The notes beneath the pieces are model-generated. The model did not search any database. It had not been told where the DNA came from and saw only the letters and a list, made by a program, of their open reading frames with translations. Positions 1-64,000 of a stretch of 64,000 bases of DNA are shown here, piece after piece. Within the stretch, counting starts at the first letter, position 1. Every line of letters starts with the position of its first letter. Position numbers and translations under genes: made by a program. This DNA comes from Rufibacter latericius (lineage in GTDB: Bacteria; Bacteroidota; Bacteroidia; Cytophagales; Hymenobacteraceae): contig NZ_RJJD01000008.1 in assembly GCF_003721515.1 (NCBI RefSeq), positions 434,001-498,000 of the forward strand. The letters are read 5' to 3'.

Positions 1-151
1 CACCAGATTGGTGAACAAGGGATTGTCCAAGAACTGCATGAAAGTCAGTGAAAGTTATTTTTTGAAGGGCTGTTTCCGCTAACTCAATTGCATTTGAATA
101 AGCGTGAACCTCAAGGAAAGGGTTTATTTGTTCAGCAAAATCAAAGTTCAT
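1..151 (-). CDS. Unknown protein, N-terminal 50 residues (partial)
   Basis: An open frame on the minus strand starts at an ATG at 151 and runs off the window edge. The start is fixed by an in-frame TGA three codons upstream. The translation (begins MNFDFAEQINPFLEVHAYSN, continuing with ELAETALQ and VLGQSLVHQSG) has a balanced helical composition and reads as real protein. I do not recognise the family. It lies downstream of the PolX-like gene in the same direction, with a strong hairpin (161-202) ending only 9 bases before its start codon, which is odd because it leaves little room for a separate promoter. Confidence 0.6.
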   Translation of the reverse strand, partial: MNFDFAEQINPFLEVHAYSNAIELAETALQKITFTDFHAVLGQSLVHQSG

Positions 152-160
152 ATACCATCA

Positions 161-202
161 TTTTTCTCTGACTGAACCTACTAAAGTTCAGTCAGAGAAA
201 AA
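161..202. terminator. Perfect 17-bp hairpin between PolX-like gene and next gene
   Basis: TTTTTCTCTGACTGAAC (161-177) is exactly complementary to 186-202, with an 8-base loop, and each arm ends in an A/T run. This is the shape of a bidirectional intrinsic terminator and it follows the stop of the 224-1933 gene. It ends nine bases before the start codon of the next minus-strand gene, so it could also act as a 5' leader hairpin of that gene. Confidence 0.75.
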
Positions 203-223
203 AGCTTTCGTTATAAACGGCCA

Positions 224-1933
224 TCAAATCCCTTTTGCCCGCTTGCGGTCTTCGAAATAGGCCGCTACTTCATCCCGGGTTTTCGCGTTGAACGTCATCT
301 CCGCCGTTAGTCCGCCTTTGCGGCCTACGAGCACGCCGTACCGCATGTCTTCGTAGCCGCGCATGCTGTGGGCGTCTGGGTTGATGCTGAGCATTACGTT
401 CTGGCTGAGGGCGTATTCAACCCAGCGCCAATCCAGGTCCAGGCGTCTTGGGTTGGCGTTGATTTCAATGATCACCCCGTGCTCAGCGCAGGCGTCAATC
501 ACGGCTTTGTGGTCAATGGGATAGCCTTCGCGACGAAGGAGCAAACGGCCGGTGGGGTGACCCAACATGGTGGTGTACGGGTTCGCGATGGCGGTGAGCA
601 GGCGGTCAGTGGCTTTCACGAGGTCCATTTTCAGGTTGCTGTGGATGGAGGCCACGATGAAGTCAAAAGAAGCCAGTACGTCGTTGTCATAGTCCAGGGC
701 ACCATCGGTCAGGATATCAGACTCAATGCCTTTGAAGATGCGGAAGGGTCCCAGTTGCTGGTTCAGGCGGTCTATTTCTTTGTGCTGCTCTTTGATTCTA
801 AATTCATTCAGGCCGTTGGCATAGTACGCCGATTTGGAGTGGTCGCAGATGCCCAGGTATTGGTAGCCCAGTTGCTGGCAGTGCACCGCCATTTGTTCCA
901 GGGTATGCGCGCCGTCTGAGTAGGTGCTGTGGTTGTGCACGGTGCCTTTCAGGTCTTGGCCGGTGAGCAGGGTGGGCAGCTTGTTTTCTTTGGCCAGTTC
1001 CAGCATCTTAAGGCTTTCGCGCAGCTCGGGGGCAATGTAGGGCAGGTTCACCCGCCGGAAGATCTCCTCTTCAGAAGCAGCGGGCTCGCCGTAGGCCTCA
1101 GCCATGAGCGTGTCCCCGTTGTCGTTCAGGGGTTGGGTCAACCAGGACGGGTGCGCGGAGTACAACAGCACCTGGTTGGCGAAGCGGCGCTCCGGCACTA
1201 AGCGCACCTCCAGTTTCAGATCAGAAGTGTCTACCTGGGCGCGCCACACAAACGGTCCGGATACGGATTCCTGGGGCATGACGCCTGGCAACTCCGTCAG
1301 GAGATCCGGCCATTTGGAATCATCGTGCAGGCTTACCAGGAACTGCAGGGTTTCCACGGTTTCCATGTTGCGGCGCAGGTCGCCTACTACTTCGGCCGAG
1401 GCTGTTTCAGGCCTGTTTTTCAGGAAAGAGAGCAAATCCAGGGCCAGGACCTCGGCCTCGGCCCAAAGCAGTTTGCCTTTGTTGGACTCTGTGTATTGCA
1501 GCCCCTGCAGAATGGTTTCCTGGGTTTTCGCCCCGAAGCCCTTCAGCTTAGAAACCTCGTTTTTCTCGCAGGCCTCCCGCAGCGCCTCAATGGTGTCCAC
1601 GCCCAAGTCTTTCCAGATGGTTTTGATCTTCTTTGGTCCGATGCCCTTGATGTTGAGCATCTGCACCACCCCTTCTGGCGTTGTTTCCAGCAGCCGTTTC
1701 AGGTCAGCGTGGCTGCCCGTCTGAATGGCTTCCATGATCTTGCCGGCCATGCCTTTGCCAATGCCATCTAACTTTTCCAACTGGGCCTGGCTCATCTGGT
1801 GGATGGGCGATTCTATTCGCTCCATCACCATCACGGCACTGGTATAGGATCTTATTTTAAACGGGTTCTCGTCGTGCAGCTCCATCAAAGAAGCCGTGAG
1901 CCGGAACATACGGATGAGTTCTTTATTCTCCAC
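224..1933 (-). CDS. polX: PolX/PHP-family protein with degenerate polymerase motifs
   Basis: The 569-residue protein has the bacterial PolX layout: an N-terminal 8-kDa-like and helix-hairpin-helix region (about 1-150, with GIGKGMAGKI and IKGIGPKKI), a family X polymerase region (about 150-310) and a C-terminal PHP phosphoesterase domain (about 325-565). The PHP metal motifs are intact: HNHSTYSDG at 333-341, then DHS, GIESD, SIHS, GHPTGR and NPDAH. In the polymerase region the GS-x-RR...GDxD signature reads GDLRR...ETLQF (184-198) and the third Asp region reads LEVRLVP (241-247), so the nucleotidyl-transfer carboxylates appear lost. PHP-dependent exonuclease or AP-site activity in DNA repair is plausible; polymerase activity is doubtful. 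A TAnnTTTG box lies at 1959-1966. Confidence 0.9.
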   Translation of the reverse strand: MENKELIRMFRLTASLMELHDENPFKIRSYTSAVMVMERIESPIHQMSQAQLEKLDGIGKGMAGKIMEAIQTGSHADLKRLLETTPEGVVQMLNIKGIGPKKIKTIWKDLGVDTIEALREACEKNEVSKLKGFGAKTQETILQGLQYTESNKGKLLWAEAEVLALDLLSFLKNRPETASAEVVGDLRRNMETVETLQFLVSLHDDSKWPDLLTELPGVMPQESVSGPFVWRAQVDTSDLKLEVRLVPERRFANQVLLYSAHPSWLTQPLNDNGDTLMAEAYGEPAASEEEIFRRVNLPYIAPELRESLKMLELAKENKLPTLLTGQDLKGTVHNHSTYSDGAHTLEQMAVHCQQLGYQYLGICDHSKSAYYANGLNEFRIKEQHKEIDRLNQQLGPFRIFKGIESDILTDGALDYDNDVLASFDFIVASIHSNLKMDLVKATDRLLTAIANPYTTMLGHPTGRLLLRREGYPIDHKAVIDACAEHGVIIEINANPRRLDLDWRWVEYALSQNVMLSINPDAHSMRGYEDMRYGVLVGRKGGLTAEMTFNAKTRDEVAAYFEDRKRAKGI

Positions 1934-1958
1934 GGTGCGGTTGTGAAAGGGGTTCTGA

Positions 1959-1966
1959 CAAAGATA
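1959..1966 (-). promoter_or_regulatory. Bacteroidetes -7 box upstream of the PolX-like gene
   Basis: CAAAGATA on the plus strand reads TATCTTTG on the minus strand, matching the Bacteroidetes -7 consensus TAnnTTTG, 26 bases before the start codon. No clear -33 TTTG is visible. Confidence 0.5.
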
Positions 1967-1984
1967 GGAACATACTGCGTATGT

Positions 1985-2197
1985 TAGTCCTGAGTTCTGA
2001 GTCTTGAGTGCTGAGTATTATGTGAGGTTGGGGAGTTCTTGGTCTTGAATCTTAAGTTGTAAATGGTAAACGGGATTAAAATCGGCAAAGCCGATTTAGG
2101 CATGTTTTCCAGATAAGGGTTTCAAAAGACTGTAATTAGAATCTATCCCAACTTATATTTGCCCTACTCAGGACTCAAGGCTCAGAACTCAAGACTA
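1985..2197. repeat. MITE-like element with 33-bp imperfect terminal inverted repeats
   Basis: The left arm 1985-2017 (TAGTCCTGAGTTCTGAGTC...) is complementary to the right arm 2165-2197 at about 30 of 33 positions. Each arm is built from a repeated GAGT-C-TGAGT word. The 147-bp centre is non-coding, and a TATATTTG promoter-like box (2154-2161) abuts the right arm. No coding capacity and no transposase. Confidence 0.7.
2154..2161 (+). promoter_or_regulatory. Bacteroidetes -7 box (TATATTTG)
   Basis: TATATTTG matches TAnnTTTG. It lies 93 bases upstream of the small secreted protein gene at 2255 and directly beside the right arm of the inverted-repeat element, so the transcript would begin inside that arm. 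Confidence 0.5.
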
Positions 2198-2254
2198 TTT
2201 TTTATATTGTGGCAGGATTGTCAGTGGCCTATTGCCGGGATACTCCTTACGGGT

Positions 2255-2650
2255 ATGAAACACTTCTTTTTGCTGAGTCTGCTGGCGCTGGTTTTGATGG
2301 CGGCCAAGTGCGGGGCCGGGCCTGAGTTACCGGCCGCAGTGTACGGGAATACCTGGCTCAATTCCTATGAAGAAGACTCGGCCGATGTGAAGTTTTACCG
2401 CCCGAATACTTTTGATTTTCCGCCCTCACGGGGCCGCACCGGGTTTATGATAGAGCAAGACGGCAGGTTCCTGCGGTACGGCATCGCCCCGACCGATGGG
2501 TTGGAAGAACAGCCCGGCAGGTGGGAAGCGCAGGGCAAGGATCGCTTGCTCATTACCTATGACAATCCCAAACACACCCCGGAAGAACTGGAGATTATCT
2601 CGGCTACAGCAGAGTTGATCAAAGTCCGGCGGAAAGAAACCCAGAAATAG
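2255..2650 (+). CDS. Small secreted protein, unknown function
   Basis: A 131-residue protein starting MKHFFLLSLLALVLMAAKC, a clear export signal. The Cys could suggest a lipoprotein, but the Lys before it does not fit a standard lipobox. The frame is open upstream to 2159, but that part lies on the inverted-repeat arm, so the ATG at 2255 is preferred. The mature part is polar with paired Trp, Tyr and Gly residues (NTWLNSYEED, GRWEAQGKD, LLITYDN) that resemble a small lipocalin-like beta fold of the kind used in Bacteroidetes for expected-size metal or lipid binding proteins. That resemblance is weak and I assign no function. Confidence 0.7.
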   Translation: MKHFFLLSLLALVLMAAKCGAGPELPAAVYGNTWLNSYEEDSADVKFYRPNTFDFPPSRGRTGFMIEQDGRFLRYGIAPTDGLEEQPGRWEAQGKDRLLITYDNPKHTPEELEIISATAELIKVRRKETQK

Positions 2651-2673
2651 ATACCTTTTACCTTTAACCGTGG

Positions 2674-2711
2674 CAAGTGCTTTTCTCCTTTGGGGCGGCG
2701 CACTTGTTTTT
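2674..2711 (+). terminator. Possible terminator between the secreted protein and EVE genes
   Basis: CAAGTGC (2674-2680) pairs with GCACTTG (2700-2706), followed by TTTTTA. The stem is short and the loop 19 bases, so it is a weak call. It ends ten bases before the EVE start codon and could instead be a leader structure. Confidence 0.35.
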
Positions 2712-2720
2712 AGCTTACCT

Positions 2721-3125
2721 ATGAACTATTGGCTTGTTAAAACCGAACCTGAAAAATACGCCTGGTCTGATTTAGAACGCGATACAAAAACCACCTGGGA
2801 CGGGGTTAGAAACTTCCAGGCCCGCAACAACCTCCAGAAAATGCAGCAGAACGATCTGGTGCTCTATTACCACAGCGTTTCTGAGAAGTCTATTGTGGGA
2901 GTTGCCAAAGTTGCCCAGGAAGCTTTCCAGGACCCTACCACGCCAGAAACCCAATGGGTGGCGGTGACCCTGGTTCCTGAGCAGGCGCTTGCCAGGCCCG
3001 TAACCCTGGATCAGATCAAAAAAGAAGAGCGACTCCAGAACATCGCACTGCTGCGTCAGTCGCGGTTATCGGTGATACCCTTAACGCCAGAAGAGTTTGA
3101 TATTCTGCTCACTATGGGCCAGTAG
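2721..3125 (+). CDS. EVE domain-containing protein
   Basis: A 134-residue protein matching the EVE (PUA-like) family along its whole length: MNYWLVKTEPEKYAWSDL at the start, TTWDGVRNFQARNNLQ around 23-38, then LVLYYHSVSEKSIVGVAKV. EVE domains have a PUA-like fold and are thought to recognise modified bases in DNA or RNA; the human relative is THYN1. The frame is open upstream to 2670, but family members begin at MNYWL, so the ATG at 2721 is chosen. No modification enzyme sits beside it. Confidence 0.92.
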   Translation: MNYWLVKTEPEKYAWSDLERDTKTTWDGVRNFQARNNLQKMQQNDLVLYYHSVSEKSIVGVAKVAQEAFQDPTTPETQWVAVTLVPEQALARPVTLDQIKKEERLQNIALLRQSRLSVIPLTPEEFDILLTMGQ

Positions 3126-3193
3126 CCAGCGTAAAACATCTGGCGCGTTTTGGCGTTTTTAGTGAGTTCCCTGTCATTTCATAAAAACACCTT

Positions 3194-4744
3194 ATGCCCG
3201 CACCCATTAGAAGAAATTCTTGGCGGTACTTGTTTCTCCTGCTCTGCTGGGGCGTGGCCTTCTCTGCCCAGGCCCGTCAGAAAAAAGAGAAAGACAAAGA
3301 GAAGCCTGCCCCTCCTGCCCAGACCCATCGGGCAGAAATAGAGAGCGACTCTTATGAAGATGAACATACGGTGCATGCCTTGCCAGACACGGCCCTGCTG
3401 GTGGTGTCTACCAAACGCAACGGCTGGTTTGGCAAGGATGATTTTGTGCTTACCAAATATGACCGGGAGCTCAAACAACTCTGGCAAACCAAATACGAGC
3501 ACAAGACAAACCACACGCTGCTATTTGTGGCCTCAGAGCGCAAAATGGCCTACCTGCTGTTTTCTACCCCCAGCAGCAAGAAACTGATGCTGCACAAGGT
3601 GAACGCCACTACCGGGGTAGCCACTTTCACGGAGCACACCTTGCCCAGTTCCTACATCAGCATCAAAGAAATGGCGGTCCTGGATGGGCAGGTGTTCCTG
3701 AACGGCCTGGACCGCGATAACCTGAACATGATGCGCCTGGACCCGAACGCGGACGAGATAAAATTGCTGCCCGCCGTTTACGGGATGGAAGACGATCTGG
3801 GGGAGTTCAGGGTAGATACCCTTACCCACGCGGTGGAGTTTGTGGTAGCTGAATCGAATGGCTGGCGGTCAAGGGTGCAGACCAAGCGCCTTAACTCCAA
3901 GGGCGATGTGATTGGCACGTACTTCATCCAGCCCCCTATGGATTACCGGAATGATAACACTCTGCAGGCAGGCCGCCTCACTCCCGGTGACACCCTGACC
4001 AAAATCCTGCTGGGCACGTTTGGGCACCGCACTTCGGTTTTCTCAAAGGGTTTGTTTTCCAGTGATCTGGCGGGCAACGTGCAGTACTTTGATTTCAGCA
4101 AACTGGAGAACTTCTTTGAGTACCTGGGCCCGCGGGCGCAGCGGCGCATGAAAGCCAAATTTGCCCGCCAGGAAGCCAAAGGCAAACCCATGGTGCTGCG
4201 CTACCGCATGTTCCTGCACCCGGTTATGCCGCATCCGCTGGGTTATGCGCTGGTAGGGGAAATTTACTACCCGCAGTACCGAAGCGGCAGCCTCAATCAA
4301 TACACCACCATCACCGGCCGGTACCCAGACCTACGCCAAACCAGAAGCACGTTTGACGGGTATCGGTTTACCCACGCCATTGTCTGCGTCTTTGACAAGC
4401 AGGGAAAACTGCTCTGGGACAACGCTTACAAGCTCAAAAACGAAACCTACCCAGAACTTGCCCCAACCGTAGAAGCCGGCGTGACACCAGAAGGCAATGT
4501 TTCACTGGTTTTCCCCGAGGAAGAATACATCTGGTACAAGACCCTGAAACCAAACGTAGCCATCTCCAACGAAGAGAAGGTGGAGGTGCGCCTAAAAGAC
4601 GAAACAGAGAAAAGGATCTCCAGCAACAGCGAGGGCATCCTGCGGTGGTACGGCAGCAACTTCATTGCCTTCGGGTTCCAGCGCATTAAACCGGAGCACG
4701 GGCAGGCACGCACCGTCTTCTACCTCCAGAACATGGTTTTCTGA
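3194..4744 (+). CDS. Secreted protein of unknown function, paralogue 1
   Basis: A 516-residue protein with a signal peptide (YLFLLLCWGVAFSAQA, about 12-27) and then a Lys/Pro-rich linker. The rest is rich in short beta-strand-like segments (VVSTKRNGW, FVLTKYDREL, LLFVASERKMAYLLF, ACVFDKQGKLLWDN) that suggest a repeated beta-propeller-like exported domain. I do not recognise a named family. The next gene (4972-6525) is a full-length paralogue with many identical blocks, for example LGEFRVDTLTHA, VQTKRLN and GTFGHRT, and the same C-terminus (RTVFYLQNM), so this is a tandem duplication. Confidence 0.85.
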   Translation: MPAPIRRNSWRYLFLLLCWGVAFSAQARQKKEKDKEKPAPPAQTHRAEIESDSYEDEHTVHALPDTALLVVSTKRNGWFGKDDFVLTKYDRELKQLWQTKYEHKTNHTLLFVASERKMAYLLFSTPSSKKLMLHKVNATTGVATFTEHTLPSSYISIKEMAVLDGQVFLNGLDRDNLNMMRLDPNADEIKLLPAVYGMEDDLGEFRVDTLTHAVEFVVAESNGWRSRVQTKRLNSKGDVIGTYFIQPPMDYRNDNTLQAGRLTPGDTLTKILLGTFGHRTSVFSKGLFSSDLAGNVQYFDFSKLENFFEYLGPRAQRRMKAKFARQEAKGKPMVLRYRMFLHPVMPHPLGYALVGEIYYPQYRSGSLNQYTTITGRYPDLRQTRSTFDGYRFTHAIVCVFDKQGKLLWDNAYKLKNETYPELAPTVEAGVTPEGNVSLVFPEEEYIWYKTLKPNVAISNEEKVEVRLKDETEKRISSNSEGILRWYGSNFIAFGFQRIKPEHGQARTVFYLQNMVF

Positions 4745-4971
4745 TCATCTTCTTAGTTTGGGTTCACCTCAGTTTCTTGCCCCTTTTCCTAAACCAACGC
4801 CAAAACCGTTGCACGACTTTGAGGGCTTAAGACGACTTTTGTCTTCCTGCAAGCGCTATAAAAATTTGAGACTTCCTTTTAGGAGCCAAGCACAAATCTG
4901 AAAAGATATGGGCTGGGATGATGACTTTATATTAATTTATAATTATATTAAGTCAGACTAGCTCTTTTTGT

Positions 4972-6525
4972 ATGCGTCTCGTCCCCAGATGTACACATCA
5001 GCCGTACCTCATGCTCCTCCTGCTTTGCTGGAGCATGGCCTTTGCTGCGCAGGCGCGCCAGAAAAACAAAGTCAGGGTAAGGTCGAATCCTCCGGCTCAG
5101 ACCTATCGGGTGGAGGTGGAAAGCAGTCCTTTTGATGACAAACACCTGGTTCATGTCCTACCCGATAGCGGCGTGCTGGTGGTCTCTACCAAGCGCCTTG
5201 GAGGGACTGAAAGGCAGGAATTTAAACTCACTAAATACAACAAAGAGCTTAAACCTGTCTGGAAAACAAACTACGGCCACACGTCAGACCAAACGCTCTT
5301 ATTGGTTGCCTCTGAGCGAAAAACCCTGTACCTGCTGTTTTACGCACTCAACAACCAGAAAGTACTGCTCCATCAAGTAAACAATGCCACGGGTATGGGC
5401 ACAGTGAGTGAGCACACGCTGCCTTCGGCTAGCCTCACCCCCCAAGAAATGAAGGCGTTGGACGGCCAGGTGTTTCTGAACGGGCTGGAGAAGAACAACC
5501 ATACCATCCTGCACCTGAACCCGGCGCAAAAGGAGGTAAAGATTCTGCATGCCTCACTTGGTCTGGAAGAATTAGGAGAGTTCAGGGTAGACACCTTGAC
5601 GCATGCGCTGGAACTTGTGCTAACCGAGTCTAATGGTGCGCGCTCGCGGGTGCAAACCAAACGCCTAAACGCAAAGGGCGAAGTCATAGGCACGTATTTT
5701 GTCCAGCCCCAGATGGAGTTCCGGACAGAAAACACCCTGCAAGGTGCCCGCCTGGCTCCCGGAGATACATTGAGAAAGGTTTTGGTGGGCACTTTCGGGC
5801 ACCGCACTTTTTCTTTCTCCAAGGGTTTGTTCACCAGCCATCTGGGGGGCAATACCAGGTACTTTGATTTTAGCAAGCTCCGGCATTTCTTTGAGTACCT
5901 CTCTCCCAGGAAAGAACGTCGGATGAAAGCGAAATTCGCCCGTCATGAAGCAAAGGAGAAACCGCTTTTGCTGCGGCATCGCGTACTGCTACACCCCGTT
6001 ATGCCGCACCCGATGGGTTACGCCATTGTTGGAGAGGTTTATTACCCGGAATACAAAAACACGGCCCGAAACCTGTACAACGGCGCCTATGGTCGCGAGT
6101 CAGACACGCTGCAATCAGGTAAAAGTCCGTATGATGCCTATCGGTTCACGCATGCCATCGCCTGTGTTTTTGACTGGGAGGGCAACCTTTTGTGGGATAA
6201 TTCCTACCGACTTAAAAACGAAACCTACCAAGAACCCACTTCTATTGTTAAAGCAGGCGTTTCGCCGGAAGGCAATATCACCCTGGTGTACCCCGAGGAG
6301 GAATACATTAGGTACAAAACCCTGAAACCGAACGTTTCTGGCGCCAACGAGGAAAAAGTGGAGGTAAGATTACAGGAAGCCTCTGAAAAACTATACGCCA
6401 GCAATGAAGGCGGGATTCTTCATTGGTACGGAGGTAACTTTGTGGCCTATGGGTTCCAGCGCATCAAACCCAAGCAGGGACAACCCCGCACGGTCTTCTA
6501 CCTGCAGAATATGACGTTTGAGTAA
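4972..6525 (+). CDS. Secreted protein of unknown function, paralogue 2
   Basis: A 517-residue tandem paralogue of the preceding gene, similar from the signal peptide (MLLLLCWSMAFAAQA) to the last residues (RTVFYLQNMTFE). The most conserved parts are the central LGEFRVDTLTHALELV stretch, GTYFVQPQ, GTFGHRTFSFSKGLF and the LRHRVLLHPVMPHPMGYA block. The 227-bp gap before it ends in a very AT-rich tract (about 4920-4960) that probably holds its own promoter, although no clean TAnnTTTG is present. It ends 18 bases from the convergent nhaA stop codon. Confidence 0.85.
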   Translation: MRLVPRCTHQPYLMLLLLCWSMAFAAQARQKNKVRVRSNPPAQTYRVEVESSPFDDKHLVHVLPDSGVLVVSTKRLGGTERQEFKLTKYNKELKPVWKTNYGHTSDQTLLLVASERKTLYLLFYALNNQKVLLHQVNNATGMGTVSEHTLPSASLTPQEMKALDGQVFLNGLEKNNHTILHLNPAQKEVKILHASLGLEELGEFRVDTLTHALELVLTESNGARSRVQTKRLNAKGEVIGTYFVQPQMEFRTENTLQGARLAPGDTLRKVLVGTFGHRTFSFSKGLFTSHLGGNTRYFDFSKLRHFFEYLSPRKERRMKAKFARHEAKEKPLLLRHRVLLHPVMPHPMGYAIVGEVYYPEYKNTARNLYNGAYGRESDTLQSGKSPYDAYRFTHAIACVFDWEGNLLWDNSYRLKNETYQEPTSIVKAGVSPEGNITLVYPEEEYIRYKTLKPNVSGANEEKVEVRLQEASEKLYASNEGGILHWYGGNFVAYGFQRIKPKQGQPRTVFYLQNMTFE

Positions 6526-6543
6526 GTAACCTCTTCTGGATTT

Positions 6544-7722
6544 TTACCGGGTAAGGCTCTTGACAGAGACTGCCCGCAGCATGAAAAAGCCCAAAAGACC
6601 AGACAGCACTGAAGCCACTAAAATAGAGAACTTGGCTGCGGTTTGGTGAACAGGGTCTGAGAAGGAAAGCAGGGCAATAAAGATAGACATAGTGAACCCT
6701 ATCCCGGCTAACAAGCCCAAGCCCACCACCATTTTCCAGTTGACGCCGGTTGGCAGAACGCTCACCCTTAATTTAACGGCCAGCCAACTTGTAAGCAGGA
6801 TTCCGATGGGTTTTCCCAAAAGTAGCCCTAAAACGATTCCCATGCCCAACGGACTTAACAGCCCCTCCACCATACCGGCCTCAAACCGAATGTTGGTGTT
6901 CACCAAAGCAAAAATGGGCATGATGAGAAAGTTGACGGGTTTGGTAAGCGCATGTTCCAGTTTCTCCAGCGGAGACTCCTTTGCATCTGGAGTAGTAGGG
7001 ATGGTCAGTGCGGTGAGTACCCCGGCAATAGTGGCGTGTATGCCCGAGTGGTGAATGAAGTACCACATGAAAAGACCTGGCACCAGGTAAAAGACCAGTG
7101 ACTTCACCCCAAACCGGTTAAACAGCAGCAACAGCAAGAGAATACCGCCGGCGTAAAGCAAGTAAGTGCCGTGAAGCCCCTCTGAATAGAAGACAGCAAT
7201 TACCACAATCGCACCCAGATCGTCTACAATGGCTAGGGCGGTTAAGAAGATTTTTAATCCTGTGGGCACCCTGCTTCCCAGCAGAGAAAGTAATCCAATG
7301 GCAAAGGCGATGTCCGTGGCCATGGGGATGCCCCAGCCGCTAGCGGTGTCTGTACCTGCATTGATGAGGGCATAGATGCCGGCGGGAACCAACATCCCTC
7401 CCACTGCAGCGAAAACAGGCAGGGCGGCCTTCCGCAAAGAGGAAAGTTCGCCTTCCAGCATTTCGCGCTTTATTTCCAGCCCTACCAGCAGAAAGAAAAT
7501 AGCCATAAGCCCATCATTCACCCAAAGAAGGAAGGAGTACTTGAGGTGAAGTTGCCCAGACTCAAATCCTAGCTCGGTCTGCAGAAGATTGGCGAAGACG
7601 TCGCCCCAGGCAGAGTTAGCGATCAGCAGTGAAATAACCAGGGAAATGATCAGAATGATACCACCAGCGGAGGCTGACCGGAAAAAATCAGGGAATACTT
7701 TGAGGTTGATGAAATTTGCCAT
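6544..7722 (-). CDS. nhaA: Na+/H+ antiporter NhaA
   Basis: A 392-residue inner-membrane protein with about twelve hydrophobic segments. The NhaA signatures are all present: LLVGLEIKREMLEGEL (78-93), GIPMATDIAFAIG (131-143, Asp137) and ALAIVDDLGAI (162-172, Asp167/Asp168). These correspond to Asp133, Asp163 and Asp164 of the E. coli enzyme, which bind and exchange sodium for protons. The protein sets cytoplasmic pH and sodium. It is a single gene, convergent with the secreted-protein pair. A TAGGTTTG box at 7727-7734 sits only five bases from the start codon, which would imply an almost leaderless mRNA or be chance. Confidence 0.97.
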   Translation of the reverse strand: MANFINLKVFPDFFRSASAGGIILIISLVISLLIANSAWGDVFANLLQTELGFESGQLHLKYSFLLWVNDGLMAIFFLLVGLEIKREMLEGELSSLRKAALPVFAAVGGMLVPAGIYALINAGTDTASGWGIPMATDIAFAIGLLSLLGSRVPTGLKIFLTALAIVDDLGAIVVIAVFYSEGLHGTYLLYAGGILLLLLLFNRFGVKSLVFYLVPGLFMWYFIHHSGIHATIAGVLTALTIPTTPDAKESPLEKLEHALTKPVNFLIMPIFALVNTNIRFEAGMVEGLLSPLGMGIVLGLLLGKPIGILLTSWLAVKLRVSVLPTGVNWKMVVGLGLLAGIGFTMSIFIALLSFSDPVHQTAAKFSILVASVLSGLLGFFMLRAVSVKSLTR

Positions 7723-7884
7723 AACTCAAACCTACGGCAAAATCTCCTTGGGGTAGAAGTGTTTTTCTAAATTAGCCAGCAGCTACTCTGCTGCTCCTGA
7801 GCCCTAAGGGCAAGAATCGTTGTCTGTGCTGTCAGAAATACAACTTTTGAAAAGACAGATCAGAGAAGAGAAAAATTGCGCTCT

Positions 7885-7918
7885 TTTGCCCTTCGCTACG
7901 GGTAAGTCTTTATATTTG
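7885..7918 (+). promoter_or_regulatory. Promoter of pyrRB (TTTG-N22-TATATTTG)
   Basis: TTTG at 7885-7888 and TATATTTG at 7911-7918 are separated by 22 bases, close to the Bacteroidetes -33/-7 arrangement. The pyrR start codon follows 14 bases after the -7 box, so the untranslated leader must be very short. Confidence 0.6.
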
Positions 7919-7932
7919 CCCAAAACCCGGCC

Positions 7933-8505
7933 ATGCACAAACGCCTCATTGTTCCGCACGCACTGTTTCAGATCATGATCCGGCGCCTGGCGCACCAGCT
8001 CATAGAGACGCACCGCGATTTTTCAGATTCCGTTATCCTGGGACTGCAGCCCCGCGGCATTTTCGTGGCCGACCGTCTGCAGCAGACCCTCCAGGAGATT
8101 CTGGGCATCACCGTACAAACCGGCTACCTGGACATTACCTTCCACCGCGATGATTTCCGCCGCCGGTCTACCCCGTTAGCGCCCAATGCCACAAAAGTTG
8201 ATTTTAGTCTGGAAGGCAAACGTGTGATTCTGGTGGACGATGTGCTCTACACCGGCCGCTCGGTTCGGGCTGCCATGGATGCCATGATTTCTTACGGCAG
8301 GCCGGCCCAGGTAGAACTATTGGTACTCATTGATCGGCAATACACCCGCGATCTGCCCATTGAAGCCACCTATATAGGTCAGCGCGTAGATTCCCTGCAC
8401 TCGCAGCGGGTGGAAGTGACCTGGCAGAGTCCAGAATCTGCGGAGGATGTCATCTGGCTTCATACCCTTACCCCAGAACAAGAAGAACCCCATGCAACAG
8501 CTTAG
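7933..8505 (+). CDS. pyrR: PyrR-type bifunctional regulator / uracil phosphoribosyltransferase
   Basis: A 190-residue type I phosphoribosyltransferase with the PRPP loop RVILVDDVLYTGRSV (97-111) and the PyrR features LQPRGIFVADRL and QTGYLDITFHRDDFRRR. In Firmicutes PyrR binds the pyrimidine operon leader RNA and also converts uracil and PRPP to UMP. Here the gene starts about 14 bases after a promoter box, with no space for an attenuator leader, so the catalytic role or regulation elsewhere is more likely. Its last 14 bases overlap pyrB, which fixes a pyrRB operon. Confidence 0.93.
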   Translation: MHKRLIVPHALFQIMIRRLAHQLIETHRDFSDSVILGLQPRGIFVADRLQQTLQEILGITVQTGYLDITFHRDDFRRRSTPLAPNATKVDFSLEGKRVILVDDVLYTGRSVRAAMDAMISYGRPAQVELLVLIDRQYTRDLPIEATYIGQRVDSLHSQRVEVTWQSPESAEDVIWLHTLTPEQEEPHATA

Positions 8506-9415
8506 CGTCCGGCACCTGTTGGGTATCAAAGAGATCACCCCTCAGGACATTCAGTTGATCTTTGAAACCGCCGACCAGTTTAAGGAGGTTCTGAACCGCC
8601 CCATCAAGAAAGTACCTTCGTTGCGCGATGTCACCATTGCCAACGTCTTCTTCGAGAACTCCACCCGCACCAAGCTTTCTTTTGAGTTAGCCGAAAAACG
8701 CCTATCAGCGGATGTGATCAATTTCTCGGCCTCGGGCAGCTCCGTAAAGAAAGGCGAAACCCTGCTGGACACCGTCAACAACATTCTGTCTATGAAGGTA
8801 GACATGATTGTGATGCGCCACAGCAGCCCCGGAGCCCCGCACTTTTTATCGCGTAAGATCCAGGCCAACATCGTGAACGCCGGCGACGGCACCCACGAGC
8901 ACCCCACCCAAGCCCTGCTAGACTCCTTCTCCATCCGGCAGAAACTGGGCGATGTAGGCGGCAAAAAAGTAGCCATCATCGGGGACATTACCCACTCACG
9001 GGTGGCGCTTTCCAACATTTTCGCGCTGCAGATGCAAGGAGCCGAGGTCGCCGTCTGTGGTCCGCCTACGCTGCTGCCCAAGCACATCGCCGATCTGGGC
9101 GTGAAAATCTTCTGGGACGTACGCGAGGCCCTGCAATGGTGCGATGTAGCCAACGTGCTGCGCATTCAGTTAGAGCGCCAAACCGGCAAGCTGTTCCCAT
9201 CGTTGCGCGAGTACGCGCTGTACTTCGGTATCAATAAGAAAATGCTGGACGAGCTGGACAAAGAGATTGTGCTTATGCACCCTGGCCCAATTAACCGAGG
9301 CGTGGAACTCACCTCAGATGCCGCCGACTCGCATCACTCCATCATCTTGGACCAGGTAGAAAATGGCGTGGCCATCCGGATGGCCGTCCTGTACCTGCTA
9401 GCCAGCAAAGGATAA
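8492..9415 (+). CDS. pyrB: Aspartate carbamoyltransferase catalytic subunit
   Basis: A 307-residue enzyme condensing carbamoyl phosphate and aspartate to N-carbamoylaspartate, the committed step of pyrimidine synthesis. The carbamoyl-phosphate site FFENSTRTKLSFE (53-65) and HPTQALLD (137-144) are intact, as is HPGPINRGVE near the end. The start is the ATG at 8492, inside the end of pyrR, giving MQQLSVRHLLGI as in other family members. No pyrI regulatory subunit follows. A strong terminator (9481-9523) closes the unit. Confidence 0.97.
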   Translation: MQQLSVRHLLGIKEITPQDIQLIFETADQFKEVLNRPIKKVPSLRDVTIANVFFENSTRTKLSFELAEKRLSADVINFSASGSSVKKGETLLDTVNNILSMKVDMIVMRHSSPGAPHFLSRKIQANIVNAGDGTHEHPTQALLDSFSIRQKLGDVGGKKVAIIGDITHSRVALSNIFALQMQGAEVAVCGPPTLLPKHIADLGVKIFWDVREALQWCDVANVLRIQLERQTGKLFPSLREYALYFGINKKMLDELDKEIVLMHPGPINRGVELTSDAADSHHSIILDQVENGVAIRMAVLYLLASKG

Positions 9416-9480
9416 GCTTCCCGAGGAACAACAAGGAAACTGGTTCTTCTGGATATACTTCTTTAAATAAGCTAAAATCA

Positions 9481-9523
9481 CCAAAAAGGTATAGAACAGA
9501 AAGGCCGTTCTATACCTTTTTGG
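9481..9523 (+). terminator. Terminator after pyrRB
   Basis: CCAAAAAGGTATAGAAC (9481-9497) pairs perfectly over 17 bp with 9507-9523, loop of 9, followed by TTT. Confidence 0.85.
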
Positions 9524-9583
9524 TTTATGTACGTTTTATACCTCATTTATAGAATAGAGGCCTAAAACAACTTGGTCTTGGGC

Positions 9584-9622
9584 TTAATCAATTTTGAACT
9601 AAATTTCTGCCAAATTGATTAA
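9584..9622. repeat. 11-bp inverted repeat upstream of the SpoIIAA-like gene
   Basis: TTAATCAATTT (9584-9594) is the exact complement of AAATTGATTAA (9612-9622), 46 bases before the start codon at 9668. It could be a regulator-binding dyad in the promoter region; no regulator gene is adjacent. Confidence 0.4.
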
Positions 9623-9667
9623 ATTCAAAACGTGTAAATCTTAGCCCCAAGAAACCTGTATCACGAT

Positions 9668-10078
9668 ATGACCAAAGAACTTGTTAACCCTTTTGGAAGG
9701 GTCTACCTTACCATTGAAGAAGACTCTAAAAACAGGTTGATCTATGTAAATTGGATGGGGTATTTAACCGAGGAAAATGTTAAAACTGGTGCCAAAGCGT
9801 ACACCCAGGCTTTGGCCGAGGCAGGTTTCAATTGCGTTTTGAATGACACCCGGCTCATTATCGGTTCCTGGGATCATTCCATGGACTGGGTATTGAACGA
9901 CTGGGCTCCTAATGCCGCCAAAGCCGGACTGAAACGCTTCGCGATGTTAGCGAACCCAGAGAGTTTCGGAGAGTCTTCTGCCTCTACCTTCCTGAAAGAA
10001 CTGAAGTCTTTTGATGCTAAGTCCTTTGCTAACTTAGACAAAGCCAAACAATGGCTGAGAGAATTCTATAAAGATTGA
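9668..10078 (+). CDS. SpoIIAA-like (STAS-related) protein
   Basis: A 136-residue soluble protein without a signal peptide. The pattern is a beta strand (RLIYVNWMGYLTEENV), helices (GAKAYTQALAEAGF), a strand with a following acidic turn (CVLNDTRLIIG) and a second helix-strand unit (AGLKRFAMLANPE), as in SpoIIAA-like/STAS domain proteins of Bacteroidetes. These proteins bind partners or small ligands and are not known enzymes. Codon usage is more AT-rich than that of pyrB. It stands alone between a terminator and a very long hairpin. Confidence 0.7.
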   Translation: MTKELVNPFGRVYLTIEEDSKNRLIYVNWMGYLTEENVKTGAKAYTQALAEAGFNCVLNDTRLIIGSWDHSMDWVLNDWAPNAAKAGLKRFAMLANPESFGESSASTFLKELKSFDAKSFANLDKAKQWLREFYKD

Positions 10079-10092
10079 GTTTCTAATTCACC

Positions 10093-10157
10093 AATGCATT
10101 ATCAAACAGAAGAGCCCGCCGGAAATACCAGCGGGCTCTTCTGTTTGATAATGCATT
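10093..10157. terminator. Long bidirectional terminator hairpin, 27-bp perfect stem
   Basis: The arm 10093-10119 (AATGCATTATCAAACAGAAG...) is exactly complementary to 10131-10157, with an 11-base loop. The stem has a GC core (GAGCCCGC) and an A/T-rich base. It lies between the convergent 9668 and TolC genes and would terminate both. The perfect pairing far beyond what termination needs is unusual. Confidence 0.85.
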
Positions 10158-10160
10158 AAA

Positions 10161-10199
10161 CGGTTTAAGGCTGTTTTGGCAAAAGCTGGCTTAAAACGG
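10161..10199. repeat. REP-like palindrome copy, overlapping the TolC-gene stop codon
   Basis: CGGTTTAAGGCTGTTTTG pairs with AAAAGCTGGCTTAAAACGG. The copy covers the TAA at 10191-10193 and supplies the last codons of the TolC-like gene. Confidence 0.7.
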
Positions 10200-11741
10200 T
10201 AGCGGCATGGTCAACGGCTGGTTTGTCTCGAAGTCATATAGTGTCTGTAGGCGCAGGTTGTAGTAGGCATCCCAGAAATTGCGCAGGGAACTCACGTAGC
10301 TGCGGCGAGCCGAGTCACGCTCAGTAGCAGCCTGGTTCAGCTCCAACAGGTTTATCTTTCCCCCCAGGTAACGGTCTTTCGCGCCTAGGTACCTACGCTC
10401 GGCCAAACCATTGGCTTGCTGAGCGATTTTCATCTGCTCTCTAAGCATTTTAAAGCGTTTTACCTGCAGGAATACGTCTTGCTCAAAGCTTACGCGCTGC
10501 TGTTCTAGATTGGCTTTCACCAATTTCAGGTTGGCTTTGGCGGTTCCTATTCTAGACTTGTTGCGGCCCCAGTCCATTAATGGAACGCTAAACCCCAGAT
10601 TGACCCGTTGCTGATCTGTAGGATCTTGATACACCGGTCCCAGGGAGCCCGCCCGCTGGGTTAAGCCATATTGCAGAAAAAGATCAGCATTGACACCCGC
10701 ACTGGCCTCGGCCCAATCTAAGTTACGCTCGGCGTCTATCTCTTCCCGCTTGATCCCAATCATGCGGGATCGGTTCTCGCGGGCCTGCCTTAACGCCATC
10801 TCCTCACTCACTTCAAACTGTGGGATGAGGTCTGGCGGAAGTAACCGAATGGGGTACGTCTCGGTGAAACCCAGGTATGTTTTCAGGCGCAGCGTGCTGG
10901 TCTCAATATCCAGCTTAGCTTGCTCCAAACTTTGTTTGGAGGTAAGAAGACTTAATTCCAGCTGCAGCAATTCGTTTACGCTTATTTTGGCGTCGTAGAA
11001 GCGGGTTTGGGCAATTTTGAAGAGGGTGTCATTGTTGGCCACGTTCTTCTGGGCAATGTCATACCCAATCTGGCTTTGCAACTGCGAGAAGTACAGGTCA
11101 GTGGCCCGAATGGCAATGCGCTCCATTTCTTCCCAGAAGTTACGCTTGGCTTCCTCATACCGAAGGGGCTCGGTTTTACGGTCCCATTTCAAGCCGTTGT
11201 GGTTGAAAATAGGTTGGCGCAGCGTTACTACTACCGGGTTGGAGGCATAGATAAAATTATGTCCATTGGTTTGGGAGAAGTTATCTACCCGGTTCAGCTT
11301 AGAATCAATAGCAATGGTGCCTCCGGTTAAGCCGATGTTCTGTTTTAGCTCTAAATGCCCTGAATAAATGGCAGATTGAACAGGTACAAAGTTTACCCGC
11401 CCTTCAGGGTCTGTTATGGCTTCATAATCTTTGGTATAGGACGGCAACGTTGCATACAAAGCTAATTGGGGCAGGTAATTGCTTTTGTAGGTCTGGTACT
11501 GCCAGGTGCGGTTTTCCAACTGGGTAATGGCCTGCTGGTAGTTAGGAGAAAGCTCCCGGGCCATTTTGATTACCTCTTCCAACGTCAGTCGGCGGGTGCC
11601 GGGCTCCTCGGTGTCGGTAAGCAGAGCCGCTTCTCTCTGTTGGGCGACGGCCGTTGACCCCATCAGGAAAATGCCTACCACTCCCACCCAGGAAAGGGCG
11701 CGGCCAGCTTTTGCTACTCGTTTTAAAATACGCACGTTCAC
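10191..11741 (-). CDS. TolC-family outer membrane efflux protein
   Basis: Outer membrane factor of about 516 residues. It has a signal peptide (ALSWVGVVGIFLMGSTAVAQ), the N-terminal RRLTLEEVIKMARELSPNYQQA of OMF proteins, and two long coiled-coil halves rich in Gln/Leu/Arg, with the conserved NLGFSVPLMDWGRNKSRIG near the second repeat. It would form the outer-membrane tunnel of an efflux or type I secretion system; no RND or MFP partner gene is adjacent. The frame is open to 11867, but that extension crosses a REP-like palindrome, so the GTG at 11741 (or 11735) is preferred. It follows pepP on the same strand. Confidence 0.88.
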   Translation of the reverse strand: MNVRILKRVAKAGRALSWVGVVGIFLMGSTAVAQQREAALLTDTEEPGTRRLTLEEVIKMARELSPNYQQAITQLENRTWQYQTYKSNYLPQLALYATLPSYTKDYEAITDPEGRVNFVPVQSAIYSGHLELKQNIGLTGGTIAIDSKLNRVDNFSQTNGHNFIYASNPVVVTLRQPIFNHNGLKWDRKTEPLRYEEAKRNFWEEMERIAIRATDLYFSQLQSQIGYDIAQKNVANNDTLFKIAQTRFYDAKISVNELLQLELSLLTSKQSLEQAKLDIETSTLRLKTYLGFTETYPIRLLPPDLIPQFEVSEEMALRQARENRSRMIGIKREEIDAERNLDWAEASAGVNADLFLQYGLTQRAGSLGPVYQDPTDQQRVNLGFSVPLMDWGRNKSRIGTAKANLKLVKANLEQQRVSFEQDVFLQVKRFKMLREQMKIAQQANGLAERRYLGAKDRYLGGKINLLELNQAATERDSARRSYVSSLRNFWDAYYNLRLQTLYDFETNQPLTMPLPF

Positions 11742-11789
11742 TTCTAAAATCTGTATTAATTTACTTCTGGATATTGTAAAAGCATTTAG

Positions 11790-11824
11790 CTTCGGCACTG
11801 TTTTCCTAAAACAATGCCGAAACG
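11790..11824. repeat. REP-like palindrome copy between pepP and the TolC gene
   Basis: CTTCGGCACTGTTTTCCT is followed by AAAACAATGCCGAAACG. This is a clear copy, in the 103-base gap. Confidence 0.7.
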
Positions 11825-11844
11825 AAGCCATTGATCTCCAATCC

Positions 11845-13134
11845 TTATCCGCGCATTTCGCGCTCAATGTCTTCCAGGGTCAAGGGAATGTTCTCCATCA
11901 GGTCTACCGGACCATTGTGGGTGATGAGAAGATCGTTTTCCAGCCTGATGCCCAGGCCTTCTTCCCTGATGTAGATGCCCGGCTCGCAGGTGAACACCAT
12001 GCCTTCCTCAAACGGACGGTATTTGTCGCCCACGTCGTGCACGTCCAGTCCCAGGAAGTGCGAGGTCCCGTGCGGGAAGTATTTCTTGTAGAGCGGTTGC
12101 GCGGGGTTCTGGTTGTTGACGTCGGCTTCGGTGAGCAGGTCCAGTTTGATGAGTTCGTTTTCCATCACCTTGCCCACGAACTGGTGGTATTGGTCCAAGG
12201 TGTTGCCGGGTACCAGCATCTGCTTGGCGGTGTTCATCACGTGCAGCACGGCGTTGTAGACATCGGCCTGCCGTGAAGTGAATTTGCCATTCACGGGAAT
12301 GGAGCGGGAAAGATCGGCGGCGTAGTTCGCGTACTCGGCCCCGAAATCCATGAGCAGCACATCGCCGTCCTGGCACTCTCTGAAGTTATCTACGTAGTGC
12401 AGGATGCAGGCATTAGCGCCCGAGGCGATGATGGACCCGTACGCCGGCCCGCGGGAGCGGTTGCGCAGGAACTCATGGCTGATTTCGGCCTCAATCTCGT
12501 ACTCCATCACGCCGGGTTTCACGAACTTGAGCAAGCGGCGGAAGGCTTTCTCGGTGATGTTGCAGGCGGTGCGCATCAACTCAATCTCGCGCGGGTGCTT
12601 GATGGAGCGCAGATAGTGCAGGTGCGGCGAGCTGCGGTGATAGCTGTGCAGCGGGTATTTCTCTTTTATTTTCTTGATGAACCGCGCATCGCGGGTTTCA
12701 ACCTCCACCACGGCGCGCAGGTGCTCGTTGGTGTTGAGGTATACGTTCTCGGCGAACGGCATGAGCGAGTTCAGGATGGAGTCAAACTCATGGGTCCAGA
12801 AAATAGTCTGGATGCCGGAAACCTCACGGGCCTGCTCTTTCGTAAGCTTGTAACCTTCCCAGGTAAGGATGTGGTCGTTGGTCTCGCGCACGAACAGAAT
12901 CTCTTTGAGGCGTTCTTCACGGGCATCGGGGAAAAGAATCAGCACACTTTCCTCCTGGTCTATACCACTCAACCACAGCAGGTCGTTGTTCTGCCGGAAA
13001 GGCATGGTGCCGTCGGCGTTGGTGGGCATCACATCATTGGAATGAAAGATGGCCAGCGACTGAGGCTTGAGGTAAGGAGTGAATTTTTGGCGGTTGTGGA
13101 TGTAAAGGTCTTTCCCGATAGACTCGTATTTCAT
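11845..13134 (-). CDS. pepP: Xaa-Pro aminopeptidase (aminopeptidase P)
   Basis: A 429-residue M24 metallopeptidase that removes an N-terminal residue ahead of proline. An N-terminal creatinase-like domain (1-170) precedes the pita-bread fold. All five dinuclear metal ligands are present: Asp263 (LLMDFGAEYANY), Asp274 (AADLSRS), His359 (PHGTSHFLGLDVHD), Glu384 (EPGIYI) and Glu399 (RLENDLL). There is no signal peptide, so it is cytoplasmic. The length is typical of the Bacteroidetes enzyme. Confidence 0.95.
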   Translation of the reverse strand: MKYESIGKDLYIHNRQKFTPYLKPQSLAIFHSNDVMPTNADGTMPFRQNNDLLWLSGIDQEESVLILFPDAREERLKEILFVRETNDHILTWEGYKLTKEQAREVSGIQTIFWTHEFDSILNSLMPFAENVYLNTNEHLRAVVEVETRDARFIKKIKEKYPLHSYHRSSPHLHYLRSIKHPREIELMRTACNITEKAFRRLLKFVKPGVMEYEIEAEISHEFLRNRSRGPAYGSIIASGANACILHYVDNFRECQDGDVLLMDFGAEYANYAADLSRSIPVNGKFTSRQADVYNAVLHVMNTAKQMLVPGNTLDQYHQFVGKVMENELIKLDLLTEADVNNQNPAQPLYKKYFPHGTSHFLGLDVHDVGDKYRPFEEGMVFTCEPGIYIREEGLGIRLENDLLITHNGPVDLMENIPLTLEDIEREMRG

Positions 13135-13175
13135 GGCGGTACGTTTGGGTAATGAATGTCGCTTTAGCGCGATGC

Positions 13176-13213
13176 GGTTTCAGGCCTGCTTTTCTGAAAT
13201 CGGCCCTGAAACC
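13176..13213. repeat. REP-like palindrome copy upstream of pepP
   Basis: GGTTTCAGGCCTGCTTTTC pairs with GAAATCGGCCCTGAAACC. It lies in the divergent gap between pepP and the subtilase gene. Confidence 0.75.
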
Positions 13214-13282
13214 CTCCTTTTTAAGCCTTAAATGTATGACTTTAAACCGTAATATGCAGGCATATAGCCTTCATTTAATCAA

Positions 13283-14854
13283 TTGAACGTGAGGGTTTGT
13301 ACTATATTATTTTTTTTGTGTGCCTTCTTAATAGCCCGCTCTCAGAGCTGTGCCGCGCAGGCTCCGGAACGGTATTGGGTCCTCTTCAAAGACAAACCTC
13401 AGGCGATTACGGCCACTTCCTTGGTAAGTGAAACGGCCCTGCAACAGCGTCGGCTCCAGCACCTTCCCCTCTCCCAGTCCTCTGACCAGCCGGTGCACCA
13501 AGTTTACCTGGACAGCCTAGCCGCCCTAGGCATCAAGGTGAATTCTGTCTCCAAATGGCTGAACGCCGCGGCAGTAACCGTTAAGAACCCGGCGCAGATA
13601 AGTTCCCTGAAGCAGGCTTCTTTTGTGCAGGAACTGCGCCCCATTACCGGTTACTTTCTCCCCCAGCAGACTTCGCCCTTCAAACCACAGTTTGTCAGTA
13701 AAGCCCTGACCCAGCTTAAGCCTGAGGCCATTTTTGCGGCTGGGCTCACCGGCCAGGGGGTGAAAGTAGGCGTGATTGATGCCGGCTTTTTTGAGGCACC
13801 CAAAAAGGCAGGGCTGAAACTTATTTTTGAAGAAGGTCGCCTGAAAGCCTACCGGGATTTCCTGGAACCGAGCCAGAGCCAGAACTTCAACAAACGCGAA
13901 AGTTTCCTGGATTCTCACGGCACCGATGTGCTGCTCTGCCTGGGCGGCTCTGATCCCAAAGACAAGGTATTAAGCGGATTTGCCCCCGAGGCTGATTATT
14001 ACCTGGCCCGTACCGACCACGGCAGCCGCGAGGAGCGCATTGAGGAGGAATACTTTGTGAGGGCCCTGGAGTGGATGGATAGCCTGGGCGTGCGCCTGGT
14101 GAATTCGTCGTTGGGTTATGGGACCGGTTTCGACAAACCAGAGGAAAACTACCGGCCCGAGCAGATGGATGGCAGCAGCTACATTGCCCGCGCCGTGCAG
14201 ATGGCCGTGGAACAGAAAGGCATGATGCTGATCATTGCGGCCGGAAACGACGGGGGTAACAAGAAATGGCAGGTGGTGAATACTCCCGCCGATGCCGCCG
14301 GTGTGCTCACCGTAGGTTCCACCGATTTTTCTTCCTGGACCAAACAAGGCTACAGCAGCATCGGCCCGACTTTCTTGCCCTACCTGAAACCCGATGTGGT
14401 GTGTTTCGCGTCCTCGGGTACGTCTTTTTCGGCGCCTATTATTACGGGACTAGCTGCCTGCCTTCTGGAAGCAAACCCAACCCTCACCCCCGCCCAGCTA
14501 ACCGATATCCTCCGCCGGAGCAGCCATCTTTACCCTTACGGGAACAACTTCGTGGGCTTCGGAGTCCCGGATGCCGGTAAGGCGCTGGAACTGGCGCAGG
14601 GTAGCAAAGTTCAAATAAAAGCGGAGGCTCCTATCCAGGTACAGGGTAATCGGTTCGTTTTCAGAACCAGGGAGGTGGGTGGAATTTCCGAAAACGGCGG
14701 CATTGTGTTGTTCCGGAAGGAATCTGAAACCAGGGTCATGAAGCAACAGAAACTCTCCGCGCACCTCAAAAAGATAGTAGTAAACCGGTTGCCCGGCGAG
14801 ACTCATACCACTTTGCAGGTAGGGCCTAAAGTGATGGAACTGGTTTGGCAGTAA
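13283..14854 (+). CDS. Secreted S8 (subtilisin-like) serine protease
   Basis: A 523-residue exported subtilase. A signal peptide (TILFFLCAFLIARSQSCAAQ) is followed by an inhibitor-like propeptide (about 28-120) and the catalytic domain with the complete triad: Asp166 (VGVIDAGF), His212 (SHGTDV) and Ser381 (GTSFSAP), plus the oxyanion Asn322 (AAGNDGG). A short C-terminal beta region follows, but no T9SS sorting signature. Translation appears to start at a TTG (13283), with a GTG two codons later as the alternative. It is divergent from pepP, across a gap holding a REP-like copy. Confidence 0.92.
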   Translation: MNVRVCTILFFLCAFLIARSQSCAAQAPERYWVLFKDKPQAITATSLVSETALQQRRLQHLPLSQSSDQPVHQVYLDSLAALGIKVNSVSKWLNAAAVTVKNPAQISSLKQASFVQELRPITGYFLPQQTSPFKPQFVSKALTQLKPEAIFAAGLTGQGVKVGVIDAGFFEAPKKAGLKLIFEEGRLKAYRDFLEPSQSQNFNKRESFLDSHGTDVLLCLGGSDPKDKVLSGFAPEADYYLARTDHGSREERIEEEYFVRALEWMDSLGVRLVNSSLGYGTGFDKPEENYRPEQMDGSSYIARAVQMAVEQKGMMLIIAAGNDGGNKKWQVVNTPADAAGVLTVGSTDFSSWTKQGYSSIGPTFLPYLKPDVVCFASSGTSFSAPIITGLAACLLEANPTLTPAQLTDILRRSSHLYPYGNNFVGFGVPDAGKALELAQGSKVQIKAEAPIQVQGNRFVFRTREVGGISENGGIVLFRKESETRVMKQQKLSAHLKKIVVNRLPGETHTTLQVGPKVMELVWQ

Positions 14855-14927
14855 CCTTAAGGTTTTGGGAGAGAAAAGTACCGGCCTGCTTTATTGCCAT
14901 CTACTGACCTGAGGGAACCCCAAGGTT

Positions 14928-14963
14928 GTTTCAGGGTCATTTTCAGGAAAACAGCCCTAAAGC
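14928..14963. repeat. REP-like palindrome copy after the subtilase gene
   Basis: GTTTCAGGGTCATTTTCAG is followed by GAAAACAGCCCTAAAGC, between the convergent subtilase and TonB_C genes. Confidence 0.65.
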
Positions 14964-14986
14964 GGAACCTGGAAAATAACGCGAGA

Positions 14987-16969
14987 CTACCAATTTCCCA
15001 CGGGCACAACGGTATTATTGGTGACCATGAAGGGAATTTTCAGCCGGCAGGATACTTTCCTGTTATTCTGCATGGCGGGGTTCCAGGGGGGCATCTGTTG
15101 AAAAACAGTCAGAAGAGCCTCGTCTAGGCCGGGGTGCACTTTCTGTTCTAATTCCAAAGATTGGACTTTCCCTTGGGAGTCCACGATGAAGTTCAACACA
15201 ATGGTGCCGGAGGCCTTGTCTTGTTTTGCATTCTCTGGATACTGGATGTTTTTGGCGATATATTTCTGAAGACTTCCCGGACCACCTGGAAATTCCGGAC
15301 GCTGTTCGGTGGAAAGGTATACTTTCTCTTCTAACACCTCCTCGGCCCAGGGCCTTCTCTCTCCTTCGGTGACTTCGTAGGAAAAGGAATGGATGACGGG
15401 CACTGCTTTTCCGGCCTGTTTTGCGGGTTTCCAGAGGGGCATTTCCTCCAGTGCTTTGATTACCACCCGGCTGAAGTCTGGGTGCAGCGGCCTGATTATC
15501 TTGACATCTTTCACTTTCCCGGTTTCAGAGATGAGAAACTCAGCTTCGAAGATTCCGGCCACCTTCATCCGGTTGGCGTCTTCCAGAGAGGCTTTGTGTA
15601 CTTTCATGAACTCCCACATGGCTTGTTCGCCTCCGGGAAATTCAGGTAATTGATTCAAACTCGCGGTTGGTTTTTGGCTGGCTTTGCCGGCCAGCGTTGC
15701 CTTGGCGGCATTCTGCCCCGACACCATGGCCAGGGCCTCGCTTGCGGAAGATACGGTCTTTACTTGGGCGGGCCCTCCTTTCTGCAAGGTAATGGCGTTT
15801 TTGGCCACTGAGAAAGACAGCTCTCTTTGCACGCTTACCAATTTGCCCTGCACCTTGCCGGGCCGCCAGGCTGGCATTCGCTTGAACACGTCTATCATAG
15901 CCTCCTCCACCGCCGGATGCAGCGGTTCCTTCACCTGTACTCTTTCTACCTCACCCCATGAATTAATCACGTATTGGATGGTGAGGGTACCCTTTACCTG
16001 GTCTTTTATGGCGGTTTCTGGGTAAACGATGTTCTCAGAGAAGTACTTTACAAGGGCTGGTCGGCCTCCTGGGAAACTTGGTTCCTGGTCGGCGGTATGG
16101 TACACGCGCCCGGCCAGGAATATCTTTTCCTGCTCCTCATCGGTAATGTACTGCTCCCCACTTTTCACCCCGAAAATAAAGCCAAACGTGACCGGCACAG
16201 CCTTCTCCTGTTTCTCATTCACTTGCCAGGTGGGCATATTTTTCAAGGCTTTTATCACCGTCTGTTCAAAGGTGCGGTGCGGCGGCTTCAGAACATTCAC
16301 CTCGGCTATTTTCCCTTTTTCGGAAATCACAAAATGCACTGCGAAAACGCCCTCCAGGTTCAGGTCTCGGGCTGCTTGCACAGACACGCCATTTTCCTTC
16401 ATATATTCCCAAAAGGCCTTTTCCCCGCCCGGAAACATCAAAGGCCAGTCTTCCTTCGGGTTGTCCTCCTTTTTAGTTAAGCCAGAATTATCCAGAACAG
16501 TCTCAATGACATCCTTGGTGGTGAGTCCTTTCCAAACAACTTTAAAAGGTACCGACGATCTTACGGCTACGGGTTGCCCGTTCTGCATTCCGGGTTTCCA
16601 GTCGGGCATGGAAGAGACTACCCGCACCAGTTCCTGGTCCAGGCTGGGCAAGAGTTTTTTTACAATTTCCACCTGGGTTACTTTGCCTTCTTTGGAGATG
16701 ACGAAAGAAGCCACCATGCTCCCGTTGACAGAGTCTTGGGTGATACCCAGGTTGATGCGAAAATTGCCGGCCAGGTATTTCAGCATGGCAGTCTGCCCTC
16801 CGGGAAACTCAGGCATCTGCTCCGCGGTCACATACACTTTCTCGGCCAAGGGCTTTTCTTGGGCAGCCAGAGACCGGACCGCACAAACCGCAACTAAAAG
16901 CAAAATCAGGAACTTGAAACCTTTGGTTTGAAGAAAGGGCCAAGAGAGGCAGAATGCTCTATTTGTCAT
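14987..16969 (-). CDS. Periplasmic protein with five tandem TonB_C-like domains
   Basis: A 660-residue protein with an N-terminal signal or anchor (FLILLLVAVCAVRSLAAQ, 20-37) and five TonB C-terminal-like domains at about 45-145, 172-266, 289-388, 437-533 and 550-649. Each has a FPGG motif, a V-x-F/Y-V-I-S/D-x-x-G-K-V strand and an MPxWxPG/A motif. Domains 1, 3 and 5 share a VYxTAxQxPxFPGG opening, while 2 and 4 share FPGGExAxWExMK, an alternating A-B-A-B-A order. Ordinary TonB has one such domain and contacts outer-membrane receptors. There is no ExbB/ExbD nearby and no clear TonB proline-rich spacer, so a scaffold or multi-receptor binding role is inference. Confidence 0.85.
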   Translation of the reverse strand: MTNRAFCLSWPFLQTKGFKFLILLLVAVCAVRSLAAQEKPLAEKVYVTAEQMPEFPGGQTAMLKYLAGNFRINLGITQDSVNGSMVASFVISKEGKVTQVEIVKKLLPSLDQELVRVVSSMPDWKPGMQNGQPVAVRSSVPFKVVWKGLTTKDVIETVLDNSGLTKKEDNPKEDWPLMFPGGEKAFWEYMKENGVSVQAARDLNLEGVFAVHFVISEKGKIAEVNVLKPPHRTFEQTVIKALKNMPTWQVNEKQEKAVPVTFGFIFGVKSGEQYITDEEQEKIFLAGRVYHTADQEPSFPGGRPALVKYFSENIVYPETAIKDQVKGTLTIQYVINSWGEVERVQVKEPLHPAVEEAMIDVFKRMPAWRPGKVQGKLVSVQRELSFSVAKNAITLQKGGPAQVKTVSSASEALAMVSGQNAAKATLAGKASQKPTASLNQLPEFPGGEQAMWEFMKVHKASLEDANRMKVAGIFEAEFLISETGKVKDVKIIRPLHPDFSRVVIKALEEMPLWKPAKQAGKAVPVIHSFSYEVTEGERRPWAEEVLEEKVYLSTEQRPEFPGGPGSLQKYIAKNIQYPENAKQDKASGTIVLNFIVDSQGKVQSLELEQKVHPGLDEALLTVFQQMPPWNPAMQNNRKVSCRLKIPFMVTNNTVVPVGNW

Positions 16970-17256
16970 TATGGGGTTGGGTAGAGAAGTGTCTGAGGGC
17001 GAAAGGCAGACCTGAGTAGGAAATTTTCACTTCAGGGCCTTATTCACGTATCAATATAGGATAAATCATCTATATATTTTAACAGATATCTAAGAATCTA
17101 ATATCCTTCCACGGCTTAAGTTACCTATGGCCACCTTTATCCGGCTTAGAGGCTGCGCTCCCCTTGGCAAGATGGGAGTTTGCTATTTTTTCTCCCCAGA
17201 TTCCCTCTTTTACTTTCTTCAGGCGCCGGCGCTCTGTAGTTGTGCGGGAAGAATGC
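16970..17256. other. Divergent intergenic region, AT-rich
   Basis: Gap between the divergent TonB_C and glycosyltransferase genes. It holds an AT-rich tract (about 17050-17105) and no REP-like copy, hairpin or coding frame that I can support. Confidence 0.5.
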
Positions 17257-17264
17257 TACTTTTG
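17257..17264 (+). promoter_or_regulatory. Bacteroidetes -7 box (TACTTTTG)
   Basis: TACTTTTG fits TAnnTTTG, ten bases before the ATG of the glycosyltransferase. It supports the ATG at 17275 over upstream starts. Confidence 0.45.
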
Positions 17265-17274
17265 GGGTACTCAT

Positions 17275-18402
17275 ATGAAGATAGGATACGACGCGAAACG
17301 GGCTTTCACCAATACCTCGGGCTTAGGAAACTACAGCCGCTTTATTATCTCGGGCATGATGGCCCATTATTCCCAGAACGAGTACGCGCTGTTCACCCCT
17401 CGCAGGAATGACTTGTTCAAGGACTTTTACCCGCCGTTGGCCAAAACGCAGGTCGTGTTGCCCAATGGCCTTGGAAAGCGATTCTCTTCTATCTGGCGCA
17501 CCTTCGGGCTCAGGGGCGCTATGCCCAGGCACGGTATACAGGTTTACCACGGCCTTAGCAACGAACTTCCGTACGGGCTAGACCGGCATAAAACCAAGTT
17601 GGTGGTCACCATCCATGACCTTATCTTTCTGCGCTTCCCGGAGTTATACCCCACGCTTGACCGCTACATTTACCGCCGCAAATTCAAGGCGGCCTGCGAA
17701 AGCGCCCACCAGATCATTGCCATCAGTGAGCAGACGGCGCAGGACCTGGAGGAGTTCTTTGGGGTAGGGCGCGAGAAAGTACAGGTCATTTACCAAGACT
17801 GTGACCCCGTTTTTCAGCAGATTTCCGGAAAAGAGGCTCTAAACGCCGTGAAGGAAAAGTATGGGTTGCCGGCAGAGTTTATTCTTTGCGTGGGTACGCT
17901 GGAGCGGCGTAAAAACCAGGTCCATCTATTAAAGGGCTGGCACGCCGCCGGGGCTCCTATTCCGCTGGTCTTCATCGGGCGCAAAACCGATTATCACAAA
18001 GAGATGCTGGCCTACATCAGGGAACACTCCCTGGAGAAAAAGGTGGTGTTTCTGCCCTATATCCCGTTCCAGGAATTGCCGCTTATCTACCAAATGGCCA
18101 CCTTGTTCGTGTATCCTTCCATCTTTGAGGGATTCGGGATCCCAATTGTGGAGGCCTTGAACAGCGGGGTTCCTGTGATCACCTCTACTGGTTCGTGCTT
18201 CTCGGAGGCGGGCGGGGCAGGCACACGCTACGTGTCTCCTTCCGATACTGAGGAATTGGCGCAGGCCATTCAAGAGGTTTTATCCAGCCCAGATCTACAG
18301 AAACAGATGATCAAACAAGGCTTGGAGCACGCCCAGATTTTCCGGCCTCAGGTGACTCTTCCGCAATTACACCAGGTGTACGAACAGGTGCTGGCGCAGT
18401 AA
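17275..18402 (+). CDS. Glycosyltransferase, GT4-type (GT-B fold)
   Basis: A 375-residue cytosolic or membrane-associated glycosyltransferase. The N-terminal acceptor domain starts MKIGYDAKRAFTNTSGLGNYSR, and the C-terminal domain carries FILCVGTLERRKN (202-214) and the E-x7-E motif SIFEGFGIPIVEA (Glu285, Glu293) that binds the sugar nucleotide. The opening resembles mannosyltransferases of the GT4 family that build surface polysaccharide; the donor and acceptor cannot be read from the sequence. It stands alone rather than in a polysaccharide cluster. The frame is open to 17164, but a promoter box at 17257 supports the shorter start. Confidence 0.9.
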   Translation: MKIGYDAKRAFTNTSGLGNYSRFIISGMMAHYSQNEYALFTPRRNDLFKDFYPPLAKTQVVLPNGLGKRFSSIWRTFGLRGAMPRHGIQVYHGLSNELPYGLDRHKTKLVVTIHDLIFLRFPELYPTLDRYIYRRKFKAACESAHQIIAISEQTAQDLEEFFGVGREKVQVIYQDCDPVFQQISGKEALNAVKEKYGLPAEFILCVGTLERRKNQVHLLKGWHAAGAPIPLVFIGRKTDYHKEMLAYIREHSLEKKVVFLPYIPFQELPLIYQMATLFVYPSIFEGFGIPIVEALNSGVPVITSTGSCFSEAGGAGTRYVSPSDTEELAQAIQEVLSSPDLQKQMIKQGLEHAQIFRPQVTLPQLHQVYEQVLAQ

Positions 18403-18417
18403 TAAAAGCCGGCTTGT

Positions 18418-18453
18418 CTTTTAAGCGTGGTTTAAAGAAACTGGCCTTAAAGC
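18418..18453. repeat. Weak REP-like palindrome copy
   Basis: CTTTTAAGCGTGGTTTAA is followed by AGAAACTGGCCTTAAAGCG. Degenerate, between the convergent glycosyltransferase and GNAT genes. Confidence 0.45.
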
Positions 18454-18506
18454 GCGTGCTCATTCCGTGCCTAGGAGGGATAAAATGGAAAAAAGGGGTT
18501 CGTATC

Positions 18507-18986
18507 TTATTCCTCCCCAAGTCTGGGCAGGTTTAGGGTCATGTGCAGGATGGGGTGTGGCCGATTCATGCCGTCTAGGGGAGATCGGTCCTCCACCTGA
18601 AAACCCAGGTGCCGGTAAAAACCGAGGGCCTGCTCATTTTCTTCGTTCACGTCTACCTTGGTGACTTTCTGGTGCCGGATCACATGCTGTACCAGCCGCG
18701 TGCCCACCCCTTTTCCCCGGGCCGAAGGGTGCAGAAACAGCATTTCCAGCTTGCCGGCGGCTGCCCCGGCAAACCCTAAGATCTGCCCTTGGTCTGTGCG
18801 GGCGCAGGTGAGGGCCATTTGCCGAAGGTACTCGTGCAGAATGATGGGTCGGTAGTATTGGATTTCATCCTCAGACACAAAATGATGCGTCGCCCTCACC
18901 GATGCTTCCCACAGGTCTACCAGCGCGGGGTATTCTTTGGGTAAAACTGTATCTAAACGGATGACGGAGGTTCCTGAACGGTACAT
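18507..18986 (-). CDS. GNAT-family N-acetyltransferase
   Basis: A 159-residue GNAT protein. The acetyl-CoA binding motif A is LEMLFLHPSARGKGVGTRLVQ (split here at 20: LEMLFLHPSARGKGVGTRLV), followed by the typical motif B VDVNEENEQALGFYRHLGFQ. The start (LPKEYPALVDLWEASVRATHHF) resembles YjaB-like acetyltransferases. The acceptor is unknown. Full family length and a single gene. Confidence 0.88.
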   Translation of the reverse strand: MYRSGTSVIRLDTVLPKEYPALVDLWEASVRATHHFVSEDEIQYYRPIILHEYLRQMALTCARTDQGQILGFAGAAAGKLEMLFLHPSARGKGVGTRLVQHVIRHQKVTKVDVNEENEQALGFYRHLGFQVEDRSPLDGMNRPHPILHMTLNLPRLGEE

Positions 18987-19030
18987 TTTGTGGGTGTTTC
19001 TTTATATGACATATGAAACCGATCCCTACC

Positions 19031-19064
19031 CTATCGCCTTTCTGAAAATGCCAGAAAACGATAG
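19031..19064. repeat. Possible degenerate REP-like palindrome copy
   Basis: CTATCGCCTTTCTGAAAATG is followed by CCAGAAAACGATAG. CTATCG/CGATAG close the stem, but the inner arms are poorly matched. Tentative. Confidence 0.35.
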
Positions 19065-19153
19065 ATTCCTTCCTGGGCTTTAAACGATGCAGACCCCCTG
19101 TAAAATTGCAGCGCGGGCTTTCTAAATCTTCATCTTTTCACACCAATCCTCCG

Positions 19154-19161
19154 TACCTTTG
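19154..19161 (+). promoter_or_regulatory. Bacteroidetes -7 box before the M16 peptidase gene
   Basis: TACCTTTG matches TAnnTTTG, 69 bases before the TTG start. The next REP-like copy (19159-19193) overlaps its last bases, so the palindrome would lie at the 5' end of the transcript. Confidence 0.5.
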
Positions 19162-19193
19162 CAGGCTGCTTTCCTGAAAACATGCAGGAAACG
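19159..19193. repeat. REP-like palindrome copy in the M16-gene leader
   Basis: TTGCAGGCTGCTTTCCTG is followed by AAAACATGCAGGAAACG, directly after the promoter box and before the start codon. Confidence 0.5.
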
Positions 19194-19230
19194 GCGCTAA
19201 CGTGTTTTACTTGTAAACGCAACCCATACA

Positions 19231-20472
19231 TTGACAAAAATACCTGATTACCATATCCATACCTTATCTAACGGAATCAGAGTGCTGCACAAGCAGGTTC
19301 CGCATACCAAGATTGCGCACTGTGGCTTTATGATGGACATTGGCTCCCGCGATGAACTGCCCCACGAGCAAGGCCTGGCCCACTTCTGGGAACACATGGC
19401 ATTCAAAGGAACCCAGAAACGGAAATCGTTCCACATCCTGAACCGGCTGGAAAGCGTGGGCGGCGAACTGAACGCCTATACCACCAAAGAGAAGATCAGC
19501 TTTTACGCTTCGGTTTTGGAAAACCACTTCGAGAAGGCGTTTGATCTGCTCACCGATATCACCTTCAACTCTACCTTTCCTTCCAAGGAGATTGAGAAAG
19601 AGCGCGGCGTGATTCTGGAGGAAATGGCCATGTACCTGGACACCCCCGAGGACGCCATCATTGACGAGTTCGATGCCGTGGTGTTCCAGAACCACCCGCT
19701 GGGCTACAACATTTTGGGCACCCGCGAGAGCGTGAGCGGTTTCACCCGTGAGGACTTCCAGGCCTTCATTGACCGCAACCTCAGCACCGACAAACTGGTG
19801 TTCTGCTCGGTGAGCAACTGGCCCATTGAACGCGTGGTGAAACTAGCCGAGAAGTACCTGGGCCACCTACAGAGCAAAATCCAGCCCCGGGAGCGCCTGC
19901 TTTTCCAGGCGTACCAGCCGCAGACCCTGGTGGTAGAAAAAGCCATCCAGCAGGCGCACTGTGTGATTGGGTGCCCGGCTTATCCGCTTTCTGACCCGCG
20001 CCGGCTCACGTTCTTCATGCTGGTGAACATTCTGGGCGGCCCCGGCATGAACTCGCGGCTCAACCTGGCGGTGCGCGAGAAACACGGCCTGGTGTACACC
20101 ATTGACGCCAACTATGCCACCTACGTTGACACCGGCCTCTTCGGGATTTACTTCGGAACGGAGAAAAAACAGCTGAAACGCACCACTGGGCTGGTCTTGA
20201 AGGAACTGAAGCTGCTGCGCGAGAAACCCATGGGATCGGTGCAGCTCCATACCGCTAAGGAACAATTGATGGGCCAACTGGCCATGGCCGAGGAAAGCAA
20301 CATGGGCTTTATGATGATGATGGGCAAAAGCATCCTTGACCTGAACACCATTGAAAGCCTGAACGACATCTTCGGGCAGATCAGGAAAGTGCAGGCCAAC
20401 GATCTTCTGGGAATGGCCCAGGAAACCCTACGGGAAGAGAACCTGAGCTTCCTGCAATATGTACCCAATTAA
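19231..20472 (+). CDS. M16-family zinc metallopeptidase (processing peptidase-like)
   Basis: A 413-residue peptidase with the inverted zinc motif HFWEH (His51, Glu54, His55) and the downstream glutamates of the ILEEMAMY segment (130-131). The second half carries the REKHGLVYTIDANY region found in two-domain M16 proteins. There is no signal peptide, so it probably acts in the cytoplasm on peptides. The start is a TTG, giving MTKIPDYHIHTLSNGIRV, the typical N-terminus. A terminator follows directly. Confidence 0.93.
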   Translation: MTKIPDYHIHTLSNGIRVLHKQVPHTKIAHCGFMMDIGSRDELPHEQGLAHFWEHMAFKGTQKRKSFHILNRLESVGGELNAYTTKEKISFYASVLENHFEKAFDLLTDITFNSTFPSKEIEKERGVILEEMAMYLDTPEDAIIDEFDAVVFQNHPLGYNILGTRESVSGFTREDFQAFIDRNLSTDKLVFCSVSNWPIERVVKLAEKYLGHLQSKIQPRERLLFQAYQPQTLVVEKAIQQAHCVIGCPAYPLSDPRRLTFFMLVNILGGPGMNSRLNLAVREKHGLVYTIDANYATYVDTGLFGIYFGTEKKQLKRTTGLVLKELKLLREKPMGSVQLHTAKEQLMGQLAMAEESNMGFMMMMGKSILDLNTIESLNDIFGQIRKVQANDLLGMAQETLREENLSFLQYVPN

Positions 20473-20503
20473 ACACTTGATTTAATTTATTAATCTATTT
20501 ACG

Positions 20504-20528
20504 AAAAGGCTGCCAATGGCAGCCTTTT
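20504..20528 (+). terminator. Terminator after the M16 peptidase gene
   Basis: AAAAGGCTGCC pairs with GGCAGCCTTTT around a 3-base AAT loop, followed by TC. Eleven base pairs, classic shape. Confidence 0.9.
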
Positions 20529-20993
20529 TCATTATAAGGGTCTTTTATTAAAACTACCTTCAATTCATTACATAGGCGCAAATGAATATGATCTCTATTA
20601 ATATGTAGTAAATTTAACTACTTCTTATTATTCCATTCTACTCTCACTATCAAGAAACAATAGAAAGTAATTACACCAAAACAACCTCCGTATTAACACG
20701 ATTTATTCTAGACTTTTCGCATCCATCAAGCTTTCATAATTAAGATTTACTGGCTGCTTTATACACGTTTTTACAAAGTCCCCTTAAAGGAATTCTTGTC
20801 TATTTAATGTCGCTACATATAATTAAATTTTACTAATCCTACATTATACCAACAAAACACAAAACCTTTTTTACAAGTGTTCTTTTTGGCTTTTTAAATA
20901 AATTTAATTACATATTTTACGAAAGGCTGCTTGCACACACAATTTTTTATACATAAAATAGCCTATCATTTAACCTAACCCCCAATAAGCAGT
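20529..20993. other. 465-bp AT-rich non-coding region before the first M57 gene
   Basis: Very AT-rich sequence without a supportable frame, REP-like copy or long hairpin. It contains runs such as TTTAAATAAATTTAATTAC near 20895-20912. A long leader, an sRNA or an upstream regulatory region are all possible; nothing specific can be read. Confidence 0.5.
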
Positions 20994-21797
20994 ATGAAGA
21001 AAAATTACAAGATCAGACTCCTCGCGTTCGCTTTATTATTAGGCGGCACCTCGTGTTCTGTAAGCGAAGATGAAGTGGTAGAGAAAGCGCAAGTCTCTAA
21101 AGAAACGTTGCAGCAAATCTATGACATGGGCTTCGGGACGACTGATGTCAAAGCCGTTGATGGCGGCTACCTGGTAGAAGGTGACATCTTCTTAACCGAT
21201 GAGCAACTGAACACCAAGCAAGATGGCAAATTCCTGCGCGTTGGTGAGACCGAACAGTACCGTACCTCCAACCTGGTAAGCGTAGGAAGCGGACGTACCA
21301 TCAACGTTGCCATTACTACTTCTTTGCCTAGTTCTTATGTCACTGCTCTGGACGAGGCTATCCGGCGCTATAATGCAGAAAACCTGCTCATTAAGTTCAG
21401 AAGAGTGTCTTCAGGCTATAATATTCTGTTGTCTAAAGCCCCCACCGGTTCTTCTTACCTGGCTTCTGCCGGTTTCCCTTCAGGTGGAAATCCTTACAAC
21501 AAAGTACTGGTAAACTCAGATTACATGGGTTCCAACCCCGGAACCAATTACCTGGCTACCATCCTGGCACACGAACTGGGCCACACCATCGGGTTTCGCC
21601 ACACTGACTATATGGACAGAAGCTATAGCTGCGGTGGTGCCTACACCAATGAAGGTGCCAGTACCGTAGGCGCTATCCATATCCCAGGCACGCCCACCAC
21701 AGCCGATGCCACTTCCTGGATGTTGGCTTGCGTGGCCACAGGCCAAAACCGTCCGTTCAATTCAAACGACCGTACGGCTCTAAATTATCTTTATTAA
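20994..21797 (+). CDS. M57 (HEIGH-type) metalloprotease lipoprotein, paralogue 1
   Basis: A 267-residue lipoprotein: a signal peptide ending in GGTSC with the lipid-bearing Cys21, an acidic linker, then a zinc metalloprotease domain with HELGHTIGFRH (His193, Glu194, His197, His203), the extended metzincin-like zinc motif. A Cys-containing DYMDRSYSCGG loop and a conserved GTPTTADATSWMLAC segment follow, which may supply the Met-turn. These features fit peptidase family M57 (dual-action HEIGH metallopeptidase). The location would be the outer membrane or cell surface; the substrate is unknown. It is followed by a close paralogue at 22239. Confidence 0.88.
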   Translation: MKKNYKIRLLAFALLLGGTSCSVSEDEVVEKAQVSKETLQQIYDMGFGTTDVKAVDGGYLVEGDIFLTDEQLNTKQDGKFLRVGETEQYRTSNLVSVGSGRTINVAITTSLPSSYVTALDEAIRRYNAENLLIKFRRVSSGYNILLSKAPTGSSYLASAGFPSGGNPYNKVLVNSDYMGSNPGTNYLATILAHELGHTIGFRHTDYMDRSYSCGGAYTNEGASTVGAIHIPGTPTTADATSWMLACVATGQNRPFNSNDRTALNYLY

Positions 21798-21810
21798 TTT
21801 CTTAATCGTT

Positions 21811-21835
21811 GTTAAAAAAGCTTGTCTTTTTTAAC
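21811..21835 (+). terminator. A/T-rich terminator-like hairpin after the first M57 gene
   Basis: GTTAAAAAA (21811-21819) pairs with TTTTTTAAC (21827-21835) around a 7-base loop. Weak in GC but with a U-rich strand. Confidence 0.5.
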
Positions 21836-21854
21836 CAAAAAGTATAGCTCCTTT

Positions 21855-21917
21855 ATAGGCAATAAAATATCTGAATTGGGTTTCCATCAAAAACCTAAAA
21901 GGTATTTTATTGCCTAT
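21855..21917. repeat. 15-bp inverted repeat in the gap between the M57 paralogues
   Basis: ATAGGCAATAAAATA (21855-21869) is the exact complement of TATTTTATTGCCTAT (21903-21917), loop of 33. There is no U-tract afterwards, so it looks more like a mobile-element relic or a regulatory stem than a terminator. Confidence 0.5.
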
Positions 21918-22238
21918 CTCAACCTAAGCTAAACTACCAGTATTTTTAAATCTTTTTGTCAACTTTTAATCAACCTTGTTTTACCTTTTCCGTTAGAAAC
22001 TTCACGAAACTTTTACCCTTGTTCGTTTATCACAACTCCCCTATTTTTAAACGATAACAAAACCTACTACAATCGTAGATTCCCTTTTTTTTACGGTGTT
22101 TGTTTTCAAATAGATCACACTTTACTTTTTACCCTTGATTTGTTTGCATTTCCAGAAAAATGGACTCGAATCAATTCACTTCTTTACCACCAAACAAAAT
22201 TTTTTCTCACACTTTAACCAAACCTAACCAAACAAATT
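21918..22238. other. AT-rich leader region of the second M57 gene
   Basis: Non-coding and AT-rich. The last bases before the ATG (ACCTAACCAAACAAATT) resemble those before the first paralogue (ACCTAACCCCCAATAAG), which suggests the duplication included the immediate leader. I see no clear TAnnTTTG. Confidence 0.45.
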
Positions 22239-23042
22239 ATGAAGTTAACTCACACCCTTAAATTGGCTGCAGTAGCCTTAGTACTTGGTTTCTCTTCCTG
22301 TTCTTCTGCAGAGGAAGAAATTGTTGAAAAAGCTGCTGTTTCAAAAGAAACACTGGCAAAAATCTATGAAATGGGCTTCGGGACTACCGATGTGCAGGTA
22401 GTGGAAGGTGGCTATCTGGTAGAAGGAGACATCCTTTTGACTGACGCCGAATTGAATGCTAAACATGATCACAAATTCCTGCGCGTTGGTGAAACAGAGC
22501 AGTACCGCACCACCAACCTGGTAAATGCCGGTACCGGCCGTAACATCACCATCTCTATTGACCCAACGTTGCCCTCTACCTACGTAACTGCGCTTGATGC
22601 CGCTATTGCCCGTTACAATGCGCAAGGCTTGTTGATTACCATGAGCCGCGTAGCTACGGGTGGCAATATCTACCTGAAGGCAGCTCCTAAATCAGCACAG
22701 TATTTGGCTTCGGCAGGTTTCCCGGTAAATGGCAACCCGCACAACCAAATCCTGATCGCTACTCGTCACATTGGCACAAACCCTAACCAAAACTGGTTCG
22801 CTACCATCCTGGCGCACGAAATCGGTCATTGCATTGGTTTCCGTCACACTGACTACATGGACAGAAGCTATAGCTGCGGTGGTTCTTACACCAACGAAGG
22901 TGCCAGCACAGTGGGTGCGATCCACATTCCAGGCACGCCAACTACCGCTGACGCCACTTCCTGGATGTTGGCTTGTATCGGATCTGGCCAGAACCGTCCG
23001 TTCAACGCCAATGACGTAACTGCACTTAAGTACTTGTACTAG
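22239..23042 (+). CDS. M57 (HEIGH-type) metalloprotease lipoprotein, paralogue 2
   Basis: A 267-residue tandem paralogue of the previous gene, identical in length, with the lipobox Cys at 21 (GFSSC) and the zinc motif HEIGHCIGFRH at 193-203, the exact HEIGH signature. The C-terminal third is almost identical to paralogue 1 (DYMDRSYSCGG, TNEGASTVGAIHIPGTPTTA), while residues 100-190 have diverged, which fits selection on a substrate-facing part. An additional Cys sits inside the zinc motif (position 198). It ends at a strong terminator. Confidence 0.9.
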   Translation: MKLTHTLKLAAVALVLGFSSCSSAEEEIVEKAAVSKETLAKIYEMGFGTTDVQVVEGGYLVEGDILLTDAELNAKHDHKFLRVGETEQYRTTNLVNAGTGRNITISIDPTLPSTYVTALDAAIARYNAQGLLITMSRVATGGNIYLKAAPKSAQYLASAGFPVNGNPHNQILIATRHIGTNPNQNWFATILAHEIGHCIGFRHTDYMDRSYSCGGSYTNEGASTVGAIHIPGTPTTADATSWMLACIGSGQNRPFNANDVTALKYLY

Positions 23043-23062
23043 TCAATATAAAAAGCATTGAG

Positions 23063-23094
23063 AAAATGGCCTCCAGCATACTGGAGGCCATTTT
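23063..23094 (+). terminator. Terminator after the second M57 gene
   Basis: AAAATGGCCTCCAG pairs perfectly with CTGGAGGCCATTTT around a CATA loop, followed by a T-rich tract. Confidence 0.9.
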
Positions 23095-23337
23095 TGTTTT
23101 CAACTGGTTCAGTTTTCGAAATTACTTCAGCCTGTGGCGGAGTAAACCATTGCCTGAAAACCCTGACGATTCACTTCTTCTCTCCCTGTTTTCTATTTCC
23201 GAATTTCACTTATGCTAGGGTCTTTCTACCAACATTCCGGGGTTTTGGCTTCCTTTTGGCAAAACACCGCTTAAGCTTGCAAGCACCACCAACCTCTTTC
23301 CTGAAATCCTGCCTTGACTCCTTCTGCCGAAAGCCTC

Positions 23338-23375
23338 CGTTTCAAGGCTATTTTCCTAAAAGCAAGCCTTAAACG
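23338..23375. repeat. REP-like palindrome copy
   Basis: CGTTTCAAGGCTATTTTCCT is followed by AAAAGCAAGCCTTAAACG. A well-preserved copy, 25 bases before the T9SS subtilase stop codon on the convergent side. Confidence 0.75.
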
Positions 23376-23400
23376 TTGTAGCCCAGTTTTACTCTCCTCT

Positions 23401-26043
23401 TTACAGCAGGATGACTTTGGCTTGGGTAAGCGCCCCGGCTGACGAAAAGACTTTGACAAAATAGGCTCCGGGGCTGATGCCTTTGGTATCAATTACCTTA
23501 ATGGAGCCATCCTGGGAGTATTCCCTGATCAGCCGGCCCATTTGGTCATAGAGGAAAATAGTGTTCACGCCATCGTCCTGCGTAATAATATTCAACTCGC
23601 CCCCGGCCAAATTAGGGTTTGGATATACCTGGATGTAGTTGGCAGGGGTGTAGAAAAGGCTTTCTTCGGGACTGTAAAAGGTGTTCCCGGTGTTGGTGAC
23701 CATCTTAACCCGGTATTCATTCTTTCCAGAGAGGGGAGCTACATCCTGCAGCACAAATCTGGTTTGTTGCCCAACTTCAAGGGTCTGAATAGGCTGGAAG
23801 GCACCGGCAACTTTCTTCTCCAGGTACATGGCCTCTATTCCGAACACGGTGCTGATTTGCAGGTCCAGGATAACTGAATCTGACACGAAGTGCCTCGGCA
23901 GGAAACTGATGATGTAGCAACCAACGCCTTGCTGGGTATAATCAAGGGTAAGGCTGCGCTGCCCAGGTTTACCGTTTACCAACGGGGCCACCGCATAAAG
24001 CAATCCCGGATGTTGGCTTTTCTGAAAAGCCATGACCGTATCGGCTGTTTGGGCCACCGGCTCCAGGTATTGAGGACCTAAGGCGTACACCTGGTAACCA
24101 TCGGCTCCTTGGGTTTTAGGCCAGAAAAGCATGAACTCATCGCCACACTGGTACCCTACTTTCAGAGACAAGGTAGGCCCTATCATAAACTGACCCGTTC
24201 CATAAATTTCGTTGCCCACTACCATGCGCATCTGGGCCAGCGCTATGGTATCCGGAAAAGCGACATCAAAAGCCTCCGCTGAAAGGGGTATGTTTTCTCC
24301 CAGCGTTTGCCATTCGGCCCCGGCACCCGCCCATTTGAATTCCAACTTCCCTTTAGCGCCGTCTTTCACGGGAAGTATCCAACGCAGCCGGTTCTTCTGT
24401 CCGCTTTCTAGTTGACTTCCGGTGGTAGGATATCCCCAAGAAAAGGCTTTCTCCACTTCATAGACCACGCTGTATTCCTGCGCCCCTTCCACCTTGAAGC
24501 CGCTCACCTGCACCTCATATTCACCAGCCCCCGGGTTAGACACCGTTACCTGCTCCACGTTGTTCAGGTGATCGGCTTGGCGGCGGGCGGGTGCCAGCAG
24601 GGAATCTTTGTGGGCGAAGGTACTCAGGCCCCAGGGCAGCCATTTCTTTCCTGTTGTCACTGACTTTAAAGAAAGATCAAGGTCTTGAATCAAGGCTTTC
24701 TCAGCCGAAGGAGATCCCTCCCGGTCTTGCCACACCAGGGTAACCTTCACTTTGGCCGTACCCGCAGGCACCTTGAACCGGAGGGTGCGGGTAGTTGCCT
24801 GGGTTACCTCTCCTGTCGCGTACCTTTTGTCAAGGACAGATTGCACCGCACCCAGAGCATCGGCATTCCCGAAACCAGCGGCATAATCCACCTCGGGGCG
24901 GCCTTTGTCATCGGCGGAATTGATGAGGGCGGCTTTGACCAGGGCGGAAGGAGGGAAAGCGCCCCCATTCTGCCTCCGATAGGCATCCTGCACCACCAAA
25001 GCAATTCCTGACACCACCGAAGCGGCCTCTGAGGTTCCGGCCTCGCCAAACGCTACCAACTCTGGTTTGATACGCCCGTCATACGTAGGCCCTTTTGAAC
25101 TCAACATACTCACTTGTCCCGAGGTGTCAATGGCGCCCACGCTCAGCGTATTCTTGGAAACCTTGAACTGCCCGGTCAGATTAGCGAAACCCGAAATCTT
25201 GGCGTACGGGCCTTCTTCGGCGGCCTGGCTTCCAGAATTCCCAGAGGAGAACACATGTAGCAATGCCGGAAGTTGGCGCGATTGCTGGTCATAGGCCTGG
25301 CTTTCCAGACCATAGTAATTCTCCACCCCAACACCATAGGAATGGTTCTGCACCGATACCCCCTGCGTTTTCAGCAGGTCAGTGTTATCTGGGAGCAGGT
25401 TGGAGAAATCGGCGGCGGTGAGCCGGCTCTGCCAGGCTACGCCTCTACTGGAGGAGGAAGTATTTCCCGCGCCGGCAATTAAGGTGGCCATGCTGGTGGC
25501 ATGCGGGGTAGCCAATTGGGTGAAGCCAGAGGAAGGAAGCACCCGGGCTTTGAAATCTATATCGGTAGAGTCAAAGGGCTGCTCTTTCACTGAAACCACC
25601 AGGTTTTGGCCGTGCAGGTCGGGGTATTGGAGGTGGAGGGCTTCCACCCGGTTCACGCGCAGGTCTGCGTTCTGCAGGTACGCCTCTTCCCGAGCTTTCC
25701 GGTTAGGCACGTCAATAAACTCCACCCAGGGACTCTGAGCTAAGGTTTCCAGGTTCTTCGGATTGATTTTCTCCAGAAAGTAAACTTGGGACAGTGAGGT
25801 GGTGTGGACCGGTATCTGGGGTAAGGCGGTTTTGATCCAGGCCAGAAACTGCTTCTGGTCTTTTACCTGAACCCGCACCTGGGCTGACTTCCGCATGTGG
25901 CTTGCCTGCCGCAGGACCGGAGCGAGCTTGCCTTGTTTTCTAGGTATTGCCTGATGCTGACCCAGGGCAGTAAACGAAAGGAATACCAGCCCTGCCCCAC
26001 ATACCCATCGTCCTAAAATATTACTAGTAAAGAATTGCCCCAT
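23401..26043 (-). CDS. S8-like protease with type IX secretion sorting domain
   Basis: An 880-residue exported protein. A signal peptide (about 10-28) and an inhibitor-like propeptide lead into a subtilase domain with His181 (TPHATSMATLIAG), Asn269 (SSGNSG) and Ser338 (GTSEAASVVSG). The position of the usual catalytic Asp reads VSVKEQPFD, so Glu154 replaces it or a neighbouring Asp (158, 161) substitutes. The middle has beta-sandwich and fibronectin-like segments, and the C-terminus is a T9SS type A sorting domain (VYPNPN...GRLIREY...GAYFVKVFSS). It would be exported across the outer membrane and anchored on the surface. Confidence 0.88.
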   Translation of the reverse strand: MGQFFTSNILGRWVCGAGLVFLSFTALGQHQAIPRKQGKLAPVLRQASHMRKSAQVRVQVKDQKQFLAWIKTALPQIPVHTTSLSQVYFLEKINPKNLETLAQSPWVEFIDVPNRKAREEAYLQNADLRVNRVEALHLQYPDLHGQNLVVSVKEQPFDSTDIDFKARVLPSSGFTQLATPHATSMATLIAGAGNTSSSSRGVAWQSRLTAADFSNLLPDNTDLLKTQGVSVQNHSYGVGVENYYGLESQAYDQQSRQLPALLHVFSSGNSGSQAAEEGPYAKISGFANLTGQFKVSKNTLSVGAIDTSGQVSMLSSKGPTYDGRIKPELVAFGEAGTSEAASVVSGIALVVQDAYRRQNGGAFPPSALVKAALINSADDKGRPEVDYAAGFGNADALGAVQSVLDKRYATGEVTQATTRTLRFKVPAGTAKVKVTLVWQDREGSPSAEKALIQDLDLSLKSVTTGKKWLPWGLSTFAHKDSLLAPARRQADHLNNVEQVTVSNPGAGEYEVQVSGFKVEGAQEYSVVYEVEKAFSWGYPTTGSQLESGQKNRLRWILPVKDGAKGKLEFKWAGAGAEWQTLGENIPLSAEAFDVAFPDTIALAQMRMVVGNEIYGTGQFMIGPTLSLKVGYQCGDEFMLFWPKTQGADGYQVYALGPQYLEPVAQTADTVMAFQKSQHPGLLYAVAPLVNGKPGQRSLTLDYTQQGVGCYIISFLPRHFVSDSVILDLQISTVFGIEAMYLEKKVAGAFQPIQTLEVGQQTRFVLQDVAPLSGKNEYRVKMVTNTGNTFYSPEESLFYTPANYIQVYPNPNLAGGELNIITQDDGVNTIFLYDQMGRLIREYSQDGSIKVIDTKGISPGAYFVKVFSSAGALTQAKVILL

Positions 26044-26215
26044 CCGGTAATCATCTCGTCTGCATAAAAAGATAATTTACCGGGTATTCTTCAGGAATAC
26101 AAACCAATACGCTTAAAATAAATCGGCTTGCCTTAAAAAAAGGATTTGCCAGGAGCTACTAATGGTGCAATTCGGCTATTTCAGATTTGCTTATTTGCAT
26201 ATTGGCGAAAATCTT

Positions 26216-26254
26216 CCGTTTTGGGCTGGTTTTCTGAAAAGAGGCCCAAAACGG
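26216..26254. repeat. REP-like palindrome copy
   Basis: CCGTTTTGGGC pairs exactly with GCCCAAAACGG around TGGTTTTCTGAAAAGAG. One of the best copies; it lies in a 294-base gap that otherwise contains nothing I can support. Confidence 0.8.
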
Positions 26255-26337
26255 AAACAGGAAAATTCATTAAGCTATAGAAGCCATAGCCTTATTGTGC
26301 ACCTTGGAGTTACCCGGAGCAAATAGCAGAAAAAGCC

Positions 26338-27570
26338 TTACACCACCATTGCCCCGTCGTACACCTTCAGGAACTCGGCTAGTTTGTCTAAGGTCAGGTC
26401 AAGTTCTTCCACCATGGGCAGGTATACTACCCTGAAATGGTCGGGTTGGGGCCAATTAAAGCCGGTTCCCTGCACCAGCAGCACGTGCTGATCAATGAGC
26501 AGGTCCAGCACCAGTTTCTCGTCTGACTGGATGTTGAACTTCTTTACATCGATTTTAGGGAACATGTAAAACGCCCCGGATGGCTTCACACAGGTGATAC
26601 CCGGAATGGAGGTTAGTTTTTCGTAACACACTTCGCGCTGCTTGTGCAATCGGCCAGTGGGCAACACCAGATCGGTAATGTTCTGGTAACCGCCTAAGGC
26701 CGTCTGGATCGCGAACTGCGAGGGCACGTTGCTGCAGAGGCGCATGCTGGCCAAGGCATTCAGTCCCTCCAGGTAAGAACTGGCGATAGCTTTGTTCCCC
26801 GAGGCCACCATCCAGCCGGCCCTGAACCCGGCGGCCAGGTAGTTTTTGGAGAGTCCGCTGAAGGTCAGGCAAAAGATATCCTCGGCGAAAGCGGCAGTGG
26901 AATGGTGCACTACCCCATCGTACAGAATCTTGTCGTAGATTTCATCGGAGAAAATGATGAGTTTGTGCCGCTCGGCAAATTGAACAATCTGTTGCAGCAC
27001 CTCGGCGGGGTACACGGCTCCGGTGGGGTTATTAGGATTGATGATGACCAGGCCTTTGGTACGGGACGTGATTTTGCTTTCCATGTCCTTCAGGTCTGGG
27101 TACCAATCTGAGGCCTCGTCGCAGAGGTAGTGCACGGCTTTGCCTCCGGAGAGCGTTACGGCGGCAGTCCAGAGCGGGTAATCCGGCGCGGGGATCAGGA
27201 TTTCATCGTCGTTGTTGAGGAGCGCCTGCATGCTCATCATGATCAACTCGCTCACGCCGTTGCCTATGATGATGTCATCTTCGTGCACATTTTGCAGGCC
27301 TTTGCTCTGGCTGTAGTGCATGATGGCCTTGCGGGCGGCAAAGACGCCTTTGGAATCGGTGTAGCCTTGGCCGTTGCGCAGGTTCACCATCACGTCATGC
27401 ACAATCTCGTCTGGCGCCTCAAACCCAAACGGCGCCGGGTTCCCGATGTTCAACCGGGTAATACGGTAGCCTTCCTTCTCCAGGTCCACTGCTTTCTCAA
27501 AGATAGGACCCCGGATTTCGTAGAAAACATTGTCTAAACGGGTACTCTTCTGTATCATAATGCCGGGCAA
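26338..27570 (-). CDS. alaA: Alanine-type aminotransferase (AlaA-like)
   Basis: A 410-residue fold type I PLP enzyme. Key features are FYEIRGPIFEKA, the LNIGNPAPFGFEAPDEI block (40-56) shared with E. coli AlaA, NPNNPTGA (178-185), SDEIYDKILYDG (208-219) and the PLP lysine Lys242 in SGLSKNYLAAGFRAGW. It probably converts pyruvate and glutamate to alanine and 2-oxoglutarate. A second ATG at 27558 gives the commoner family N-terminus (MIQKSTRLDN). Not in an operon. Confidence 0.92.
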   Translation of the reverse strand: MPGIMIQKSTRLDNVFYEIRGPIFEKAVDLEKEGYRITRLNIGNPAPFGFEAPDEIVHDVMVNLRNGQGYTDSKGVFAARKAIMHYSQSKGLQNVHEDDIIIGNGVSELIMMSMQALLNNDDEILIPAPDYPLWTAAVTLSGGKAVHYLCDEASDWYPDLKDMESKITSRTKGLVIINPNNPTGAVYPAEVLQQIVQFAERHKLIIFSDEIYDKILYDGVVHHSTAAFAEDIFCLTFSGLSKNYLAAGFRAGWMVASGNKAIASSYLEGLNALASMRLCSNVPSQFAIQTALGGYQNITDLVLPTGRLHKQREVCYEKLTSIPGITCVKPSGAFYMFPKIDVKKFNIQSDEKLVLDLLIDQHVLLVQGTGFNWPQPDHFRVVYLPMVEELDLTLDKLAEFLKVYDGAMVV

Positions 27571-27610
27571 GAAAAACTAAAGATAACGATATACCCTTGC
27601 GGAGGAAACT

Positions 27611-27648
27611 TGTTTTGCGGCTGTTTTCAAAAAAGGACCCTCAAAATA
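27611..27648. repeat. Weak REP-like palindrome copy upstream of the aminotransferase gene
   Basis: TGTTTTGCGGCTGTTTTC is followed by AAAAAAGGACCCTCAAAATA. Degenerate arms. Confidence 0.4.
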
Positions 27649-27679
27649 AGCCAGCTCTCCGCAGTGGCCAGAAACAAAA

Positions 27680-27705
27680 AAGCCACTCCCGCTGGGGAAT
27701 GGCTT
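27680..27705 (-). terminator. Terminator of the SirB1-like gene
   Basis: On the minus strand AAGCCATTCCC pairs with GGGAGTGGCTT (one G-U pair), loop of 4, followed by TTTTTGTTTC. It closes the minus-strand gene ending at 27760. Confidence 0.75.
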
Positions 27706-27722
27706 CTCAAATCAGTGTTTTT

Positions 27723-27759
27723 GTTTTAAGCCTGGTTTCAGGAAAACGGCCAAAAAACC
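27723..27759. repeat. REP-like palindrome copy abutting the SirB1-like gene
   Basis: GTTTTAAGCCTGGTTTCAGG is followed by AAAACGGCCAAAAAACC. Moderately preserved, touching the stop codon at 27760. Confidence 0.55.
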
Positions 27760-28689
27760 TTACAAGCGGTCTTCATCATCGTCTTCGTCATACCCTTCGT
27801 CTTCCTCGTCTTCGTCTATGTCCTCTTCCGTTGATAAGCCTGTGGTCTGGTTTTCATCGCCCAGCACGTCTATGAGTTTCTCAATCTCGGTGGCTTTCTC
27901 GGGGTCGTTCAGTTTCTCATAGGACAAAGACAGATTTCTCAGGGCGCGGCGAACGATGTCAATGGGCGCACAGGGCTCGTAGAAAATTTCTACCGGGCTC
28001 AGGTTCAGTTGCAGCAGGTAATTGTCTATATCGCTTTTGGAAAGGATGAGCCCACGGTTGTACACGTTGATGTAGAACTGCGGAATGACCTCGCTCTTGA
28101 ACGTAAGGATAAACAAATTGGGCAGGTTCACGCCGTACACTGGTAAACCCAGTTTCTGCGCCAGCGCCATGTAAATCACGCACAGCGTTAAAGGATTTCC
28201 CCGCTTGCTTTCCAGCACCTGGTTGATCATGGAGTTGTTGGGCGCGTGGAAATTCTTGGTATTGGCCGAGAAGTGGTGCAGCTTGAAGAGTACATGGTTC
28301 AAGGCTTTGACCTGATCATAGGGGTGCATCTCGGGCCGCACGTTCACCCAGGCCTCGTAGTACAGCTCGGCCAAGGGTTGCATGATTTGCTCCAGCGTGA
28401 GGTCTGGGTATTGGTAGGTGCTCACCAGCCACATGCCGCGCACCAGGTCCGTGGCCCCTTCTTCTTTCCATTGTTTCAGGCGCTGCGTAAGGGAACTGTA
28501 CTGCAGGTCATGGATGAGTTCTTCCAGTTTCTTCTGGTGCTCAGGGTCCAGGCTCTCTTCCCAGGCCTCCTCCAGAAACGGCGTGATGGTATCGCCTAAC
28601 TCCACAATTCGCTGGTGCACGTGCGCCACCACATCCGGATCTTTGTCGTCCAACAATGAGATGAGCGCCTTTATTTCTTTATTCGTCAA
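27760..28689 (-). CDS. SirB1-family / transglutaminase-like (Transglut_core2) protein
   Basis: A 309-residue cytosolic protein. The N-terminus (about 1-90) is helical and the core (about 100-260) matches the SirB1 transglutaminase-like family: LNHVLFKLHHFSANTKNFH, then GNPLTLCVIYMALAQKLGLP and VYGVNLPNLFIL. The histidine commonly found in the PGHF position of the family is replaced (PNLF), so classic cysteine-protease-like activity is uncertain. The C-terminus is a low-complexity acidic tail of Asp/Glu repeats (about 280-309). The function is unknown. Confidence 0.82.
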   Translation of the reverse strand: MTNKEIKALISLLDDKDPDVVAHVHQRIVELGDTITPFLEEAWEESLDPEHQKKLEELIHDLQYSSLTQRLKQWKEEGATDLVRGMWLVSTYQYPDLTLEQIMQPLAELYYEAWVNVRPEMHPYDQVKALNHVLFKLHHFSANTKNFHAPNNSMINQVLESKRGNPLTLCVIYMALAQKLGLPVYGVNLPNLFILTFKSEVIPQFYINVYNRGLILSKSDIDNYLLQLNLSPVEIFYEPCAPIDIVRRALRNLSLSYEKLNDPEKATEIEKLIDVLGDENQTTGLSTEEDIDEDEEDEGYDEDDDEDRL

Positions 28690-28805
28690 GGGTACAGTAA
28701 TTAAGATTTTAAAATTAGGAATTAAGAATTAAAACGACCGAATCTGTTTGGAAACAAGGCCGGCGGTTTTCAAAATCCCTTCTCCTGAGAACGGGAAATA
28801 AAGCA

Positions 28806-28851
28806 AAAGCGTTTCCCGGCCGTTTTCCAAAAATCAGCCACGAAACGCTTT
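28806..28851. repeat. REP-like palindrome copy with extended arms
   Basis: AAAGCGTTTC at the left pairs with GAAACGCTTT at the right, with the family core CGTTTTCC...AAAATCAG between. Well preserved. Confidence 0.75.
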
Positions 28852-28938
28852 CGCCTTTTTTACTTTGCTTTAGCCCAACAAAAGATTTCTTCCTTTTCCT
28901 GCCGAAGGCAACTTGCACTACCTACATTCTTAATTAAA

Positions 28939-30567
28939 TCAAGTTTGGATCACGCCCACGTTGAACGGCTTGGTGATGGGGGCATTGTTGGCCGCCTCAA
29001 TGCCTACCGAGATCACCTTGCGGGTTTCCAGCGGATCAATGATGCCATCTACCCACAGGCGGGCCGCCGCGTAATACGGGCTTAACTGCTCGTTATACCG
29101 GTCGGTGATTTTGTCCAGGAGTTCTTTTTCGGCCTCGGGGGTAATCTCCTCTCCTTTCGCTTTAAGCGATGCCACCTGAATCTGCAACAGCGTTTTTGCC
29201 GCCGATGCCCCACTCATCACCGCCAATTGTGCGGTAGGCCAGGCATAGATCAACCTCGGGTCATAGGCTTTGCCGCACATGGCGTAATTGCCCGCGCCGT
29301 AGCTGTTCCCGATCAAAATGGTAAACTTAGGCACCACGCTGTTGCTCATGGCGTTCACCAGCTTGGCCCCGTCTTTGATGATGCCGCCGTGCTCGGCCTT
29401 GCTGCCCACCATAAACCCAGACACATCCTGCAAAAACACCAGCGGAATCTTCTTCTGGTTGCAGTTCATGATAAAGCGTGCCGCTTTGTCCGCGGAGTCT
29501 GAGTAAATCACGCCGCCCATCTGCATCTCGCCTTTCTTGTTTTTCACGATCTTGCGCTGATTGGCCACAATGCCCACCGCCCAGCCGTCAATGCGCGCCA
29601 GGCCGCAGATCAAACTCTGCCCATACAGATCTTTATAAGGCTCAAACTCCGAGTTGTCAACCAACCGAAGGATGATGTCCATCATGTCATAAGGCTTCAC
29701 GCGGTCTAGTGGCAGGATGCCGTAGATTTCCCTCGGGTCCAGTTTCGGCTCCGCCGAGATCACGCGACTGAAACCGGCTTTGGGATTATCGCCCATTTTA
29801 TCGAAAATGTTCCGGATGTGGTCCAGGCACTCCTGATCGGTCTCGAACTTATAATCGGTGACGCCGGATATCTCGGAGTGGGTAGAAGCGCCGCCCAGGG
29901 TCTCGTTGTCGATGGTTTCCCCGATGGCCGCTTTCACCAGGTAAGAACCAGCCAGGAAAATGGAACCAGTGCCCTCCACAATCATGGCCTCGTCGCTCAT
30001 GATGGGCAGGTACGCGCCGCCCGCCACGCAGGAACCCATGATAGCGGAAATCTGCACGATGCCTTCGGAACTCATGATGGCGTTGTTGCGGAACATCCGC
30101 CCGAAGTGCTCTTTATCGGGGAAGATCTCGTCTTGCATAGGCAAAAACACGCCGGCACTGTCTACGAGGTAAATCACCGGCAAACGGTTCTCCATGGCAA
30201 TCTCCTGGGCCCGCAGGTTTTTCTTGGCTGTGATAGGAAACCAGGCTCCAGCTTTCACGGTGGCATCATTGGCTACTACCATGCATTGTCGGCCTTTCAC
30301 GTACCCAATACCAGCCACCACGCCACCGCCTGGGCAGCCTCCGTACTCTTTGTACATGCCCTCCCCGGCAAACGCGGCGATCTCCAGAAACTCCGAGTCT
30401 TCGTCCAGCAGGTATTGGATGCGTTCACGGGCGGTGAGTTTGCCTTTCTCGTGCTGTTTGGCAATGGCTTTCTCGCCGCCGCCCAAGGCTACTTTAGTAT
30501 GTCTGCTTTTAAGCTGGAAGCAAAGCTGTTTGAGGCTGTCTTCGTTTTTATTGAATTCAATATCCAT
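28939..30567 (-). CDS. Acyl-CoA carboxylase, carboxyltransferase (beta) subunit
   Basis: A 542-residue carboxyltransferase of the methylcrotonyl/propionyl-CoA carboxylase type. The N-half has GGGEKAIAKQHEKGKLTARERI (start of the family), GSCVAGGAYLPIMSDEA and GSIFLAGSYLVKAAIGE. The C-half has the FLQDVSGFMVGSKAEHGG and GNSYGAGNYAMCGKAYDPR oxyanion motifs. It transfers the carboxyl group from biotin to an acyl-CoA. The 3-methylcrotonyl-CoA (leucine breakdown) type is the closest by motif, but the substrate is not certain. No biotin carboxylase subunit is adjacent. A promoter box lies at 30616-30623. Confidence 0.93.
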   Translation of the reverse strand: MDIEFNKNEDSLKQLCFQLKSRHTKVALGGGEKAIAKQHEKGKLTARERIQYLLDEDSEFLEIAAFAGEGMYKEYGGCPGGGVVAGIGYVKGRQCMVVANDATVKAGAWFPITAKKNLRAQEIAMENRLPVIYLVDSAGVFLPMQDEIFPDKEHFGRMFRNNAIMSSEGIVQISAIMGSCVAGGAYLPIMSDEAMIVEGTGSIFLAGSYLVKAAIGETIDNETLGGASTHSEISGVTDYKFETDQECLDHIRNIFDKMGDNPKAGFSRVISAEPKLDPREIYGILPLDRVKPYDMMDIILRLVDNSEFEPYKDLYGQSLICGLARIDGWAVGIVANQRKIVKNKKGEMQMGGVIYSDSADKAARFIMNCNQKKIPLVFLQDVSGFMVGSKAEHGGIIKDGAKLVNAMSNSVVPKFTILIGNSYGAGNYAMCGKAYDPRLIYAWPTAQLAVMSGASAAKTLLQIQVASLKAKGEEITPEAEKELLDKITDRYNEQLSPYYAAARLWVDGIIDPLETRKVISVGIEAANNAPITKPFNVGVIQT

Positions 30568-30615
30568 AAATCTGCGAAAGCGGGTGGTTAGGGGTTACGC
30601 CCGAAGCGGGGTGGA

Positions 30616-30623
30616 CAAATATA
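30616..30623 (-). promoter_or_regulatory. Bacteroidetes -7 box upstream of the carboxyltransferase gene
   Basis: CAAATATA reads TATATTTG on the minus strand, 49 bases before the start codon at 30567. Confidence 0.55.
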
Positions 30624-30686
30624 GCAAAATCCAAGAAAAGCTAACACCTGTTAGGCTTTTGTCTTCCCTTTACGGAAGCCAATAAA

Positions 30687-30732
30687 AAAGCGCTTTGGCC
30701 CCGCTTTGCATAAAACGGCACCAAAACGCTTT
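30687..30732. repeat. REP-like palindrome copy with extended arms
   Basis: AAAGCGCTTTGGCCCCGC is followed by GGCACCAAAACGCTTT. It lies between the MlaD-like and carboxyltransferase genes. Confidence 0.65.
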
Positions 30733-30750
30733 CTCAAGAGGTAAAATGGA

Positions 30751-31764
30751 TTATTTCTTTTGATCTACCTCGCCGGTATTCTGAACATTGGTCGCGTTTT
30801 TCACCTTGTTGGCTTCCTTCACATTAGAGGCTTTGTCCACCTTGGTGCCCCCGCCAATCTGCAACAATGAGAAGTGCACGTAGCGCTTAGGATTGGCTTT
30901 CAGGTCCATGAGCAAGGCATTAAGGCTCTCGGTAGATCCGTTGAGGTTTCGGTACAGCGAGTCGTCGTTCATGAGTTTGCCCAGGCTGCCATTTGCCTGG
31001 TTTATCTTGCTCATCGTCTGCTGGGCTTGCGCAATGGTACTGTCTAACCCTCTGATGGCGCTGTTCATAGAATTTACGTCTATGGTGTCTGTAAGGGTGT
31101 TGAGATTGCTGGCCAACTGGCTGAACTTTGCCTCGGTGCCCCGCAGGGAAGAGGTAAGCCGGGCCAGATTGCTGGTGATCTCGTTGATGTTTCCCTGGTT
31201 CGCGAGAGCCACGGCCCGCAGGGTTTCAGAAGTCGCCTGGGCGTTGAGCAAAATAGACTGGATGCTCTGTTTGGCGTCTTTGTCTAAAAAGGCATTCAAC
31301 CGCTGTAACGTGGTGTCTACTGTACCCAGAACCGGCATAGCGCGCTGCGAGAGCATATCAGTGATGCTTCGCTTCACGAAGGGAATCAGGTACTCGCCGC
31401 CTTCATAGCGGCTCCGGTTGCGGCCCATATACAGCTCCACCGCTTTGCTGCCCAACAAGTCTGAACTTACCAGCATGGCTACCGTGGAGTCTCCTACGTC
31501 AATGTCTTTCTCAATGTCTAGGGTGACCAGGATCTTGTTGCCTTTCTTTTGATCCAGCACCATATTTTTCACCAATCCCACCCTGAAGCCGTTGATCAGA
31601 ACCGGGTTAGAGACCGCCAGACCCTCTACCTGGTCATAGACCACGTAATAGGTGCGGGTAGAGGAAAGGATATTACTTCCTTTTAAAAATAGAAAGCCCA
31701 CGTAGAGTGCTGCCAATGACACAAGGCCCAGCAGCGCTACTTTGAGTTCTTTGGAAAATTTCAC
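30751..31764 (-). CDS. MlaD/MCE-family lipid transport protein
   Basis: A 337-residue protein with one N-terminal transmembrane segment (VALLGLVSLAALYVGFLFL, about 9-27), a single MCE domain (about 38-120, beginning YYVVYDQVEGLAVSNPVLINGF) and a long helical coiled-coil tail (about 130-290). MCE proteins form rings that move phospholipids between inner and outer membranes. The start lies 11 bases after the amidase stop codon, so the two form one transcription unit. No Mla permease or ATPase is within the window. Confidence 0.9.
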   Translation of the reverse strand: MKFSKELKVALLGLVSLAALYVGFLFLKGSNILSSTRTYYVVYDQVEGLAVSNPVLINGFRVGLVKNMVLDQKKGNKILVTLDIEKDIDVGDSTVAMLVSSDLLGSKAVELYMGRNRSRYEGGEYLIPFVKRSITDMLSQRAMPVLGTVDTTLQRLNAFLDKDAKQSIQSILLNAQATSETLRAVALANQGNINEITSNLARLTSSLRGTEAKFSQLASNLNTLTDTIDVNSMNSAIRGLDSTIAQAQQTMSKINQANGSLGKLMNDDSLYRNLNGSTESLNALLMDLKANPKRYVHFSLLQIGGGTKVDKASNVKEANKVKNATNVQNTGEVDQKK

Positions 31765-31775
31765 AGGGGTAGTGT

Positions 31776-32552
31776 TTAGTTCATGGCTTCAAGCTCTTGC
31801 TTGTACTCTTTGAAAGCTCGATATATACCTGATGCCATATACGTTTGGTTGGCTTTATCGTTGAGAAACTTCTCTTCCTGCGGATTGGTGAGGAAACCGA
31901 TCTCAATCAAAGTACTGGGCATCGCCGATTTCCAGAGCACCAGGAAGCCCGCCTGCTTCACGCCGCGGCTAGTGCGACCCACCTTCGACTTGAACTCTTT
32001 CTCCACCTTCTGGGCGAACCGCAGGCTGTTGTCAATGTAGGCGCTTTGGTACAAACTGAACAGGATGTGGCTCTGCGGTGACTTCGGGTTGAAGCCGTTA
32101 TAGTTTTTCTCGTAGTCTTCTTCCTGCAAGATTACTGAGTTCTCACGGGTAGCTACGGCCAGGTTGCCGCTGGTCTTGTGAAGCCCCATGGTGTAGGTCT
32201 CGGTACCGTAGGCAGAACTGGGGCCAGAGTTGCAGTGGATGGAGATGAACAGATCGGCGTGGTTTTTATTTGCGATGCCGGCGCGGTCAATCAGTTCCAC
32301 AAAACGGTCATCTTTGCGGGTGTAGATGACTTTCACATCGGGGATGTTCTCCTCCATGAGTTCCCCAACTTTAAGGGCCACTTTCAGGGCAACTTCCTTC
32401 TCTCTGGCCGAGGCACCGTTACAGCCCGTGTCTTTGCCGCCGTGGCCGGCGTCTATTACCACTGTCCTTATTTTTACCTCCTTCCGATCAAACGTAGTGA
32501 ATGAAGAGAAGAGCAACAATGCAAAAACGGTAAGCGAGACAATATTTTTCAC
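31776..32552 (-). CDS. N-acetylmuramoyl-L-alanine amidase (Amidase_3)
   Basis: A 258-residue exported zinc amidase with a signal peptide (about 1-20) that cleaves the bond between MurNAc and L-alanine of peptidoglycan. The Amidase_3 motifs are intact: VVIDAGHGGKDTG (His37), REKEV (50-54, zinc Glu), SIHCNSG (His106) and TLIEIGFLTN with catalytic Glu217. It is upstream of the MCE gene in an operon and divergent from lptD, so it probably acts in cell division or envelope maintenance. Confidence 0.95.
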   Translation of the reverse strand: MKNIVSLTVFALLLFSSFTTFDRKEVKIRTVVIDAGHGGKDTGCNGASAREKEVALKVALKVGELMEENIPDVKVIYTRKDDRFVELIDRAGIANKNHADLFISIHCNSGPSSAYGTETYTMGLHKTSGNLAVATRENSVILQEEDYEKNYNGFNPKSPQSHILFSLYQSAYIDNSLRFAQKVEKEFKSKVGRTSRGVKQAGFLVLWKSAMPSTLIEIGFLTNPQEEKFLNDKANQTYMASGIYRAFKEYKQELEAMN

Positions 32553-32581
32553 GAGATGCGTTAGTTAAAAGCTATTGTTAA

Positions 32582-32589
32582 TAACTTTG
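32582..32589 (+). promoter_or_regulatory. Bacteroidetes -7 box for lptD (TAACTTTG)
   Basis: TAACTTTG matches TAnnTTTG, 31 bases before the TTG start of lptD in the 67-base divergent gap with the amidase gene. Confidence 0.6.
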
Positions 32590-32619
32590 TCACAGTTAAC
32601 AAAATAACAAAAAAATTAC

Positions 32620-35319
32620 TTGAATCAGAAGAGATCCCTCCTGTTTTTGGCAATCGCCGCGTTTTCAGTGATTGCCTTTTTTTCCGCTACGGAGGGAAGC
32701 GCGCAAATTCGTCCTAACCGTAACCGTGCCAATTTAATTCCCAAGGCCGACTCTGTTATCGTCACCTCTCCTGATACTACCAACGCAAAAGCCCGCGGCG
32801 ATATTGAGACCACAATCAATTATAAGGCCAAAGACTCTATCCGGTACGATGCCCTAAGCCAGATCATGCACCTCTACGGAGATGCCCATATTGATTACGG
32901 CGAAGTAGCCCTGGACGCGGCCTATATCCAGATCAACTGGAAAACCAATATCATCAACGCCGAAGGGGTGCGGGACACCGCTGGAGTCCTGCAAAACAAG
33001 CCTTTATTCAAAAACGGCGCCGAAACGTACCAGGCCGAGCAGATGGCCTACAACTACAAAACCAAGAAAGGCCGCGTGATTGGTGCCATCACTACCCAGG
33101 GTGAAGGCTACATCCACGCCGAGACCATCAAACGGGATTCCTTGGGAAGTGTTTACGGCCGGCATGCCCGCTATACCACCTGCGACCTGGAGCACCCCCA
33201 CTTTTACATCAAGGCCTCCAAGATGAAGGTGATCCCTAATGACCGGGTAGTGGCCGGTCCTTTCCACTTGGTGTTTGCCGATGTGCCCACCCCTATCGGG
33301 TTGCCGTTTGGTTTTTTTCCTTCTCCGCGTAAAAGAGGTTCAGGCATTATCATCCCCAGCTTCGGGGAATCAAACCAACAGGGGTTCTACCTGCGTGAGG
33401 GCGGTTTCTACTGGGCCATGAACGAGTACATGGACATGCGTATCACCGGTGATATCTTCTCGCTGGGAGGCTACGGTCTGAGGGTGCAGTCTAACTACAC
33501 CAAACGCTATAAATTCAACGGTAACTTCTCAGTGAGCCACACCTTTATCAGGGCCAGTGAGAACGTAGGCGTGGGCGTGACCACCAGCCCTGAATACAAT
33601 TACAACTCAGATTCCCGCGACATCTGGATCAGCTGGAGCCACCAACCCGTGACCCAACCGGGCAAAGGCCAGTTCTCGGCAAGCGTGAACGCTGGTAGCC
33701 AGTTCTACAACCAGCGTAACTCCACCAGCGCCCAGAATGCCCTGTCGCCGGCTTTTAATTCCACGGTATCTTACCGCAAGAGCAGCCCCAACTCGCCCAT
33801 CAACTACGGCGTCACGATCTCGCAAAGCCAGACCACCAGAACCCAGTACAACGAAGCCGGGGAACTGGTGCCAGCCCAGCAAATGAGTTTCACCCTGCCA
33901 GACTTCAGCTTCGGAGTTGCCAGCCAGAGCCCTATTGAATGGTTCGGGGGTACGCTCACCGGCCGTTGGATTGAAGGAATCCGGATTGGGTATAACCTGA
34001 ATGCACGGCAGTATGTGACCAACAGTATCTCCGCAGGGTCCAGTTTAGGGTTTCCGTTTACCACTCGCCCGGGCCGCGATACGGTTCTGGCCATCAACGG
34101 CTCTAACCTGTCTGAGATCTTCCGGAACGCCCGCACCAGCATCAACCATGACATTCCCATCACGCTGGGAACGGTGAGCCTTTTCAAGTACTTTAAACTA
34201 ACCCCAGGCGTGAGCTACAGCGAGAGCTGGTTCACCAAGAAATACTCGTACCGCAACATTCCGGGGTCAAACCTGCTGGCGGTAGACACCCTTAATGGGC
34301 TGCAGCGCACCTACCAATACCAGGGCGGTCTTTCCCTCACCACCAACTTGTACGGCATTGCCCAGATCAAAGGAAAGAAGATTGAGGCCATTCGGCACAC
34401 GTTCACCCCTAACCTTTCCTACAGTTGGCGTCCGGATTTCGGACGGGCCGAGTACGGCTTCTACCAGCGGGTACAGCGCGACAGCCTTGGCAACACGCAA
34501 TTGCTTTCCCGCTTCCAGGGATTGGAAGGAAACGTACCTGGCCCGGGTTTGAGTAGCGCCCTATCGTTCTCCATCAGCAACAACGTGGAGATGAAAGTGA
34601 AGACAGACAGCGCCGGCGTATTCAAGAAAGTGAGTTTGATTGATGCCTTCAACTTCTCTGGTTCCTACAACATGGCCGCCGACTCGTTCAAGCTTTCTAA
34701 CATCAACGTGAACTTGTCTACCAAGCTTTTCAATAACGTGGGGGTGACCTTATCGGGGAGCTTTGACCCGTACCAGTACGTGAATGGGGTGAGAAGAAAC
34801 GTCTATCTGTTAGAAGGTGGAGGGTTCCGGCTGGCGCGGTTGATGAACCTGAACTTCAACACCGGGTTTGAGTTCAATCAGCAGGCCCGCAAGCAGCAAG
34901 CCCAATCCGGTGCTGCGCCGCCCACCAACCTGCCTGCCCTGGAACGTAACCTCACTGCCGCTGACTACGTGGAATTCAACATCCCCTGGACTCTCTCGGT
35001 GGATTTGACCTCCAACTTCACCCGTGACCTGCTCACCGATAAACTGGTCAACAACGCCACCTCGGCGGGTATTAACGGCTCGGTGACGCTTACCGATAAA
35101 TGGGCCGTGAACTACACCACCAGCTACGACTTAAAAAACCGGATTCTGAGCTACACCAACATAGGCATTGTGCGTGACCTGCACTGCTGGCAGATGTCCA
35201 TAGACTGGGTGCCGTTTGGGGTATTGCAACGCTACTCCATCAACATCAACGCCAAGTCCGCCCTGCTGCAGGACCTGCGCTTAAGACGCAGCAGCAGCGC
35301 CACCGGACGACCATACTAA
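32620..35319 (+). CDS. lptD: LPS assembly outer membrane protein LptD
   Basis: An 899-residue protein. A signal peptide (about 5-29) precedes an OstA/LptA-like beta-jellyroll part (about 70-230, with AHIDYGEVALDAAYIQINW and AEQMAYNYKTKKGRV) and a long C-terminal beta-barrel rich in alternating aromatic strands that starts near GFFPSPRKRGSGIIIPSF. LptD inserts lipopolysaccharide into the outer leaflet. The length and the PSPRKRGSG motif agree with the Bacteroidetes form, which lacks the long E. coli-style disulfide pattern. It starts at a TTG. Confidence 0.93.
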   Translation: MNQKRSLLFLAIAAFSVIAFFSATEGSAQIRPNRNRANLIPKADSVIVTSPDTTNAKARGDIETTINYKAKDSIRYDALSQIMHLYGDAHIDYGEVALDAAYIQINWKTNIINAEGVRDTAGVLQNKPLFKNGAETYQAEQMAYNYKTKKGRVIGAITTQGEGYIHAETIKRDSLGSVYGRHARYTTCDLEHPHFYIKASKMKVIPNDRVVAGPFHLVFADVPTPIGLPFGFFPSPRKRGSGIIIPSFGESNQQGFYLREGGFYWAMNEYMDMRITGDIFSLGGYGLRVQSNYTKRYKFNGNFSVSHTFIRASENVGVGVTTSPEYNYNSDSRDIWISWSHQPVTQPGKGQFSASVNAGSQFYNQRNSTSAQNALSPAFNSTVSYRKSSPNSPINYGVTISQSQTTRTQYNEAGELVPAQQMSFTLPDFSFGVASQSPIEWFGGTLTGRWIEGIRIGYNLNARQYVTNSISAGSSLGFPFTTRPGRDTVLAINGSNLSEIFRNARTSINHDIPITLGTVSLFKYFKLTPGVSYSESWFTKKYSYRNIPGSNLLAVDTLNGLQRTYQYQGGLSLTTNLYGIAQIKGKKIEAIRHTFTPNLSYSWRPDFGRAEYGFYQRVQRDSLGNTQLLSRFQGLEGNVPGPGLSSALSFSISNNVEMKVKTDSAGVFKKVSLIDAFNFSGSYNMAADSFKLSNINVNLSTKLFNNVGVTLSGSFDPYQYVNGVRRNVYLLEGGGFRLARLMNLNFNTGFEFNQQARKQQAQSGAAPPTNLPALERNLTAADYVEFNIPWTLSVDLTSNFTRDLLTDKLVNNATSAGINGSVTLTDKWAVNYTTSYDLKNRILSYTNIGIVRDLHCWQMSIDWVPFGVLQRYSININAKSALLQDLRLRRSSSATGRPY

Positions 35320-35321
35320 AT

Positions 35322-35363
35322 AAAGCAGCGGGGCCATCTTCCAGAAGATGGCCCCGCTGCTTT
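35322..35363 (+). terminator. Terminator after lptD
   Basis: AAAGCAGCGGGGCCATCTT pairs perfectly over 19 bp with 35345-35363 around a CCAG loop, ending in TTTT. Confidence 0.9.
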
Positions 35364-35395
35364 TCGCCTGTTTTTGTTAAAACCGCCTCAAAACG
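35361..35395. repeat. Weak REP-like palindrome copy
   Basis: TTTTCGCCTGTTTTTGTT is followed by AAAACCGCCTCAAAACG. It abuts the lptD terminator. Confidence 0.45.
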
Positions 35396-35488
35396 AACCA
35401 GGGATCTGTTCACCCAAAGCTGGTCATGGCATTTTCCGAGGGGCAGAATTTCTGGTTTATAATTCCTGATTCCTAAATTCCCGCTCCT

Positions 35489-35496
35489 TACCTTTG
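35489..35496 (+). promoter_or_regulatory. Bacteroidetes -7 box for panB (TACCTTTG)
   Basis: TACCTTTG matches TAnnTTTG, 25 bases before the ATG at 35521, supporting that start over an earlier in-frame ATG at 35494 that overlaps the box. Confidence 0.6.
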
Positions 35497-35520
35497 CCCA
35501 AGGCAATAACCTTACTTATT

Positions 35521-36339
35521 ATGTCGGTTCAGAAACGCGAGGTAAAAATAGTTACCACCCATCAGTTGCAGAGCATGAAAGAGCGCGGGGAGAAAATCTC
35601 CATGCTCACGGCTTATGACTTCTCCATGGCCACCCTGCTGGACGCCGCCGGAACAGATGTTTTATTGGTGGGTGACTCTGCCTCAAACGTCATGGCAGGC
35701 CATGAGACCACCCTTCCCATCACCCTGGACCAGATGATCTATCACGCATCGTCAGTGGTACGCGGGGTGAAACGCGCGTTTGTGGTCGTGGATTTGCCAT
35801 TCGGCTCTTACCAGGGAAACTCTTCGGAGGCCTTGCGCTCAGCCATCCGGATCATGAAGGAATCTGGAGCCCACGGCGTGAAACTGGAAGGTGGCGAGGA
35901 GATCAAAGACTCTATTACCCGTATCCTCAGCGCCGGGGTTCCGGTGATGGGGCATTTAGGATTGACGCCGCAGTCTATCTATAAATTCGGCACGTACTCG
36001 GTGCGCGCCAAAGAAGAGGCCGAGGCCGAGAAACTCCTCTCTGATGCCCGCCTGCTGCAGGAACTGGGCTGTTTTGCCATCGTGCTGGAGAAAATTCCGT
36101 CTTCCCTGGCCAAACGAGTAGCCCAAGAGTTACAGATTCCCATCATCGGAATCGGCGCTGGTCCGCATGTAGACGGACAGGTACTGGTAATTCATGACTT
36201 GCTGGGCATCACCAAGGAATTCAAACCCCGCTTCCTGCGCCGCTACGCCGAGCTCCACGAGATCATTACTGGTGCCGTGAGCAATTACATCTCAGACGTA
36301 AAATCCCTGAACTTCCCCACAGAAGAAGAAGCGTATTAA
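35521..36339 (+). CDS. panB: 3-methyl-2-oxobutanoate hydroxymethyltransferase
   Basis: A 272-residue enzyme making ketopantoate, the first step of pantothenate and coenzyme A synthesis. The residues that bind metal and substrate are present: Asp52 ([13 protein letters not shown]), Asp91 ([11 protein letters not shown]), Glu123 (VKLEGG) and Glu190 (VLEKIP), plus [16 protein letters not shown]. No panC or panD is adjacent. The stop codon is the first part of a 28-bp perfect inverted repeat. Confidence 0.97.
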
Positions 36340-36404
36340 TTGTTGGTTGTTAATTGCTGATTGTTCCTTAGGATACAACAATCAGCAATTAACAACCAAC
36401 AATT
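36338..36404. repeat. Perfect 28-bp inverted repeat on the panB stop codon
   Basis: The arm 36338-36365 (AATTGTTGGTTGTTAATTGC...) is exactly complementary to 36377-36404, with an 11-base loop. It starts within the TAA of panB. The perfect long stem resembles a small mobile hairpin element; it could also serve as a terminator, but there is no clear U-tract. Confidence 0.85.
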
Positions 36405-36407
36405 TTC

Positions 36408-36445
36408 CGTTTCCGGGCCTATATCCCAAAAACAGCTCCAAAACA
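36408..36445. repeat. REP-like palindrome copy just upstream of the RluA gene
   Basis: CGTTTCCGGGCCTATATCCC is followed by AAAAACAGCTCCAAAACA. A degenerate copy ending two bases before the start codon at 36448. Confidence 0.5.
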
Positions 36446-36447
36446 GA

Positions 36448-37134
36448 ATGCCCGCCCCAATCAAGCTAGACGTACTTTTTGAGGACAACCATATTCTGGT
36501 GGTGAATAAACCCAGCGGCGTGTTGGTGCAGGGCGATGAAACCGGCGATGTTCCGTTGTCTGAACTGGCCAAGGAGTACATCAAACAGAAATACCAGAAA
36601 CCGGGCAATGTCTTCATGGGGGTGGTGCACCGGCTGGACCGTCCGGTAAGCGGCGTAGTGCTGTTGGCCAAAACCTCAAAGGCCCTCAGTCGGCTGAACG
36701 AGCAGTTTAAAACCCGCAAGACGCAGAAAATCTATTGGGCTATCACGCAACGCACACCTCAGCCCGAGAGCGGTACGCTGGTGCACTGGCTCATCAAAGA
36801 CTCGGAACGCAACACCACCAAAGCCCTCACCACTGAGAAACCTGGCAGCCAACGGGCCGAGCTCAGTTATTCTTTATTGAAATCAATGGCCGGCAAAAAC
36901 CTGGTGGAGGTACGTCCTGTCACCGGTCGTCCACACCAGATACGGGTGCAGTTGGCCTCTCTGAAATGCCCTATTCTGGGTGATCTCCGGTATGGCGCCC
37001 CCGAGCCCATGTCTGACAAAAGCATCTGCCTCCACGCCCGGGAACTGGGCTTTGAGCACCCTGTCCTGAAAACCTGGGTGACGGTACAGGCCCCTCTCCC
37101 TCGCTTGACCGCCTGGCAGCCTTTTCAACCCTGA
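36448..37134 (+). CDS. RluA-family 23S rRNA/tRNA pseudouridine synthase
   Basis: A 228-residue enzyme that isomerises uridine to pseudouridine. The catalytic motif HRLDRPVSG (61-69, Asp64) and the C-terminal RPHQIRVQLASL motif are intact, and the NHILVVNKPSGVLV opening is typical. No S4 domain is present, so it belongs to the short RluA type (RluC/TruC-like); the target uridine is not predicted. The start is an ATG two bases after a REP-like copy. Confidence 0.93.
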   Translation: MPAPIKLDVLFEDNHILVVNKPSGVLVQGDETGDVPLSELAKEYIKQKYQKPGNVFMGVVHRLDRPVSGVVLLAKTSKALSRLNEQFKTRKTQKIYWAITQRTPQPESGTLVHWLIKDSERNTTKALTTEKPGSQRAELSYSLLKSMAGKNLVEVRPVTGRPHQIRVQLASLKCPILGDLRYGAPEPMSDKSICLHARELGFEHPVLKTWVTVQAPLPRLTAWQPFQP

Positions 37135-37343
37135 TTCAGCCTTTTATTATTTCTGCCATCGGCTTGAAACCCCTCATAAAGAGTTTCCGTTTTTAGGTTC
37201 GTTTTCCTGAAATAAGCCTGAAACGAATATACCTTCTGCCTTTTTCAAAAGCCGTGTTTCAAGGGAATTATGATTTGGGGCCATTTTAGGGAATTGGGGT
37301 CTAAAATGATTCTCGTCACTTTTATGGAATTAAGCGGTTTGTC
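37135..37343. other. Gap before the desaturase gene
   Basis: It contains one clear REP-like copy (37188-37225) and a degenerate pair CATTTTAG/CTAAAATG near 37290-37316. There are no reading frames. A third weak copy-like stem, AGGAC/GTCCT (37394-37419), lies after the promoter, in the leader. Confidence 0.5.
37188..37225. repeat. REP-like palindrome copy
   Basis: CGTTTTTAGGTTCGTTTTCC is followed by TGAAATAAGCCTGAAACG. Clear copy. Confidence 0.7.
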
Positions 37344-37377
37344 TTTTGCAGCCTTTGCTTCTTGCGTTGTAGCTTTG
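37344..37377 (+). promoter_or_regulatory. Promoter of the desaturase gene (TTTTG-N21-TAGCTTTG)
   Basis: TTTTG at 37344-37348 and TAGCTTTG at 37370-37377 are separated by 21 bases, a good match to the Bacteroidetes -33/-7 arrangement, 74 bases before the ATG. Confidence 0.65.
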
Positions 37378-37451
37378 TGAACTTATTTACCGCAGGACTG
37401 TTTTCATAGAGCCTGTCCTTTTTGGATTAACAATTAATTGCATCACCCAGC

Positions 37452-38186
37452 ATGATCATCATCCTCTTTTTTGTAGCCCACTGGTACTTGTCGCTGTTTG
37501 TGCAGACCTTCTACCTGCACCGCTACGCCGCCCACAAAATGTTTACCATGAATGTGTTCTGGGAGAAGTTCTTCTTCCTGTTGACGTACCTGAGCCAGGG
37601 TTCTTCTTACCTATCACCCAGGGCCTACGCCATCATGCACCGCATGCACCACGCTTTCTCAGATACTGAGCGTGACCCGCACTCTCCGCACTTCTCCAGC
37701 AATGCCTTTACCATGATGTGGAAAACCAAGAACATCTACAATGATTTCCTGAACAAGCGCGTGGAACCAGAGATGCGGTTTGACGGCAATTACCCCGTTT
37801 GGCGCGTTGTGGAAAATATTGGTGATCATTGGGGTTCGCGGTTGGCCTGGGGCGTTATTTACGTGCTCATCTACATAAACTATGCAGAATACTGGTGGAT
37901 GTATCTGTTGCTTCCGTTGCACTTTCTAATGGGCCCGATCCACGGAGCCATTGTGAACTGGAGCGGCCATAAATACGGTTACCAGAACTTCGATAACAAC
38001 GACAAATCCCGGAACTCCCTGTTCTTCGATTTCCTGACTGGCGGAGAGTTATTCCAGAACAATCACCACAAATTGCCGAATCGAGTGAACTTCGGGGTGA
38101 AATGGTGGGAAGTAGACCCAACCTATCCGGTGATCTGGACTCTAGACAAAATCGGGATTATTAAATTGAAGAAAGCTACGGCGTAG
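37452..38186 (+). CDS. Fatty acid (acyl-CoA type) desaturase
   Basis: A 244-residue membrane di-iron desaturase with the three histidine boxes HRYAAH (23-28), HRMHH (63-67) and QNNHHK (202-207), and two hydrophobic hairpins. It introduces a cis double bond in membrane lipid acyl chains. It is shorter than the SCD/OLE1 group but matches the bacterial short form. It carries its own promoter and terminator, so it is monocistronic, and regulation by temperature is plausible. Confidence 0.9.
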   Translation: MIIILFFVAHWYLSLFVQTFYLHRYAAHKMFTMNVFWEKFFFLLTYLSQGSSYLSPRAYAIMHRMHHAFSDTERDPHSPHFSSNAFTMMWKTKNIYNDFLNKRVEPEMRFDGNYPVWRVVENIGDHWGSRLAWGVIYVLIYINYAEYWWMYLLLPLHFLMGPIHGAIVNWSGHKYGYQNFDNNDKSRNSLFFDFLTGGELFQNNHHKLPNRVNFGVKWWEVDPTYPVIWTLDKIGIIKLKKATA

Positions 38187-38200
38187 CCATCCGCCTCTTA

Positions 38201-38250
38201 GATAAAGCAGAAAGGCGTCTTCCACTCAGGAAGCGCCTTTCTGCTTTATC
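38201..38250 (+). terminator. Terminator after the desaturase gene
   Basis: GATAAAGCAGAAAGGCG (38201-38217) pairs perfectly over 17 bp with 38234-38250, and CTTCC/GGAAG extends the stem inside. Confidence 0.85.
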
Positions 38251-38334
38251 TTAACTCTCCTTTTTGGAGACTTTTGTTTGGCAGAGGCCCGGATGGCTTG
38301 GCCCCATTCAAGTAATCTGCGGCGACAATACCCT

Positions 38335-38368
38335 CTTTTAAGGTGATTTCTAGAAACAGCCTTAAAGC
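38335..38368. repeat. REP-like palindrome copy
   Basis: CTTTTAAGGTGATTTCTAG is followed by AAACAGCCTTAAAGC. Moderately preserved. Confidence 0.55.
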
Positions 38369-38472
38369 ACAGCTATGCCTAACCTCTGCAAATACAGGAA
38401 AAGGGCTTCTATCAAGCAAAATCCTGATTTGGCGCAGCGGCAGGGTTATTCTGATTTCTTTAAGGATAAGCA

Positions 38473-38509
38473 CTTTTAAGGCTGTTTTGCTGAAAACGGC
38501 CCTAAAACG
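38473..38509. repeat. REP-like palindrome copy, near-consensus
   Basis: CTTTTAAGGCTGTTTTGC is followed by TGAAAACGGCCCTAAAACG, upstream of the rpsP promoter. Confidence 0.8.
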
Positions 38510-38563
38510 ATATCCACAAATATTCTCATCATCAATCTATTAGCAGTTTCAAAATTATTCCCG

Positions 38564-38571
38564 TACATTTG
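38564..38571 (+). promoter_or_regulatory. Bacteroidetes -7 box for the rpsP cluster (TACATTTG)
   Basis: TACATTTG matches TAnnTTTG, 44 bases before the rpsP start codon. Confidence 0.65.
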
Positions 38572-38580
38572 CACCCCAAT

Positions 38581-38597
38581 GCCGGACGGGATCCGGC
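38581..38597 (+). promoter_or_regulatory. Leader hairpin in the rpsP 5' UTR
   Basis: GCCGGA pairs with TCCGGC around a CGGGA loop, about ten bases after the promoter box. A short GC-rich stem in an otherwise AT-rich leader. It may affect mRNA stability or autoregulation by S16; not tested. Confidence 0.4.
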
Positions 38598-38615
38598 GCT
38601 TTAACAAAGTTTACT

Positions 38616-39176
38616 ATGGCTGTTAAAATCAGACTGGCCCGCAGAGGCCGCAAAAAAGCTGCGATGTATGATATCGTAGTTGCAGATGCTCGTTCACCAC
38701 GTGATGGTCGTTTCATCGAGAAATTGGGTACTTACAACCCACAGACAAACCCTGCCACTATCAACTTCAACGAAGACAAAGCGTTGGATTGGGTATTGAA
38801 AGGTGCACAACCAACTGACACCGTGAAAGCCATGCTTTCTTACACGGGTGTTATGTTCAGAAAACACTTACAGATTGGTGTATTGAAAGGCGCCGTGACG
38901 CAAGAGCAGGCTGATGCCCGCTATGCAGAGTGGAAAGCTGCCAAAGAAGCCAAAATCTCTGGTAAGGTAGAAAGATTAGGAACTGACAAAGCTGCTCAGA
39001 GACAAGCTGCTTTAGATGCTGAAGCGAAAGTAAACGCTGCTCGTGCTGAGGCAATCCGCATCAAGAACACTCCTGCTCCAGAAGTAACGGAAGAAGCTCC
39101 TGCTGCGGAAGGTGATGCCACTGAAGGCGCTGCTGATGCTCCGGCTGCTGACGCTACTGAAGAAGCTCAAGCTTAA
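38616..39176 (+). CDS. rpsP: 30S ribosomal protein S16
   Basis: A 186-residue S16. The conserved core is at the start ([30 protein letters not shown] and KLGTYNP; about 1-80), followed by an extended Ala/Glu-rich C-terminal tail (about 100-186), as is usual in Bacteroidetes; E. coli S16 has only 82 residues. It opens the rpsP-rimM-trmD-rplS cluster, 11 bases before rimM. Confidence 0.97.
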
Positions 39177-39187
39177 TTTTACAGGCC

Positions 39188-39781
39188 ATGACGTTAGACG
39201 CATGCTTCCAATTGGGGTATATTGTTCGCACGCATGGCACCAAAGGCCAGGTAGTCGCGTTTTTTGACGTGGACTTTCCGGAAGAGTACGATGAATTGGA
39301 ATCAGTTTTCCTGTTGATAAACGGGAAACTGGTTCCTTTTTTCATTGATGACCTCAACCCGCAGGACAAAGGCAAAAGCATCATCAAGTTTGAGGATGTG
39401 AACACCGTAGCCGATGCCGAGAAACTCAAAGGTACCGCCCTTTACCTGCCCCTGAACCAACTCCCCGAGTTGGAAGAAGACCAGTTCTACTTCCATGAGG
39501 TGATTGGGTACACGGTGGTAGACGAACAACTGGGCGAACTGGGTACGGTACAGACGTTTTTTGACTTGCCTAACCAGGATCTGTTGGCCATGGACTACCA
39601 GGGCCACGAGGTGCTTATTCCGGTTCAGGACGAGATTGTTTTGCGCACCAGCAAAGAGGAGCGAAAAATCTACGTGAACCTGCCCGAGGGCCTGCTGGAA
39701 GTCTACACCCAACCTTCTAACCGCCAATTGGAAGAACCGCCTTTAGAGGGTGAGGAAGACGAAGACGATGACGCGGTTTGA
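39188..39781 (+). CDS. rimM: 16S rRNA processing protein RimM
   Basis: A 197-residue maturation factor of the 30S head that binds S19. The N-terminal RimM domain ([29 protein letters not shown]) and the C-terminal PRC-like barrel ([29 protein letters not shown]) are both present. A short acidic tail ([11 protein letters not shown]) overlaps trmD by 14 bases, indicating translational coupling. Confidence 0.95.
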
Positions 39782-40457
39782 TATTATCACCTGCCAGCCC
39801 CACCTGCTCACCGGCCCCTTTGACCACTCTATTCTAAAAAGAGCCCAGGACAAAGGTCTGGTGGAAGTACACCTGCATGACCTGCGCAAATACGCCATCA
39901 ACAAGCACGGCCAGATTGACGACTACGCCTTCGGCGGAGGCGCTGGCATGGTGCTCATGATTGAGCCTATTGCCACCTGCATCAGGGAACTTCAGGCCCA
40001 GCGCACCTATGATGCGGTGATCTACATGACCCCAGACGGCCAGACGCTGAACCAGCCCATGGCCAACCGGTTGTCTATGCTGAAGAACATCATCATCCTG
40101 TGTGGTCACTACAAAGGCGTAGACCAGCGTGTACGCGACCTGTTTGTGACCCACGAGATCAGCATAGGCGACTATGTGTTGTCGGGCGGAGAACTGGCGG
40201 CAGCCGTGTTGGCAGACTCGCTCATAAGGTTGATTCCAGGTGTTTTGAATGATGAGAGCAGTGCGCTCTCAGACTCGTTCCAGGACAATCTGCTGGCGCC
40301 TCCGGTATATTCAAGGCCCGCTGATTTCGAAGGACATACCGTTCCAGACATCCTGCTGTCTGGCAACACCCCCAAAGTGGAGGAGTGGCGGTTTGAGCAG
40401 GCCGTGCAGCGTACCCGCCAACTAAGGCCGGATTTGCTACGCGATGAAAAAAATTAG
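39768..40457 (+). CDS. trmD: tRNA (guanine-N1)-methyltransferase
   Basis: A 229-residue SPOUT-fold enzyme that methylates G37 of tRNA next to the anticodon. The deep-knot motifs are present: [27 protein letters not shown] and [16 protein letters not shown]. The start is the ATG at 39768 within the rimM end. Order and overlap match the conserved translation cluster. Confidence 0.97.
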
Positions 40458-40490
40458 TACTTGTTGATTTACAATTAGAAAAATAACGTC

Positions 40491-40498
40491 TATATTTG
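40491..40498 (+). promoter_or_regulatory. Bacteroidetes -7 box before rplS (TATATTTG)
   Basis: TATATTTG, 41 bases before the rplS start. rplS may thus also be transcribed separately from the upstream cluster. Confidence 0.6.
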
Positions 40499-40539
40499 CA
40501 CTCCGAATTTTGCAGATAAAAAGACACTATATTATAGTC

Positions 40540-40893
40540 ATGAGCGATTTAATTAAATTAGTAGAGCAGGAATACACAGAGAAGCGTGCTTCAATTCCTA
40601 CTTTTGCTGCTGGCGACACAGTGAATATTCACGTGAAGATCCGTGAAGGTAACAAAGAGCGTATCCAGCAATTCCAAGGCGTGGTATTGCAACGCAGAAA
40701 CTCCGGCGCTAGCGAGACTTTCACTGTAAGAAAAGTGTCTAACCAAATCGGAACCGAGCGTATTTTCCCGCTTCTTTCTCCAAACATCGAGAAAATTGAG
40801 GTAATCCGCAGAGGTAAAGTAAGAAGAGCTCGTCTGTTCTACCTGAGAGGTCTTTCTGGTAAAGCCGCCCGTATCAAAGAAAAAAGAAGCTAA
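40540..40893 (+). CDS. rplS: 50S ribosomal protein L19
   Basis: A 117-residue L19 located at the 30S-50S interface. It has the family pattern [57 protein letters not shown] and the basic C-terminus ([20 protein letters not shown]). The length is usual. The ATG at 40540 is chosen over an earlier in-frame ATG because the N-terminus then matches other L19 proteins. Confidence 0.98.
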
Positions 40894-40931
40894 TACCCAC
40901 TGGGTTAGTTTTCCCTATAGTTTTAGTTCCG

Positions 40932-40963
40932 AAAAAGCCGTTCTCATCCGAGACCGGCTTTTT
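40932..40963 (+). terminator. Terminator after rplS
   Basis: AAAAAGCCG pairs with CGGCTTTTT, with TCTC/GAGA extending the stem inside; a U-tract follows. Confidence 0.85.
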
Positions 40964-41006
40964 TGTTGCCCTTCCAGAACCATAGCATTGCGTTTGACCT
41001 AGGAGA

Positions 41007-41042
41007 GTTTAGGGGCTAATTTCCTGAAAGCAGGCTAAAAAC
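41007..41042. repeat. REP-like palindrome copy
   Basis: GTTTAGGGGCTAATTTCC is followed by TGAAAGCAGGCTAAAAAC. Moderate copy between the rplS terminator and the SDR gene. Confidence 0.6.
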
Positions 41043-41138
41043 CAGAGGCAATCCTTCTGGCTTCTGAGGCTTTCTTTCCCTTCTGCCATTTTCTGCGTAG
41101 ACTTACCCTCGGAAACAACTATTTCTATCAAGACGACC

Positions 41139-41912
41139 ATGCAGAACAACCGTTGGAGTTTAGAGGGCCGCCGCGCCCTGGTTACCGGAGGCACCAAAGG
41201 CATAGGCGCCGCCATTGCCGAGGAGTTACTTTCCTTTGGGGCTGAAGTCCTTATCGTGGCCCGCAAAGAACTGGAGGTAAACCAAGCCGTAACCGATTGG
41301 CGCGCCCGGGGCCTGAAAGCTTCCGGCATGGTGGCCGATGTCAGCCAATCCGCTGACCGTCACAACCTACTGCAACTGGTGGAGAACACCTGGGGCACCT
41401 TAGACATCCTGGTGAACAACGTGGGCACCAACATCCGCAAGAAAATTGGCGAGTACACGCACGAAGAATACAGCTACCTGCTGAACACCAATCTCACCTC
41501 GGCCTTTGAACTCTGCCGATTAGCGCATCCGTTTTTGAAAGCATCCCCACAAGGTAATGTGGTGAACGTCTCCTCGGTGGCCGGATTGGGGCACGTGCGC
41601 ACCGGCGCTATCTACGGCATGACGAAAGCCGCACTGGTACAGCTCTCCAAGAACCTGGCGGGCGAGTGGGCGCCGGACGGGATACGGGTAAACTGCGTGG
41701 CACCTTGGTACATCAGAACCCCGCTCGCGGATCAGGTGCTGCAGAACCAGGAGTATCTGGAAAGTGTGTTGAGCCGCACCCCTACCCGCACCATCGGCAA
41801 CCCCGAGGATGTGGCCTCGGCGGTGGCTTTCCTGTGCATGCCCGCCGCTGCATACATCACCGGCCAGTGCATTGCCGTGGACGGCGGTATGAGCATCAAC
41901 CTGTTTGGGTAA
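41139..41912 (+). CDS. Short-chain dehydrogenase/reductase, tropinone reductase-like
   Basis: A 257-residue classical SDR. Motifs: TGGTKGIG (16-23) for NAD(P), NNVG (93-96) and the catalytic Ser146, Tyr159 and Lys163 in NVSSVAGL...YGMTKAAL. The order [15 protein letters not shown] and the sequence [15 protein letters not shown] resemble tropinone reductase-like enzymes; the actual substrate is unknown. It is followed by a strong terminator and a REP-like copy. Confidence 0.9.
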
Positions 41913-41929
41913 TCTTTGCACAACCTATA

Positions 41930-41977
41930 AAAACAGAAACTCCTCCCCGGTTTATGCTAGGGAGGAGTTTCTGTTTT
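41930..41977. terminator. Bidirectional terminator between the SDR and ATP-grasp genes
   Basis: AAAACAGAAACTCCTCCC pairs perfectly over 18 bp with 41960-41977, loop of 12. The genes on both sides are convergent. Confidence 0.85.
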
Positions 41978-42010
41978 AGGCCTGTTTCTCTAAAATCAGC
42001 TAAGAAACGG
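41971..42010. repeat. REP-like palindrome copy over the ATP-grasp stop codon
   Basis: CTGTTTTAGGCCTGTTTCTC is followed by TAAAATCAGCTAAGAAACGG. It covers the TAG at 42000-42002 and overlaps the end of the terminator. Confidence 0.7.
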
Positions 42011-42893
42011 AGGAAGGAACCTCTTCCATCATCTGCATCAGGGCCTGGTAGTAATTCTCCAGGGCGTCTGGGTGCGTGTGCAGGTATAGGAACGGCTCAA
42101 TGAGTTCCAGTTCCATCAATTGCAGCTCCTCACCCACCACCACGCCGTCTACGCGGGCGTACAGGCAACCCTCAGCAAACTGGTTTACCATGGTTTGAGC
42201 CTGTTTCAATAAATGCGCCGGGGCTTCCTGCGGGTGGATGGTTCCCCCGAAAAAGTGCTGCACCCGGAAATCTCCGTCTTTCGCAGACTTGAGCAAACAG
42301 TGGCTGTACTGGCCGTTGAAGAACAGGAACGACCACTCTCCTTCTTCCTGAATCTGCGGCATAAACGGCTGCGCCAGGTAATCCTCGGCTCTGAGCAGTT
42401 CCTCCAGCTCCGGCTTTACTTCTTCCACTTCATTCAGCGACACAATGAACGTGTTTTTAGCGCCGCCGCTCACGCAGGGTTTGATGATGAGCTTATCAGT
42501 CTGGAATTGGCTGAAGTATTGCTCCAATTGTACAGCGGTTCCTCTTTTGAGCAACGCAGTAGGCACAATCGGCAGTCCGGCTTTCTCCACCTCCAGTAGG
42601 TAGTGCTTGTCAGCGTTCCAGCGGATGGTAGAGATGGGGTTCAGCGTACGGATGCCCAGCGCTTCCATGCGGTCTAGCCAAGCGCAGAACTCCGGGAACT
42701 TATCGAAGTAATCCCACGGCGATTTGAAAACTGCCAGATCGTACTGCTTCCAGTTCACGGCCGGGTCATGCCAGTCTTCCAGGGTGATGTCAATGCCTTT
42801 GGCTGTAAGGTAATCCATCAGGACGCCGTCTTCGCTGCCGCTCAAGGAGCCATAGCTGTGGATGGCCTCGTAGGTCACTAATGCTAGTTTCAA
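42000..42893 (-). CDS. ATP-grasp family protein
   Basis: A 297-residue protein with the two halves of an ATP-grasp fold: an N-terminal part (LALVTYEAIHSYG, DWHDPAVNWKQYDLAVFKSPWDY) and a core with KLIIKPCVSGGAKNTF (about 140-155), EWSFLFFNGQYSH and a C-terminal MELELIEPFLYLHTHPDA containing the Glu and Asn/His ligands for metal-ATP. It probably couples a carboxylate with an amine or peptide, as in glutathione- or peptide-synthetase-like relatives. The start is probably the TTG at 42893; the longer frame runs into a REP-like region. The product is unknown. Confidence 0.82.
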   Translation of the reverse strand: MKLALVTYEAIHSYGSLSGSEDGVLMDYLTAKGIDITLEDWHDPAVNWKQYDLAVFKSPWDYFDKFPEFCAWLDRMEALGIRTLNPISTIRWNADKHYLLEVEKAGLPIVPTALLKRGTAVQLEQYFSQFQTDKLIIKPCVSGGAKNTFIVSLNEVEEVKPELEELLRAEDYLAQPFMPQIQEEGEWSFLFFNGQYSHCLLKSAKDGDFRVQHFFGGTIHPQEAPAHLLKQAQTMVNQFAEGCLYARVDGVVVGEELQLMELELIEPFLYLHTHPDALENYYQALMQMMEEVPSSVS

Positions 42894-42971
42894 GTTAATT
42901 TTTGAATATGAAGGTTGATGTGTAAAAACGAAGAAGGGACAGGTAACTCCACCCGAAAAGCCGGGCACCTG

Positions 42972-43009
42972 GTTTTTAGTTCCTTTTCTGAAAAATGGTC
43001 CTAAAGCAC
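42972..43009. repeat. REP-like palindrome copy between the ATP-grasp and M20 genes
   Basis: GTTTTTAGTTCCTTTTCTG is followed by AAAAATGGTCCTAAAGCAC. Degenerate but recognisable; it touches the M20 stop codon. Confidence 0.55.
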
Positions 43010-44328
43010 TACTTCAGAGGATTGTTCAGGTAATCCACCGCCAGGTTGGCCAAGGTCCGGACGCCCAGTTTAAGTCCGCTTTCCTCGATGTAGAAATCAG
43101 GCGTGTGGTGCGCAGGCGCTTTGGCGGGATCTGCGCCTTTGGGCATGCCGCCCAGGAACAGGTAAAGGCCCGGTACCTTCTGTTGGAAATAAGCAAAATC
43201 CTCGGCGATGGTCACGGGTTTGGTGAGTTTCACCTGGTTAGTGCCCGCCACGCGCTGCAGCGAAGGCAGCATGTGGGCGGTAAGGGCTTCGTGGTTGTAG
43301 GTCACCGGCGTCATCTCTTGGATAGAAACCTCGGCGGTAGCGCCCGCGCCGGTGGCGATGCTGGTGGCGGTTTTCTTCAGGCGCTCGTGGATTTGCTGCT
43401 GCATAGGCACGTCCAGCGCCCGGATGGTCCCGATCATCTCTACCTGACTAGGCACGATGTTCGCCCGTACCCCACCGTTGATGGCACCTACCGTCACGAT
43501 AGCCGCAGCGTTAGTCACATCCACTTGCCGGCTCACAATGGTTTGCAGCGCGGTCACGATGTAGGCCGAGGTCACCACCGGGTCCACGCCCATCCACGGA
43601 GTTCCACCGTGCGACTGCTGGCCTTTGACCGTGATCTTGAAGTTATCGGAGCTGGCCATCATGCCCTGCGGCCGATAGGTAATGGTACCCACCTCCACAT
43701 CAGACCGAGTGTGCAGCCCGAACATGGCATCTACTTTGGGACTTTCCAGCACGCCTTCCTGCACCATCAGCTTCGCGCCGCCCACTTGCCCGGGAGCCGA
43801 GCCTTCCTCGGCGGGCTGGAAGATGAACTTGATAGTGCCCTTGATATCTTTCTTCATGCCGCTGAGCACCTCAGCCGCCCCCATGAGCATGGCTACGTGT
43901 GCATCGTGACCGCAGGCGTGCATCACACCCACTTGCTGGCCTTCAAACGTGGTCTTCACCTTTGAGGGGAAGGGCAGGTTATGCGTGTTGTTCTCCACCA
44001 CCGGCAACGCATCCATATCGGCGCGAAGGGCCACCACCGGTCCGGGCTGCCCTCCTTTCAAGATGCCCACTACGCCGGTTCTGGCTACTCCGGTTTTTAC
44101 CTCCAGCCCGAGGGCTTTCAAGTGCTTCGCTATTTTCTCAGCGGTCTTTACCTCAAAGTTTCCTAGTTCTGGGTTTTGGTGCAGGTCGCGGCGCCACTGG
44201 ATGACTTTGGGCTCAACTTTATCAGCGAGCTGGTCTATCTGATTTTGCGCACCAGTCTGCGCGTTGCTGATAAGCGATATCCCTAGAAAAGAAGTGAGGA
44301 AAAATAGAAGCGATTTATGGAAAAGCAT
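43009..44328 (-). CDS. M20-family amidohydrolase (exported), paralogue 1
   Basis: A 439-residue hydrolase with a signal peptide (FFLTSFLGISLISNAQ). The core has the M20/ILR1-like motifs: ALRADMDALPV (100-110), MHACGHDAHVAMLMG (Cys139, His141) and FQPAEEGSAPG (Glu174/Glu175), with a dimerisation insert in the middle. It would cleave N-acyl amino acids or similar amides in the periplasm. A close paralogue lies at 46993. A promoter box (CAAAAGTA, 44378-44385) upstream is separated from the start by a REP-like copy. Confidence 0.92.
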   Translation of the reverse strand: MLFHKSLLFFLTSFLGISLISNAQTGAQNQIDQLADKVEPKVIQWRRDLHQNPELGNFEVKTAEKIAKHLKALGLEVKTGVARTGVVGILKGGQPGPVVALRADMDALPVVENNTHNLPFPSKVKTTFEGQQVGVMHACGHDAHVAMLMGAAEVLSGMKKDIKGTIKFIFQPAEEGSAPGQVGGAKLMVQEGVLESPKVDAMFGLHTRSDVEVGTITYRPQGMMASSDNFKITVKGQQSHGGTPWMGVDPVVTSAYIVTALQTIVSRQVDVTNAAAIVTVGAINGGVRANIVPSQVEMIGTIRALDVPMQQQIHERLKKTATSIATGAGATAEVSIQEMTPVTYNHEALTAHMLPSLQRVAGTNQVKLTKPVTIAEDFAYFQQKVPGLYLFLGGMPKGADPAKAPAHHTPDFYIEESGLKLGVRTLANLAVDYLNNPLK

Positions 44329-44340
44329 TAGGTCTCTTTT

Positions 44341-44376
44341 GTTTAGCGGCCGATTCCGGAAAATCAGCCTGAAAAC
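44341..44376. repeat. REP-like palindrome copy in the leader of the first M20 gene
   Basis: GTTTAGCGGCCGATTCCGG is followed by AAAATCAGCCTGAAAAC. It lies between the minus-strand box CAAAAGTA (44378-44385) and the start codon. Confidence 0.55.
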
Positions 44377-44377
44377 A

Positions 44378-44385
44378 CAAAAGTA
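44378..44385 (-). promoter_or_regulatory. Bacteroidetes -7 box for the first M20 gene
   Basis: CAAAAGTA reads TACTTTTG on the minus strand, 50 bases before the ATG at 44328. Confidence 0.5.
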
Positions 44386-44461
44386 CACCACCCAATCGGG
44401 AAAAGGAATTTTAGCTGCGGAGTTGGATCACTGCTTTCAATAAGAAACAACAGAAGTGTAC

Positions 44462-44735
44462 CGCTGGCGTGAGCTTGTAGCTCGTGTCCGCACGCAGTCC
44501 TGAACATATTTAATGTGCATTCTCCTGTCATCCTAACGCTTCCCTTTGTCATCTTGGAAAGATCTTGTTGGCGAACTAGGCAAGCATTTAGTAAGCGCTA
44601 CTACCGTTCGCTCACAAGATCCTTTCAGGATGACAAGTAAGGAGGAGATCGGCCCAGGTCTATAAACTTTGAAAAGCAGGAAGCAAAAGAGGATCAGGCA
44701 TGCGTGCGGACACGAGCGGGACGCTCGCGCCAGCG
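44462..44735. repeat. Nested inverted-repeat (MITE-like) element, copy A
   Basis: Outer arms of 35 bp: 44462-44496 (starts CGCTGGCGTGAGC) and 44701-44735 (ends GCTCGCGCCAGCG) are complementary at about 30 positions. Inside is a second 30-bp pair, 44547-44576 and 44606-44635, built on TGTCATC.TGGAAAGATC. A 274-bp non-coding element with no frame; copy B is at 58332-58543. It is mobile-element-like, with no transposase in the window. Confidence 0.75.
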
Positions 44736-44760
44736 ATTCAGTGAAGTAGGTAGTACGTGA

Positions 44761-44794
44761 TTTAGGGCCTATTTCTGAAAAACAGCGCCTAAAC
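44761..44794. repeat. REP-like palindrome copy
   Basis: TTTAGGGCCTATTTCTG is followed by AAAAACAGCGCCTAAAC, directly before the TPP-enzyme stop codon. Confidence 0.65.
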
Positions 44795-44801
44795 AAACCT
44801 A

Positions 44802-46595
44802 CTACTCTTTCTTGTCTTTCTCCTTCGCTTCGTCCACGGCTTCTTTCAAAGGTTCTTCCAGGCGCTGCTCGGCGGCAGTGTCTCCTTGTTCAATGGCCTC
44901 AGCGATGTTCTCTGCGAAATTAGCGGCTACCTGCGGGGTAATGGGCATGATCTCGGGATCAGTGAGGGCGTCGATCACTACGGGCCGGTCGGCTTTGAGG
45001 GCCTTTTCCCAAGCAGCGTCGATTTGGTCTGGGCGGTCAATCCGGATGCCTATTAAGCCGATGCTCTCAGCGTAGGCGGCGTAGTTGAAATCAGGCAGGA
45101 CTTGAGAATCATTGAATTTTGGGTTGCCCTCGTTCATGCGCTGCTCCCAGGTCACGAAGTTGAGGTCTCGGTTGTTGAGCACGAGCACAATCAGGCGTGG
45201 GTCAATCCATTGGCGGTAGTATTTCTGGATGGTCAACAATTCCTCGGTGCTGCCCATCTGCATGGCCCCATCGCCCGCAAACGCGAACGCCACCCGGTCT
45301 GGGTAGGCAAATTTGGCGGCGAGCGCGTACGGCAAAGCGCAGCCCATTGTGGCCAGCGTTCCTGAAACTGAGAACTTCATATTCCCCCTGATTTTGAGGT
45401 ATTGCGCTACCCAACTGGAGGACGAACCAGAGTCAGCAGCCAAGATACAGTTCTCCGGCAGACGCGGCGAGAGCTTTTCAAACACCAAACGGGGGTTCAC
45501 TGGATTGGCTGGGTGGCTGGCTTCCTCGGCTAACTGCTTCTCCCAGTTCTGGATGTTCTGTTCAATGGTTTGCCGCCAAGTACGGTCTTCTTTTCGGTGG
45601 AGTAGCGGCAGGAGTGCGCGGATAGTTTCGGCGCTGTCGCCTATAAGCGGCACTTCCATGGGGTAGCGGATGCTGAGCATGCGCCCGTCCAGGTCTATCT
45701 GTACGCCGCGCGCATGGCCTTCTTTGGGTAGAAACTCGGCGTACGGGAAACTGGAACCAATCATGAGCAGGGTATCACAGTCGGCCATCATCTGGTGGCT
45801 GGCCTCGGTCCCGAAGAACCCGATGGCGCCCGTCACAAAGGGGAGTTCATCTGACAAGGCGGCTTTGCCCAGATATGCCTTCGCCACGCCGGCGCCCAGA
45901 ACTTCGGCAATCTGGGTTACTTCCTCGGCGGCGTCTTTGGCCCCGGCCCCAATCAGAATGGCTACTTTATTGCCGGCATTCAGCACCTCGGCGGCTTTCT
46001 CCAAGTCTTCGTCACGGGGCAGCACGCGCGGCGGCAGGTACCCGATGCCCGAGTGCACCGTGCCGTGTTTGTGCTCCGGCTCCTTGTACTCCAATTCCTG
46101 AAGATCGCTGGGCAGGATGACGCAGGTAACGGTGCGCTGGTCTTTGGCAATGCGAAAGGCACGGTCAATCAGATGCCGTACCTGGCTGGGCTCGGTGGCC
46201 ATCTGCACGAACTCGCTGGCGACATCCTTGAACAACGAAACCAGATCTACTTCCTGTTGGCTATGCCCGCCCAGGGCCGTGCGGGCTTTCTGTCCCACCA
46301 AGGCTACCACTGGCTGATGGTCCAGTTTAGCGTCATACAAGCCATTGAGCAAATGAATCGCGCCCGGCCCTGAGGTGGCCAGACAAACGCCCGCTTCCCC
46401 GGTGAACTTCGCGTGGGCGCAGGCCATGAGCGAAGCCACTTCCTCGTGCCGCACCTGAATGAACTTTACCTTGTCTTCGGCCCGCTCCAAAGCGCCCATA
46501 ACCCCGTTAATCCCATCACCGGGATACCCGAAAATGCGTGTCGTCCCCCATTGATGGAGGCGTTCCACTATGAAATCACTGACCTGCTGTGGCAT
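44802..46595 (-). CDS. PoxB-like thiamine pyrophosphate-dependent enzyme
   Basis: A 597-residue TPP enzyme of the acetolactate synthase/pyruvate oxidase family. The N-terminal domain holds the catalytic glutamate (IQVRHEEVASLMACA, Glu51) and the C-terminal domain the GDG...NN diphosphate-binding motif (441-475). Sequence order and GYPGDGINGVMGAL resemble PoxB (pyruvate dehydrogenase, quinone). Instead of PoxB's membrane-binding tail it ends in a charged Glu/Lys tail, so membrane association is doubtful; the substrate is probably pyruvate but not certain. It lies between the two M20 paralogues. The ATG at 46595 follows a REP-like copy. Confidence 0.88.
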   Translation of the reverse strand: MPQQVSDFIVERLHQWGTTRIFGYPGDGINGVMGALERAEDKVKFIQVRHEEVASLMACAHAKFTGEAGVCLATSGPGAIHLLNGLYDAKLDHQPVVALVGQKARTALGGHSQQEVDLVSLFKDVASEFVQMATEPSQVRHLIDRAFRIAKDQRTVTCVILPSDLQELEYKEPEHKHGTVHSGIGYLPPRVLPRDEDLEKAAEVLNAGNKVAILIGAGAKDAAEEVTQIAEVLGAGVAKAYLGKAALSDELPFVTGAIGFFGTEASHQMMADCDTLLMIGSSFPYAEFLPKEGHARGVQIDLDGRMLSIRYPMEVPLIGDSAETIRALLPLLHRKEDRTWRQTIEQNIQNWEKQLAEEASHPANPVNPRLVFEKLSPRLPENCILAADSGSSSSWVAQYLKIRGNMKFSVSGTLATMGCALPYALAAKFAYPDRVAFAFAGDGAMQMGSTEELLTIQKYYRQWIDPRLIVLVLNNRDLNFVTWEQRMNEGNPKFNDSQVLPDFNYAAYAESIGLIGIRIDRPDQIDAAWEKALKADRPVVIDALTDPEIMPITPQVAANFAENIAEAIEQGDTAAEQRLEEPLKEAVDEAKEKDKKE

Positions 46596-46601
46596 ACGCT
46601 T

Positions 46602-46639
46602 CTGTTTTAAGGCTCCTTCTGGCAAAAAAGGCTCTAAAC
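46602..46639. repeat. REP-like palindrome copy upstream of the TPP-enzyme gene
   Basis: CTGTTTTAAGGCTCCTTCTG is followed by GCAAAAAAGGCTCTAAAC, six bases before the start codon. Confidence 0.6.
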
Positions 46640-46692
46640 TGGTACGACCTCAGGGGCAGATGGTTCAGACACTGATGTTATTAGGCAAATAT

Positions 46693-46749
46693 GCCAGTGC
46701 CTCGCTTTAAGGCTGCTTTTGGAAAACAGCTTAAAAACGAGGCACTGGC
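46693..46749. repeat. REP-like palindrome with long 12-bp outer stem
   Basis: GCCAGTGCCTCG (46693-46704) pairs exactly with CGAGGCACTGGC (46738-46749), enclosing the family core (CTTTAAGGCTGCTTTTGG...AAAACAGCTTAAAAA). The longest palindrome of the family in the window. Confidence 0.8.
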
Positions 46750-46774
46750 TATTAGAACGGAGGTTATCAAACCG

Positions 46775-46971
46775 GCACGCGTTCCGTCCCCTTTGAAGGG
46801 GGTAGGGGATGACATTGCAGCATCAAGAAGCAATTGCGTTTGCTACAGAGTAGATGCGTTTCAAATGAAAAGGGCAACCACAAGGGATTGCCCCTACAAA
46901 GGACCTCGGAAATCCATCATCAGCATGAGTGATCATCCCCCTACCCCCTTCAAAGGGGACGGGGTGCGTGC
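46775..46971. repeat. MITE-like element with about 38-bp terminal inverted repeats
   Basis: The left arm from 46775 (GCACGCGTTCCGTCCCC then TTTGAAGGGGG) is complementary to the right arm up to 46971. The 197-bp element has a central word CAAGGGATTGCCCCTAC (46881-46897) that is also the arm of the element at 48389-48546. No coding frame. Confidence 0.7.
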
Positions 46972-46992
46972 TAAATTAGATATGGAGGCTTC

Positions 46993-48309
46993 TTATTTCT
47001 TCAGCGGGTTGTTCAGGTAATCTACGGCTAGGTACGCCAGGGTGCGGACGCCTAGTTTAAGGCCGCTTTCATCGATCATGAAGTCTGGGGTGTGGTGGGC
47101 TGGGATTCTTGATACATCCTGGCCTTTGGACATGCCGCCCACGAAGATGAACACGCCCGGTACTTTTTGCTGGTAATAGGCGAAGTCCTCGGCACCGGTC
47201 ACGGCTTTGGTGAGGACCACGTTCTGCTGGCCTGCCACGGTCTGTAACGTTGGGAGGATGTGGGCGGTGAGGGCTTCGTGGTTGTAGGTAATGGGCGTAT
47301 TTTTCACAATCTCCACCGTGGCGGTTGCACCGGCGCTGGCGGCAATCATCTCAGCGGTGCGGCGCAGTTTCTCATGAAGCTGGTCCTGCATTTTGGGGTC
47401 AAGGGCCCGGATAGTGCCAATCATCTCCACTTCCTCGGGGATGATGTTGGTTCTTACCCCGCCGTGGATGGCGCCCACGGTGATTACGGTGGCCTCATTG
47501 GTGAGTTCCATCTGGCGGCTTACAATGGTCTGGATGCCGTTGATGATCTGCGCCGATACCACAATAGGGTCAACGCTCATCCAGGGGTACGCGCCGTGCG
47601 CCTGGCGGCCTTTCACCTTGATCTTGAAGTTATCGGAACTGGCCATGGTGCCCTGCGGACGGTATTTGAGGGTGCCCACCTCGGTGGCGGAGTTGATGTG
47701 CAGCCCGAAGATGGCGTCTACTTTGGGGTTCTCCAGAGCGCCCTGGGCCACCATTACATCGGCACCGCCTTCTTCGCCGGCCGGAGCACCTTCCTCGGCG
47801 GGCTGGAAGATGAACTTCACGGTGCCTTTGAGGTCTTTCTTGTGCTGGGCCAGGATTTCGGCGGCACCCATGAGCATGGCTACGTGCGTGTCGTGGCCGC
47901 AGGCATGCATCACGCCTACTTCCTGGTTGTTGAAGGTGGTGCGCACTTTAGAGGCGAAGGGCAGGCTGTTACGCTCGGTCACGGGCAAGGCATCCATATC
48001 GGCGCGGAGGGCTACCACGGGTCCGGGTTGTCCGCCTTTCAAGATGCCGATGACGCCGGTTTTGGCCACGCCGGTTTTCACCTCAAACCCGAGGCTTTTC
48101 AGGTGTTTGGCCACTTTCTCGGCAGTCTTCACCTCACGGTTGCTGAGCTCGGGGTTCTGGTGGAAGTCGCGGCGCCATTGGATGACCTTCGGCTCTAGTT
48201 TATTCGCGAGTTGGTCTATCTGGGCGTGCAGGTTGGTGGTTTGAGCTTGGGCAATTTGGGTAAGCGCCACCAGTGCTGCTGCCGAGGCTATCTTCTTAAA
48301 AGGATGCAT
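46993..48309 (-). CDS. M20-family amidohydrolase (exported), paralogue 2
   Basis: A 438-residue exported enzyme (signal peptide about 1-22), very close to paralogue 1, with the same opening (IDQLANKLEPKVIQWRRDFH) and motifs MHACGHDTHVAMLMG (Cys137, His139) and FQPAEEGAPAG (Glu172, Glu173). Differences are concentrated in the signal peptide and the area around residues 110-135. With its partner and the TPP enzyme it may form a local module for amide degradation, but nothing shows co-transcription. Confidence 0.92.
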   Translation of the reverse strand: MHPFKKIASAAALVALTQIAQAQTTNLHAQIDQLANKLEPKVIQWRRDFHQNPELSNREVKTAEKVAKHLKSLGFEVKTGVAKTGVIGILKGGQPGPVVALRADMDALPVTERNSLPFASKVRTTFNNQEVGVMHACGHDTHVAMLMGAAEILAQHKKDLKGTVKFIFQPAEEGAPAGEEGGADVMVAQGALENPKVDAIFGLHINSATEVGTLKYRPQGTMASSDNFKIKVKGRQAHGAYPWMSVDPIVVSAQIINGIQTIVSRQMELTNEATVITVGAIHGGVRTNIIPEEVEMIGTIRALDPKMQDQLHEKLRRTAEMIAASAGATATVEIVKNTPITYNHEALTAHILPTLQTVAGQQNVVLTKAVTGAEDFAYYQQKVPGVFIFVGGMSKGQDVSRIPAHHTPDFMIDESGLKLGVRTLAYLAVDYLNNPLKK

Positions 48310-48349
48310 GTAGTTTGGTTATGACGGGTAGTGATAGTTCGCACTCCTA

Positions 48350-48383
48350 TTTTAAGCATAAATTCTGAAAAACAGGGCAAAAT
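48350..48383. repeat. Weak REP-like palindrome copy
   Basis: TTTTAAGCATAAATTCTG is followed by AAAAACAGGGCAAAAT. Degenerate; in the divergent gap between the second M20 gene and the M1 peptidase gene. Confidence 0.4.
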
Positions 48384-48388
48384 CATCT

Positions 48389-48546
48389 GTAGGGGCAATC
48401 CCTTGGGATGGCCTTTTGCTGCTATTTACCTTTAGTAGAAATTTTAACAGCAAACCACACCAATTCTCCTTCCGTTGTTGCGTGTTCTCACCAACAACCA
48501 GAACTGCTTGGCCGGCGCAAGGACAATCTCAAGGGATTGCCCCTAC
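48389..48546. repeat. MITE-like element with 16-bp perfect (about 32-bp imperfect) inverted repeats
   Basis: GTAGGGGCAATCCCTT (48389-48404) is the exact complement of 48531-48546, and the similarity extends inward for about 16 more bases. The arm word matches the one in the centre of the 46775-46971 element. Non-coding. Confidence 0.65.
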
Positions 48547-48587
48547 TTTTAATAATTGTAATTTCAACCGGATTTTAGACTTACCTG

Positions 48588-51536
48588 ATGCCGCTTCGCC
48601 TATTTCTTTCTGTATTGCTTTTGTTTCCATTTCTCGCTTTCGCCCAGCAATCATACTGGCAGCAAGAGGTGAACTATAAAATTGACGTGACGCTGAATGA
48701 TGTGCAGCACACGCTTTCGGGCTCGGAACAGATTGAATATGTGAACCACTCACCGGAAACGCTGACATTCCTGTACTTCCATCTGTGGCCCAACGCCTAC
48801 CAAGACCGGAGCACCGCCTTCGGCAAACAGCAGCTTCTGAATGATGAGGACAGATTTCACTTCGCCCCGAAGGAAGCACGCGGGTTTATTTCAGGGCTGG
48901 ATTTCAAAATAGACGGCCAAAACATAAATTGGGAACTGGATGCGCAAAATCCGGACATCGCGAAGCTCACCTTAAACCAGCCCCTGGCTCCAGGAAGTCG
49001 GATTACCATCAGCACGCCGTTTCAGGTGAAGTTGCCGGATTCTTTTTCGCGGCTAGGGCATGTGGGGCAATCGTACCAGATTTCGCAGTGGTACCCCAAA
49101 CCGGCGGTCTTCGATCCGAAGGGTTGGCACCCGATGCCGTACCTGGACCAAGGCGAGTTCTACTCTGAGTTCGGGTCGTTTGACGTGCGCATCACGCTGC
49201 CGGCCAACTATACGGTAGGCGCGACCGGCGAACTGCAGAACCGAGAGGAACAGGTGCGTCTGGACAGCCTGGCGCAGGTCACCGCCGCCAAGAAGGAATT
49301 CAACGAGGACGACCTGAACTTTCCGCCCTCGGCGACGAAAACCAAAACGCTGCATTACCGGCAAGACCGCATCCATGACTTCGCGTGGTTCGCAGATAAG
49401 CGGTTCAACGTACTCAAAGACCAAGTGACATTGCCGCACTCGAAACGCACTGTCACCACCTGGCTTTTGTTCACCAACAGGCAGGCCGACCAATGGCTGA
49501 AAAGAGCACACGAGATCAACGATGTCGTGTACGCCTACTCTTTGTGGCTGGGTGACTACCCCTACAGTCAGGCCACCGCAGTTGACGCAGCGTTGAGTGC
49601 CGGAGCAGGCATGGAATACCCGATGGTGACGGTCACTGAGCCCGAGGCGATCATCCATGAGGTGGGCCATAACTGGTTTTACGGCATTCTGGGCAGCAAC
49701 GAGCGCGAACACCCCTGGCTGGACGAAGGCATCAACTCATATTATGAGATCAGGACGAAGGCGCTTCGGAATAAGTATGCCGGGATGGTGTCCAGCGAAG
49801 TGAACACCAATGCCTTCGGGAAGTTTTTTGGAGTAGATGATTTGCCACCAACAGCCATTGACAATTCCGCCTATTTGTCGGCGGCCAGTCGGGGATTAGA
49901 CCAACCGGTGACCGCTCCGGCGCAGCAGTTCAGAACCCTTAATTACGGCACCGGCGTTTACCTGAAAACGGCCCAACTATTCCAGTACTTGGAAAAGTAC
50001 CTGGGCACTGCCCGCTTTGACAGCGCCATGCAGGCCTATTATCACCAATGGAAGTTCCGCCACCCGGCACCCGAGGATTTACAGGCCGTTTTGGAGAAAT
50101 CCACGGGAAAGCAACTAAGCTGGTTTTTCAAGGATCTATTACCTTCCACTTCTCTCCCAGATGCCCGTTTGAAAACCGTTAAAACCTCGGGCGGAATCAT
50201 TCAAGCGGTAGTGCAACAAACGGGTAAAATGGCCCTGCCGGTGCAGGTAAGTGCAGTAGATGGAGAGGGCAAAGTGCTGGAATCCCACTGGACTAAACCG
50301 GGCGAAAAAGAGCAGACGGTAACCTTCACCACCACCGCAGAAATTGACCGCATCGTTTTAGATCCTGAGTACGTGTTCCCTGTGCTGGACCGCCGAGACA
50401 ACCAGTACCGTTTAGGGCGTCTTTTCCCGAAAACCGAGTTATTGCAGCTTCGGGCTTTGGTAGGCGTTGACCGCATAGACAAGAAGCAGCTTTTCGTAGC
50501 CCCGGCCCTGGGGTACAATACCTTTGACAAATTTCAGGCGGGAGCGGTGTTCTATAACACCTTTCTCACCGAGCACAAATTCAACTACGTGGTGCTGCCG
50601 ATGTACGCTTTCGGGAGTAATCGGCTTACGGGCTTAGCGGATGTTAGGTACCGGGTGATAGGGCAAGGATCGCTTCGGAAGGTAGAGATGGGCGTGCAGG
50701 GCCAGCGGTTCGCTACGTTCTATACCCTTGTTCCCAGTATTACTTTCCACAATCAGCTTAAAAACCCGACCACTCCGCGGCAACAGCTGACGTTTGCCTG
50801 GCATTTGGTGGAGGATGATTTGTTCCCCGATTTTCAGGCGCCTAGAATCGCTTATCAGCTACTTTCCAAAAATGCCATAAGCGGCACCCAGATTGCCTTT
50901 GACGCCACCATGTTCAGCTATCGCGCTGTTCCTTCCGCTCCTACCACTTTCCCTGGGTTAACGGACCAAGGCCCTACCTATTTCAGCCCGATTCGGTTCA
51001 GGCTTTCCCTGGAGAACTGGCGGGAATATCGTCCTGACAAAGAAATCAGGGTGCGGGGCTTCGTGGGGTTAATGGCCGGAAACAATCAGCTTGGTAGTCC
51101 TTTCCTGCTTGGTTTAGCCGGCAGCCCCGATTACCTGAAGCAAACGCCTTTCTTTAACCGCACCGACATGTACGGATCGGCAAATCCAGCCTCGGCCATC
51201 CGGCAGACCGATCGGCAGGACGGCGGTTTCCGGAATCCGGTGCCGGTGAATAGCCGTGAGTGGATAGCTGCCCTCAACCTCACCGCCGATCTACCCGTGA
51301 CGCCTTTTGCCGTGTACCTTGACTTGGGCCGCGTGCAGGAGCAGAACAAACTTTTTTACGGTACCGGTCTGCAATGGAGTTTCCTTAACAATGCTTTCCA
51401 GATTTACCTTCCGGTGGCGGGCAGCAACTTTGAGAACCATTTCCCCAGAAACTTCAAGGATTTCCGCAACAGCATCAGGTACTCGCTGAACCTGCAAAAG
51501 CTTAACCCTTTCCGGCTGCTGGACGAAATGCAGTAG
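48588..51536 (+). CDS. Secreted M1-family zinc aminopeptidase
   Basis: A 982-residue exported peptidase (signal peptide about 1-20). The M1 catalytic core holds GAGMEYP (339-345) in the exopeptidase motif position, HEVGHNWFYG (His357, Glu358, His361) and LDEGINSYYE with the third zinc ligand Glu380. A C-terminal part (from about 640) is rich in beta strands (RYRVIGQGSLRKVEMGVQGQ) and looks like an outer-membrane barrel-like extension, so the protein may be cell-surface bound; this is inference. It starts 278 bases from the divergent M20 gene. Confidence 0.9.
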   Translation: MPLRLFLSVLLLFPFLAFAQQSYWQQEVNYKIDVTLNDVQHTLSGSEQIEYVNHSPETLTFLYFHLWPNAYQDRSTAFGKQQLLNDEDRFHFAPKEARGFISGLDFKIDGQNINWELDAQNPDIAKLTLNQPLAPGSRITISTPFQVKLPDSFSRLGHVGQSYQISQWYPKPAVFDPKGWHPMPYLDQGEFYSEFGSFDVRITLPANYTVGATGELQNREEQVRLDSLAQVTAAKKEFNEDDLNFPPSATKTKTLHYRQDRIHDFAWFADKRFNVLKDQVTLPHSKRTVTTWLLFTNRQADQWLKRAHEINDVVYAYSLWLGDYPYSQATAVDAALSAGAGMEYPMVTVTEPEAIIHEVGHNWFYGILGSNEREHPWLDEGINSYYEIRTKALRNKYAGMVSSEVNTNAFGKFFGVDDLPPTAIDNSAYLSAASRGLDQPVTAPAQQFRTLNYGTGVYLKTAQLFQYLEKYLGTARFDSAMQAYYHQWKFRHPAPEDLQAVLEKSTGKQLSWFFKDLLPSTSLPDARLKTVKTSGGIIQAVVQQTGKMALPVQVSAVDGEGKVLESHWTKPGEKEQTVTFTTTAEIDRIVLDPEYVFPVLDRRDNQYRLGRLFPKTELLQLRALVGVDRIDKKQLFVAPALGYNTFDKFQAGAVFYNTFLTEHKFNYVVLPMYAFGSNRLTGLADVRYRVIGQGSLRKVEMGVQGQRFATFYTLVPSITFHNQLKNPTTPRQQLTFAWHLVEDDLFPDFQAPRIAYQLLSKNAISGTQIAFDATMFSYRAVPSAPTTFPGLTDQGPTYFSPIRFRLSLENWREYRPDKEIRVRGFVGLMAGNNQLGSPFLLGLAGSPDYLKQTPFFNRTDMYGSANPASAIRQTDRQDGGFRNPVPVNSREWIAALNLTADLPVTPFAVYLDLGRVQEQNKLFYGTGLQWSFLNNAFQIYLPVAGSNFENHFPRNFKDFRNSIRYSLNLQKLNPFRLLDEMQ

Positions 51537-51635
51537 TGAATGAGTAAAGGAAAGCGTGAGAGAAGGAGTGAATGGATGGTTGGGAGAATGGTTTAGAAAG
51601 GATAAAAAAGGCAATATTGTTTTAGCTGAAAGAAT

Positions 51636-51675
51636 GCGGTTTTTCACTTATCTTACAGGAAACAGGCTGAAAACG
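51636..51675. repeat. Weak REP-like palindrome copy upstream of the PPase-like lipoprotein
   Basis: GCGGTTTTTCACTTATCTT is followed by ACAGGAAACAGGCTGAAAACGC. Degenerate left arm, clearer right arm. Confidence 0.4.
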
Positions 51676-51696
51676 CTTCTACCCCTTTCCACGAAC

Positions 51697-52302
51697 ATGC
51701 GCGTCGCTTCACTAAAGAATGGGCAGCTTTGGCTGCTTTTTATGGCTATTCTCTGCCTCAGCTGCAAACCCGATTACCGCGAGTTGCCGGCCATCACCGA
51801 AACCAAGCACTGGCAGGCTGTGGTGGAAACCCCGTCGGGCTCCACCCTGCCGCAGGTCTATGATGCGAAGGAGAAAAAGTTTGTGCCGCAGCTGGAGGCC
51901 GGGCAACCCCGCAAGCTGGAGTTCTTGCCTTATCCCGGCAATGAGGGGTTTATTCCTTCCACCTTGGTAGACTCAGTGCAGGGTCGGCCCGCGGCGCCGT
52001 TGCCGGTGATTATTCTCTGCGACCAGAAAGAACCGGGCACAGTGCTGGAAATTTCGCCCGTGGGCGTGATGGTGCTGGAAAGCGAGGGAGAACTTCGGCA
52101 CCTGATTGTGGCGGTACCGGCCAGGCCCAGTGAACAAACCATTTCGCCCAACTCCTTCAGTGATTTTTCGGCCCGATATCCGGCGGTGAAAAGCATTCTG
52201 GAGCAGTGGTATCTGAACGTGAATCCGCGGCAACCCACCCGTTTATCGGCCTGGAAGAGTGAGGCCTTCGCTGACCAGTTGATTCAGAAGTGGGTGCAGT
52301 AA
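51697..52302 (+). CDS. Pyrophosphatase-like lipoprotein lacking metal ligands
   Basis: A 201-residue lipoprotein (LCLSC lipobox, Cys23). The rest follows the soluble family I inorganic pyrophosphatase pattern: VVETPSGS (42-49, like EIPxGS), LPYPGNEGFIPSTLVD (77-92, like the YPxNYGFI block), the RPxGVM-like SPVGVMVLESEGEL (120-133) and LIVAVP (136-141). However, the Asp-rich metal signature (D-x-D-P-x-D) is replaced by a Gly/Pro-rich stretch (SVQGRPAAPLP), and the second Asp pair and Lys are gone. It looks like an exported non-catalytic relative; any role would be binding of phosphate-containing or other ligands. Confidence 0.75.
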   Translation: MRVASLKNGQLWLLFMAILCLSCKPDYRELPAITETKHWQAVVETPSGSTLPQVYDAKEKKFVPQLEAGQPRKLEFLPYPGNEGFIPSTLVDSVQGRPAAPLPVIILCDQKEPGTVLEISPVGVMVLESEGELRHLIVAVPARPSEQTISPNSFSDFSARYPAVKSILEQWYLNVNPRQPTRLSAWKSEAFADQLIQKWVQ

Positions 52303-52334
52303 GTTGAGCGTTGTAGCATATAATTAAAATAATC

Positions 52335-53138
52335 ATGGCTTCAGAGAAGATCCATATTGTATTTGGAGAAACTGCTGAATTGACTCTGCTTTCCATTAAA
52401 GAGATGACTGCAGATGTTGATTCTGTGGTAAGCTTGAATGATGATCTGAGGGTTGGGCCTATTAATTTAGGCTCATTAGATGGCAGGGTAGAAAGACAGA
52501 ATTGGGTAACTAGTAATCTGCCTTGCAAAGAAGATGCTGCTTACCTAAGGTCCTACGTTACCGGCGATTTTGACAAAATCCAAAGCATAAGAGATAATTC
52601 AAAGGATAAAGCGGAAATATACATCTGGTGCGGAAGAACCACCTCTGAAAGACTTGCCACCGCAAGGCTAGTCTTTGAGCTACAAGGTTACTTCAGCAAT
52701 CTTACCATAGCAGATATTCCTAAAAATGGCAACATCGCAGAGAGTCTAAGTGTCATGAACCCAGAGCAGGTACATCTAATTCATAAATACTTTAAAAAAA
52801 CAGACCAGGAGGAATACGGGAAATGGGTGACTATGTGGGCCCGCCTAAAAAGTGAAAATAGTTTAATGAGAGTAGCCCGAGCCGATGGGGTGATTGAGTC
52901 AAAGGAGGTTTCTTATTTCGATGACACACTCCTTTCACATTGCAAAGAAGAACTTCTGAAGGCTGCCAGGATTGTCGGTGAATCGCTGGTAGATATTTGG
53001 TTTGAAGCTAGTGATTCTACCCTCAACTGGCGATTGGTACAATTAGTAAAAAGCGGAGAGTTAGAAGTTGATGGCAAGCTAAATTGCCTTAGAGAGTATA
53101 AAGTAAAACGTGCCACTACAAAAACTAAACAGCCTTAA
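52335..53138 (+). CDS. DUF1835 domain-containing protein
   Basis: A 267-residue cytosolic protein. The N-terminal DUF1835 part begins EKIHIVFGETAELTL and carries SLNDDLRVGPINLG (about 34-47), the family signature. The C-terminal half is helical and fits the DUF3658 partner domain common after DUF1835. The function is unknown; the family is scattered and often near stress or mobile genes. Its GC content is lower than that of the flanking genes. It begins 30 bases after the lipoprotein gene. Confidence 0.82.
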   Translation: MASEKIHIVFGETAELTLLSIKEMTADVDSVVSLNDDLRVGPINLGSLDGRVERQNWVTSNLPCKEDAAYLRSYVTGDFDKIQSIRDNSKDKAEIYIWCGRTTSERLATARLVFELQGYFSNLTIADIPKNGNIAESLSVMNPEQVHLIHKYFKKTDQEEYGKWVTMWARLKSENSLMRVARADGVIESKEVSYFDDTLLSHCKEELLKAARIVGESLVDIWFEASDSTLNWRLVQLVKSGELEVDGKLNCLREYKVKRATTKTKQP

Positions 53139-53242
53139 AATACCGCATAGCAGGAAGGTTATAAGGCTGCTTTCTGAAAACCGGCGCAGAAACGCCTGCC
53201 ACTTTCGCCGGCGGTTTTCAAACTCTTTTTCCTAAAGTCGCC
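53130..53242. repeat. Cluster of REP-like palindromes upstream of pgi
   Basis: CAGCCTTA (53130-53137) pairs with TAAGGCTG (53162-53169); the copy 53159-53194 (TTATAAGGCTGCTTTCTG then AAAACCGGCGCAGAAACG) overlaps it, and a weaker copy follows at 53210-53242 (GGCGGTTTTCAAACTC...CTAAAGTCGCC). Competing stems are possible. Confidence 0.55.
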
Positions 53243-53280
53243 ACAATTCCTAACTTCGCTCTCCATTGACCTGAACTTAA

Positions 53281-54948
<1,668 letters not shown>

Positions 54949-54967
54949 AATTTGTAAAATCTTCTTG

Positions 54968-55015
54968 AATTCATTCCGGTTATCTATTCCTGTGAACGGA
55001 TGACCGGAATGAATT
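54968..55015 (+). terminator. Terminator after pgi
   Basis: AATTCATTCCGGT pairs over 13 bp with ACCGGAATGAATT and extends inside with one mismatch, followed by a T tract. Confidence 0.85.
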
Positions 55016-55054
55016 TTTGTTTAAATTCTAGTTTACAGGACTTATTCCTTCAAT

Positions 55055-55750
55055 ATGAATGGTTTAGAGAAGCTACTTGATCAGTGTGAGAAGAATATAG
55101 ATTTCTACACAAAGCATCTTGATAGCTTAAGGAGAAACATTGCACTTCAAGAAGAAGCAAAAAGGTTGCTGAATACAATAAATCCGGAACAAGATTATGT
55201 CGACTTTAAAGAAATGGAGCAGTTTAACAACTACAATGGCTACATCACTATTTCGACTTTGGATTTATCAGTTAATCTCATGAATTTGGTTAAAGCTAAA
55301 ACAGACTGGGAGAAAATATTTTTTATCAAATACTCATATCTGATAATTTATGAAACCATCGACAAATTAAAACCTTTAAAAGGAAAATCAGGAATACAAA
55401 CTATAGTTGAAAGCAACTATCCAGATTTAGAAGGAAGCCTTAAAAGTTTATTTCAAGACATAGACGCTTTCAAGAAAGCAACTGATTATAAAAAGATTGA
55501 GAATACCCGAAACTATACAGCAGGACACATTGAAAAAAGTTTGAAAAAATATTACGACACAGCCTATAAGTTAGATGGCGAGGAAGCCGCAAGTTTCATA
55601 AACCAATTCTTAATCATTTTAAACAAAGCACTATTTATAACTCGGGATTATGCGGTTATAGCGAACAAAAATCAAAAAGAGAAGAGCAGAGATACAAATG
55701 TTAGACTAAACAATTTGTTAGATGAAATTCAAAGTTTCATCAGAAAATAA
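55055..55750 (+). CDS. Low-GC helical protein, unknown function
   Basis: A 231-residue protein predicted to be mostly alpha-helical and charged (MNGLEKLLDQCEKNIDFYTK, ALFITRDYAVIANKNQKEK). No signal peptide or transmembrane segment. Codons and bases are clearly more AT-rich than those of the genes on both sides (many AAA, ATA, TTA), which suggests lateral acquisition. I recognise no family. It is flanked by a terminator and an AT-rich gap, with no toxin partner or mobile gene visible. Confidence 0.75.
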   Translation: MNGLEKLLDQCEKNIDFYTKHLDSLRRNIALQEEAKRLLNTINPEQDYVDFKEMEQFNNYNGYITISTLDLSVNLMNLVKAKTDWEKIFFIKYSYLIIYETIDKLKPLKGKSGIQTIVESNYPDLEGSLKSLFQDIDAFKKATDYKKIENTRNYTAGHIEKSLKKYYDTAYKLDGEEAASFINQFLIILNKALFITRDYAVIANKNQKEKSRDTNVRLNNLLDEIQSFIRK

Positions 55751-55926
55751 ACTACTTCTAACAATGTGTTTATGAATTATATCCGGATGTTGAGCATTCA
55801 AATGTAGATTTCTACTTTGTTTTTGTGGTTACTTAGTTTAAAATATTCCAATTCCCATAATTTCATAAACATTTTGAAATCATAACTCAATCTAATTAAA
55901 CTACCTCAAACCCTACTTCTCTCAAC

Positions 55927-56442
55927 ATGCCTCCCATCCACTTCACCACGCACATTGGAAAACTAGAGTACCTCATGGGCACCCACTACTTGGAGATTCC
56001 GGCTGAGGTGGTGCAGCAGTTGGGCGGCAAGTTCAACGTGCGGTTGCTGGTTACCGTGAATAACACGCTCACTTATCAAGGCGGCATTGTAGCGCTAGGG
56101 CAAGGCAGAGGGTACATCACGCTCACCAAACAGCGCCTGAAACAACTTGGCCTTCAAGAAGGTAGCCCAGTGAAAGTGTCACTTGCCAAAGACGAAAGCA
56201 AATACGGCACGCCCGTGCCAGAGGAACTTACTGAGTTATTTAGGCAAGATGATGAAGGCAAAGCCCGTTTTGACCAGCTCAAGCCCGGCATGCAGCGGTA
56301 CATCATCCAGCACGTAGCAGCGGTGAAGAGTTCGCAGCTCCGGATTGACCGTTCCATTATGCTTGTCCAAAACCTGAAACGGCTGAAGCCGGGGAAAGAA
56401 ACCTTTCGGGAGATTCTGGGGCTGGAGAAAAGGGAAGTATGA
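55927..56442 (+). CDS. DUF1905 / YdeI-OmpD-associated protein
   Basis: A 171-residue cytosolic protein. The N-terminal DUF1905 domain (FTTHIGKLEYLMGTHYLEIP, then VRLLVTVNN and GRGYITLTKQRLKQLG) and the C-terminal YdeI-like helical segment (FDQLKPGMQRYIIQHVAAV, KRLKPGKETFREIL) are both recognisable. YdeI-type proteins have been linked to peptide resistance in enteric bacteria; here a role is unknown. The start codon agrees with relatives. Confidence 0.85.
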   Translation: MPPIHFTTHIGKLEYLMGTHYLEIPAEVVQQLGGKFNVRLLVTVNNTLTYQGGIVALGQGRGYITLTKQRLKQLGLQEGSPVKVSLAKDESKYGTPVPEELTELFRQDDEGKARFDQLKPGMQRYIIQHVAAVKSSQLRIDRSIMLVQNLKRLKPGKETFREILGLEKREV

Positions 56443-56486
56443 ACGGAAGACTCCAAGCCTTGGAGTAGAAAGGAAAACCAGAGAAG

Positions 56487-56524
56487 CGCTTTAGGGCTGT
56501 TTTCAGGAAACCGGCTCTGAAACG
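56487..56524. repeat. REP-like palindrome copy
   Basis: CGCTTTAGGGCTGTTTTCAG is followed by GAAACCGGCTCTGAAACG. Well preserved; in the gap before the convergent 56660 gene. Confidence 0.75.
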
Positions 56525-56659
56525 TTTTTTCCCCTTAAACGCGAGAAGAGTATTCACCCTTTTGGCACAGGCTGCAACTGAACTTTGAGTGGTATTGAAA
56601 ACAAAGAAGCTCTTCCTTAGAAAGAGCTTCGCTACGAAAAGGCAAATAGGAAAAGTCAA

Positions 56660-57013
56660 TTAAGAGACTACTGGGGCATACAGGCATTCAAAGAGGATGC
56701 TGTTTAATGACATCATGGCTCTGGCTCCCTGTAACAGCTCCTGAAAATGCAGTACATCGGTTAACGTCAGGACGAAGCAACGCTCAGAGCGGTAAGGCAT
56801 CAGCACTTGTACATCAGAGGCCCGGGAAGGGTCTTTTACCATCTGCTCCACATTGATGGCGTCTACCTGCTGCTTCAGCGCCAGGAAATCCTTCACCTTG
56901 AACGGGGAAATGCCCCCGGCAAACTCCACAAAATAGCAGTTATAGCGATTGCACTGGTAAACAGCGCCGTAGATAGTCCGGAATAACTCTTGCAGATTAG
57001 GAGGGGTAGGCAT
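56660..57013 (-). CDS. Small conserved cytosolic protein, unknown function
   Basis: A 117-residue protein without a signal peptide. It contains a Cys-x4-Cys pair (VYQCNRYNCYFVEFAG) and a further Cys (RCFVLTLTD), with the rest helical (DFLALKQQVDAINVEQMV). The Cys pair and short length are reminiscent of a small Bacteroidetes DUF family (possibly DUF6686-like, low confidence). It might bind a metal. It stands alone. Confidence 0.65.
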   Translation of the reverse strand: MPTPPNLQELFRTIYGAVYQCNRYNCYFVEFAGGISPFKVKDFLALKQQVDAINVEQMVKDPSRASDVQVLMPYRSERCFVLTLTDVLHFQELLQGARAMMSLNSILFECLYAPVVS

Positions 57014-57125
57014 AGGGGAATCAACTGAAGCTCAAAAGGAACACTGCAAAAATAGGCACTGTTTAGAATGAGTCCAAATAAAAAGAGATGATTATTATCA
57101 TCCTCCCGTATCTAAGACAAAAAAA

Positions 57126-57167
57126 GGCGTTTCTGGCCTGCTTTCTAAGAAACAGGCCAGAAACGCC
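57126..57167. repeat. REP-like palindrome copy with 15-bp perfect arms
   Basis: GGCGTTTCTGGCCTG (57126-57140) is exactly complementary to CAGGCCAGAAACGCC (57153-57167). The best-paired typical member besides the one at 62162. Confidence 0.85.
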
Positions 57168-57188
57168 CAGGCTAGAAGCAACTCTCGC

Positions 57189-57467
57189 CTATTTGTCCCG
57201 GTTCACGAGTTTTGAGAAATGGCTGTCTTTCTCATCCTGGTACAGGAAAGCCAGCTTCTTTTCCTCGAACTTCTCAAAGAACTCTTCCCAGCTAATGTCT
57301 TCCAGGTTGTCCTCGGCGTAGCCCGGGAAATTGATGCGCAGCAGACCGGCTTCCTCGCCTTTTCCGGTGCCTTTCACAGAGGCAGGCTTGCCTTTGCGGG
57401 CCTCAGCCCATTTCCGGATGGTATCATGGTCGGTGGTGGTTTTCGCTGATTCTGACATAGTGTACAT
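57189..57467 (-). CDS. Small acidic conserved protein, unknown function
   Basis: A 92-residue cytosolic acidic protein with a conserved pattern known in many bacteria: DHDTIRKWAEARKGKPASVKG, GLLRINFPGY and LEDISWEEFFEKFEEKKLAFLYQ. Relatives are often named 1,4-alpha-glucan branching enzyme in databases, which the length and motifs do not support. The function is unknown. It is divergent from msrA across a 127-base gap. A second ATG at 57458 (MSESAK) would also fit. Confidence 0.75.
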   Translation of the reverse strand: MYTMSESAKTTTDHDTIRKWAEARKGKPASVKGTGKGEEAGLLRINFPGYAEDNLEDISWEEFFEKFEEKKLAFLYQDEKDSHFSKLVNRDK

Positions 57468-57594
57468 GCGTTTGGTTTACTTTCATTTTACCGGGCGAGC
57501 CTTAAAAAGTTACCGGTCCTTCGCCTACTTCCCCCCGAAACTTATACCGTACTTTTACGGTTTTACTTATATGCAATTTCCCACGACAATAACG

Positions 57595-58257
57595 ATGAGA
57601 CTTCTCGCTTTTGCTTTTATATTTTTATTCGGTTTCAGTTCCTGCGCCCAAAGCCCGAAGGAAAAACAAACTGCCACTAAAACTTCCTCGGCCACTAAAC
57701 AGCCTTCGGTTCCTCGTGATAGCTTAGCCATAGCCACCTTTGCGGGGGGGTGTTTCTGGTGCACCGAGGAAGCCGCCGAAAAGCTGAAAGGCGTGCATGA
57801 CGTGATTTCGGGCTACACGGGCGGCTCCACCAAGAACCCCACCTATGAGCAGGTAAGCACCGGCCTAACCGGCCACGCGGAGGCCGTCCAGATTTACTAT
57901 GACCCGAAAGTAGTCTCCTACCAAACCCTTTTGGAGGCCTTCTTTGCGGCGCATGACCCCACCACGCTTAACCGCCAGGGCCCGGACGAAGGAACCCAGT
58001 ACCGCTCGGCCATTTTCTACCGCACCCCCGAGGAAAAAGCCCAGATTGAGGAATACATGAAAAAACTGAATGCTACCCGCGCCTTCCAGGCCCCTATTGT
58101 CACCGAAGTAGCGGCCCTTAAAGAATTCTACCCCGCCGAGGAAGAGCATCAAGACTTCTACCGTAACAACCCCAACAACCCCTACATGCGCGCGGTCTCT
58201 ACCCCTAAAGTAGAGAAGTTCAAAAAGAAGATGGAAGGCAAGTTGAAGGACGAGTAG
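57595..58257 (+). CDS. msrA: Peptide methionine sulfoxide reductase MsrA (lipoprotein)
   Basis: A 220-residue exported MsrA. A signal peptide ends at FSSC (Cys17), indicating a lipoprotein, followed by a Thr/Ser/Lys linker and the reductase domain with GGCFWCTEEA (51-60; catalytic Cys53), TGGSTKNPTYEQV, GHAEAVQIYYDP and FFAAHDPTTLNRQGPD. It repairs methionine-S-sulfoxide in envelope proteins. An in-frame ATG 24 bases upstream (57571) is possible but would spoil the signal peptide. No MsrB domain is fused. Confidence 0.94.
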   Translation: MRLLAFAFIFLFGFSSCAQSPKEKQTATKTSSATKQPSVPRDSLAIATFAGGCFWCTEEAAEKLKGVHDVISGYTGGSTKNPTYEQVSTGLTGHAEAVQIYYDPKVVSYQTLLEAFFAAHDPTTLNRQGPDEGTQYRSAIFYRTPEEKAQIEEYMKKLNATRAFQAPIVTEVAALKEFYPAEEEHQDFYRNNPNNPYMRAVSTPKVEKFKKKMEGKLKDE

Positions 58258-58331
58258 TAATTTTTGAATGATTGAGTGCATGTGTTTCCTGAAAGATTTA
58301 TAGTCCTAGTAATTTCACCGCTGGACTTCAC

Positions 58332-58543
58332 CACTGACGCGAACCTCCGGCTCGTGTCTGCGCGCATTGCTGATAAGGTTAATGGTTATCCCACTTTGTC
58401 ATCATGGAAAGATCTTGTGGGCAAACTAGAAAGCCGGAGAAGAAACAGTTCTTCCATTTGCGCGAAAGACCCTTTCAAAAAGGCAAATTGATATAGAGCG
58501 CGTGGCAATGCGTGCTGACACGAGTTGGAGGCTCGCGCCAGCG
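58332..58543. repeat. Nested inverted-repeat (MITE-like) element, copy B
   Basis: The outer arms 58332-58370 (with CTCGTGTCTGCGCGCATTGC) and 58505-58543 (with GCTCGCGCCAGCG) match those of copy A, and the inner TTTGTCATC.TGGAAAGATC word (58396-58414) is shared. It is 212 bp, about 60 bp shorter than copy A, mainly in the inner right arm. Non-coding. Confidence 0.7.
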
Positions 58544-58770
58544 AAACAACCTGTGAATAGGAAGCAGCCAGAAAGAATGAACAGCTTAGAACAAGGCCGT
58601 AGCAAGAATCCACACGTTGGTAGGTTTTAGCCCTCCTTTTTCCAAACTGGCTTAAAATCTCTGCCTTCAATTATTCACCTAATCTCTTAATCATTCAATC
58701 TCTCAATCTCCCATTAATTCCGGCAACTAACCCTTCTTCCACTTCGTTTCCAGTAACCGGCAAGAATGGC
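58544..58770. other. Gap between MITE-like copy B and the mfd promoter
   Basis: Non-coding. It holds one REP-like copy (58624-58658) and a TCTTAATCATTCAATCTC-type simple repeat near 58680-58715. Confidence 0.5.
58624..58658. repeat. REP-like palindrome copy
   Basis: GTTTTAGCCCTCCTTTTTCC is followed by AAACTGGCTTAAAAT. Moderate. Confidence 0.5.
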
Positions 58771-58778
58771 TAGCTTTG
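58771..58778 (+). promoter_or_regulatory. Bacteroidetes -7 box before mfd (TAGCTTTG)
   Basis: TAGCTTTG matches TAnnTTTG, 28 bases before the TTG start. A second match, TACCTTTG (58802-58809), overlaps the start codon itself. Confidence 0.5.
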
Positions 58779-58806
58779 CCCCTGTTTTTCTAGAAAAGAT
58801 TTACCT

Positions 58807-61800
58807 TTGAAAGCAACTCAATTTTTGGAGCTGTACCGGCAGGATCCCGTGGTGCAAACCGTGGCCCAGCGCCTGCAGACTCCTGAACCTCAACATATAC
58901 AACTCAAAGGGCTGGTGGGTAGCCTTGATGCCGTGGTGGCGTCTGCCTTGCAAACCATGCAGCCCAACACGCACCTGTTCATCCTGCATGACCGCGAAGA
59001 GGCCGCTTACTTTTACAGCGACCTTTCCAACCTGTTGGAAGAAGGCCAGGAAGTGCTGCTTTTCCCTAGCTCGTACAAGCGCGCCTACCAGTTCGATGCC
59101 ACCGAGAACGCCAACATCCTGCTGCGTGCCGAGGTCCTCAACCGCCTGAACAACCGGGCTGGCGCGGGTGCCTTAATCGTGACCTACCCCGAAGCGCTCA
59201 CTGAGAAAGTCATCAACAAAAAATCATTGGTAGCGAATACGTTGGGCGCAAAGGTGGGCGAGAAACTGGATGTGAATTTCCTCACGGAGATGCTGGCCAG
59301 CTATGACTTTGAACGCACCGATTTCGTCTACGAGGCCGGTCAGTTTGCCGTGCGCGGGGGCATCGTGGACGTGTTCTCCTATGCGAACGAGTTGCCGTTC
59401 CGTTTGGAGATGTTCGGGGATGAGATAGAAAGCATCCGGACGTTTGACCCCAACACGCAGCTTTCGGTGGAACAGAAAAAGCAGATCTCCATTATCCCCA
59501 ACGTGCAGACCAAGCTTCTGCAGGAAACCCGTGAGTCGTTTCTGGCCTTTATTCCTGAAAACAGCATCATTTGGGTAAAGGATTACCGCCACTCCGTGGA
59601 TGTGGTGACTGAGTCGTTTGAGAAGGCCGAACAAGCGTTCAAAGAAATGCTGGAGCATAGTGCCGGCGTGCAGATCGTTTCCAACCCCGAGGACCTATTC
59701 GAATCAGGCAAGAATTTCAAAAAGACGCTTGAAACGTTCACCATGGTGGAGTTTGGCAAGCGCTTCAACTTCCGCAATGCCGAGGTGGTGCAGTTTCAGG
59801 CGCATCCGCAGCCCTCGTTCAACAAAGATTTCCAGCGGCTGGTGGCCAACCTTCACGAAAACCAAAGCAATGGCTACGTGAACGTCATCGCCGCCGAGTC
59901 GCCGCGCCAGGCAGATAGATTAACTACCATCTTTGATGAACTGGACCACGACGTACGTTTCCACCATTTGATGCTGGCGCTGCGCGAGGGTTTTGTAGAC
60001 GATCTGGTGAAACTGGTGTGCTACACAGACCACCAGTTGTTTGAGCGTTTCTACAAGCACAAAACCCGCGAAGGCTACTCCAAATCAAAGGCGCTTACCC
60101 TCAAGGAACTCCGCACGCTCAAGCCCGGCGACTATGTCACGCACATGGATTACGGCATAGGAAGGTTTGCGGGGCTGGAGAAAGTAGAAGTAGGTGGCCG
60201 CTTGCAGGAGGCTATCCGATTGGTATACCGCGATGATGATTTGCTCTACGTGAGTATCCACTCGCTGCACAAAATATCTAAATACACCGGTAAGGAAGGT
60301 ACGCCGCCCACCATGAGCAAATTAGGCTCACAGGAGTGGGAAAACAAGAAGAAGAAGGTCAAAAGCAAAGTCAAAGACATTGCCGCTGAGCTCATTTCGC
60401 TGTACGCCAAACGCAAGAAAGCACCCGGTTACGCTTACTCAAGAGACGGTTTCCTACAGGCCGAGCTGGAGTCATCGTTCATTTACGAAGACACCCCAGA
60501 CCAGGGCAAAGCCACCGAAGACGTGAAAAACGATATGGAGCAACCACACCCCATGGACCGATTGGTCTGCGGTGACGTGGGCTTCGGGAAGACGGAGGTA
60601 GCGATACGAGCGGCATTCAAAGCGGCTTGTGACGGCAAGCAGGTAGCGGTTTTGGTGCCTACCACCATCCTGGCCATGCAGCACTACAAAACCTTCCGGG
60701 ATAGATTAGAAGCTTTTCCCGTGAACGTGGAGTACATCAACCGTTTCAAAACCACCAAGCAGATAAAGGAAACCTTGTCCAGAGTGGCGGAAGGCAAAAC
60801 TGATATTCTCATCGGAACGCACCGTTTGGCCAGCAAAGACGTCAAGTTTAAGAACCTGGGCCTTCTGGTGATTGATGAGGAACAGAAGTTCGGCGTGAAA
60901 ACGAAAGATCGTTTGAAGGAAATCAAGGTGAACGTAGACACGCTCACGCTTACCGCTACGCCTATTCCGCGTACGCTGCACTTCTCCTTGATGGGCGCCC
61001 GTGACCTTTCCGTGATTGCCACACCACCACCTAACCGCCAACCGGTACAAACTGAGTTGCATGTGTTTGACGATACACTCATCAGAGACGCCGTGGCTTA
61101 TGAGTTAAAACGCAAAGGCCAGGTTTTCTTTGTGCACAACCGCATTTCAGACATCGAGGAAATGGCCAACCTTATTTTAAGGTTGGTGCCTGATGCCCGG
61201 GTGACGTACGCTCACGGTCAGATGGACCCTGAGGAGTTGGAAAAACGCATGATGCGCTTCGTGGAGGGCGAGTATGACGTGCTGGTGAGCACCAACATCA
61301 TTGAAAGCGGCCTGGATATCCCTAACGCCAACACCATCCTCATCAACCGGGCACACATGTTTGGCTTGAGCGATCTGCACCAGATGCGCGGGCGCGTGGG
61401 CCGGTCCAACAAGAAAGCGTACTGCTATTTGCTAACGCCGCCGGTATCCGGACTTCCGTCTGATGCCCGCAAGCGTTTGAGTACCCTGGAGGAATTTTCT
61501 GACCTGGGCGAGGGCTTCAAAATTGCTATGCGCGATCTGGACATCCGCGGGGCGGGGAACATGCTGGGCGGCGAGCAGAGCGGGTTCATCAACGATTTGG
61601 GGTTTGAGGCCTACCACCAGATTCTGGACGAGGCGGTGCAGGAACTGAAGGAAACGGAGTTCCGCGACTTGTTTTTCAAAGAGCTGGAAGCCGACAAACT
61701 GCTGGACCCAATTCGAGAGTGTTCTGTGGAAACTGACCTGGAAATCCTCATCCCCGATTCCTATATCAGCAATATCTCTGAGCGTCTGCAGATGTACAGC

Positions 61801-62163
61801 AAGCTTGACCGCGTGAAAGACCTGGAAAGTCTGGAGAAAATAGTGGAAGGCATGATTGACCGGTTCGGTCCGCTGCCCGCCGAGGTGGAGCAGTTGGTGA
61901 ACATCGTGAAGATGCGCTGGGAAGCCTGTCATTTAGGATTTGAGAAGCTTACGCTCAAAAAAGACACCTTGAAGGGCTACATCCCCAGCATGAACAACGA
62001 GGCCTTCTTCCAGTCAGAAACGTTCAGCCGAATCTTGAAATACGTGCAGCAGCATCCGCGCCGTTCAAGGTTGAAGGAAGCCAAAGATAAACTCATTGTG
62101 ACGGTAGAGGATGTTTCTACGTTACAACAGGTCAAAGGCATTTTTGAAGAGATGCATGTTTAA
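58807..62163 (+). CDS. mfd: Transcription-repair coupling factor
   Basis: A 1118-residue SF2 translocase that removes stalled RNA polymerase and recruits the UvrAB repair machinery. The UvrB-like N-terminal domain (1-300; SYDFERTDFVYEAGQFAVRGG), a CarD-like RNA-polymerase interaction domain (about 430-520; LKPGDYVTHMDYGIGRFAGL), the helicase motifs (GDVGFGKTEVAIRAAF about 588-603, DEEQ about 688-691) and the TRG/RID region with LGGEQSG are all present. Full family length. The start is a TTG; a REP-like hairpin covers the stop codon. Confidence 0.97.
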   Translation: MKATQFLELYRQDPVVQTVAQRLQTPEPQHIQLKGLVGSLDAVVASALQTMQPNTHLFILHDREEAAYFYSDLSNLLEEGQEVLLFPSSYKRAYQFDATENANILLRAEVLNRLNNRAGAGALIVTYPEALTEKVINKKSLVANTLGAKVGEKLDVNFLTEMLASYDFERTDFVYEAGQFAVRGGIVDVFSYANELPFRLEMFGDEIESIRTFDPNTQLSVEQKKQISIIPNVQTKLLQETRESFLAFIPENSIIWVKDYRHSVDVVTESFEKAEQAFKEMLEHSAGVQIVSNPEDLFESGKNFKKTLETFTMVEFGKRFNFRNAEVVQFQAHPQPSFNKDFQRLVANLHENQSNGYVNVIAAESPRQADRLTTIFDELDHDVRFHHLMLALREGFVDDLVKLVCYTDHQLFERFYKHKTREGYSKSKALTLKELRTLKPGDYVTHMDYGIGRFAGLEKVEVGGRLQEAIRLVYRDDDLLYVSIHSLHKISKYTGKEGTPPTMSKLGSQEWENKKKKVKSKVKDIAAELISLYAKRKKAPGYAYSRDGFLQAELESSFIYEDTPDQGKATEDVKNDMEQPHPMDRLVCGDVGFGKTEVAIRAAFKAACDGKQVAVLVPTTILAMQHYKTFRDRLEAFPVNVEYINRFKTTKQIKETLSRVAEGKTDILIGTHRLASKDVKFKNLGLLVIDEEQKFGVKTKDRLKEIKVNVDTLTLTATPIPRTLHFSLMGARDLSVIATPPPNRQPVQTELHVFDDTLIRDAVAYELKRKGQVFFVHNRISDIEEMANLILRLVPDARVTYAHGQMDPEELEKRMMRFVEGEYDVLVSTNIIESGLDIPNANTILINRAHMFGLSDLHQMRGRVGRSNKKAYCYLLTPPVSGLPSDARKRLSTLEEFSDLGEGFKIAMRDLDIRGAGNMLGGEQSGFINDLGFEAYHQILDEAVQELKETEFRDLFFKELEADKLLDPIRECSVETDLEILIPDSYISNISERLQMYSKLDRVKDLESLEKIVEGMIDRFGPLPAEVEQLVNIVKMRWEACHLGFEKLTLKKDTLKGYIPSMNNEAFFQSETFSRILKYVQQHPRRSRLKEAKDKLIVTVEDVSTLQQVKGIFEEMHV

Positions 62164-62209
62164 AACCGTTTAGGGGCAGTTTTCAACAAAACTGCCCCTA
62201 AACGGTTTT
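62162..62209. repeat. REP-like palindrome with 22-bp perfect stem on the mfd stop codon
   Basis: AAAACCGTTTAGGGGCAGTT (from 62162) continues to 62183 and is exactly complementary to 62188-62209 around a CAAC loop. It begins within the TAA at 62161-62163 and could terminate mfd transcription (the right arm ends in TTTT). Confidence 0.85.
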
Positions 62210-62279
62210 GCTCTCAATCCTTTTTCGCTACAGGGCTTCCCTGTAGACCCACTTTACAGAATTTAATGCGCTTCCGTTC

Positions 62280-64000
62280 ATGAAGTCTTCCTCCCTGCCC
62301 GCTGCCTCTCCTGATCTTCATTCCATCTTTAAGGCACTACCAAGGCCCTACATTGTGGTTTCCCCAGACTTTACTATTGTAGAAGCCAGTGACGCCTATC
62401 TGGCCTCTACCTTTAAAGACCGGTCCATCCTGGGGAAGTACCTGTTTGACGTGTTCCCAGACAATCCAGACCTGGCTACCGCAGACGGGGTTCTCAACTG
62501 GAGGCAGTCGCTGGAATTTGCCCGGGATTACAAGATGACCCATAAAATGGCGCTCCAGCGCTATGATGTGACGCGGCCAGTGGAGATGGGCGGTGGGTTT
62601 GAGGAGAAGTACTGGCAACCTTCCAATTCGCCCGTGCTGGATACCAGCGGCAACGTGCTCTACCTTATCCATGAGTCGGAGGATGTCACCCAGCACGTCA
62701 AATCTCAAAAGGAAACCGAAAAGCAGGCCCAACAAGCCCAGCAAAATCTGGAGCGGTTTGAGCTCATTGCCAAAGCCACCAATGACGTAATCTGGGACTG
62801 GAGCCTGACCGATGACACCATCTGGTGGAACGACGGGTTCCAGGTGACATTTGGCTACAAAGCGGAAGAAATTGAGCATGACATCAATTCTTGGTACGGC
62901 CGTATTCACCCCGATGACGCGGAACGGGTAGTAGAGGGCATTCACCTTGTCATTGATGGCGACGGTTCTACCTGGCAGGATGAATACCGGTTCAGAAAAG
63001 CAGACGGCACCTACGCCGAAATCCTGGACCGGGGCACCGTTGCCCGGGATGCAACTGGAAAACCTGTGCGCATGATTGGGGCCATGCTGGACCTCACCGA
63101 GAAAAACCGCTATGCCGCTGAGCTCAAAGCCAGTGAGCAGCACGTGCGTGCCTTGCTGGAGGGAATTCCTGAGATTGCCTGGGTAGCCCGCGCCGATGGC
63201 TATATCTACTACTACAACAAAGCTTGGTACGCCTATACCGGCAACACCCACCCAGACGAAGGCTGGGAGAAAGTGATTCACCCTGAAGACCTGCACCCCA
63301 CCTTTTCTACCTGGAGCCAGGCTCTGAGCACCGGCAAAGAATACGTGAACGAGGCCCGCCTGAAACAAGCCTCAGACGGGCAGTACCATTGGTTTTCCAT
63401 GCGCGCCACCCCCTTGTACGATGGGCAAGGCAATATCCGGGCATGGATAGGCGTAGACACAGACATTCAGGAGCAGAAAGAAATCCAGCAAAAGCTCAAA
63501 GAGCGCGACGAGTATGTGCAACGCATGCTGGCCCAGGCTCCGGTACAGTTTGCCGTGGTGAAAGGGCCAGATTGGATAGGTGATTTCGCTACCCCCCAGT
63601 TCACGCAATTGGTAGGCGGCCGCGAGATGGTGGGCAAGCCGTTCAAAGAGGCCCTGCCGGAACTGGAAACCCAGGGATTCTTTGACCACATTGCCAGGGT
63701 ATACGCTACCGGCCAAGCCTATTTCGGGAACCAGACACCTGCCTATCTAGACAGGAAAGGCACCGGTGAATTAGAACTGGGCTACTTCGATTTCGCCTAC
63801 CAGCCGCTGTTTGATGAGCACCACGCCGTGGAAGGGGTCATGATCCTGATTGTGGAAGTAACCGAGCGCGTACGGGTTCAGGAAGAAGCCGCCAAACTGG
63901 CCCAGGAATTGAAAGTCTCGCATGAGCGAACCCTCAAGATTCTGGATGCCCTTCCTCACATGACGTTTACCGCCCGGCCAGACGGCTATGTAGATTATTA
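62280..64000 (+). CDS. Multi-PAS sensor protein, probably histidine kinase (partial)
   Basis: An open frame from the ATG at 62280 runs through the window edge (573 codons, no stop). It contains at least four PAS domains, at about 15-130 (RPYIVVSPDFTIVEASDAY), 165-285 (FELIAKATNDVIWDW, IHPDDAER), 290-410 (GIPEIAWVARADGYIYYYNKA, IHPEDLH) and 415-545, with a fifth starting near 560 (LDALPHMTFTARPDGYVDYY). Coiled-coil linkers (QKETEKQAQQAQQNLERF) connect them. This build is typical of hybrid histidine kinases of Cytophagales; the kinase part would be beyond the window. An in-frame stop makes the ATG at 62264 impossible. Confidence 0.9.
   Translation, partial: MKSSSLPAASPDLHSIFKALPRPYIVVSPDFTIVEASDAYLASTFKDRSILGKYLFDVFPDNPDLATADGVLNWRQSLEFARDYKMTHKMALQRYDVTRPVEMGGGFEEKYWQPSNSPVLDTSGNVLYLIHESEDVTQHVKSQKETEKQAQQAQQNLERFELIAKATNDVIWDWSLTDDTIWWNDGFQVTFGYKAEEIEHDINSWYGRIHPDDAERVVEGIHLVIDGDGSTWQDEYRFRKADGTYAEILDRGTVARDATGKPVRMIGAMLDLTEKNRYAAELKASEQHVRALLEGIPEIAWVARADGYIYYYNKAWYAYTGNTHPDEGWEKVIHPEDLHPTFSTWSQALSTGKEYVNEARLKQASDGQYHWFSMRATPLYDGQGNIRAWIGVDTDIQEQKEIQQKLKERDEYVQRMLAQAPVQFAVVKGPDWIGDFATPQFTQLVGGREMVGKPFKEALPELETQGFFDHIARVYATGQAYFGNQTPAYLDRKGTGELELGYFDFAYQPLFDEHHAVEGVMILIVEVTERVRVQEEAAKLAQELKVSHERTLKILDALPHMTFTARPDGYVDY

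Follow-up and report, generated by a model that had tools for sequence, protein, structure and literature searches.

In this work, we found that a gene of Rufibacter latericius encodes an apparently exported protein of family I inorganic pyrophosphatase (PPase) ancestry in which 11 of 13 catalytic residues, including all five presumed metal-binding aspartates, are replaced, and that loss of the active site is common to 120 copies of this gene in Hymenobacteraceae. The gene (51697-52302, forward strand; 201 aa) lies in the window, i.e., the whole 64,000-nucleotide stretch of contig NZ_RJJD01000008.1 that was analyzed. Pseudoenzymes keep the fold of an enzyme but have lost its catalytic function, and soluble pyrophosphatases are familiar as enzymes of the cytoplasm. 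With a probability of roughly 0.78, we interpret the protein as a pseudoenzyme, namely, an exported pyrophosphatase lipoprotein whose active site was lost once and whose scaffold has been kept for binding. The ancestor would have been a family I pyrophosphatase already exported as a lipoprotein, and its metal- and phosphate-binding residues would have been lost once, at the base of Hymenobacteraceae. The folded scaffold would have been retained, with a periplasm-facing lipid anchor in the outer membrane, and the protein would no longer hydrolyze pyrophosphate and would work by binding another protein or ligand.

Translation confirmed the open reading frame, with its ATG at 51697, where the first-pass annotation had placed it. 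Residues 42-200 (51820-52296) match the Pfam profile of inorganic pyrophosphatase (PF00719; 54.6 bits against a cut-off of 23.5, E = 1.4e-14), a phmmer search of the PDB recovered PPase chains (best E = 1.1e-10), and orthologs in nine Rufibacter/Sabulibacter genomes share 73-91% identity with the window protein, which together rule out a chance open reading frame. The NCBIfam PPase profile gave 33.4 bits, far under its 200-bit cut-off. An AlphaFold2 model, for which the input alignment held 54 relatives (eight of them catalytic), has a mean pLDDT of 91.2 and a pTM of 0.87. Every title among the 50 Foldseek matches listed for this model is an inorganic (pyro)phosphatase (best E = 1.2e-11, TM 0.78/0.81), and VIA-align superposed it on 2prd with a Z score of 23.4 (rmsd 1.7 over 161 residues) and on E. 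coli 1faj with a Z score of 21.9. The predicted fold is therefore that of a pyrophosphatase, as the first-pass annotation had proposed; the contrary outcome that it had named, a fold unlike PPase, did not appear with AlphaFold2, Foldseek, or VIA-align. The profile match and the predicted fold together identify the protein as a family I inorganic pyrophosphatase by descent.

For the active site, we scored 13 catalytic positions (E20, K29, E31, Y51, Y55, D65, D67, D70, D97, D102, K104, Y141, and K142), which we take to be correctly numbered after E. coli; we likewise take D65, D67, D70, D97, and D102 to be the metal-binding aspartates and K29, Y55, K104, Y141, and K142 to be phosphate-binding residues. 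Asp115, Asp117, Asp120, Asp152, Tyr93, and Lys56 of yeast PPase presumably correspond to positions in this set. These yeast residues are named in a passage of a PPase review (PMC11210485). In our alignment, the window protein keeps two of the 13 residues (E20 and Y51) and none of the five aspartates, and the phosphate-binding K29, Y55, K104, Y141, and K142 have become P, E, L, V, and N. The canonical PPase encoded in the same genome has all 13. Compared with catalytic relatives, the D-x-D-P-x-D metal loop with D65, D67, and D70 is replaced by SVQGRPAAPLP (residues 93-103; 51973-52005), which lies opposite GGDGDALD in the catalytic relative L065. The second acidic block with D97, D102, and K104 reads ESEGELRHL (residues 128-136; 52078-52104), and the Tyr-Lys pair (Y141 and K142) reads Val-Asn (52219-52224). 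When the catalytic lipoprotein L065 is aligned with the window protein, STLMDSAKGGDGDALDVLLL stands opposite STLVDSVQGRPAAPLPVIIL and KLLDHGEKDDKII opposite VLESEGELRHLIV. R43 was excluded from the residue count because gap placement shifts by one residue there; Arg72 (in QPRKLEF) may correspond to it. The first-pass annotation had read both the replaced metal loop and the ESEGEL segment from the sequence, and the alignment agrees with it on each, as it does on the missing metal-binding aspartates; the clear set of acidic ligands that would have spoken for the opposite did not appear. Its description of the protein as probably non-catalytic gains support from the two residues kept of 13 and from the complete canonical PPase in the same genome. 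The binding or structural role that it suggested is a hypothesis here as well.

The loss extends to all 120 distinct family copies compared, which rules out a sequencing error or an isolated mutation. These copies, which exclude a canonical PPase (L227 in genome G132), were set against 34 relatives outside Hymenobacteraceae (L064, L065, L068-L073, and L134-L160 without L139, which repeats L068). Eight of these relatives belong to a second family of the order, and 26 come from a search of the class, in which 395 genomes gave 30 long matches with a clear gap in score (148.8 vs. 76.2 bits); of these 30, three are from Hymenobacteraceae and one duplicates a gene that the set contained before. Rows that repeat genes (23 loci, then L130, L131, and L139) were left out, as were four long but low-scoring matches in genomes of other families (G166, G293, G330, and G335; 23-29 bits), and L134 and L135, which are identical domains from two genomes, are counted twice among the 34. 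The family copies keep zero to seven of the 13 catalytic residues (zero in 4, one in 19, two in 47, three in 13, four in 17, five in 17, six in 2, and seven in 1; n = 120) and zero to three of the five aspartates (zero in 76, one in 38, two in 2, and three in 4). By comparison, all five aspartates are present in 34 of the 34 outside relatives, which keep 11 to 13 residues (11 in 10, 12 in 4, and 13 in 20), in a set whose profile searches could miss degraded relatives. When Glu is accepted for Asp, acidic residues occupy none of the five places in 34 family copies, one in 51, two in 29, and three in 6.

The same pattern is found in column variability. Mean entropy at the 13 catalytic columns is 2.51 in the family (vs. 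1.50 at the other columns) and 0.15 outside (vs. 1.82), and this shift was equaled by none of 10,000 random column sets; family copies share ancestry, so the comparison is a description rather than a test on independent samples. Columns that are near-fixed in the family but not outside include Arg143 (91%; Asp in 59% of outside relatives) and Trp186 (98%). Q40, E118, Y161, and E189 are also among the conserved residues. Four copies from one genus, g4 (L048, L193, L195, and L196), keep five to seven of the 13 residues and three aspartates. From their sequences, these copies may be intermediates and could conceivably bind some metal still.

The outside relatives represent a separate PPase branch, found in several families of the class, that includes many lipoproteins with a complete active site. 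A Cys occupies the lipidation column in 23 of the 34, and some catalytic members (e.g., L138 and L150) have no signal peptide, which means that export is not shared by the whole of the wider branch. Four catalytic members that were scanned (L064, L136, L142, and L150) score far under all NCBIfam PPase cut-offs. At locus L073, an M20 peptidase gene (3444-5513) immediately precedes the gene for a catalytic exported PPase. A related M20 peptidase gene is found in the window two genes before the pseudo-pyrophosphatase gene (46993-48309, opposite strand); this link may be due to chance.

In a maximum-likelihood tree of 68 proteins, which sampled 28 of the 120 family copies, all 28 formed one clade (100/100) nested in the catalytic relatives; the tree program warned of joined long branches, namely, the rows of a third PPase type described below, and of two rows of odd composition. 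The family clade was retained (SH-aLRT 99) in a quick tree from which the 13 catalytic columns and the third PPase rows had been removed. The likely history suggested by these trees is that the site was lost a single time and then drifted.

The genes in Rufibacter are under purifying selection. Between the window gene and its nine orthologs, NG86 estimates are 0.063-0.177 for dN and 0.82-2.07 for dS, with dS values above 1 near saturation; two closer ortholog pairs gave dN of 0.010 with dS of 0.317 and dN of 0.007 with dS of 0.254, and the dN/dS ratio is 0.03-0.11 across 12 Rufibacter/Sabulibacter pairs. For five of the same genomes, the neighboring phosphoglucose isomerase gene has dN of 0.038-0.067 and dS of 0.73-0.94, and an M1 peptidase gene has 0.13-0.18 and 1.18-1.77, respectively. 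The window protein is therefore constrained, to a degree between those of phosphoglucose isomerase and the M1 peptidase.

An ortholog profile search found the pseudo-pyrophosphatase in 120 of 150 genomes of Hymenobacteraceae; 122 genomes match at E ≤ 0.001, but G054 and G132 show the canonical enzyme only. By genus, the gene is present in 15 of 16 genomes of g1 (the window's genus), 2 of 2 of g2, 49 of 50 of g3, 8 of 8 of g4, 8 of 8 of g5, and 38 of 66 of g6. Its absence from 30 of the 150 genomes indicates that the gene is dispensable, with the absences soft because the profile searches scored few candidates per genome (up to 11, 8, or 5). A PF00719 protein above the cut-off occurs in all 150 genomes and a canonical PPase (193-211 bits) in 149 of them. 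In G039, which is 78% complete, we found a PPase of a third type (121 bits) and the pseudo-pyrophosphatase, and the canonical enzyme was not found. In five lipoprotein-carrying genomes, PF00719 by itself recovers the canonical enzyme and not the lipoprotein (G091, G119, G133, G143, and G145).

The third type of PPase occurs in some family genomes (L111, L113, L114, and L118; about 1354-2214) and scores 116-138 bits with PF00719. Its second acidic block is unusual (NDR for DDK), and the two copies included in the tree form a long separate branch. As a candidate for an exported catalytic PPase inside Hymenobacteraceae it was rejected, because these four copies have no signal peptide. A further PPase gene in two pieces is found in another genome (G003:C1:6135128-6135588) and is likely a broken copy.

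The window protein begins with an apparent signal peptide (51697-51765) that has a hydrophobic stretch and a lipobox-type end at Cys23 (51763-51765), where lipidation would occur. This Cys is present in 120 of the 120 family copies. The lipobox reported in the first-pass annotation thus holds for the cysteine but is atypical at position -3, where the window protein has Cys rather than Leu, Val, or Ile (C-L-S-C). The apparent signal peptide and the conserved Cys23 support the assignment as a lipoprotein. For Bacteroidetes, a surface-export signal in which the cysteine is followed closely by a basic or polar residue and then two acidic ones is described in a passage of a study that defined it for Capnocytophaga, Bacteroides, and Flavobacterium, and not for the order of the window (PMC5080379). 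Among the 120 family copies, positions +2 to +6 contain one acidic residue in 91, none in 23, and two in 6, and the residues found most commonly behind the cysteine are Q/K-T-D-Y. In the SusD lipoproteins of the window genome (33 matches in the genome; of 30 loci, 19 fit the parsing pattern and 11 do not), at least two acidic residues follow the cysteine in 17 of the 19 parsed. The proposal that the protein is surface-anchored gains no support from this comparison (at most one acidic residue in 114 of 120 copies), which uses a signal defined outside this order. Since a second acidic residue is mostly absent in the family and usual in the parsed SusD lipoproteins, a periplasm-facing position on the outer membrane appears more likely.

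Directly upstream on the same strand is a gene for an M1-family metallopeptidase (48588-51536; 982 aa; PF01433) with an apparent signal peptide and an HEVGH-18-E zinc motif, of which H357, E358, H361, and E380 are invariant in nine aligned proteins. Its AlphaFold2 model is poor (pLDDT 62, pTM 0.45) and has 14 long strands at residues 648-945; this C-terminal, strand-rich part is perhaps an outer-membrane barrel. Pfam gave no match on the C-terminal part, and the M1 aminopeptidases that lead the 50 Foldseek matches listed (TM 0.31-0.35 over the query) support the peptidase part only. In a search that scored five candidates per genome at E ≤ 1e-80 (taking the larger of two pieces in G063), both genes were found in 61 genomes (g1, 12; g2, 2; g4, 7; g5, 8; and g6, 32), and in all 61 they are adjacent on one strand with the peptidase first. 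For 42 of these 61 genomes, the peptidase match stops 46-95 bases before the lipoprotein match, which begins close to the lipidation site, so the two frames nearly touch or overlap; the gap between the genes in the window is 160 bases. An operon could not be argued from promoter and terminator predictions, for which hits in 48300-53400 are near the expectation from shuffled sequence (4 vs. 4.4 and 10 vs. 7.0).

A full-length M1 peptidase occurs in 61 of the 120 genomes with the pseudo-pyrophosphatase and in 15 of the 30 without it, which rules out an obligate pair. In genus g3, 49 of 50 genomes carry the lipoprotein, and none shows the full-length peptidase. At three g3 loci (L074-L076), which have no peptidase, the lipoprotein gene has neighbors that are also seen in other genera, namely, genes for ribosomal protein L19, a tRNA methyltransferase, a PTPS-family protein, and GTP cyclohydrolase I. 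Ten of the 15 peptidase-only genomes were inspected over roughly 3 kb behind the peptidase gene (L119-L128); nine, which belong to g6, have none of the usual neighbors. In the peptidase-only genome G054, phosphoglucose isomerase is found behind the peptidase and the lipoprotein gene is missing. The unlinked presence of the two genes thus makes the pair look like an old shared arrangement and not an obligate complex.

Several other features were observed at these loci. In Rufibacter sediminis (L001), the M1 peptidase is in two overlapping frames (2808-5799; 256 and 771 aa), reflecting a frameshift or a sequencing error. A DUF1835/DUF3658 gene is located directly 3' of the pseudo-pyrophosphatase gene in the window (52335-53138) and has no counterpart at the same place in L001, where phosphoglucose isomerase comes next, which suggests a local insertion in the window. 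A 231-aa open reading frame (55055-55750) resembles HEPN_Apea weakly, with a score below the threshold (E = 0.019).

The conserved gene order raises the question of whether the lipoprotein is an accessory of the M1 metallopeptidase, attaching on the periplasmic side to the enzyme or to the outer-membrane part that it is presumed to have, and helping its assembly, anchoring, or regulation. Adjacency in 61 of 61 genomes from five genera and frames that nearly touch or overlap in 42 of them are in its favor. However, the two genes show neither co-occurrence nor co-loss, g3 maintains the lipoprotein with no full-length peptidase, the window has a 160-base gap, and the common order may descend from a single ancestral arrangement. 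We consider such a role possible but on the unlikely side, and the partnership is only a lead that gene order suggests. An extended version, in which an exported pyrophosphatase would have become a periplasmic module dedicated to binding, acting together with an outer-membrane M1 peptidase as the pyrophosphatase-fold subunit of a protein machine in the cell envelope, seems unlikely to us.

The remodeled pocket might also bind a small ligand, such as a phosphate ester, nucleotide, polyphosphate, or similar compound, which would make the lipoprotein a periplasmic binding or sensing protein. Because E20 is retained in 110 of the 120 family copies and N54 in all of them, part of the old pocket persists in the family, and the acidic loop has turned neutral or basic (RPAAPLP). 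Nevertheless, catalytic positions other than E20 (12 of 13) rank 100th to 172nd of the 172 columns in family conservation, which misfits one conserved ligand and leaves this reading decidedly unlikely. Continued activity as a pyrophosphatase or other hydrolase through a different set of residues is highly improbable. Such activity would be compatible with the intact predicted fold and with the four members that keep three aspartates, but none of the five aspartates remains in 76 of the 120 copies, and where 85% or more of the family agree, the residue is mostly glycine, proline, or a hydrophobic or aromatic one; no conserved His, Asp, or Cys besides the lipidated Cys is found among these columns. 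Finally, we give almost no credence to a decaying gene without function. Absence from 30 of 150 genomes could be read in this way, but the dN/dS ratios of 0.03-0.11, the lack of internal stops in all 120 family matches, and the presence of Cys23 in every copy argue against it.

A pseudoenzyme derived from an exported pyrophosphatase can be compared with known systems. With the family I soluble PPases of E. coli (1faj) and Thermus (2prd), the window protein shares homology over residues 42-200 and the same predicted fold (Z scores of 21.9-23.4); it differs in being a putative exported lipoprotein, in the replacement of 11 of 13 catalytic residues, and in scoring far under the NCBIfam cut-off. 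The secondary PPases from other families of the class are the closest relatives in the tree, most have the lipidation-column Cys, and the block before the metal loop is similar (STLMDSAKGGDGDALD in L065 and STLVDSVQGRPAAPLP in the window protein), but they keep the five aspartates and 11 to 13 catalytic residues, and some have no signal peptide. Like pseudoenzymes in general, the window protein would combine a retained enzyme fold with lost catalysis. The inactive phosphatase PTPRU (PMC7320164), one such example, is a different protein in a different cellular setting. A literature search that covered titles and abstract openings, with most subscription journals outside its coverage, returned no report of an exported or non-catalytic pyrophosphatase. 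Among related papers, a work on a bacterial secretome (PMC12055684) has "inorganic pyrophosphatase" once, the PPase review (PMC11210485) has no mention of "lipoprotein" and one passage on an N-terminal sequence proposed to target a plant PPase, and a work on the Bacteroidota BAM (PMC12578637) has no mention of "pyrophosphatase." What is new here is the active-site loss across a family, probably with a single origin, together with the many sister proteins that appear exported and catalytic as judged from sequence.

These findings carry a warning for annotation, as many such proteins pass the Pfam cut-off and would be named pyrophosphatases though they are probably unable to work as one. They also provide a clean natural experiment, with apparently one loss, catalytic sisters, possible intermediates in g4, and genomes without the gene. 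An exported PPase branch is found in several families of one class, and in one of these families the active site appears to have been given up in a protein that selection still maintains.
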